Positions 1-32,933 of a stretch of 32,933 nt of DNA are shown here, piece by piece. Within the stretch, counting starts at the first letter, position 1. Every line of letters starts with the position of its first letter. Below the pieces are notes generated by a model that saw nothing but the letters and a program-made list of their open reading frames with translations, was not told the origin of the DNA and did not search any database. The DNA lies in the NCBI GenBank assembly GCA_947448135.1, contig CANFLZ010000026.1:1-32933 (forward strand). The letters are read 5' to 3'. The position numbers and the translations under genes are program-made. The stretch is from Flavobacteriales bacterium. GTDB lineage: Bacteria > Bacteroidota > Bacteroidia > Flavobacteriales_D > Sanyastnellaceae.

Positions 1-3000
1 TCTGCCCAATCATAGGTAACAGGCAAATTGGTCACCTCCACTCCATCGACAAATACTTGACCAATATTCATGGGCATTTTTGTAATAGTCACCAATTGGT
101 GTGGAGTAAAGTTATAGTTGACCACCACCGTGTCAGTACTGCAAAATGTATTGGATGTTTGAATTGAATTGGCATTGGGCACAAAATCGTACAATGTAGA
201 AGACCATGAAGTAAAGGCATACCATTCATTGGCTACTGCCTCCAAATTGATAGGCACTCCGGGCGGCACGGCAATGGTTTGAGGAAATACATTGTAGGGG
301 TTTCCATTTAAAATGAATCCACCCGCATTGGGATAAGGAGATGTGAAATATACATCAACCATCCCTACTGGAAGTGAAGTGAAATTGGCCTGCAACACAA
401 CATCTGAGGTCAATGTCAAAGTTGTCGTCAAAGCCGATAAACTTGCAATCGCGCCATTTCCACTGATCAATTCCCAATTGATAAACTGGCCGCAGGGACC
501 GTTTTCCAAGGCCGTTAAATTGATTATATCTGTTGACAAGAAAGATCCCACCATTCCGATTGTATCCAATCCATAGACCTGAATATTTCCTGAACCCACC
601 AATTGAATGATCAAGCTGTAGACTGGAGTCAATACCGCTACCAGAGAGTCGTCCATACAGGCTGTCAGCGTGACATGCGTTGAGTCAACATTTGGGAGAA
701 AGGCTGTTTGGTTCGACTCCCAATGATCAAAGACATACCCCGTTCCCGGCGTGACAGTCAAGTCCACATTGGTTCCTGAAGATTCTACTATTGTGTTAGG
801 CAAAGCATTTTGCGTAACTCCATTCCATTCAAATATCGCCGCACCAGCAGGCGCAGTAGACAATACAATTGAAACAGGTCCAACGGTTCCAGTACCGAAC
901 TGAGCCTCTATCACTGCATCAGATCCGATGACGACAGTCGTAGTGTCATTGGTTGGGTCCGCAAAAGTTGCTGTTCCTGATACCACAACCCACTGAATGA
1001 AGTCGCTGCAATTCCCCGAACTTGAAGGCACTGCGAAAATATTAATAGGCAAATCAACGGTATTCCCGCTAAAATAAGTACCTGTATATGGGGCATTATT
1101 GCCATCAATTGGCGTCTCTTCTAACACTACACTACCTGGACCAGAAATTTGCACAGTTAAATGCTGTTGTGTAACGTCATAACAATCTTCAATTCCTTCG
1201 ATAATATCCGCTGTGGTCGTTTCATTGGGACAGCGAGCAAGAATAAAATTTCGGAGACTTTGCACATTCATTTGCCATTCAGAATATGTCCCTCCCCATT
1301 TGTTGACGTGGCGCTGCATTTCCGGGTCCATCACCGCTACCATGCTATCCAATACTCCTATCATTCTAGTACATGAAAAAATCCCATTGGATAATTCTGC
1401 ATAGCGTTGAACATAATCAGCCAAAAAATTGGGGTTGTCAAACAAGGCGTTTAAAATTGGAACGTGGCCTTGCCCTCCCACATTTCCCATGTTCTCGATT
1501 TGACAAGGGTCTGCAGTTGGCAAGGTAGAAGGAACTCCTGTGTAATTCACATAATGTCCAAAAGTCGCATCGTTGTCCCACAAAGCATATCGCCATTTTT
1601 TCGAGCTTCCATTGGGGTTGTAACCTCTCCACCATTGGGTGTTCCAATTGAGCCAATCCGTACAGACCGCATAGCCATTGAGAATGAAATAATCGATTAA
1701 ACTCATGTGGTTGTATTGCGAAATGGCGTAATTGTAATTGGCTGGAGTAGCCATGTTATTGGTGGTAATGAATGTGCGCAGGGTATTCCAATTGCCCATT
1801 GCATTAAAAGCAGGAGCAGCATCATACTCCGCCCAAGTGCTACCCCAGGTTTTCAAATAATCCACTTGACCTTTGTTTTGATTGTAATAATGATCCGTGA
1901 AATTTGTATCATCAATCTTCTCTCTGACTTCATAAACACCCCAGTAGTTTCCGTTCAAGTACACTATGCAAGTTCTTGTAGCCCGCTCATCCAAATGCAA
2001 GTTGCCCAAAATGGATAATTCACATACGTATGCATCCCGAATATGAGCACCTCCGCCTGAAGAAGGATAGTTGTCATTGGCAGCTGCTTTAAAAATCAAT
2101 CGATCAAAATCATTTCGCGCGCGCTCGGCAAAAAGTGGATCTTGAACGGTATGATCGTAGCCCAATTCATCTCGATCAATAAAATCAAATCCTTTTTGTG
2201 GATATGCATTTGAATCATTTCCATGTTCGTTACTATCTCCATGGGCCTCCGTAATAAAAGTACCCCCAGCTGTAAAAAATTCGACATTCGTCAATAATCC
2301 ATTGCCACTCCCTGGCCATGAACCATTCATGTTGTTTCCTGAAACAGAAACTGTCAATACAGTGTGGGTGTCAGCTCCAAAAAAATAGGTATTGGTCTCT
2401 ACGAAACTTGGATGAATATCAGCATTTGGAGAATAAGCTATTGCTCTTATAACTTGAGTGGTTGAAATGTTGATGGGTCCCGTATACAATGTACTTGTAT
2501 TGCTTGGTAAGTTGCCGTTCGTCGTATAATAAATGGTTGCTCCGGGCTCAGTTGTCGTTATTGTGACTGAAATAGGCGATGCGTAATAACCTGCTGGGAT
2601 ATTCAATACTGGCTTTGCAGCATAGTCTGAATAACCACTCATTGGATTGGCTGCATTTTCAGAAGGATTGGTAATAATTTTCCACGTCCCAGAACCGTCC
2701 GGTATTCTTCCCCATGATTGATTGGCTTGATTAGGAGAAATAACATCAAAATCATAACTCTCCAAAATAACACCTCCCGAATTGGAAAAAACCAATTCTT
2801 CTCCAGCAGTTTGATTGATTTTAAAATTGGTGTTTACTCCACCCAAATAGCCTGGCTGATAAGCCCCTCTACCCGTCAATAAAACCAACTTATATCCATT
2901 AGCAGGAACTGTAGATCCCGCTGGAAAAGCCCATTTTTGAGGATTAGTCGAATCATCGCTCAACCAATATCCAGAGATATCAATTGCGGCAGAAGTTGGG

Positions 3001-3159
3001 TTGTAAAACTCAACCCAATCTTCAAAATTGCTTGAAGTCGTTGGTATGTTGTAATCACTGTAATTGGCGATACAAAATTCATTTACCACCACTTGACTCT
3101 GTCCAATCTTTGCAAGGAGTAACAAGCTAGCAAATATTAAAATTCCTATTTTTTTCACC
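1..3159 (-). CDS. CotH-kinase / lamin-tail secreted surface protein, partial, frameshifted at signal peptide
   Basis: The minus strand is open in one frame from about 3119 to the left edge (over 1,030 codons), so the C-terminus is outside the window. Domains in order: lamin-tail domain (about residues 25-125, with EDWVEFYNPTSAAIDISGYW), a chitobiase/beta-hexosaminidase C-terminal-like module (PGATIYYTTNG, about 200), a CotH-kinase domain (about 240-590, with YPQKGFDFIDRDELGY and WRYALWDNDATFGH, which fits the metal-binding WDxD element), then at least three divergent beta-rich repeats of the 'TPGTGYVFDHWES' type. CotH is a protein kinase fold; members in Bacteroidota are usually exported, often by the type IX system, whose sorting domain would lie off-window. 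A good signal peptide (VKKIGILIFASLL) starts at GTG 3159 but is in another frame: it stops after 26 codons, and the main frame has a TAA at 3120-3122. Removing one base near 3120 joins them perfectly. Confidence 0.8.
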
Positions 3160-3236
3160 GGATTAAGTTTGATTCAAATTTAAGACAATGGCCTTTAAAA
3201 ATAGTTGCACCATTTACGATGTTATCAACTTTCGTG

Positions 3237-3244
3237 TACTTTTG
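3237..3244 (+). promoter_or_regulatory. Candidate -7 promoter box for the GH13 gene
   Basis: TACTTTTG matches the Bacteroidota -7 consensus TAnnTTTG exactly and lies 18 nt before the ATG at 3263. No convincing -33 TTTG is seen at the usual spacing. If real, it makes the upstream in-frame ATG at 3188 unusable and supports 3263 as the start. Confidence 0.4.
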
Positions 3245-3262
3245 ACACGAACTAAAATAACG

Positions 3263-4660
3263 ATGAAAAGATCTCTCTATATTTCCCTGATTGCCCTATT
3301 TGGAATTTCATGCGCCTCTCATCGAGGAGACGCTACGGCCACTGCACAAGTGATTAGCTCACACGAAACCCATGTCATTCGCCATCCAGAATGGAGCAAA
3401 AATGCCACGATATATGAAATCAATGTGCGACAGCATACACCGCAAGGAACTTTTTCTGCGTTGGAAAAAGACCTCAATCGATTGGACACATTGGGAATTG
3501 ACATTTTGTGGCTAATGCCCATCAATCCTATTGGAGAGATGAATCGAAAAGGATCCTTGGGTAGCTATTACAGCGTAAAAAACTACGTTGGTGTTAATCC
3601 TGAATTTGGAACGATTCAAGACTTCAAACATTTTGTTTCTGTTGCTCATAGCAAAGGGATGAAAGTAATTCTGGATTGGGTGGCCAATCATACTGCTTGG
3701 GATCACCCCTGGGTTACAGAACATCCCGAATGGTACACCCATGACGCGAGTGGAAAAATCGTTCCTCCGGTTGCAGATTGGTCTGATGTTGCGGATTTGA
3801 ATTATGACAACAAAGACATGCGCAGAGCCATGATTGAGTCCATGAAATTTTGGGTCAAAGAGTGTGACCTCGATGGATACAGATGTGATGTAGCGATGCA
3901 AGTTCCGACGGACTTTTGGGATCAAGCTCGCGCTGAATTGGATGCCATCAAGCCCGTGTTTATGTTGGCGGAAGCCGAACAAAAAGACCATCATTTAAAG
4001 GCATTTGACATGTGCTATGGTTGGGAGTTTTTGCATCTCATGAATGATATCGCCAAAGGCGAAAAAACAACCAATGATATCGATGTATATGTAGACAAAG
4101 TGGGCAAAGAATTTCCTCAATCTACTATCCACATGTATTTCACCACCAATCACGACGAAAACACCTGGAATGGAACAGGTGGGGAGCGCTATGGCAAAGC
4201 CAGAAATCTGTATGATGTATTGGCCTTTACCATTGGTGGTATGCCTCTGATTTATTCAGGTCAAGAGGGAAATGAACAACACAAAGACGGCAGCCCACAC
4301 CGCTATCGTTTTTTTGACAAAGACACTATTTCATTTAATGGATACCCCAACGAACAGTTGTATCAAACATTACTAAAAGCACATCATGATATTCCAGCAC
4401 TTTGGAATGGCGCTGATGGTGGGAAATTCAAAAGAATTTTCACCAGCAATAGCAAGATTTACGCCTACAGCAGAACACAAGGTGAAAGCCAAGTTATTGT
4501 TATGTTGAATTTCAATCCTGCGCCACAAAGCACTTCATTTACGGATGCTTTGCCCGATGGAATTTTTAATAGCATTTTTGATAAAAAAGCTTTGGCTCTT
4601 TATGCTACAGGAAATGTCCAACTTCCAGGCTATGGCTTTCAAATTTTCGTAAAAAAATAA
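3263..4660 (+). CDS. GH13 alpha-amylase family lipoprotein
   Basis: A 465-aa alpha-glucan-active enzyme of glycoside hydrolase family 13. The catalytic triad is intact: nucleophile D209 in DGYRCDVA, acid/base E237 in MLAEAE, and D298 in TTNHDEN; conserved region I is DWVANH. The N-terminus MKRSLYISLIALFGISC is a lipoprotein-type signal with a loose lipobox ending at Cys17, so the protein is probably anchored to the outer or inner membrane and faces the periplasm. An in-frame ATG at 3188 would add 25 non-signal residues; 3263 is preferred because it exposes the signal peptide and lies just after a -7 box. The C-terminal ~80 residues form the usual beta domain. The stop overlaps the coaE start by one base (TAATG), suggesting translational coupling. 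Exact substrate (maltodextrin, starch, other alpha-glucan) cannot be told. Confidence 0.9.
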   Translation: MKRSLYISLIALFGISCASHRGDATATAQVISSHETHVIRHPEWSKNATIYEINVRQHTPQGTFSALEKDLNRLDTLGIDILWLMPINPIGEMNRKGSLGSYYSVKNYVGVNPEFGTIQDFKHFVSVAHSKGMKVILDWVANHTAWDHPWVTEHPEWYTHDASGKIVPPVADWSDVADLNYDNKDMRRAMIESMKFWVKECDLDGYRCDVAMQVPTDFWDQARAELDAIKPVFMLAEAEQKDHHLKAFDMCYGWEFLHLMNDIAKGEKTTNDIDVYVDKVGKEFPQSTIHMYFTTNHDENTWNGTGGERYGKARNLYDVLAFTIGGMPLIYSGQEGNEQHKDGSPHRYRFFDKDTISFNGYPNEQLYQTLLKAHHDIPALWNGADGGKFKRIFTSNSKIYAYSRTQGESQVIVMLNFNPAPQSTSFTDALPDGIFNSIFDKKALALYATGNVQLPGYGFQIFVKK

Positions 4661-5241
4661 TGGCTCTTTGTTTGGGCTTGACTGGGGGAATTGGTGCCGG
4701 AAAATCAACCGTCGCTAAGATTTTTCAATCTCTTCAAGTTCCTGTTTTTTTTGCAGATGACGTTGCTAAGGATTGCTACAATGAGAAATTGATTCAACTT
4801 CAAGTCGCTAAAACTTTTGGAGAAGATTTGTTCATCAATGGTCAACTTCAGACCCAATTACTGGGACCTCGCGTTTTTGGAAATTCAGAAGAACTTAAAA
4901 AATTAGAAGCCATTATTCATCCTAGAGTCCACGAACACTGGCTGACTTTTGCAGAATTTCATCAAAAAGAAAAATATGTAATCCGAGAAAATGCGATTCT
5001 CATCCAATCGGAAGGACACCTCACCTGCGACAAAATAGCAGTAGTTACCGCCCCGCTTGAGGTTAAAATAAAACGTGTAATGCAACGCAGTCACTTGAGC
5101 AGAGAGCAAATAGAGCGACGCATTCAACACCAATGGTCTGACGATCGTCTTATTGCATTTGCTGATTGGGTGATCACCAACGACAATCAACATTCTATAC
5201 TGACCCAAGTGATGGAGATTCATGAATCCCTAATGCAATGA
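4660..5241 (+). CDS. coaE: Dephospho-CoA kinase
   Basis: Last step of coenzyme A synthesis: phosphorylates the 3'-hydroxyl of the ribose of dephospho-CoA with ATP, in the cytoplasm. The 193-aa length is normal. The Walker A loop GGIGAGKST is at residues 9-17; FFADDVAKD (about 31) supplies the conserved substrate-binding Asp pair, and HPRVHEHW and RIQHQWSDD are family landmarks in the lid and C-terminal helices. It starts inside the stop codon of the GH13 gene. No functional link between the two is evident; the coupling is probably only transcriptional. Confidence 0.95.
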   Translation: MALCLGLTGGIGAGKSTVAKIFQSLQVPVFFADDVAKDCYNEKLIQLQVAKTFGEDLFINGQLQTQLLGPRVFGNSEELKKLEAIIHPRVHEHWLTFAEFHQKEKYVIRENAILIQSEGHLTCDKIAVVTAPLEVKIKRVMQRSHLSREQIERRIQHQWSDDRLIAFADWVITNDNQHSILTQVMEIHESLMQ

Positions 5242-5326
5242 ATTCACATTTCGGTATTGAAAACTTAAAACCCCGGCCGTAGTCAGTTTGTAGAAAAACC
5301 TCAAATTCGTTTCAAACCGAACGAAT

Positions 5327-5401
5327 ATGGCAAACAAAACAAAACGCTGGATTATTTTGGCAATCACCTTTTCGAGTTTGTATTTATTCATGGTGCATTG
5401 A
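5327..5401 (+). CDS. Possible 24-aa hydrophobic peptide upstream of MFS transporter
   Basis: A short ORF (MANKTKRWIILAITFSSLYL then FMVH, stop) with a basic N-terminus and one hydrophobic segment of about 16 residues, ending 33 nt before the transporter ATG. It resembles a one-pass small membrane protein, or it may be chance. No clear ribosome binding site is seen. The rest of the 5242-5434 gap shows nothing recognisable. Confidence 0.25.
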   Translation: MANKTKRWIILAITFSSLYLFMVH

Positions 5402-5434
5402 TGTACCCATGAAGCCTGCCGTGTATATTTGGGC

Positions 5435-6667
5435 ATGGCATCTAAAAACGCACTACATTGGACCATCGCCGTCGCTGCTTTGGGCTATTTCGTAGACATT
5501 TACGATTTACAACTTTTCAATATTGTCTCTAAGGCAAGCCTCGCAGGAATTGGTATCACCGATCCAAACGAGTTAGAGCGATGGGATTACTTGCTTTTTT
5601 TATGGCAAATGGGAGGCATGCTCGTTGGAGGACTACTGTGGGGTTGGTTGGGCGATACAAAAGGTCGTAAGAACATTCTCTTCGGATCTATTCTTCTTTA
5701 TTCATTGGCCAACATCGCCAATGCTTTCGTCTATAATGTTGAATCGTACAGCTTTATCCGATTCATTGCCGGATTAGGATTGGCCGGCGAGTTGGGCGCT
5801 GCCATAACGTTGGTAAGCGAACTCATGGATAAGGAAAAAAGAGGCTTTGGCACTATGGTCATCGTTACCATGGGAGCATTGGGGGCAGTAGCCGCAGTTT
5901 TCATTTCAAAAATTCAAATTCCATTTCTTCACTTTGCTTCATGGCAAATTTCATATCTCATTGGAGGCTTATTAGGCCTGCTATTGCTTATTCTTAGAGT
6001 GGGCACATTTGAAAGTGGAGCGTTTGAGAAGACCAAATCTACAAACGTCAGAAGAGGTCAATTTCACATGCTCTTTGCCAATAAAGAAAGAGCGCTTCGT
6101 TATTTGGCTTGCATCGCAATCGGTTTACCTGTCTGGTATTGCGTAGGTATATTGATCAAATTCAGTAAAAAATTTGCGGCACTGCAAGGGATTGAAATTG
6201 AGATTAGCCATGCCATTGTTTTTACATACCTAGGGCTTTCCATTGGTGATTTACTGAGTAGTATTTTAAGCCAATTATTGAAAAGTCGAAAAAAGACGGT
6301 ATTGATTTACTTGATGGTTTCGGTATTGGTAGTCATCGCTTATTTATTTTACCCACACAAAAGTGCAACTCTTTTTTACGCACTTTGCTTCATGATTGGA
6401 ACAGCAACAGGATACTGGGCATTGTTCGTTTCGATGTCTGCCGAACTGTTCGGCACCAACATTCGAGCAACTGTTGCCAGTACTACGCCTAATTTTGTCA
6501 GAGGTGCTGTAGTTCCGTTGGTTCTTACTTTCAAATCCTGGGAAGGATCAATTGGGATAATTCCAGCCGCAGCGATTCTGGGAATCATTAGCTTGGGATT
6601 GGCATTTTGGGGAATTTATCATGTTCGAGAATCCTTTGGGAAAGACTTGGACTTTCAAGAAAATTAG
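5435..6667 (+). CDS. Major facilitator superfamily transporter, substrate unknown
   Basis: A 410-aa polytopic inner-membrane protein with about 12 predicted transmembrane segments. The MFS signature between TM2 and TM3 is clear (GWLGDTKGRKN), and TM4-5 has RFIAGLGLAGELGAAITLV, typical of the sugar/aromatic-acid:H+ symporter branch; acidic DIYD in TM1 suits a proton-coupled mechanism. The ATG at 5435 is chosen over an in-frame TTG two codons upstream. The central loop (about 190-215) is basic, as expected for the cytoplasmic loop between the two six-helix halves. The gene stands alone before a bidirectional terminator. The neighbouring GH13 gene makes a sugar substrate tempting, but this is inference only. 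Confidence 0.85.
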   Translation: MASKNALHWTIAVAALGYFVDIYDLQLFNIVSKASLAGIGITDPNELERWDYLLFLWQMGGMLVGGLLWGWLGDTKGRKNILFGSILLYSLANIANAFVYNVESYSFIRFIAGLGLAGELGAAITLVSELMDKEKRGFGTMVIVTMGALGAVAAVFISKIQIPFLHFASWQISYLIGGLLGLLLLILRVGTFESGAFEKTKSTNVRRGQFHMLFANKERALRYLACIAIGLPVWYCVGILIKFSKKFAALQGIEIEISHAIVFTYLGLSIGDLLSSILSQLLKSRKKTVLIYLMVSVLVVIAYLFYPHKSATLFYALCFMIGTATGYWALFVSMSAELFGTNIRATVASTTPNFVRGAVVPLVLTFKSWEGSIGIIPAAAILGIISLGLAFWGIYHVRESFGKDLDFQEN

Positions 6668-6673
6668 CAAAAA

Positions 6674-6698
6674 AAAAGGCCTCATAAAGAGGCCTTTT
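6674..6698. terminator. Bidirectional intrinsic terminator between MFS gene and trxA
   Basis: Perfect 10-bp stem (AAAAGGCCTC / GAGGCCTTTT) with a 5-nt ATAAA loop, flanked by an A run on the left and a T run on the right, so it can end transcription from both convergent genes. Confidence 0.85.
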
Positions 6699-6714
6699 TC
6701 AACAATCTAAACCA

Positions 6715-7029
6715 TTATAATGCATGGTCTAATTTCTCTGTCAATACATTTTTAGGAACGGCTCCTACACTTTTATCTACCACCTCGCCATTCTTTAAAA
6801 ATACAATTGTAGGAATATTGCGGATTCCGAACTTCATGGAAGTTTCTGGATTCAAATCAACATTAACTTTTCCAACAATGGCACGGCCTTCATACTCGTT
6901 AGCGATCTCTTCAACCACTGGTGTTACCATGCGGCAAGGTCCGCACCACTCCGCCCAAAAGTCAATCATGACGGGCTTATCAGTGTTCGTAATCTCTGCA
7001 AAATTTGCGTCTGTAATTTCTAATGCCAT
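6715..7029 (-). CDS. trxA: Thioredoxin
   Basis: A 104-aa cytoplasmic thioredoxin, full length and without signal peptide. The redox motif WCGPC is at residues 28-32, preceded by DFWAE, and the cis-proline loop is RNIPTIVF. It reduces protein disulfides using electrons from thioredoxin reductase and supports ribonucleotide reductase and peroxiredoxins. It is monocistronic: a terminator lies 17 nt beyond the stop, and a candidate -7 box lies upstream. Confidence 0.95.
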   Translation of the reverse strand: MALEITDANFAEITNTDKPVMIDFWAEWCGPCRMVTPVVEEIANEYEGRAIVGKVNVDLNPETSMKFGIRNIPTIVFLKNGEVVDKSVGAVPKNVLTEKLDHAL

Positions 7030-7061
7030 TTTGATATTTTTTTAAAAATGATTTAGGGCTA

Positions 7062-7069
7062 CAAAGATA
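7062..7069 (-). promoter_or_regulatory. Candidate -7 promoter box for trxA
   Basis: On the minus strand TATCTTTG matches TAnnTTTG exactly, 33 nt upstream of the trxA ATG. TTG trinucleotides lie 15 and 23 nt further up, neither at the ideal spacing, so the -33 element is uncertain. Confidence 0.45.
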
Positions 7070-7133
7070 GAATAATCAATTGTTCAATTCGGCAATTGTT
7101 GAAAAGAAATTCAACCCATCGCTTTCAATGACC

Positions 7134-7766
7134 TCACATTACACCTTTCAATTTCAATATTTTAGCTTGCTCTTGCCCCGATGTATTTCGAAATATTTTT
7201 TTAGTTATCCAATGAGACACAAAAGCAGATCCACTGCCTACAAGTGCTCCCATAACGACATCCGTTGGATAATGCACGCCCATTGCCATTCTAGAATATC
7301 CGATTGATCCCGCATACAAAAAGCAAGGAGCTGTCACATACCATTTGTGTGCATACAACGATGTAGCAGTAGCCCATTGAAAAGCCCATGATGTATGACC
7401 AGAAGGAAATGAATAATCAAGTGGATGGTATTTGGGGTGAATGGTTTCGGGATATTGATCAAAAGGGCGTGCTCTGTCTACGGTATTTTTGATGATATAG
7501 GTGGCCAAACCATTGATTGCAATTCCTCCAATTTGTGTAACAACGACTCTTTTCCAATCCCCTCCTTTCAAATAAGCGTTTGCCGTTAATAAGAGAGGGT
7601 TCGAATTTCCCACATACATCACCGAGTTGGAATAGGACTGCCAAAAGCCTGCGTGACTCCATGAAGAATGATTGATTTTTTCCAAGGTCTGGATATCCCA
7701 GCTCCATGCATTTTGCGCATTGACTCTACTGGTAAAAATCAAAAGCAAGGCAAGGAATAAACGCAT
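7134..7766 (-). CDS. PAP2-family phosphatase, exported
   Basis: A 210-aa type 2 phosphatidic acid phosphatase (PAP2) protein. All three active-site motifs are intact: K93-X6-R100-P101 (KNTVDRARP), PSGH at 121-124, and S158-R159-X5-H165-X3-D169 (SRMAMGVHYPTD). The N-terminus MRLFLALLLIFTSRVNAQ is a signal peptide, so the catalytic domain is periplasmic. The family removes phosphate from lipid phosphates such as undecaprenyl diphosphate, phosphatidate or lipid A phosphates; which one applies here is not visible. The ATG at 7766 is preferred over an upstream in-frame TTG at 7784. It starts 4 nt after the stop of the metallophosphoesterase gene, so the two are probably one operon. Confidence 0.88.
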   Translation of the reverse strand: MRLFLALLLIFTSRVNAQNAWSWDIQTLEKINHSSWSHAGFWQSYSNSVMYVGNSNPLLLTANAYLKGGDWKRVVVTQIGGIAINGLATYIIKNTVDRARPFDQYPETIHPKYHPLDYSFPSGHTSWAFQWATATSLYAHKWYVTAPCFLYAGSIGYSRMAMGVHYPTDVVMGALVGSGSAFVSHWITKKIFRNTSGQEQAKILKLKGVM

Positions 7767-7770
7767 TATT

Positions 7771-9030
7771 TTATGAAATTTCAATAATGGTAATCTCAGG
7801 AGAAATGCCTACGCGACCTGGAAAACCCAAACAACCCAAGCCTCGGTTGACATATAAAAATTGATTCCCCTCTTGGTACAATCCTCCCCAACGTTTGTAT
7901 CCAAACCACGGAGATGGACTCCAATGGATATTCAATTCTGGTGATTCAACTCCAAATTGCGCACCGTGGGTGTGTCCAGATAAAGTCAAAGCGATATTAT
8001 TCTTTCCCATCACTTGCTCTTCAAAGTGTGTAGGGTCATGAGAAAGCAAAATTTGAAATGCCTCGCTTGGGACTTCTGCACTGGCCTTTGTCAAATCACC
8101 AAATTGAAAGAAGTGCCGCCCCCAATTCTCGATTCCAATAATATACCATGACTCGTTGGCTGATTTGATCTCCACTTTTTCATTTCGAAGCAACTGAAAA
8201 CCCATGGCTTTGTGCACTTTCTCGAGTTCAATCATATTCAAACGTTTTTTCTCGAGCATTTCAGGAGAATCTCCTCTGTAGACATACTCCGCATAATCAT
8301 GATTTCCCAGAATAGAATATTTACCCTGAGAGGCCGATAATCGTGCAAACAAATCGATATAAGGTATCGCCTCTTCAGCCAAATTATTGACCAAATCACC
8401 AGTGAAGAAAATAAAATCGGGTTGTTCCTGATTGATCATGTCAACAATGACATTAACCTCCTCTACGCCTTCATGCCCAAATGTTCCCAAGTGGGCATCA
8501 CTCAATTGCACAATTTTAATCGGCTTATCTCCGGGAAAATGAGGAAATTTGAGCTGAGCGTGATGAACGGTGAAATCAAATTTCCCCTTGACCATTCCGT
8601 AAACGAAACTGGATAAGAGGGCTGCGGAAACACCCAATCCCACTTGATTTAAAAACTGCATTCTTGAAATCCCATTTCTTTCCTCAGTCGGATCACGCAT
8701 GATGCGGAAAAACAATCGACGGAATAAATGGATGATATCATTGCCAAAATGAAATATGGAGAAGCATAATTTGGTAATTCCCAAAACAAAAACCCAACTC
8801 ATCACCTTCATGAACCATTCCGGAGGACGACCATTACTTTCCCTGAACATGACCATCATAATAGCAAAAAGTGTCACCATTACAAAAGTTGGGACCCAAT
8901 AAACAATACTCAAAACCCTGACAAGGCGCGCATTCCAGCGTGTCGTTAATTGCTTTACTCCCTTGTAGGCATAAAAGTCAACTAGGATAAAGACTACAAA
9001 AAAGATAATGGGAATAATAATCTGTCGCAT
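7771..9030 (-). CDS. Membrane-anchored calcineurin-like metallophosphoesterase (YkuE type)
   Basis: A 419-aa protein. Residues 1-150 hold about four hydrophobic segments; the phosphoesterase domain (about 165-419) carries every metal ligand of the calcineurin-like fold: D178 and H180 (QLSDAHLG), D212 (FFTGDLVN), N243-H244 (LGNHD), H331 (LLSHDP) and H353/H355 (LSGHTHGAQFG). Related YkuE/LpxG-like enzymes hydrolyse phosphate esters at the membrane; LpxG-type relatives cleave UDP-diacylglucosamine, but a canonical lpxH is present elsewhere in this window, so that role is not needed here. The gene is directly followed by the PAP2 phosphatase, suggesting a shared lipid-phosphate task. Substrate unknown. 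Confidence 0.85.
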   Translation of the reverse strand: MRQIIIPIIFFVVFILVDFYAYKGVKQLTTRWNARLVRVLSIVYWVPTFVMVTLFAIMMVMFRESNGRPPEWFMKVMSWVFVLGITKLCFSIFHFGNDIIHLFRRLFFRIMRDPTEERNGISRMQFLNQVGLGVSAALLSSFVYGMVKGKFDFTVHHAQLKFPHFPGDKPIKIVQLSDAHLGTFGHEGVEEVNVIVDMINQEQPDFIFFTGDLVNNLAEEAIPYIDLFARLSASQGKYSILGNHDYAEYVYRGDSPEMLEKKRLNMIELEKVHKAMGFQLLRNEKVEIKSANESWYIIGIENWGRHFFQFGDLTKASAEVPSEAFQILLSHDPTHFEEQVMGKNNIALTLSGHTHGAQFGVESPELNIHWSPSPWFGYKRWGGLYQEGNQFLYVNRGLGCLGFPGRVGISPEITIIEIS

Positions 9031-9086
9031 GATGCGCGAAGGTAATGACTAGCCTTTTAACGAAATGAGAAGATTTATTAAACCTT

Positions 9087-9755
9087 TTACTCCATTCGAA
9101 GTTGAAACAAACGATATAGCTTTTCTATGGCTGGATTGTCCTGTCTCATTTTCTCAAATTGCTGACTGGCTGTTAGCAAAGAAACTTTGGTTTCTTCCAA
9201 TTTCAGGACATCAGCCGTCAAGGTAATACCTTTGATTTGAAATGATTCTTTGAAATAGCTTGCCAAATCACTCCTGATATCATTGAAATAAATCACTTGG
9301 GTTTCACTGGGGAAACTGAAAATCATTTCATTTTCGTTAATTCTCAATTGAGCCGAAGTCAAAGCCGCAAGGGTTTGTCCTGAAGTAATTTTCCCAGCCT
9401 TGAGAAAAGCGTTCCAAGCGTTTTGCAACTCATCTGGAGCATAAATTCTATCTGCTAGCTCTTGCTCAACTTGAGCAGCTACCGAAGTATCATCGGCCAC
9501 TGTTTCCACCCTTTTGGTTTGTGTAATGGAAATCAGACTCTCAGATTTAGCAATGAGTTCTCGCTGTCCCAATGGTGCCACGGCACGTGGTTCTGCAGGA
9601 GGACGAACAGATCTTGGCGTTGTCGTTGCGATGGGGCTTCCATCACCAATAACAATTTCATTCGAAGGCAACCTTCCTGAATTTACTTCTGCAGGAGGCT
9701 GTGGTTTAGAAATAAGGGGAGCACCACGAAACGGGATTATCCTATTTTTTTTTTT
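9087..9755 (-). CDS. dnaX: DnaX tau-specific C-terminal extension (second frame of dnaX)
   Basis: This frame continues the DnaX reading after a shift in the A11 run: reading GEKKNRIIPFRGAPL and onward gives a Pro-rich linker followed by a folded C-terminal region (ELQNAWNAFLKAG, QVIYFNDIRSDLASYFKESF) and the ending FEKMRQDNPAIEKLYRLFQL. That ending is the conserved close of tau-form DnaX in Bacteroidota, so the frame is under coding selection. There is no ATG; an independent TTG start at 9671 is possible but unlikely. One A removed from the run gives a 578-aa fusion from the ATG at 10824. Tau contacts the DNA polymerase III core and the DnaB helicase in the replisome. Confidence 0.75.
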   Translation of the reverse strand, partial: KKKNRIIPFRGAPLISKPQPPAEVNSGRLPSNEIVIGDGSPIATTTPRSVRPPAEPRAVAPLGQRELIAKSESLISITQTKRVETVADDTSVAAQVEQELADRIYAPDELQNAWNAFLKAGKITSGQTLAALTSAQLRINENEMIFSFPSETQVIYFNDIRSDLASYFKESFQIKGITLTADVLKLEETKVSLLTASQQFEKMRQDNPAIEKLYRLFQLRME

Positions 9756-10824
9756 CGCCTTCCTTCCTGTTGGATTGAATGCTGCAAATCTTCATGATTG
9801 TTAATTCGACTAACAATCGTTGGTGTTTACTTGCTCGATAGTGAATGTCGCAATCATTGACAAGGTCCATAGCGGAAATTAAGAATCTCAAATCCACCTT
9901 GGCGCCTTGCTCTTGGTATTTGGCGGCTACATTTTCCGAAACTTCTAAAAGAGCGATGGTCGCTGCATCTTTGGAAACCAGCAATCTGCGCAAATGTGCG
10001 CCCCATCCTGAAACAAAATGGTGAGCGTCAAATCCCTTGTTCAATATATCATTGAACAACAGCAATGATTGCGGCACGTCCTCCCCAAATGCTAGGTCTG
10101 TCAATTGAAAATAATAATCATAATCCAGAACATTTAAGTTCTCGATCACCGACGAGTATGTCAAGTTTTTGCCACAAAATGCAACAACCTGATCAAAAAT
10201 AGAAAGCGCATCGCGCATCGCACCATCAGCCTTTTCAGAGATAACATGCAGCGCTTCTAATTCGGCATTGACACCTTCCATTTGAGCAATGTGCGCCAAA
10301 TGGTCTGTCATATCAGCAATTCTGATACGATTGAAATCGAAAATTTGACAACGACTTAGTATCGTTGGAATGATCTTGTGCTTTTCCGTTGTAGCCAAAA
10401 TAAAAATGGCATGCGCTGGTGGCTCTTCGAGTGTCTTCAAAAAAGCATTGAAGGCAGCAGCACTCAACATATGTACCTCGTCTATGATATAGACTTTGTA
10501 TTTTCCAACTTGAGGTGGTATACGAACGGTATCGACAATGTTTCTGATATCCTCAACAGAGTTGTTTGAAGCGGCATCCAATTCAAAAACATTGAACGCC
10601 AAATCACCCGTATCACTCTGCCCTACTTGGTTTACTGCTTTGGCAAAAATCCTAGCACATGTTGTTTTTCCAACTCCACGTGGACCACAGAACAAATAGG
10701 CTTGCGCAATTTGATCGGTAGCAATGGCATTTTGCAAAGTCCGTGTAATCGACTTTTGCCCCACTACTGTTTCCCAGGTATCTGGGCGATATTTTCTTGC
10801 GGATACAACAAATCCTTCTGCCAT
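9742..10824 (-). CDS. dnaX: DNA polymerase III subunit gamma/tau, zero-frame short form
   Basis: AAA+ ATPase of the clamp loader. The start at ATG 10824 gives MAEGFVVSARKYRP; an in-frame start 21 codons upstream adds a non-homologous stretch. Walker A is FCGPRGVGKTT, Walker B is VYIIDEVHML, sensor 1 ILATTEKHKIIP, and the SRC arginine finger is present. The four-cysteine zinc module found in the E. coli protein between Walker A and the ELDAASNNSVEDIR segment is missing. The zero frame ends with EGEKKK-stop in an A11 run, giving 360 aa: AAA+ domains I-II plus domain III, equivalent to gamma. Either the length is set by programmed slippage or the run was miscounted. The gene is divergent from the permease. 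Confidence 0.9.
   Translation of the reverse strand: MAEGFVVSARKYRPDTWETVVGQKSITRTLQNAIATDQIAQAYLFCGPRGVGKTTCARIFAKAVNQVGQSDTGDLAFNVFELDAASNNSVEDIRNIVDTVRIPPQVGKYKVYIIDEVHMLSAAAFNAFLKTLEEPPAHAIFILATTEKHKIIPTILSRCQIFDFNRIRIADMTDHLAHIAQMEGVNAELEALHVISEKADGAMRDALSIFDQVVAFCGKNLTYSSVIENLNVLDYDYYFQLTDLAFGEDVPQSLLLFNDILNKGFDAHHFVSGWGAHLRRLLVSKDAATIALLEVSENVAAKYQEQGAKVDLRFLISAMDLVNDCDIHYRASKHQRLLVELTIMKICSIQSNRKEGEKKK
9745..9755 (-). promoter_or_regulatory. A11 slippery run in dnaX
   Basis: Eleven consecutive A on the coding (minus) strand. Zero frame reads GAA AAA AAA AAA TAG. With A10 the reading enters the open 190-codon tau tail; with A12 it stops two codons later (GGA TAA). Runs of nine or more A are known sites of RNA polymerase slippage, as in Thermus thermophilus dnaX. 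Confidence 0.6.
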
Positions 10825-10833
10825 ACTACAAAT

Positions 10834-10923
10834 ATGCAAACAAGTCCTTTGATTCTCTACATTGGAATATTCACACTTTATACACAACGCTTATTCCAGG
10901 AATTGTTTGAAGTAATTTGGTAA
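10834..10923 (+). CDS. Possible 29-aa peptide directly upstream of permease
   Basis: A short ORF (MQTSPLILYIGIFTLYTQRL, then FQELFEVIW) whose stop ends one base before the permease ATG (TAACATG). It is hydrophobic in its first half. It could be a leader or coupling peptide, or chance. No ribosome binding site is seen. Confidence 0.2.
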   Translation: MQTSPLILYIGIFTLYTQRLFQELFEVIW

Positions 10924-10924
10924 C

Positions 10925-12322
10925 ATGAAAAACAAAAATCAATTGGGATTGTGGGATAGCATTTTGCTTGGGGTTGGCTCTATGATTGGATCCGGAATTT
11001 TTATTGTGAGCGCTAATATGACAACACAAATATTCAGTGCCCCTTGGCTGATTGCACTTTGGATATTGACTGGGATTCTTACAGTTTTTGCAGCTTTGAG
11101 CTATGGCGAGCTTGCCGGCATGTTTCCAAAAGCTGGAGGTCAGTATGTTTACTTGAAGGAAGCCTATCATCCCATGATGGCATTTTTGTATGGCTGGAGC
11201 TTTTTTACAGTCATTCAAACTGGAACTATTGCAGCTGTAGCGGTGGCATTTAGCAAGTTCAGCGGCTACTTCTTCCCGATTTTCGAGATGACACCCAAAA
11301 ACGCAATAGCGGTTATGGGGCATGACGTATATCCTGCACAGCTTTTGGGTGTAGGCACTTTGGTGCTTTTGACTTATATCAACACACGGGGGGTTCAGGC
11401 AGGTAAATGGATACAAAGTATGTTCACTTCAACCAAATTGATTGCGCTTTTTGGGCTATTAATTTGCGGTTTCTTTTTGGGCTTTCACTCTGAAATATGG
11501 GAGTCCAATTGGTCCAGTGGTTGGTCTATACAGCAATGGAATTCCCTCACTCATCAAGCCATCCCAATGGATATGCACACTTTGATGGGAGCTATCGCCC
11601 TGGCTTTGGTTGGTTCTGTTTTCAGCAGTGACGCCTGGAACAGTATTACTTTCATCGCAGGTGAAATGCATCAACCAGAAAAGACCATTGGACGCGCGTT
11701 GTTCTATAGTACCTTCATTGTAACCTTGATTTATGTTGGCATGAACCTGATGTATTTAGGTTCTCTCTCACTTCAGAACATCGCAGAAGCGCCGCAAGAG
11801 CGAGTGGGTGTAGCTGCGGCCAATGCCATTTTCGGAGCGAATGGGACTTACATTATTGCAGCGTTGATAATGGTTTCTACGTTTGGTTGTAACAATGGGT
11901 TGATATTCAGCGGAGCGCGCGTGTATCAAACCATGTCAGAGGAAAAGCTATTTTTCCCAGCAGCAAAAAAACTCAACTCTTTCCAAGTTCCTGCATGGGC
12001 CCTATGGGCGCAATGCATTTGGGCGAGTGTACTTTGCTTGAGTGGGCAATATGGTCAATTGCTGAATTACGTTGTCTTCACGGTGATGCTCTTTTACATT
12101 TTGACCATTGCAGGAGTTATCCGACTTCGAGTTTCCAAGCCTGAGCTCCCAAGAACATACAAAACCCCCATGTATCCAATTCTTCCCATTCTTTACATCT
12201 GCATTGCCCTAGCATTCTGTATAGGGCTTTTGATCTATACACCCAATGATACTTGGCCAGGCTTAATCATTGTGGCGCTTGGGATTCCTGTTTACTATTT
12301 CTTTCGAAAAAAATTGGCATAA
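10925..12322 (+). CDS. APC-superfamily amino acid permease
   Basis: A 465-aa inner-membrane transporter of the amino acid-polyamine-organocation superfamily, with about 12-13 hydrophobic segments. The family's unwound TM1 motif is clear near the N-terminus: LLGVGSMIGSGIFIV (residues about 15-29). TM6-region sequence (ALVGSVFSSDAWNSITFIAGE) and EMHQPEKTIGRAL after it match the LAT/basic amino acid permease branch (PF13520). The last hydrophobic stretch ends in FFRKKLA, a cytoplasmic basic tail. The substrate is not predictable. The gene is monocistronic, divergent from dnaX, and closed by a strong terminator. Confidence 0.88.
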   Translation: MKNKNQLGLWDSILLGVGSMIGSGIFIVSANMTTQIFSAPWLIALWILTGILTVFAALSYGELAGMFPKAGGQYVYLKEAYHPMMAFLYGWSFFTVIQTGTIAAVAVAFSKFSGYFFPIFEMTPKNAIAVMGHDVYPAQLLGVGTLVLLTYINTRGVQAGKWIQSMFTSTKLIALFGLLICGFFLGFHSEIWESNWSSGWSIQQWNSLTHQAIPMDMHTLMGAIALALVGSVFSSDAWNSITFIAGEMHQPEKTIGRALFYSTFIVTLIYVGMNLMYLGSLSLQNIAEAPQERVGVAAANAIFGANGTYIIAALIMVSTFGCNNGLIFSGARVYQTMSEEKLFFPAAKKLNSFQVPAWALWAQCIWASVLCLSGQYGQLLNYVVFTVMLFYILTIAGVIRLRVSKPELPRTYKTPMYPILPILYICIALAFCIGLLIYTPNDTWPGLIIVALGIPVYYFFRKKLA

Positions 12323-12350
12323 AAAAAGGGAACCTAGGTTCCCTTTTTTG
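12321..12350. terminator. Bidirectional intrinsic terminator
   Basis: The palindrome GGGAACCTAGGTTCCC (12328-12343) is extended by an A7 run on the left and a T6 run on the right. It separates the convergent permease and the Lys/Ala-rich zinc-ribbon-type gene. Confidence 0.85.
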
Positions 12351-12365
12351 TTTCTCATAACAATA

Positions 12366-13985
12366 TTATTTCTTCAATTCTTTCTCCAACATTTGGTTGA
12401 TCTTTTCAGCTTGCTCATAGGCTAAAATTCCATCCACCAAAATTCTTCCACTGTGCTCATCGATGATCACTTTCTTGCGTGCAGCAACATCCATTTGCTT
12501 TTGAGGTGGGATGTGAATGAAAGATCCCGCAGAAGCCTCACGATCGATTGGCACAACTGCCAAGCCATTGTTGGCTCCTTTGCGAATGCGCTCATAAGCA
12601 TCCAACAAACGTTGATCAATTAATTTCTTTGCTTCAGCACTCTTTGCTTTTAGAATTTCTTCTTCGCGCTCTGTCTCGGCAACAATCTCTTGCAATTGCT
12701 TTTTCTTGAATTCTAAATCATTTGTGCGTGCTTCCAATTTTTGTTGACTTACCTCTAGGTTTGCCAATTTAGCCTCGTGACCCAACTCACCTTCACGAAT
12801 TTTCTTCTTGAACAATTGAATCTCTAACTCTTGGAATTCAATCTCCTTGTTCAAAGCTTCGTATTCACGATTGTTTTTTACTTTCTCTAAATTCTCTTTG
12901 TACTTCTTGATTTGCGTCTCAGCATCTTTGATACCTTGCTTCTTGGCAGCAACATCTTCCAAAGCAGCATCCACTTCGTCTTGAACTTTTCCAACTCGAA
13001 TGGTTAATCCAGCTACTTCGTTTTCCAAATCTTCTACTTCCAACGGCAATTCACCTCTTGTAGCATGAATTTTATCGATGCGCGAGTCAATCAATTGAAC
13101 GTCATACAATGCGCGCAATTTGTTCTCGATGGTAACGCCAGAGGCTTTGTTTTCGCCTTCTACAAAGGCAAATCGGTTGGTGCTTTTCATATCTTCAGAT
13201 TCCTTTTTTTCATTTTTTTCGATTCGTGCTACAGGCGCAAATTTCACAGGGGCCATGCCTTCAGGATTGACCACAAAAACAGGATTGGCTGTTGGCTTAT
13301 GATCCCGTTGGTATTCAATAATGCGCGGCTTTGGTCGATCAGACAAAGTTTCCTCTACGGCCGATTTGATTTCAGCCTTGGCCACTTTTACTTCTTTCTT
13401 TTTTGCTTCAGGCTTTGCTACAGGTACTTCTGATACCGCCTTAGGCTTGGTTGCTTCCACCTTGCTTTCAGCTGGCTTTGCCGAATTCTTTGCCACTGCT
13501 TTCTTCGACTCAACAGGAGTATCTTGCTTTTTGACTGGCGCACCCCCCTTTTTCACGGGAGCAGATTTCTTGGCTGGAGTAGCTTTTTTGGCCACTGGAA
13601 CACTCTTCGCAACTGGAGCTGCTTTAACAGCCTTTTTTGCTGGAACAGTTGTAACCGTTTTTTTTTCTACAGCCTTTTTTGCTGGAACAGTTGTAACCGT
13701 TTTTTTAGCTACAGCCTTTTTTGCTGGAGCCTTGGATGCTTTCTTTTCAGGCATGGCTTTCTTCACTATTTTTTTTGCCGGGGCCTTCAAATTCTTTGCT
13801 GCTGGCTTAATAGCGCTCTTTGCAACAGTTGCTTTATTCTTGCTAACCGGCTTTGCTTTCTCTTCTTTCTTTTTCTTTACCGGCGCAGATTTCTTTGCCT
13901 CTTTGACTGCTTTTTTGGCCACTACCTTTTTGGGTTGAGCGGCTTTCTTAACAGGCTTAGAGGACTTGGTCATCTTTTTCGCCAT
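12366..13985 (-). CDS. Zinc-ribbon-type (C4) coiled-coil protein with histone-H1-like Lys/Ala-rich N-terminus
   Basis: A 539-aa protein in two parts. Residues 1 to about 230 are extremely rich in Lys, Ala, Pro and Val (PAKKAVAKK-type repeats, like histone H1 or bacterial HU/H1-like tails), suggesting nucleic acid binding. Residues about 285-539 match the PF02591 family (HP0958/CT398 type): a long antiparallel coiled coil with KKYKENLEKVKNNREYEALN, then the C-terminal ribbon module NGLAVVPIDREASAGSFIHI and DEHSGRILVDG. In the family the ribbon is normally ACGGC...CxxCGRIL; here the cysteines are replaced (S, S, D, S), so no zinc site is possible. The family's role is unclear; Helicobacter HP0958 acts in flagellar assembly and RNA binding. 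The gene starts 1 nt after the Nif3 stop; this pairing is widespread. Confidence 0.8.
   Translation of the reverse strand: MAKKMTKSSKPVKKAAQPKKVVAKKAVKEAKKSAPVKKKKEEKAKPVSKNKATVAKSAIKPAAKNLKAPAKKIVKKAMPEKKASKAPAKKAVAKKTVTTVPAKKAVEKKTVTTVPAKKAVKAAPVAKSVPVAKKATPAKKSAPVKKGGAPVKKQDTPVESKKAVAKNSAKPAESKVEATKPKAVSEVPVAKPEAKKKEVKVAKAEIKSAVEETLSDRPKPRIIEYQRDHKPTANPVFVVNPEGMAPVKFAPVARIEKNEKKESEDMKSTNRFAFVEGENKASGVTIENKLRALYDVQLIDSRIDKIHATRGELPLEVEDLENEVAGLTIRVGKVQDEVDAALEDVAAKKQGIKDAETQIKKYKENLEKVKNNREYEALNKEIEFQELEIQLFKKKIREGELGHEAKLANLEVSQQKLEARTNDLEFKKKQLQEIVAETEREEEILKAKSAEAKKLIDQRLLDAYERIRKGANNGLAVVPIDREASAGSFIHIPPQKQMDVAARKKVIIDEHSGRILVDGILAYEQAEKINQMLEKELKK
13627..13738 (-). repeat. 42-bp tandem repeat inside the Lys/Ala-rich region
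   Basis: Copies begin at 13627, 13669 and 13711 (third partial), with a unit of 42 bp. It encodes a 14-residue unit, PAKKAVEKKTVTTV, and keeps the reading frame. Such repeats expand and shrink by replication slippage, so tail length may vary between strains. Confidence 0.85.
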
Positions 13986-13986
13986 T

Positions 13987-15084
13987 TCAGAAATATTGAA
14001 CAGGATTTGTTACAATCCCTGTTTTGTGGATGGCAAAAGTAGTAAAATTTTCTGTTAACCAATCACTTAGTAAGTCAATTACACAACTTTCAGATTCATA
14101 ATGTCCAATATCCATCACAATGATCTTGTTCTCATGATCAAAGAATCGATGGTATTTGAAATCCGAAGTAATGAATACTTGAGCTGCAGAAGCAATGGCT
14201 TTCTCCAACAGAAAATCGCCACTTCCTCCGCACCAAGCGACTTTCGACACAAGGGTATGTACCAATGGTGTATGTTTAATCACCTCAACTCCTAATTTTT
14301 CCTTGACATTTTTCATCCAAGATTGAATGTCTATGGGTTGGTTCAATTCTCCAATCATTCCTGAACCAATATCGGCCCTTTCATTGCTGAGTAAGATCCA
14401 TTCATGCGCTACCTCTTCATATCGATGGGCATTCACCATAGCTTGATGTACGGATGACCTGTTCCATTCAGGCACCATCACTTCTAATTTCATTTCATCC
14501 GAAATGAAACGTTCGCCAATTTTCCCTTCCACCGGATTGGCTCCAGGCATCGGGGTAAATGAACCCGTCCCCTCACTCAAAAAGCTACATTCTTCGTAAT
14601 TTCCGATGTGTCCAGCCCCAGCAGAAAATAGCGCTTGTTCCATTTTGTCCTTTTCTTTATTGGACACATAGACCACCAATTTGTAAATGGAATTGGACTT
14701 GGGCTGTAAAATGCTTCTTTTCTGAATGCCCAGTACATCTCCAATTTTTCCATTGACACCACTTGGAACACTATCCAAAGCTGTGTGCCAAGCCACAATT
14801 GCAATGTTGTTTTTGATGGCTTGAATGACGGTGCGTTCGACATAGGTGCGACCGGTCAATTTTTTCACTCCTGAAAATACAATCGGATGATGCGCCAAAA
14901 CAACATTGCACTTTTTTTGAATCGCCTCTTCAATAATGGGCTCAGTACAATCCAAACAACACAATACGCCCGTAATTTCTTGATCGGCATCACCAACGAT
15001 TAAACCCCCATTGTCATACGACTCTTGAAGACTCAATGGTGCCCAATGGTTGAGCTGGCGGATAAGATCTTTGACTGTATTCAT
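13987..15084 (-). CDS. Nif3-like dinuclear metal-centre protein (YbgI/DUF34 family)
   Basis: A 365-aa member of the Nif3/YbgI family, often named as GTP cyclohydrolase 1 type 2-like. Metal ligands are visible: H65-H66 in LAHHPIVFSG, H100 and D104 in WHTALD, and H328/E330 in DIGHYESE near the C-terminus. The length shows it is the long form with the PII-like insert (about residues 125-230) between the two halves of the core. Homologues form hexameric toroids with two metals per subunit; the reaction is unsettled. It is the first gene of a pair with the coiled-coil/zinc-ribbon-type gene and is divergent from lpxK. Confidence 0.9.
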   Translation of the reverse strand: MNTVKDLIRQLNHWAPLSLQESYDNGGLIVGDADQEITGVLCCLDCTEPIIEEAIQKKCNVVLAHHPIVFSGVKKLTGRTYVERTVIQAIKNNIAIVAWHTALDSVPSGVNGKIGDVLGIQKRSILQPKSNSIYKLVVYVSNKEKDKMEQALFSAGAGHIGNYEECSFLSEGTGSFTPMPGANPVEGKIGERFISDEMKLEVMVPEWNRSSVHQAMVNAHRYEEVAHEWILLSNERADIGSGMIGELNQPIDIQSWMKNVKEKLGVEVIKHTPLVHTLVSKVAWCGGSGDFLLEKAIASAAQVFITSDFKYHRFFDHENKIIVMDIGHYESESCVIDLLSDWLTENFTTFAIHKTGIVTNPVQYF

Positions 15085-15121
15085 ATTTTATATTGTAATT
15101 TCCCAAGCGCAAATTAAGACA

Positions 15122-16138
15122 ATGATTCGGAAACTATTTCTATTCCTTCCTTCGATCATTTTGCAGGGCATTCTTCACCTGCGGCATTTTCTGTTTGATA
15201 ATGGTGTCCTTCGATCGCAAAAATCACCCGTCAAAACAATTGTGATTGGCAACCTTGCGATTGGCGGAGCTGGAAAAACTCCATTTGCCGACATGCTCAT
15301 TCATGCGTTAAAAGAACAATTTGAACTGGGATTTGTGTCTCGGGGTTACGGAAGATTAACGCAAGGTCCTCAAGCAATAACGCGCGATTCCAATGCGTCT
15401 GCCATTGGCGACGAACCCCTGCTCATCCATCAACACCATCCTGATATCCCTGGTTTTGTAGCAGAAAAAAGAAATGAAGGGATCCAACGCTTGATTCAAA
15501 ATTTTTCGAATATCAATCTTATTGTTTTGGATGATGCATTGCAGCACCGCGCATTGCAAGGGGATGTCAACATTTTGATCAGTAAATTTGACCAGCCGTT
15601 TTACAGCGATTCGCTTTGGCCAATGGGACATTTGCGTGATTTAAAATCCAGAGCTAAATGCGTTCAAGCCATTGCTATTACCAACAGTCCAGCAGATCTT
15701 TCTGAACAAGATAAGCGTCAAGTTATCGAGAGAATTCGAACGATAACTGCGGCTCCTGTATTCTTTTTCCATACCGAATCACTGCCCATTCAACCGCTGC
15801 ATCCGAATTTAAAAACACCCAAGCATTGGGGAGTATTTTGCGGTATCGCACATCCCCAACCATTCTTCTCTTCCGTTCTAAAAAACTACAACATTCTTGA
15901 AAAGGTAGCCTATGCCGATCACCAATGGCTTGGTGAAAAAGAGGCGCAATTCCTCCGTTCAAAATTGGTTACCTTTGGGGGCCAAATAGAAGCCTGGATG
16001 ACCACCGAAAAAGATGCCATGCGCATAGCACATCTCGAATCGTGGAAAGACATACCGATTTTCTATTTGCCCATTATTACAAAAATCAACGACGCAGATA
16101 AAGAAGCATGGAAGTTATGGCTGAAGAAAAACATTTAA
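15122..16138 (+). CDS. lpxK: Tetraacyldisaccharide 4'-kinase
   Basis: Phosphorylates the 4' position of the lipid A disaccharide precursor at the inner membrane. 338 aa from the ATG at 15122; an in-frame start at 15050 would add 24 residues overlapping the divergent Nif3 gene. The membrane-associating N-terminus (LFLFLPSIILQG) is followed by the P-loop GNLAIGGAGKTP (43-54), ending as in the family. Further landmarks are SRGYG, GDEPLLIHQ, VLDDALQHR (the DDxxQH catalytic segment) and LWPMGHLRD, all typical of LpxK, and TTEKDAMR near the C-terminus. It overlaps gatB by up to 31 nt and heads an operon that ends with lpxH. Confidence 0.95.
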   Translation: MIRKLFLFLPSIILQGILHLRHFLFDNGVLRSQKSPVKTIVIGNLAIGGAGKTPFADMLIHALKEQFELGFVSRGYGRLTQGPQAITRDSNASAIGDEPLLIHQHHPDIPGFVAEKRNEGIQRLIQNFSNINLIVLDDALQHRALQGDVNILISKFDQPFYSDSLWPMGHLRDLKSRAKCVQAIAITNSPADLSEQDKRQVIERIRTITAAPVFFFHTESLPIQPLHPNLKTPKHWGVFCGIAHPQPFFSSVLKNYNILEKVAYADHQWLGEKEAQFLRSKLVTFGGQIEAWMTTEKDAMRIAHLESWKDIPIFYLPIITKINDADKEAWKLWLKKNI

Positions 16139-17592
16139 AGACGATTCCTTACGATGAATACGAATTGGTAGTTGGATTAGAAGTGCACATGCAATTGAGC
16201 ACAAAATCCAAAGCCTATTCCTCAGACGCTAACCTTTTCGGTGAATTGCCCAACACGTTGATTTCACCTATCTCTCTTGGCCATCCAGGCACATTGCCTA
16301 TGGTGAATTATCATTCTATCGATTGCGCCATTCAATTGGGATTGGCCATGAACATGGAGATTCATCCCGACATTTACTTCGCTAGGAAAAATTATTTCTA
16401 TGCGGATCTTCCTAAAGGCTATCAAATTACACAAGACAAAACGCCCATTTGTACAGGGGGATATTTGGATATTAAAGATGAGAATGATCAAGTAAAAAGA
16501 ATCATGATCACTCGTGCCCATTTAGAAGAAGATGCTGGAAAAAGCATGCACGATCAAGATCCATTCGACACGCTGATTGACCTGAATCGAGCGGGTGTTC
16601 CATTGATTGAAGTGGTCTCTGAGCCTGATCTCAGGAGTTCCAAAGAAGCCTATAATTACTTGACCGAACTCAGAAAGCTCGTCCGTTATTTGGGTATTTG
16701 TGATGGCAATATGGAAGAAGGTTCCATGCGATGTGATGCCAATATTTCTGTTCGCAAAAAAGGAGATCCCAATTTCAACACCCGTTGCGAGGTGAAGAAC
16801 ATGAACTCCATCCGCAATGTGCAGCGCGCCATAGAGCATGAAATGCGCAGACAAATCGAGTTGGTAGAAAATGGCGGGACTGTCGTACAAGAAACCCGCA
16901 ATTTCGACGCTGCAACAGGAACTACTCAATCCATGAGAAGCAAAGAAAGAGCGCATGACTACCGCTACTTTCCTGAGCCGGACATTTTGCCATTGCACAT
17001 CACTAAAGAAAAAATTGCTTCAATCGCTAAAGATCTTCCAGCCCTTCCGCAAGCCTTGGTCAACAAGTACATCCAAGAATTGGGGCTCAGTGATTACGAT
17101 GCATTGGTGATCACCCAAGAAAAAGAAACTGCACTATGGTTTGAAACAGTTGTTTCAAAAACCAAAGAATATAAAATGGCAGCCAATTGGCTCATGGGGC
17201 CCATCAAAGCTTTGCTCAATGAGCGCGCTTTGGATATTGTGGACATGACCCTCACCCCTGAACAATTGGTAGGAGTGATAGAATTGATCAGTTCTGGCAA
17301 AGTCAGTTCATCCACAGCCGCAGAAAAAATTCTGCCCGTTCTATTTGATGATACACAAGCAACTGCTCAAGACACCGCACAAAAATTAAATCTTATTCAA
17401 GACGCAGACGATTCGGAAATTGAATCGATTGCGCAAGAAGTCTTGAATGCGTGGCCCGATAAGGTGGCTGCATTTAAGGCAGGAAACAAAGGGCTTCTAG
17501 GCCTATTCATGGGAGAGTTGATGAAAAAGTCGCAAGGCAAGGCTAATCCCAAAACGGCATCCGGAATCTTACAAAAACTATTGGAGAAATGA
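16108..17592 (+). CDS. gatB: Asp-tRNA(Asn)/Glu-tRNA(Gln) amidotransferase subunit B
   Basis: A 494-aa subunit of GatCAB, which converts mischarged Glu-tRNA(Gln) (and Asp-tRNA(Asn)) to the amide form using ammonia from GatA. Family signatures are YELVVGLEVHMQLST at the N-terminus, LNRAGVPLIEVVSEPD, GSMRCDANISV, RCEVKNMNSIRNVQRAIE and HDYRYFPEPDILPL; the C-terminal helical YqeY-like tail (about 345-494) ends with KTASGILQKLLEK. Two in-frame ATGs (16108 and 16117) lie inside the lpxK end; the second has GGAAG at a plausible distance. gatA and gatC are not in the window. Confidence 0.95.
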   Translation: MEVMAEEKHLKTIPYDEYELVVGLEVHMQLSTKSKAYSSDANLFGELPNTLISPISLGHPGTLPMVNYHSIDCAIQLGLAMNMEIHPDIYFARKNYFYADLPKGYQITQDKTPICTGGYLDIKDENDQVKRIMITRAHLEEDAGKSMHDQDPFDTLIDLNRAGVPLIEVVSEPDLRSSKEAYNYLTELRKLVRYLGICDGNMEEGSMRCDANISVRKKGDPNFNTRCEVKNMNSIRNVQRAIEHEMRRQIELVENGGTVVQETRNFDAATGTTQSMRSKERAHDYRYFPEPDILPLHITKEKIASIAKDLPALPQALVNKYIQELGLSDYDALVITQEKETALWFETVVSKTKEYKMAANWLMGPIKALLNERALDIVDMTLTPEQLVGVIELISSGKVSSSTAAEKILPVLFDDTQATAQDTAQKLNLIQDADDSEIESIAQEVLNAWPDKVAAFKAGNKGLLGLFMGELMKKSQGKANPKTASGILQKLLEK

Positions 17593-18704
17593 TACGAAAG
17601 ATTATTCTATTATTTTCAATTGTCACTTTGATTTCATGTGGCAATGAACAGCAAAAAATTGAAGGGAAAATTGAGGGAGGTCAAGGTCAAACCTTGTATT
17701 TGATTCAAATGGTGGATGGAGAAGATGCCGTCATTGACAGCACCGTCATTGGACCTGATGATCAGTTCAGTTTAACTCCCCACAAAGGATTGTACAAGGA
17801 TTTTTATCGTTTGGAATTGAATCCCAACGATTACATGATTTTGATTACCGACAGTACAGAAAAGATTCACATCGATGCACACTTTGGGAAGTTGGCTGAG
17901 ACTGCCTCGATTGAAGGCTCCAACTCAACTACACTTTACGTTGATTTTTCAAAATCCATCGCTCCAAAAATTTTGGAGATGTACGATTTAGATTATCAAG
18001 AAGCTCCTGAGGCCAATGGCCCAAGAATCGAAGTTCTTCAAAAAGAAGTTGAGCAAATCGCTGCCAAGTGGTTGGACGGTCATTCGTCTGAACCTGGCGC
18101 AGTCATGGTGGTGCAATACTTGGATCCAGCCAAATACATGGATGTGTATTTAAAAATCAAAGCCGCATTGGGAGAAACGATGAGCAACAGCGAATATTAC
18201 CAAGCTTGGAGTCAGTTTGTTGATCAATTGCAAAACGAAATTTCTGCACCAAAACGCACGCCAATCAACGAAGCGATCGCAGTAGGAAAAGAACTTTCCG
18301 ATATTTCCCTTCCCGACGTTAACGGCAAAATAAGAAAAATAAGTGATCTAAGAGGAAAAGTTGTTTTAGTTGACTGCTGGGCTTCATGGTGTGGACCCTG
18401 TAGAAAGGCTAACCCTGAAGTTGTTTCCATTTACAACCAATTTCAAAACAAAGGATTTGAGATTTTCTCAATTTCATTGGATAGCAAAAAAGAAGCTTGG
18501 CTTAGTGCTATTCAACAAGATCATCTCAATTGGCCCAATCACGTATCAGATTTAAAAGGATGGGATGCGCAAGTTTGTTACCAATGGGGCATCAATTCTA
18601 TACCCTACCCTATCTTATTGGATAAAAAAGGAGTTGTTGTAGCGCATGGCGCTGACGCAATGGGAATTGCACTTAAAAACAATATCGAAAAAATCATCAA
18701 ATGA
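17589..18704 (+). CDS. DUF4369-thioredoxin (TlpA-like) lipoprotein
   Basis: A 371-aa exported thiol-disulfide protein. The N-terminus LLFSIVTLISCGNEQQ is a lipoprotein signal with Cys17 as the lipidated residue. Residues about 22-115 form a DUF4369 domain (IEGKIEGGQGQTLYLIQM), and residues about 235-371 a thioredoxin-like domain with the active site CWASWCGPCRK and later INSIPYPILLDKKG, with the cis-proline. Such proteins act in the periplasm, reducing disulfides for cytochrome c maturation or sulfur-stress tasks. It overlaps gatB by 4 nt (ATGA) with GGAG upstream, and overlaps the next gene likewise, so it is translationally coupled on both sides. Confidence 0.88.
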   Translation: MIRKIILLFSIVTLISCGNEQQKIEGKIEGGQGQTLYLIQMVDGEDAVIDSTVIGPDDQFSLTPHKGLYKDFYRLELNPNDYMILITDSTEKIHIDAHFGKLAETASIEGSNSTTLYVDFSKSIAPKILEMYDLDYQEAPEANGPRIEVLQKEVEQIAAKWLDGHSSEPGAVMVVQYLDPAKYMDVYLKIKAALGETMSNSEYYQAWSQFVDQLQNEISAPKRTPINEAIAVGKELSDISLPDVNGKIRKISDLRGKVVLVDCWASWCGPCRKANPEVVSIYNQFQNKGFEIFSISLDSKKEAWLSAIQQDHLNWPNHVSDLKGWDAQVCYQWGINSIPYPILLDKKGVVVAHGADAMGIALKNNIEKIIK

Positions 18705-21700
18705 GAAATTTAATTTTCATATTCGCCTTTTTCGTTGCTCACAATTCTTGGGCACAACAATCACAACAAGAATACTTTCAGCAACATGTTGATTACAACA
18801 TTGATGTGCGTTTGGACGACCAAAACCACTTCATCAGTGGATACGAATCGTTGGTTTACACCAACAACAGCAAACAATCGCTCAGTAAAATTTACATGCA
18901 CCTTTGGCCCAATGCTTACAAGAATAAGCAAACCGCTTTGGCCAAACAGTTGACTCGACAAAAGAATTTCATTTTGTATAGTACACTAAAAGACGATAAA
19001 GGATATATAGACTCTTTGGATTTCAAAGTAAACGGAGAGGGAATCGTTTGGCATTTGGACAGCACGCATATCGATATTGGTGTGTTGTATTTGAATACTC
19101 CATTACAGCCTGGACAATCCATCACAATCACCACTCCATTTCGTGTCAAGTTGCCCAGCGGCAGCATTTCACGTTTGGGCCATATCGGACAGAGCTATCA
19201 GATCACACAATGGTATCCAAAGCCAGCGGTTTTCGATCGTGATGGATGGCATGCCATGCCTTATTTGACGCAAGGTGAATTCTATAGCGAGTTTGGAAAT
19301 TATGACGTGCGCATCACCATCCCATCTAACTATGTTGTAGGTGCCACCGGAATCTTACAAAATCCAAGTGAAATTCAATGGTTGGATGATTTGTCGAATC
19401 AACCTTTCCCATCAGACACTTTGTATAAAAACACTTTCCCCGCGACGGCAAAGACATGGAAGACCATCGAATACAAGCAAAAAAACGTGCATGATTTCGG
19501 TTGGTTTGCCGACAAGCGTTGGATTGTTAGAAAAGGAGAAGTAGTTACTCCCTACACCAAAACGAAAGTAACCACTTGGGCGATGTTTACACCCGCCAGT
19601 CAAAAATTGTGGAGCAATGCTACTCAATACATCGGAGATGCCACCTATTATTACTCTTTGTGGAATGGAGACTATCCCTACACCGTTGTTACTGCAGTAG
19701 ACGGCACCATTAGTGCTGGCGGAGGAATGGAATACCCCAATGTTACGGTTATTGGTAATGCCAATTCTGATGAGGAATTGGAAACGGTCATTATGCATGA
19801 AGTAGGTCACAATTGGTTCTATGGAATCTTAGGAAGCAATGAGCGCGACAACGCATGGATGGACGAAGGTATCAACTCCTTTAATGAGGATCGATACAAC
19901 ACTGTCAAGCACCCTAATTCTAACGCGATCATGGGAATCAATATTAATGGTAACAATAACTTATCCAAAATCTTGGATTTGGATTCCATGAACTATTGGA
20001 AAATATCGCAATTGACTTATCTGTTCACAGCCAACTACGGTATTGATCAGCCATTGAGTTGTCATTCCAACGATTTCTTGAATTTGAACTACGGTGCAAA
20101 TGTTTACAAGAAAACTGCAGTTGTATTTTATTACCTACAACAATATCTCGGTGAAGAGTTGTTTGACAAATGCATGCAGCGCTATTTCTCAGAATGGAAG
20201 TTCAAACACCCCACACCTGCCGACTTCCAAAAGGTATTTGAAGAAACTTCAGGTCAAGACCTAGATTGGTTTTTCAATTCTTACATTAAAAGCAATGGCA
20301 AAGCGGACTTTATGATCGGGTGCGCCAAAAGAGTAAGAGGAAAAGATGGTGTTTACAGCGTAAAGATTAGAAATACCGGCTCTACCTATGGTCCATGTCC
20401 TGTGACCATGACTGACCATTTAAATGGGACAAAAACGGTTTGGTCCGGTGTATTGGCTCCAGGACATTCCACTAAAATCCAAATCATTTCCAATCAGCCT
20501 GTCAAACAATTTGAAATCAACGCCAACAATGTCATTCCAGAGATTTCAAACAAAAACAACTTGTACCGCTATCACAAATTGTTGCCAACAGTTGAGCCCG
20601 TGAAAATGAAATTCCTTACAGGCTTTCCAAATAAAAAAACCACTCAATTATTCGTTGCGCCTACTGTGTCTTGGAACATGTACAACCACGTTGCATTTGG
20701 AGCGGTATTGCACAACCAACATGTCTTGAATCGCCGCTGGCAGTGGAGCGTCAATCCCATGTATAGCATCGCACAGCATGACTTTGTTGGGATTGGAAAA
20801 GCCAGTTTAAAATTAGGCAAATGGACTTTCGGAGGTGAGACACGCAAATTCTATTTTGTTGATCAAAACTTGAATGACAGCGGACTTTCTGGGAACTACT
20901 TGGGACATTATTGGATGACGCGTCCATCGATCAAATGGAGTTCAAAAGGAAAACCCAGTGGATACCCCAAACAATTTATTCAAGAAGTTGAATTGGCCAC
21001 TACTTTATTGAGTCGATCTGTAGAATCAAACCTTTTGAATCAAACGCAAATTACTTCGCCTTACTTCAATCAATATCTTCAAATGAGCTACCACATTGGA
21101 CGGAAGCTTGGGCTGAATCACCGATTGGATTATCAATTGCAATGGACAAAAGACATCACAGATGCCAATGCAAAAGGGATTCAGCGATCTTCCACTATCC
21201 AATATCAATACATGTATAATTTGAAGAAGCAACGCAGTATTGATTTAACCGTTTTCTCAGGAGTAAACAATCAATATGCGCTGACTATGTGGAATCCGAC
21301 TGGAATGACAGGCGTGAATGACTTCACCTTTAATCAATTGTACATGGGTCGTTCTGAGACTTCAGGGATTTGGTCCAATCAAATTCAAAATGGACATGGT
21401 TTAATCGCAACACCGACCTTCCAATCGTTCAATTATCGTTTGGTTTCAACGAGATTAGAATATACGCTTCCGATGGATTACAACTTGAAATTGTATGCTG
21501 CAACAGCTTGGGGGATCAACAAGGTTTCTTCAGCCAATTTGTTGTCCAGCTTCAATCCGAATATTCTGGATGCATCACTTAAAAATTCAACGACCTTTAT
21601 GTGGAGTACTGGAGTGCACTTTACACTTGGACCCAATATCGCCGAAGTATTTATACCCATCATTTCATCACAAAATATTTTGGATAGTCAAAAAGCACAT

Positions 21701-21796
21701 GGGCTTAAATGGCAACAAACTTTTACCATCAAGTTCAATTTGGCTACTTTGAATCCCTTTGAATTGATTGGCAAAACATTGTCGAAAACTGAATAA
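18701..21796 (+). CDS. M1-family metallopeptidase with C-terminal barrel-like domain
   Basis: A 1031-aa secreted protein with signal peptide MRNLIFIFAFFVAHNSWAQ. The M1 (gluzincin) catalytic core covers about residues 25-540: the GGGMEYPN exopeptidase loop, zinc motif H366-E367-V-G-H370, and third zinc ligand E389 in AWMDEGINS, spaced exactly as HEXXH-X18-E. Tyr-containing NYGANVYKKT lies further on. From about residue 630 the sequence turns to alternating hydrophobic/polar strands rich in aromatic residues (TQLFVAPTVSWNMYNHVAFG, KWTFGGETRKFYFV), which looks like an outer-membrane beta barrel or a large beta-sheet domain. The enzyme may therefore be tethered at the outer membrane for peptide scavenging. 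It overlaps its upstream gene by 4 nt and lpxH by 1 nt. Confidence 0.88.
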   Translation: MRNLIFIFAFFVAHNSWAQQSQQEYFQQHVDYNIDVRLDDQNHFISGYESLVYTNNSKQSLSKIYMHLWPNAYKNKQTALAKQLTRQKNFILYSTLKDDKGYIDSLDFKVNGEGIVWHLDSTHIDIGVLYLNTPLQPGQSITITTPFRVKLPSGSISRLGHIGQSYQITQWYPKPAVFDRDGWHAMPYLTQGEFYSEFGNYDVRITIPSNYVVGATGILQNPSEIQWLDDLSNQPFPSDTLYKNTFPATAKTWKTIEYKQKNVHDFGWFADKRWIVRKGEVVTPYTKTKVTTWAMFTPASQKLWSNATQYIGDATYYYSLWNGDYPYTVVTAVDGTISAGGGMEYPNVTVIGNANSDEELETVIMHEVGHNWFYGILGSNERDNAWMDEGINSFNEDRYNTVKHPNSNAIMGININGNNNLSKILDLDSMNYWKISQLTYLFTANYGIDQPLSCHSNDFLNLNYGANVYKKTAVVFYYLQQYLGEELFDKCMQRYFSEWKFKHPTPADFQKVFEETSGQDLDWFFNSYIKSNGKADFMIGCAKRVRGKDGVYSVKIRNTGSTYGPCPVTMTDHLNGTKTVWSGVLAPGHSTKIQIISNQPVKQFEINANNVIPEISNKNNLYRYHKLLPTVEPVKMKFLTGFPNKKTTQLFVAPTVSWNMYNHVAFGAVLHNQHVLNRRWQWSVNPMYSIAQHDFVGIGKASLKLGKWTFGGETRKFYFVDQNLNDSGLSGNYLGHYWMTRPSIKWSSKGKPSGYPKQFIQEVELATTLLSRSVESNLLNQTQITSPYFNQYLQMSYHIGRKLGLNHRLDYQLQWTKDITDANAKGIQRSSTIQYQYMYNLKKQRSIDLTVFSGVNNQYALTMWNPTGMTGVNDFTFNQLYMGRSETSGIWSNQIQNGHGLIATPTFQSFNYRLVSTRLEYTLPMDYNLKLYAATAWGINKVSSANLLSSFNPNILDASLKNSTTFMWSTGVHFTLGPNIAEVFIPIISSQNILDSQKAHGLKWQQTFTIKFNLATLNPFELIGKTLSKTE

Positions 21797-22533
21797 TGAA
21801 GACCTATTTCATATCTGACATACACCTCGGCAGCCCGAACCAAGAAAAAAGCTTGGTTCGGGAAAAAGCCTTTGTCAATTGGTTGGATACTGTTTCAAAA
21901 GATGCCGCTGCTATTTATTTGGTTGGTGACATTTTCGACTTTTGGTTTGAATACAAACGGGCAGTTCCCAGAGGATTTGTGCGATGTCTGGGGAAAATAG
22001 CTGAACTGACAGATCGTGGAATTCCCATTTATTGGTTCACTGGCAATCATGACATGTGGATCTTTGATTACCTGCCCACCGAATGCGGTATTCAATTGGT
22101 GAGAAAGCCCATCCAAACTCAAATGCATGGACACTCCGTGTATATTGCACATGGTGATGGATTGGGACCTGGTGATCACGCTTACAAATTCATGAAAGCG
22201 TTTTTCGACAGTACCATTTGTCAATGGCTCTTTGCCAGATTGCATCCCAATTTTGGGGTATGGTTGGCTTCATCAATGTCCGGTTATAGTCGAGGAAAAG
22301 CCATTGAGAAAGATAAGATTTTTCATGGTGAACAAGAATGGCTTTTTCAATATTGCAAAGCAATAGAAGCCAATGATCACCACGAACTTTATATCATGGG
22401 GCATCGCCACTTTCCAGGTGAAATGAAATTGAACGACCGCAGTAGCTATTGGAATCTTGGTGATTGGCTTCATCATTACACCTATGGTGTTTTGGATGAA
22501 TCCGGTTTTGAATTAAAAACTTGGGAACATTAA
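21796..22533 (+). CDS. lpxH: UDP-2,3-diacylglucosamine diphosphatase
   Basis: Cleaves the pyrophosphate of UDP-2,3-diacylglucosamine to give lipid X, the fourth step of lipid A synthesis, at the cytoplasmic face of the inner membrane. 245 aa with all metal-binding motifs: D8 and H10 (ISDIHLG), D45 (GDIFDFWFEY), N84-H85 (GNHDMW), H119 (AHGDG), and H203/H205 (MGHRHFP). The DFWFEY and DHAYKFMK segments distinguish LpxH from general phosphoesterases. It starts within the M1 stop codon (TAATG) and closes the operon headed by lpxK. Its stop shares a TTAA with the converging TPR gene. Confidence 0.92.
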   Translation: MKTYFISDIHLGSPNQEKSLVREKAFVNWLDTVSKDAAAIYLVGDIFDFWFEYKRAVPRGFVRCLGKIAELTDRGIPIYWFTGNHDMWIFDYLPTECGIQLVRKPIQTQMHGHSVYIAHGDGLGPGDHAYKFMKAFFDSTICQWLFARLHPNFGVWLASSMSGYSRGKAIEKDKIFHGEQEWLFQYCKAIEANDHHELYIMGHRHFPGEMKLNDRSSYWNLGDWLHHYTYGVLDESGFELKTWEH

Positions 22534-23600
22534 TTCCCTAAAATTCTTCCTTTGCCAAGCGCTGCGTCATCATAATCTGGCTTGATTTTCAAAGCCATTT
22601 CATAATCCGCCAAGGCCAATTTTTTACTTCCCATTTTCTCATAACAAACGCCACGGCTGTAATAAGCCTGGAAGTACGAAGGGAAAAGTTTGATCGCCTG
22701 AGTAAAATTTTCGATACCCTTGGTGTACTCTTTCAAGTAATTGCAATAAACAAATCCTTTGTTATAATACGCTGTACTAAAATTGCCATCTATCTTGGCA
22801 ATCGTATCATAACACGTCAATGCCTGATTGAAGTATTCAGCATGTCTGTATCCATTCTCCTGTAAATACATGGCTCGGTTGTACCACACTTCAATACTTC
22901 TCGGACGCAATTGGATCGCTGTTTTGTAATATTCATCTGCCAAATCATTCTTCTGTGCCGCCATCAATAACGCCAATTCGATATAAGCATCATAGAACTC
23001 CGGATCTACCTCGACAGCCGTTTGGTAAGATGAAATTGCATTTACTGTATCCCGTTTGGCTTTGAAAAGTCGTGCCTTAAAATAATACGCTTGAGAATTG
23101 GTCACCTCTTTCTTCAGGACATTGTCGAGATGGGTCATCGCGACATCAAAGTTGTTCAATAAAATCTCGATACTCGCGGTCTTGATCAACCCATTGACAA
23201 AATCCGGTTCCTTTTCGATACTGCGCTTGTAACATGCAAAGGCTTTGTTGATGTCTTGCTGTCTCCAATACAATTCCCCTTTTTCATAATAAACCACAGC
23301 CTTGTTGCTATCCAATTCCATTGCGCGCTGGACATCCTTGAATGCATCTCCATATTGACTGATTTGACCGAGATAGCGGGCTCTTTCCAAATAAAGAAGA
23401 TAATTCTCGGGATCATCCAAGATCCGTTTATTAAAAACTGCCAAGAGTGAATCAGGACCATTCTTGCTCTGCACTTCGGTAGGTGCGGTATTCGAATGGC
23501 AAGATGATAAAGTTGTCGAGAAAGTCAAACCCAAGATGACCAAACCGACAAAAGCACAAAAGATTGAATAGATACTTTTCACGGCACTAAAATACATCAT
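22530..23600 (-). CDS. TPR-repeat lipoprotein
   Basis: A 356-aa exported protein. A hydrophobic signal (FVGLVILGLTFSTTLSSC) ends with a lipobox Cys at residue 34. The rest is a run of about eight tetratricopeptide repeats (for example NYLLYLERARYLGQISQYGD, AVVYYEKGELYWRQQDINKA, QAYYSRGVCYEKMGSKKLAL), ending just after the last repeat. TPR solenoids mediate protein-protein contacts; no enzymatic domain is present. It is monocistronic between the recA terminator and the converging lpxH, with which its 3' end overlaps by 4 nt. Confidence 0.88.
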   Translation of the reverse strand: MMYFSAVKSIYSIFCAFVGLVILGLTFSTTLSSCHSNTAPTEVQSKNGPDSLLAVFNKRILDDPENYLLYLERARYLGQISQYGDAFKDVQRAMELDSNKAVVYYEKGELYWRQQDINKAFACYKRSIEKEPDFVNGLIKTASIEILLNNFDVAMTHLDNVLKKEVTNSQAYYFKARLFKAKRDTVNAISSYQTAVEVDPEFYDAYIELALLMAAQKNDLADEYYKTAIQLRPRSIEVWYNRAMYLQENGYRHAEYFNQALTCYDTIAKIDGNFSTAYYNKGFVYCNYLKEYTKGIENFTQAIKLFPSYFQAYYSRGVCYEKMGSKKLALADYEMALKIKPDYDDAALGKGRILGN

Positions 23601-23631
23601 GTTTTTGGGCAGAATACGTAGTTTTTGGGAA

Positions 23632-23662
23632 TAAAAAAAGGATGCAAATGCATCCTTTTTAT
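23632..23662 (-). terminator. Intrinsic terminator of recA
   Basis: A stem of about 12 bp (AAAAAGGATGCA / TGCATCCTTTTT) with a very short loop and T tract on either strand. It lies 18 nt beyond the recA stop and before the TPR gene start. Confidence 0.8.
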
Positions 23663-23679
23663 TTTAATCTCCAAAGTGA

Positions 23680-24693
23680 TTAGGCATTTCCTGCTTTACT
23701 TGCAGCAATTGCAGCGCGCACTTTAGTTTCGATTTCTTCTTTCAACTCGGGATTATCCTCTAAAAGTTGCTTAACAGCATCTCTACCTTGACCCAATTTG
23801 GTATCTCCATAACTGAACCAACTTCCGCTCTTTTTGATGACATTTTGATCAACACCCATGTCGATAATCTCACCCAAAAGAGAAATACCATGACCATAAA
23901 GGATATCAAATTCCGCTTGACGGAAAGGAGGTGCCACTTTGTTCTTCACCACTTTCACCTTGGTGCGGTTTCCGATTGCGTTTTCGCCATCTTTGATCTG
24001 AGAAGAACGACGGATATCAATACGTACGGAAGCATAGAATTTCAAGGCGTTACCACCGGTGGTCGTTTCAGGATTTCCGAACATCACACCAATCTTTTCA
24101 CGTAGCTGGTTGATGAATACGCAGCAACATTTTGTTTTGCTGATAGAGGCCGTCAATTTGCGCAATGCCTTTGACATCAAGCGCGCTTGAACACCCACGT
24201 TTGAATCGCCCATCTCACCTTCGATCTCCGAACGAGGTGTCAACGCAGCTACTGAATCGATAACGATTAAGTCAATTGCACCAGAGCGAATCAAGTTGTC
24301 TGCAATTTCCAAGGCTTGTTCACCATTGTCGGGCTGTGAAATCAATAAATTTTCGGTATCTACACCAAGCGCCTCAGCATAGAATTTATCGAAAGCATGC
24401 TCCGCATCAATGATCGCGCAGATTCCACCTTGCTTTTGCGCCTCTGCAATTGCATGAATCGCCAAGGTTGTTTTACCGGAAGACTCAGGACCATAAATCT
24501 CGATGATACGTCCTTTTGGATATCCTCCTATTCCCAAGGCGCTGTCCAATCCAATTGAACCCGAAGGAATCACTTCCATCTGTTCAACGGCATCATCACC
24601 CAATTTCATTACAGCTCCTTTACCGTAAGTTTTTTCCAATTTATCCATGGCCATTTGTAAGGCCTTCAATTTTTCTTTGTTTACTTCTGACAT
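23680..24693 (-). CDS. recA: Recombinase RecA
   Basis: A 337-aa DNA strand-exchange protein and SOS co-protease. Walker A is GPESSGKTT (68-76); Walker B is [10 protein letters not shown]; the DNA-binding loops are present (L1: [13 protein letters not shown]2: [20 protein letters not shown]), and the MAW-like motif [18 protein letters not shown] precedes the core. The length is at the short end of the family because the acidic C-terminal tail is short ([11 protein letters not shown]). The start ATG at 24693 gives [20 protein letters not shown], the usual N-terminal helix. No LexA/SOS box could be assigned by eye. Monocistronic with its own terminator. Confidence 0.97.
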
Positions 24694-24744
24694 TGCGTTA
24701 GTTTTTTAGTTTGACAAATATGTTAGTTGCAGTTCGTAATGAAT

Positions 24745-24972
24745 TTACAATTCAGATTTTTTTTTCGAGGGATATAAATCTTGAATAACAAAATACACAA
24801 TTAAATAAACTGCAGTAAAAATAGATGCATATGTCAAAGCTCTATTGGGCTGATGTCCCATACCTTTTGAATGTTCGACAAAACGGTGATACAATTGATT
24901 TCCGATCATCCAACTCAATACAAAAAGGACCGGGGCAAGGATCCAATACCAAATTCGTGCTTTTTTAGACAT
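24745..24972 (-). CDS. Small two-TM membrane protein, unknown
   Basis: 75 aa. Two hydrophobic segments (about residues 8-28, WYWILAPVLFVLSWMIGNQL, and about 46-64, LTYASIFTAVYLIVYFVI) with a polar loop between and a Lys-rich C-terminus (SKKKSEL). No family recognised. It is between recA and a divergent outer-membrane-type gene; codon use looks like the neighbours. Confidence 0.65.
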   Translation of the reverse strand: MSKKARIWYWILAPVLFVLSWMIGNQLYHRFVEHSKGMGHQPNRALTYASIFTAVYLIVYFVIQDLYPSKKKSEL

Positions 24973-25037
24973 GCAAAATATTTTGCGCTAAATTGCGTAT
25001 AGTTTTTAAAAACACCTACTAATTACTTATCAACTTT

Positions 25038-25679
25038 ATGCGCCATTTATTCGCAATTTTAGCCATAAGCCTTGCAGCAAGCACAACATATGGCCAATCA
25101 AATACCGATAAGCCGGAATCAAAATCTCAAAAGAAAGATATTTCTTACTTGGTAAAATTGGACCTTCTTTCGCCCATTTTCAGAACAGCAATTGTTTCAT
25201 TCGAAAAACCGCTTTCCAAGCAATCTTCCTTGCATCTATCGGGACTCTATCAAGATCAGTCTTCGGCCGTTTCCAACGCAGCATATTTGAGCCGATTTGC
25301 AGCCACCGCGGAATACCGATATTACATGTCACAAACGGATGCACCACGCGGATTCTATGTCGGTTCGTTTATCCGTTACCAGTGGATGAAATCGGAAGAT
25401 TGGTTGTGGGGACAATATATGGATCCGATGGGAAATTACATCACTACCTACGCTTATCAAGCACGTGAATTGAGTACAATTGGAGCAGGAATGAGTGTGG
25501 GCTACCAACACATTTTCAAAGATAAAATCGCAATCGACCTTTTCTTAGGTCCAGCATACAACTCTGGCGACAAAAGAATCGATCCCACTTCCCCATACAA
25601 CAGCAGGCCCAATGATGTCTTTAAACCGTACGTGGGTTATTTCTTAAGAACGGGATTTTCCGTAGGGCTGGCGTTTTAA
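25038..25679 (+). CDS. Outer-membrane beta-barrel-type protein (DUF3575-like)
   Basis: A 213-aa protein with signal peptide MRHLFAILAISLAASTTYGQ. After a short Ser/Lys linker, the sequence is a series of short amphipathic strands (SYLVKLDLLSPIFRTAIVSF, GFYVGSFIRYQWMK, LSTIGAGMSVGYQHIF, IAIDLFLGPAYNSG) and ends in a strand finishing with Phe (FLRTGFSVGLAF), the usual signature recognised by the barrel assembly machinery. This resembles small Bacteroidota barrel proteins of the DUF3575 type. Function unknown. It is followed by the 25716-25781 hairpin. Confidence 0.7.
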   Translation: MRHLFAILAISLAASTTYGQSNTDKPESKSQKKDISYLVKLDLLSPIFRTAIVSFEKPLSKQSSLHLSGLYQDQSSAVSNAAYLSRFAATAEYRYYMSQTDAPRGFYVGSFIRYQWMKSEDWLWGQYMDPMGNYITTYAYQARELSTIGAGMSVGYQHIFKDKIAIDLFLGPAYNSGDKRIDPTSPYNSRPNDVFKPYVGYFLRTGFSVGLAF

Positions 25680-25715
25680 GGTTGAATGACTGAATTCAGT
25701 ATATTTTAGAAAATA

Positions 25716-25781
25716 CGTTAGGCGCAACCCCTGGTGTAGGTCAACCGAAAAAAATACCTAACCAGGGGTTGTCCTCTAACG
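25716..25781. repeat. 66-nt long-stem hairpin between convergent genes
   Basis: Nested inverted arms: CGTTAG (25716-25721) with CTAACG (25776-25781), then CAACCCCTGG with CCAGGGGTTG, then TAGGT with ACCTA, around an A-rich loop. It may serve as a bidirectional terminator for the two converging genes, but there is no T tract on either side, so a dispersed palindromic repeat (REP- or MITE-like) is equally possible. Confidence 0.7.
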
Positions 25782-25787
25782 CAACTC

Positions 25788-26027
25788 TTAGTTCGGCATT
25801 CTAAATCGACTTTTAGGAACGATAAACTCACCACTGGTGGGTTCTTGTATCATTTGATAAAATTCCTTGCACAGATAATTCAGTGAACGACTGCAGTGTC
25901 GATTCTCCAAATAGTTCTCCCAAACTTCAAGTGCCAATCGCTTGGTAACATCCCAAGCATAAAGATTGTATCCCTCTGGACGTGAGAAGGTATCAATGTA
26001 CCTTTTTACTTCTGCTAAGTTATTCAT
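25788..26027 (-). CDS. Small conserved-looking protein, unknown
   Basis: 79 aa, soluble, mixed charge, beginning MNNLAEVKRYIDTFSRPEGY and ending IVPKSRFRMPN. It looks like an all-helical fold with several aromatic residues (YNLYAWDVTKRLALEVWENY). No family recognised. The ATG at 26027 is the only reasonable start. The 137-nt region upstream of it is AT-rich with no other gene. Codon use resembles neighbouring genes, which supports it being real. Confidence 0.6.
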   Translation of the reverse strand: MNNLAEVKRYIDTFSRPEGYNLYAWDVTKRLALEVWENYLENRHCSRSLNYLCKEFYQMIQEPTSGEFIVPKSRFRMPN

Positions 26028-26164
26028 ATCGCTCTAATGTTTAATTGAACGATACAAACTAACAGAGTCGAATTGTAAAGGATTTACAACCCGAAAAAAA
26101 ATTCACTTTTTATTTCTTAGACTCAAAAGAACCGAAGAATTACAAAAAAGCAACTAAAAAAAAA

Positions 26165-27016
26165 CTACTCCAACATCAAGGCTTGCAAGGCGCGCAGCTC
26201 ACTCACCTTTTTATCATCGCGGTTGGCAATACTCTGATTGATCAATGAATTGATCATTCTGCCCACCCACTCTAATCTTCCTGCAGTATTAAAGAAACGA
26301 TCATCATAGGGGTATTGCATAGCGACCAGCATGCCTTCAATTTCTTCTCTCGAAACTATCTGACCACCTTGATGCGGATTCACATAAAACAATGTCTCTA
26401 CTCCCCCTTTGTAATCCAACTCTTGATAAGCCAGAATACAATCACCTGGAACATTGATGGCCGGCAATTGAATTTCCAACGCTTCCGCCAACCAAGAATA
26501 CAATGCACCGATCACCAATGGTTCGCCGCGCTTGGTTGCGAGCAATTCACCCAAAGTATTGTGTCCATTCACGGATACACCTACGCCTTGGAATTGATGC
26601 ACCTTAAATAATATGGTATTAAAAACATTGATGGCTTCAAATGCCGTCAAAAAATCATTCAACTCCAACCAAATATCCTGGCGAATCTTCATGACTTGTT
26701 GCTTCAACTGAAGCTCACTCTCTGTTGGATTAGACAAACGATTCAGAATCAACATCGCTTCCAACAAATCCTTGTCATCACTCTCTTTCCACTCCCGAAG
26801 TCGTTTGTAGATGGCATGGTACTGCAGCTCTTGAATCAAAGACTCCACACGAAGCTGAAACAATGGACCCAGATTGTTCAATTCCCAATATTGCTCCAAT
26901 TGAGGAATCAAACCATCTCCCATTCTCGACAACTCTTGCTTTACATGTGCAAAGATTTCCTCATCCGGATCTTCCATCAATTGAATCAATGCACTAATTT
27001 CTCCCTGCATACCCAT
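26165..27016 (-). CDS. SirB1 / transglutaminase-like core family protein
   Basis: 283 aa from the ATG at 27016; the longer reading begins at a TTG. The N-terminal ~100 residues are helical and HEAT-like (EISALIQLMEDPDEEIFAHV), followed by a transglutaminase-like core of the SirB1 family (Transglut_core2): NTILFKVHQFQGV, KRGEPLVIGALYSWLAEALE, INVPGDCILAYQEL and FYVNPHQGGQIVSREEIEGM. Family members normally read PGHF at the third motif; here it is PGDC. Bacterial SirB1 proteins have no well-settled role. The gene stands between the nucleoside phosphorylase and a small unknown gene, all on the minus strand. Confidence 0.75.
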   Translation of the reverse strand: MGMQGEISALIQLMEDPDEEIFAHVKQELSRMGDGLIPQLEQYWELNNLGPLFQLRVESLIQELQYHAIYKRLREWKESDDKDLLEAMLILNRLSNPTESELQLKQQVMKIRQDIWLELNDFLTAFEAINVFNTILFKVHQFQGVGVSVNGHNTLGELLATKRGEPLVIGALYSWLAEALEIQLPAINVPGDCILAYQELDYKGGVETLFYVNPHQGGQIVSREEIEGMLVAMQYPYDDRFFNTAGRLEWVGRMINSLINQSIANRDDKKVSELRALQALMLE

Positions 27017-27092
27017 AATTTTGTATTTCAAAACTACCGGTATTTCAGAGGGCGATTTTTACTAAATACTTTTATTATTCACACAAACTTTT

Positions 27093-27974
27093 TCAAAATG
27101 CAGCGATGGCCTTTTGAATCAACCGATCGACGTCGGCAGCGGGATTGGCGGAGAATTCCTGGGTTTTTCGATTGGCCAATATCACACAACAGGTCATGGC
27201 CTCATGGCCCAAAAGACTGGCCATGGCGTATAATCCTGCACATTCCATTTCCAAATTTGTGATTGTGTTTTGTTGCCATTCAAAACCACTTTCGGCAGTA
27301 AATGCTTCCAGCTTGCTTTTCAATCGAACCGACCTTCCTTGAGGTCCGTAGAAACCATTGGCGGTGTATGTGATTCCTTTTAAATCAAAAATGGAATATC
27401 GGTTCAATAATCCCTGCGAACCAGCCACTGCATACAAATTGGGACGGTCCATCCCTTGCTCGCGCAGAGCTTGCATCAACGAGATTTCATCAGAAGAAAA
27501 TGCCATTTCATAACTATACGGAACTCCATCATAGGCATAGGCAAAAGATGAAGCGACGATGGTTCCTGGATTGACCTCACCTCTGAGAGTGCCGCAAGTT
27601 CCCAATCTCAAAAATTTCAGACTTCGAAGGTTAGACTTGACTTGATGTGTGCCCGCATCAACATTGACCGCAGCATCCAGTTCGGAAATCAAAATTTCGA
27701 TATTGTCCACGCCAATACCCGAAGAAACTATCGTCAGGGGTTTGCCTTTTAATACACCCTTGTGTAGGACAAATTCTCTACGGTGGATTTGAAAATCAAC
27801 ATGATCGAAAAAAGAACTGATGATGCCCACACGGTCGGGGTCTCCTACAATCCAAACATCATCCGCCACATGCTCTTCACGAATGCCCAAATGATAAACA
27901 GACCCATCCGAATTGTATATCAGATGGGTCTGTGGTATGTTTTCTAAAGCTTGTCTTTGCTGGGTTGCGCGCAT
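27093..27974 (-). CDS. Nucleoside phosphorylase (uridine phosphorylase-like)
   Basis: A 293-aa member of the PNP/UDP phosphorylase superfamily (NP-I). Nucleoside + phosphate gives base + ribose-1-phosphate. Landmarks: phosphate-binding WIVGDPDRV, IVSSGIGVDNIEIL, FLRLGTCGTL (second phosphate/ribose site), and ITNLEMECAGLYAMASLL, the MEC/E motif that binds the ribose hydroxyls. The late sequence VILANRKTQEF is where the catalytic-site Arg/Asp differs between purine and uridine enzymes; the exact substrate is uncertain, though the Bacteroidota branch is usually annotated as uridine phosphorylase. It starts inside the dnaN stop codon (TAATG). Confidence 0.87.
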   Translation of the reverse strand: MRATQQRQALENIPQTHLIYNSDGSVYHLGIREEHVADDVWIVGDPDRVGIISSFFDHVDFQIHRREFVLHKGVLKGKPLTIVSSGIGVDNIEILISELDAAVNVDAGTHQVKSNLRSLKFLRLGTCGTLRGEVNPGTIVASSFAYAYDGVPYSYEMAFSSDEISLMQALREQGMDRPNLYAVAGSQGLLNRYSIFDLKGITYTANGFYGPQGRSVRLKSKLEAFTAESGFEWQQNTITNLEMECAGLYAMASLLGHEAMTCCVILANRKTQEFSANPAADVDRLIQKAIAAF

Positions 27975-29095
27975 TAGCTATTGAGCATAACGGGCATCAC
28001 CAACATCAAGATATCTTCGTTCTCATCAACCAACTCCACTGGACGCATGATGCCTGCGCGATTGGGAGCACTCATTTCGATGGTCACGTTATCGCAATCC
28101 AAATTGCTCAACATCTCTTGTAAAAAGCGGCTATTGAAACCAATTTCCATATCATCACCCACATAAGAGCATGACAATTTTTCGTTGGCCTCATTGCTAT
28201 AATCCAAATCTTCAGCTGAAATATGCAACTCACTTCCACCCATTTTCAAACGAACTTGGTGGGTAGTTTTATTGGCAAAAATGCTCACACGACGGATAGA
28301 CTGTAAAAAGTCCGCGCGATCGATGGTCAATTTAAATGGATTTTCCTTTGGTATCACCGCCTCATAGTTGGGATACTTCCCTTCGATCAAACGACACATC
28401 AAAGAAACATTGTCAAAAGTAAATTGCGCGTTATTGTCTGAATAAGCTACTGCTACATCAGATTTTACTGAACCCAAAATTCCTTTCATCAAATTCAAAG
28501 GCTTGCGCGGAACGATGAAAGTTGCAGGATCTCCTCCCGCCTCTGTACGGGTGTAGCGGACCAACTTGTGCGCATCTGTTGCGACAAAGCGGGTTTCGCT
28601 TTCATTGATCTCAAAATAAACACCGCTCATCACGGGGCGCATGTCATCATTCCCTGCTGCGAACAAAGTTTTATTGATCGCACGAGACATCACATCTCCA
28701 GGGATTTTGAACGACTTGTCGCTATCCATTGCAGGAGCCTTGGGAAAATCATCACCATTCACTCCGGTCAATTTGTATTTACCGAATTCAGAAGCGATTT
28801 CGATTCCATAGGTTTTTGAATCGATGGTAAAAGTCAATGGATGCTCAGGAATCGACTTCAAAATATCCATCAACAATTTCGCTGGAACGCACAATACTCC
28901 TTCACCTTTGGTATCGATATTTTCCAAACGAACGGTAATCGCTGTTTCCAAATCGGAAGCGCTGACCACCAATTCTTGGGGACGAATTTCAAAAAGGAAA
29001 TTATCCAAGATGGGCAAAGAATTGCTGCTGTTTAACACGCCACCCAACAATTGAAGTGACTTGTGTAAAAGCGAACTGTTAACGACAATATTCAT
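27974..29095 (-). CDS. dnaN: DNA polymerase III sliding clamp (beta subunit)
   Basis: A 373-aa processivity clamp, dimer of three-domain subunits encircling DNA. The start at ATG 29095 gives MNIVVNSSLLHKSLQLLGGV; a longer reading adds eight residues. Domain landmarks: LPILDNFLFEI, VSASDLETAITV, GVYFEINESETRFVATDAHK in domain 2, and domain 3 ends GIMRPVELVDENEDILMLVM followed by PVMLNS, the conserved C-terminal hydrophobic strand that forms the partner-binding cleft. It is not near dnaA here; instead it is coupled by a 1-nt overlap to a nucleoside phosphorylase. Confidence 0.96.
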   Translation of the reverse strand: MNIVVNSSLLHKSLQLLGGVLNSSNSLPILDNFLFEIRPQELVVSASDLETAITVRLENIDTKGEGVLCVPAKLLMDILKSIPEHPLTFTIDSKTYGIEIASEFGKYKLTGVNGDDFPKAPAMDSDKSFKIPGDVMSRAINKTLFAAGNDDMRPVMSGVYFEINESETRFVATDAHKLVRYTRTEAGGDPATFIVPRKPLNLMKGILGSVKSDVAVAYSDNNAQFTFDNVSLMCRLIEGKYPNYEAVIPKENPFKLTIDRADFLQSIRRVSIFANKTTHQVRLKMGGSELHISAEDLDYSNEANEKLSCSYVGDDMEIGFNSRFLQEMLSNLDCDNVTIEMSAPNRAGIMRPVELVDENEDILMLVMPVMLNS

Positions 29096-29116
29096 AATAG
29101 TTGTTTTGTAATAAGG

Positions 29117-29124
29117 CAAATATA
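29117..29124 (-). promoter_or_regulatory. Candidate -7 promoter box for dnaN
   Basis: On the minus strand TATATTTG matches TAnnTTTG exactly, 21 nt before the dnaN ATG. No clear TTTG at the -33 position. Confidence 0.4.
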
Positions 29125-29172
29125 AGGTGAGGCAAGCATAAACCTAATGCCCCAATTTCCATTTATCAACAA

Positions 29173-30069
29173 TCAAAAATGGAATGGCTCGACATGGGTA
29201 TGAACGGCATAAACCTGATTGATTTGTGCTTTGATGGCATCATTCACTTCATGAGCTATTGCGTGTCCTTCCTCGACTGAGAGTTGCCCATTGACTTGAA
29301 TGGTGATGTCCACAAACCACTCGAATCCAGTTTTACGAACGAAACAAGATTCCACTTTTTGTACACCATGAATTTGCTTCGCGATGTCTATCACGCGATC
29401 AACATTTTCTTTCGGCAATGCTTGGTCCATCAATTCCGAAAATGAAGAGACAAAAATTTTCCCGCCGTTCCACGCGATGAAAACCGCCGCCACCATGGCT
29501 GCCCAATCATCGGCTGTTTCAAATCCAGGTCCGCCCACCAAGGCAATCACTATTCCGATAAATGCCGCTACAGAAGAAAGTGCATCTGCTCGATGGTGCT
29601 GCGCCTCAGCTCTAACGGCTTGACTTTCGATATCATCACCCGTTTTTTGGACCATCCGAAAGGTCAATTCTTTTCCCCCGACAATCGCAGCCAAAACCAA
29701 CAACGTCCACCACTCCGGAGAGGGATGCGGGGTATTGATCAATTGCATGGATTGATAAAAAATCATGAAAGCTGCTCCGAAGAGCATCAAGCTCACAACA
29801 CCTGCAGCCATGGGCTCGGCCTTGCCGTGTCCGTATGGATGATCTTCATCCGGTGGTTTGGCGGCTGTGCGCAATCCAATCCATACGAGAATGGACGACA
29901 ACACATCGCTGCCACTTTCGATGGCGTCTGCAATCAAGGCATAGCTATGACCAAAAACGCCAGACAACGCTTTGACAATCGCCAAGAAGAAATTGAGAGC
30001 GATTCCTTTTTTTACTGCTTTGATTCCCTGATAGGCAGGGTGTTCGGCATTAATGTTCGTTGGATTCAT
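29173..30069 (-). CDS. Cation diffusion facilitator (CDF) metal exporter
   Basis: A 298-aa inner-membrane divalent cation/H+ antiporter. Six hydrophobic segments precede a cytoplasmic domain (about 215-298). Metal-site residues: D48 and D55 around ALIADAIESGSD in TM2, HHRADALSS in TM5, and the loop HPYGHGKAEP between TM2 and TM3 typical of the family. The C-terminal domain SELMDQALPKENVDRVIDIA has the ferredoxin-like fold. The ATG at 30069 is chosen because GAGGAGC precedes it and it gives a normal N-terminus; an extended reading to 30099 overlaps the upstream gene further. Which metal it carries is not evident; the upstream His-rich-tailed protein suggests Zn, Co or Ni. Confidence 0.88.
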   Translation of the reverse strand: MNPTNINAEHPAYQGIKAVKKGIALNFFLAIVKALSGVFGHSYALIADAIESGSDVLSSILVWIGLRTAAKPPDEDHPYGHGKAEPMAAGVVSLMLFGAAFMIFYQSMQLINTPHPSPEWWTLLVLAAIVGGKELTFRMVQKTGDDIESQAVRAEAQHHRADALSSVAAFIGIVIALVGGPGFETADDWAAMVAAVFIAWNGGKIFVSSFSELMDQALPKENVDRVIDIAKQIHGVQKVESCFVRKTGFEWFVDITIQVNGQLSVEEGHAIAHEVNDAIKAQINQVYAVHTHVEPFHF

Positions 30070-30565
30070 GCTCCTCATGATCTTCGCCATCATGATCATC
30101 CTGCTCCGAATTCAATCCGGCAGGTGGCGTTTGATACAACTCGGGATGACTCAATTTTCCACCTTCGTGGGCTGCGATAGACATAGTGACCAAAACACCC
30201 ACCAATCCAATCATCGCGATGAAAGGGAAAGCTTTGATTTCGGTTTTTTTCTTTCTTTCGACGAAGAACACCAACACGGCCAACACGGCAACGCCCAATG
30301 CACTGAAGTGTGCCACTTCTGCTAGTTCTTCATGTTCGTGAATTGCACGATGACTCATGCCCCATTGTTCCATCACCTCTTCGGCTTCTTCGCCGGTGGC
30401 CATGGCCGCCAGGCTCATCAAGCCCATCACCACCATGATGATCATCGCTAAGTTTTTTAAAATTGGGGTGGGTTTGAAAAAATTCACCACCCAAAGGATC
30501 AATGCAAACAATGCCAAAAACATGGGCACGTGATTGAAAAGAAAATGCAGTTGTACGCCGTTCAT
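30050..30565 (-). CDS. Four-TM membrane protein with His/Asp/Glu-rich tail
   Basis: 171 aa with about four hydrophobic segments (residues about 10-30, 38-58, 85-103, 114-132) and a C-terminal tail ending DDHDGEDHEEHESNEH, a likely metal-binding strip. The N-terminal LHFLFNHVPMFLALF resembles the first helix of DUF2231-type membrane proteins, but the match is weak. Its end overlaps the CDF exporter by 20 nt, so the pair is translationally coupled and the tail may deliver or sense metal for the exporter (inference). Confidence 0.7.
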   Translation of the reverse strand: MNGVQLHFLFNHVPMFLALFALILWVVNFFKPTPILKNLAMIIMVVMGLMSLAAMATGEEAEEVMEQWGMSHRAIHEHEELAEVAHFSALGVAVLAVLVFFVERKKKTEIKAFPFIAMIGLVGVLVTMSIAAHEGGKLSHPELYQTPPAGLNSEQDDHDGEDHEEHESNEH

Positions 30566-30650
30566 CTTTCAAAGATAGGGAATAGTAAAGACCAAAGAAA
30601 ATTCACGTAACATCAATTTCCATCGAACCAAGACTGGCAAGAAGCAGGCC

Positions 30651-30818
30651 TCAATCCTGTTTTTCAATCCACCCAATCTTTTCCAGATGATCAACAATCT
30701 CTGGAATCATCGGCTTGATTTTCTCCAATTTTGGAGATGGCTGAAATTTGGCCGCAAGCATTGCATTTTGCAATTCAATACAGGGTTCTTCAACAGGACC
30801 TTTTTTTCTCTTCAACAT
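30651..30818 (-). CDS. 55-aa protein paired with DUF6934 gene
   Basis: A short basic, soluble ORF: MLKRKKGPVEEPCIELQNAM at the start and EIVDHLEKIGWIEKQD at the end. It begins 9 nt after the DUF6934 stop on the same strand, so the two are co-transcribed. It has a Lys-rich N-terminus and a C-terminal helix, with no signal or membrane segment. No family recognised. It is shorter than most gene-callers' cutoffs but codon use and tight spacing support it. Confidence 0.55.
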   Translation of the reverse strand: MLKRKKGPVEEPCIELQNAMLAAKFQPSPKLEKIKPMIPEIVDHLEKIGWIEKQD

Positions 30819-30827
30819 AAAACAAAT

Positions 30828-31250
30828 TTAATCAATTCTTTGAGTAACGGTAAAAACTATACTGCCATTTTGATGAACCAGCATTTCTATTTTCAAATTA
30901 GAATTCCATGAGTGAAAACTTTTATTGATTTGCCTTCGAAACAATCGATCACGTGAAATTGAATTTCCTGTAAAGGTTATTTTTGCTTTACTATCAAAGA
31001 GCAAAAAAAGTTGAATACAGTGCACGACGGTTTCCATAACCTTTTCAGTATCGCCATTGTCTGAAATGACATTATCCATTAATTGATTTGTTAACGGGTC
31101 AAAGTCCAGCAAACTCAGATGGTACAAATTCGGTATATCTCCCATTTTATCGAATTGCACGCACTTGATGATCGATCTTCTTCCTTCACTTTTAAACCAA
31201 AATTGATGGGTGCCGCCAAACTGATAATGGATTTGATAATATCTCTCCAT
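30828..31250 (-). CDS. DUF6934 family protein
   Basis: A 140-aa protein with the layout of the Bacteroidota DUF6934 family: an N-terminal strand pair (FWFKSEGRRSIIKCVQF), a YHLSLLDFDPL-type segment, NGDTEKVMETVVHCIQLFL (the conserved NGD..KV..TV helix) and TFTGNSISRDRLFRRQI near the C-terminus. The function of the family is not known to me. In this window it is followed by a 55-aa gene and lies next to a toxin-antitoxin operon and repeat elements. The low complexity and AT-rich codon use differ from the core genes and suggest transfer. Confidence 0.65.
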   Translation of the reverse strand: MERYYQIHYQFGGTHQFWFKSEGRRSIIKCVQFDKMGDIPNLYHLSLLDFDPLTNQLMDNVISDNGDTEKVMETVVHCIQLFLLFDSKAKITFTGNSISRDRLFRRQINKSFHSWNSNLKIEMLVHQNGSIVFTVTQRID

Positions 31251-31343
31251 TGCACAAATAGAGCACGTTTACCGCTAACAGACAAGAAACACATAAGGAT
31301 GCATAATCGATACAAAGTGCTCGAATGAGCTGCTCTTTAGGCA

Positions 31344-31375
31344 CGCGGCGCGACGGCTTTCTCATTCTGTTTCTG
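31344..31375 (+). repeat. Truncated end of the nested-palindrome repeat
   Basis: These 32 bases align with 32644-32675, the right end and flank of copy 2, with four mismatches. They stand directly before copy 1, so a further partial copy abuts it. The rest of the gene-free stretch 31251-31845 holds copy 1 and the yefM promoter region. Confidence 0.6.
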
Positions 31376-31386
31376 ATTCCCGCTCT

Positions 31387-31597
31387 GTTTCTGTTTCTCG
31401 CTCTGCCTACGCTACCCATTCTTCACTTTTTGCTTAATCAAAAAGTGAAACAAAAAATCAAGTCGCACCGAAGACGCTCGGGTGAAATTTCTCTTGGACA
31501 TCATGCGGAAAGTGTCGCTTCGCTCGTAACGACAAGCGCTTTCCGCATGCTGTTACCCAATCGAAATTTCACTCTTTCCTCGCTTCCGCGGTGCGAC
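31387..31597 (+). repeat. Nested-palindrome repeat, copy 1
   Basis: 211 bp, nearly identical to 32424-32654 apart from a 20-bp length difference and scattered changes. Inside: a TTCACTTTTTG/CAAAAAGTGAA hairpin, then three nested arms: GTCGCACCG (31462-31470) with CGGTGCGAC (31589-31597), GTGAAATTTC (31482-31491) with GAAATTTCAC (31563-31572), and CATGCGGAAAG/TGTCG (31502-31517) with CGACA/CTTTCCGCATG (31530-31549). It is open in one frame only by chance and appears non-coding. Confidence 0.88.
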
Positions 31598-31796
31598 AGC
31601 ACTCTCACTTCGATCGAGTTGGTGGGGAAATTTCTGATTTACTGATTTACCAAACGAATGCAATTCGCCTTTCATCCCATTTATATGCGCCTTATATGAT
31701 TCTTTATTCAATCGACTTTAAAGAACACTTTTGTAAAAAATCACTTTGCATGAAATCAATTATTCCCAACCTCTTGCTAAAGAAAAAGCTTAATAA

Positions 31797-31826
31797 CGTA
31801 CACTTTTTTGTACATAATATTGTACA
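31797..31826 (+). promoter_or_regulatory. YefM-YoeB operator with three cores
   Basis: CGTACA at 31797, TGTACA at 31809 and TGTACA at 31821, spaced exactly 12 bp apart, 20 nt before the yefM ATG. TGTACA is the core bound by E. coli YefM-YoeB. The candidate -7 box TACATTTG (31823-31830) overlaps the last core, so binding would block transcription. Confidence 0.7.
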
Positions 31827-31845
31827 TTTGAGAAAACAAATCCCA

Positions 31846-32100
31846 ATGAAAGCCATCACCCTCTCTTCGCTCCGTAAAGGCATGAAAGAATATTTCGATT
31901 ATGTCACCCAATCGATGGAGGTGTTGATTGTGCCCAGAAACAAGGACAATGATGCCATTGTCATCATGTCTATTCAGGAATACAATTCCCTGAAAGAAAC
32001 AGAGCATTTGCTATCCTCAGAAAACAATAGAACGCGATTGCAAGAATCCATTGATCAAGTCAAGAAAGGGAAATATGTTTCATACAAAGTACCCCAATGA
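31846..32100 (+). CDS. yefM: Antitoxin of the YefM/Phd family
   Basis: An 84-aa antitoxin and autoregulator. The N-terminal Phd/YefM DNA-binding fold is [20 protein letters not shown] with the [19 protein letters not shown] segment, followed by a flexible C-terminal toxin-wrapping tail. The ATG at 31846 follows the operator; longer in-frame readings to 31591 extend into repeat sequence and are not credible. It overlaps the toxin start by 4 nt (ATGA). YefM neutralises YoeB and, with it, represses the operon by binding the TGTACA cores; Lon-type proteolysis of the antitoxin frees the toxin in related systems. Confidence 0.9.
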
Positions 32101-32375
32101 ATTTCGAATTTACCCCGCATGCTTGGGAAGACTTCAACTATTGGATTGAAACCGATCAGGAGGTTGTAGAGAAAATTAATCATTTATTGAAGGACATTAA
32201 GAAAGATCCATTCAAAGGAATTGGAAAGCCAGAGCCTTTAAAATTTGGGCTGAAAGGCTTTTGGTCACGAAGAATTTCCGGCGAGCACCGATTGGTTTAC
32301 ACGGTCTCTGGAAATAAAAACAAAGATCAAAAATGCACCATTATTCAGTGCCGATATCATTATGATATCAAATGA
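32097..32375 (+). CDS. yoeB: Toxin YoeB, ribosome-dependent mRNA interferase
   Basis: 92 aa of the RelE/YoeB fold. Catalytic residues by alignment with E. coli YoeB are present: E46 (GKPEPLK), R65 ([10 protein letters not shown]) and H88-Y89 (CRYHYD); the C-terminal aromatic pair needed for activity is intact. The toxin cleaves mRNA in the ribosomal A site, halting translation. It is coupled to yefM. The pair sits between two copies of a repeat, so it may have come or been excised as a unit. Confidence 0.92.
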
Positions 32376-32423
32376 TGTTTTCAGAAAACGTAAACCTTAT
32401 TCTCCCACGGTGGACTAAAGTAT

Positions 32424-32654
32424 GTTTCTGTTTCTCGCTCTGCCTATGCTACCCATTCTTCACTTTTTGCTTGATCAAAAAGTGAAACAAAAAATCAAGT
32501 CGCACCGTCCCGACGAGCCTCGCTATCGGGACGCTCGGGTGAAATTTCTCTTGGACATCATGCGGAAAGTGTCGCTTCGCTCGTAACGACAAGCGCTTTC
32601 CGCATGATGTTACCCAATCGAAATTTCACTCTTTCCTCGCTTCCGCGGTACGAC
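32424..32654 (+). repeat. Nested-palindrome repeat, copy 2
   Basis: A direct copy of 31387-31597, 1,037 bp downstream. The arms are the same, with one mismatch in the outer pair (32499-32507 with 32646-32654). It carries an extra short palindrome, GTCCCGA/TCGGGAC (from 32507), where copy 1 has only two bases. Together the copies flank the yefM-yoeB operon. Confidence 0.88.
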
Positions 32655-32804
32655 GACTTTCTCATTCCGTTTCTGTTTCTCGCTCTGAAAAGACCACCCC
32701 GTCACGGCTCCGCCGTGCCACCCCTCCTTTCTCTCACTGCGTTCGAGCAGGAGGGGAGATTTCCCCCATTCCCGCTCTGTTTCTGTTTCTCGGACTGCGC
32801 GGCA
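32655..32804 (+). repeat. GC-rich palindromes and TTTCTG-type simple repeats
   Basis: Holds the hairpin CACGGC-TCC-GCCGTG (about 32702-32716), the arms CCCCTCCT/AGGAGGGG around a 21-nt loop, and copies of GTTTCTGTTTCTCG like those before copy 1. No gene is seen. It separates copy 2 from the FISUMP gene. Confidence 0.6.
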
Positions 32805-32933
32805 CTAATCCCGGACGCAACGAACACTAAAGCCGAACTGCTTAACGCTGAGGTTGCGGAGTACATTGGAATTGTCGTAGGACAGTCTGCGGAGCCATGC
32901 GCTGAAAGAAACGTACTCTGTACTACTCCACCA
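32805..32933 (-). CDS. FISUMP-domain protein, C-terminal fragment
   Basis: 42 codons and a TAG stop at 32805-32807, entering from the right edge. The reading WWSSTEYVSFSAWLRRLSYD followed by NSNVLRNLSVKQFGFSVRCV, then RD, is the canonical end of the FISUMP (Fibrobacter succinogenes major paralogous) domain, in which WWSST and GFSVRC are the hallmark motifs. Proteins of this type in Bacteroidota are usually secreted or surface lipoproteins of unknown function. The start and remaining domains are outside the window. Confidence 0.85.
   Translation of the reverse strand, partial: WWSSTEYVSFSAWLRRLSYDNSNVLRNLSVKQFGFSVRCVRD

Follow-up and report, generated by a model that had tools for sequence, protein, structure and literature searches.

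A DUF164 protein with ancient serine-type ligands, a later lysine-rich N-terminal arm and signals for a possible internal start

Examination of the window, by which we mean the whole 32,933-nt stretch of Flavobacteriales DNA that was analyzed, revealed a DUF164/COG1579 gene next to nif3 whose product carries a long, lysine-rich N-terminal extension and has no cysteines at its four zinc-ligand positions. On the tree of its relatives the ligands were lost first and the tail was gained later, once, in the window's family, and the synonymous codons around an internal methionine, Met266, are constrained. The explanation that we consider best, and in which we place about as much confidence as doubt, is that an ancient loss of the zinc site was followed by the addition of the arm, and that the one gene would now yield two products. 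From the sequences compared, the cysteines seem to be the ordinary part of this story and the arm the unusual part, and there is a testable hint of a second product; the part that seems to be new is the set of signals inside the gene around the internal Met.

DUF164 and Nif3 proteins are widespread and their genes are often neighbors. Binding of the arm to DNA or RNA, should it occur, would indicate where a DUF164 protein works, and a lineage with a polycation–DUF164 fusion that is apparently made with and without its arm would provide a direct handle on the joint function of the pair.

Architecture of the gene and its product

The ORF (12366–13985, minus strand, as are all features below unless noted) encodes 539 aa from an ATG start. 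Its last 260 residues (280–539) form the DUF164/COG1579 core: PF02591 scored 28.9 bits against the protein by hmmscan, just under the cut-off of 29.1, and 33.5 bits, over that cut-off, against the same gene in the genome search, and the best PDB matches by sequence were CT398 (4ilo, E 1.7e-6) and HP0958 (3na7). An earlier note, made from the letters of the window, had suggested structure prediction as a check. An AlphaFold2 model of residues 216–539 (linker plus core) contains a coiled-coil hairpin (helices at aa 286–470, 12576–13130) preceding the ribbon, as in DUF164/COG1579, and Foldseek matched the model best to 4ilo (CT398), followed by 3na7, 5y06 and 5y05. Model confidence (pLDDT) was 83–96 in the coiled-coil blocks, 46–68 in part of the ribbon, and below 50 nearly throughout the linker. 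The hairpin and ribbon are thus common to the window protein and to FlgZ (HP0958), CdsZ (CT398) and MSMEG_4306, whereas the window protein differs from all three in having no zinc cysteines and in bearing a long lysine-rich N-terminal arm.

The arm occupies aa 1–214 (13344–13985) and consists of 31% K, 21% A and 9% P, with a net charge of +51 and no Arg; a 42-bp (14-aa) tandem repeat was detected inside it (13627–13728). The tail of about 230 residues that the earlier note had described is therefore real, although it spans about 214 aa and sits at the N-terminus rather than the C-terminus. Its label as histone-H1-like is apt for composition, the extension being a K/A/P-rich, low-complexity polycation as in H1-like nucleoid proteins, but does not extend to family membership. 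Among bacteria, histone H1-like lysine tails occur in AlgP, in Hc1/Hc2, and in mycobacterial HupB and TopA. Those tails are, like the window extension, K/A/P-rich disordered polycations; the one described here differs in being arginine-free, N-terminal and fused to DUF164, and no H1-like Pfam model matched the 539-aa protein at E values up to 1. Nucleic-acid binding by the tail is a fair guess from its charge.

A linker of 65 aa (aa 215–279, 13149–13343), predicted to be disordered and more conserved than the tail, joins the extension to the core, and AlphaFold2 does not predict that it packs back onto the core (pLDDT <50). The nif3/DUF34 gene (13987–15084; PF01784, E 2.4e-73) adjoins upstream in the same direction, an arrangement common to relatives. 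A palindromic, terminator-like hairpin (12322–12349, listed on the plus strand) lies between the DUF164 gene and a convergent permease gene. Two long antisense ORFs over the lysine-rich tail (13321–13938 and 13524–14042, plus strand; 205 and 172 aa) are probably mirror frames of repetitive codons and not genes. A PHROGs search returned no useful match.

Serine-type ligands are old in the order

The former zinc ribbon (12450–12533) has Ser485, Ser488, Asp509 and Ser512 at the four ligand positions, with the IPPQ and SGRILV motifs intact, just as the earlier note had read them. Because the CxxC...CxxC ligand set is absent, we do not file this protein as a C4 zinc ribbon. A DUF164 match was encoded in 57 of the 60 genomes searched, the window's own genome included. 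Every same-family gene with four readable positions has SSDS or STDS; five more families of this order, f3, f4, f6, f11 and f13, also have Ser-type residues, and CCCC occurs in six (f2, f5 and f7–f10). The pooled count covers 174 distinct genes with four readable positions, two further genes being incomplete and outside it: SSDS in 110, STDS in 11, ASDS in 3, ACDS and PSDS in 1 each, and CCCC in 48. The Asp and the last Ser are invariant in 126/126 distinct Cys-poor proteins. A survey of homologues for cysteines and tail had been proposed in the earlier note; it found the Ser type widespread and the tail in 8 of 21 genera, as detailed below.

The available text of Pereira et al. 2011 describes SXXS-X20-DXXS as general in Flavobacteria (PMC3372290). 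These are the same four substitutions as in the window protein, and the Ser-type ligand half of our observation is already known, having been printed there in 2011; the tail, the linker motif and the proposed internal start are features of the window protein that the available text does not mention.

A 132-row tree calculated from just the coiled-coil columns has a single change of Cys type (branch support 90). When 20 genes from the class were added, the free tree had 6 Cys-type changes, of which the starred branches force 2, and a single Cys-poor clade was not rejected (p-AU 0.84); the class may have seen one Cys-loss event or several. Two genes from other families of the class have variant ligand sets, L201 (ACDS) and L204 (PSDS), and L201, with one Cys retained, is possibly an intermediate or a separate loss. 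We infer that the ribbon of the window protein probably no longer binds zinc and that hydrogen bonds among a fixed S-S-D-S set, passed down from deep in the order, probably hold it together instead.

Loss of RpoN was considered as a cause of Cys loss and is ruled out by the presence of an RpoN gene in 58/60 genomes, the window's own included, alongside both Cys types. The NCBIfam model for CdsZ scored 43.8 bits against the protein (cut-off 275), and the presence of an RpoN gene is compatible with a possible partnership of the FlgZ/CdsZ type.

The arm was gained once in the window's family

In a survey of the window's family, 106 of 114 genomes had a DUF164 match, and long open frames (506–649 aa) were found in 8 of the 21 genera. 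Frames in the other 13 genera were no longer than 300 aa, bar one of 24,263 aa in genome G123, and within the tailed genera shorter frames came from contig-end genes only. The frame in G123, which is probably masked or N-filled sequence, contains an untailed DUF164 gene (G123:C6:72011–72775). With the 132-row tree rooted on the CCCC rows, the tail label changes once, at a clade of 27 rows (SH-aLRT 99) comprising 25 tailed genes plus L006 and L013, which look untailed and are cut at contig ends; if these two are scored as untailed, the number of changes is 3.

Extensions are at most 30 aa in 99 of the 126 distinct Cys-poor proteins, at least 86 aa in 23, and cut in the remaining 4; among the distinct CCCC proteins, 9 of 48 have extensions of at least 86 aa. 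The 23 complete tailed genes have net charges of +22 to +80 and 0–2% R. Tail dN/dS was 0.11–0.30 in 8 of 9 pairs (the ninth was not computable), as compared with 0.01–0.10 in the linker, except for 0.25 in one very close pair, and 0.01–0.04 in the core (6 pairs computable). The tails are under purifying selection yet evolve fast. That the whole arrangement might be an artefact of assembly or gene calling, a scenario that the earlier note had named as its refutation, gains something from three genomes of the same genus (G003, G004 and G005) in which the gene is broken at contig ends. The window's contig is unbroken, however, and with the same architecture recurring in 25 tree rows, each from a different genome, and selection acting on the tail, we find an artefact scarcely credible.

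When 27 tailed rows, including two that are cut, were aligned, most shared a linker motif, KPxANP followed by an (F/Y)xPIA-like block (aa 230–256, 13218–13298); it reads KPTANP and FAPVA here and is degenerate in L018. Elsewhere in the window's own genome the motif does not occur, being present at the DUF164 gene only. Searches of that genome with the tail and with the linker returned only the same gene, including one weak, stop-ridden match within it, although compositional filtering may hide others; on these results, sharing of the tail with other proteins of the genome was rejected. The Hc1 family had no match in the genome, and the frames that hold its two HU-type proteins, 90 and 102 aa in length, leave no room for a long tail. 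A limited literature search found no earlier description of a tailed DUF164 protein.

A separately tailed lineage retains the cysteines

We also examined a sample of 149 genomes from the class (144 with a match), in which frames longer than 333 aa occurred in 4 besides the window. Among twenty class stretches read, that of genome G200 encodes a CCCC protein with a K/A/P extension of 179 aa, and further CCCC proteins have extensions of 94, 57, 33 and 33 aa. In the family of G200, 23 of 24 genomes had a match, all 23 were CCCC, and 8 had extensions of 86–183 aa. Because the G200 gene falls among the CCCC rows of the class tree, apart from the window's clade, we take its tail as a separate gain, and the tail and the loss of zinc are therefore independent.

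This result bears directly on the earlier proposal that loss of zinc and gain of a tail together marked a single change of role. Both features do meet in the window protein. They arose on different branches of the tree, however, tails are found on CCCC proteins, and most Ser-type proteins are untailed, so that we judge the proposal very improbable: zinc-ligand loss and tail gain are separate, unconnected events. The distribution separates the two and blocks what would have been a false inference. Within the G200 family, genes L216–L238 have graded N-terminal extensions of 29 to 183 aa on CCCC proteins and are a natural series for tail growth.

Signals around an internal methionine

Met266 is encoded by an internal ATG (13188–13190), which we propose as a second start that would give a tail-less product of 274 aa. 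A Met is found 12–20 residues before the core in 25 of 26 tailed genes listed (L006, truncated immediately ahead of its Met, is outside this list). It is followed by K, A or S in six of the eight genera, and by R and I in the others; the Met of L018 does not align with that of the other tailed rows. The one gene without such a Met, L174 (G063), is a fast-evolving tailed copy with an end branch of 2.54 and 21 PAKK units, and it shares its genus with normal tailed copies.

The 36 nt upstream of the Met contain more A than expected from synonymous choice in 25/25 genes, covering all 8 genera. From −12 to +9 codons (22 genes) the mean A z over the 8 genera was 2.08, with every genus positive (0.71–3.63); none of 20,000 draws of random positions reached this mean, the tailed genes being one clade and the draws hence not independent evidence. 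The highest of 430 aligned offsets was a single codon off the Met, and beyond 21 codons the top value was 0.87. Windows ending 18–48 codons upstream have no comparable A excess, and the excess downstream only is weak or absent in three genera (g1, g19 and g20). The mRNA is also open here: the Met windows have a mean openness rank of 0.06 within the gene (25 genes), among its most open 6%. Their openness exceeds the synonymous mean in 21 of 25 genes, and in genus g20 it falls below that of synonymous shuffles in 4 of 7. The GC content of the 20 nt upstream is 0.35, as compared with 0.46 in the gene.

In 18 sequences from four genera, codon identity at unchanged residues was 1.46-fold the expected value both before and after the Met and above 1 in all four genera, and 0.76–1.08 at 26 or more codons away, where the expectation was drawn from codons beyond +25 and the core is near 1 by construction. 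When the expectation was drawn from the whole gene, the sliding maximum was 1.38 at +3 codons, and the best value more than 24 codons away was 1.21 at +25. The constrained, A-rich and unstructured codons extend from about −12 to +12 around Met266 (13152–13226).

We compared these signals with those of known starts. According to Baez et al., as cited in the available text of PMC8710568, start contexts in F. johnsoniae favor A at −3, −6 and −12/−13. The internal Met lacks this Flavobacterium-type context, with A at −3, −6 and −12 in 0.19, 0.00 and 0.25 (genus-weighted), whereas the upstream tail starts have A at −3 in 0.78. The general start signs of the phylum, as given in the portion of PMC3155529 that we could consult, are a local drop in GC and open mRNA, and both are found at the internal Met. 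The true starts of 14 untailed orthologues have no downstream synonymous conservation (1.0), and the downstream half of the Met266 peak thus exceeds what a plain start needs; another mRNA element may overlap the internal-start region.

One could go further and suppose a single, tailed product, with the Met and its A-rich codons serving as some other conserved mRNA element, such as an autoregulatory or factor-binding site. The synonymous constraint, which reaches +25 codons (ratio 1.34) and so passes beyond that at real untailed starts, and the poor context at −3 and −6 both favor such an element. We nevertheless think it somewhat unlikely, given that the peak is centered on a Met that is kept amid variable neighbors and followed by K, A or S in most genera, and that we found no conserved RNA fold around Met266 and no Rfam match. 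A sigma-70-like promoter within the gene was also rejected: the search gave one weak match there, in the core, and the scanned region as a whole had 3 sites, as compared with 5.2 in shuffles.

It is also conceivable, and to us unlikely, that there is one product and that the signal has no present function, being a by-product of a K/E/N-rich spacer together with a relic of the ancestral start. The spacer is indeed rich in residues with A-rich codons, and the signal comes from a single clade and, more weakly and unevenly, from a second lineage; against this, our tests measure synonymous choice given the residues, the excess is missing from the windows further upstream, and a relic should have decayed across the 8 genera.

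Under the two-product explanation that we prefer, one clade extended its gene upstream, after the ligands had been lost, with a disordered lysine-rich arm, whose charge most likely anchors the coiled coil on DNA or RNA. The older start codon would apparently have been retained as the internal ATG: initiation at the upstream ATG would give the tailed protein, and initiation at the A-rich, unstructured Met266 the tail-less core, so that the same protein could be present in the cell both bound and free. The proposed use of two starts in one frame matches the mechanism of the bacterial N-terminal proteoform pairs presented in the accessible part of PMC11005335; relative to those pairs, the support here is comparative only.

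Internal-start signals in the second lineage

In genus g97, which is CCCC and has its own tail, a Met at codon 103–109 has z values of 1.74–2.31 in 4/4 genomes and an openness rank of 0.10–0.15, whereas a later Met of these genes has z <0. Codon conservation peaks at 1.23, 10 codons before the Met, and is 1.17 at the Met itself. In L236 and L237 the highest A windows are centered mostly 11–23 codons before the Met, the signals of L238 and L228 are weaker, and L233 has no A excess; in L199 the top windows do not coincide with its Met, and L207 lacks one. Across these tests, from which L216 was left out, the internal-start signal is weaker and patchier than in the window's clade. We offer only as a tentative possibility that DUF164 genes of the class acquired lysine arms ahead of an older start at least twice, in one case on a zinc-less ribbon and in the other on a zinc-bearing one, with the internal start kept both times and the choice of initiation setting what share of the Nif3 neighbor is tethered to nucleic acid and what share is free.

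The nif3 neighborhood

The DUF164–Nif3 neighborhood is in print (in the sections available of PMC3372290 and PMC8469502), and a nif3 neighbor is reported for FlgZ in the former, as found here. The earlier note supposed that a changed protein was still coupled to Nif3; the adjacency stands, but it is independent of Cys type and tail. Of 176 distinct genes read, 165 have nif3 immediately upstream in the same orientation. These cover both Cys types, tailed and untailed, and among them are each of the 23 complete tailed genes of the Cys-poor type and 9/9 tailed CCCC genes. Of the remaining 11, four untailed genes of both Cys types (L038, L040, L202 and L210) have no nif3 match upstream in the stretch examined, 6 are cut at contig ends (L176 and L180 among them), and L203 has nif3 about 270 nt away. 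Where nif3 adjoins, the gap measures 2–29 nt, apart from gaps of 60 and 61 nt in two of the 165 genes.
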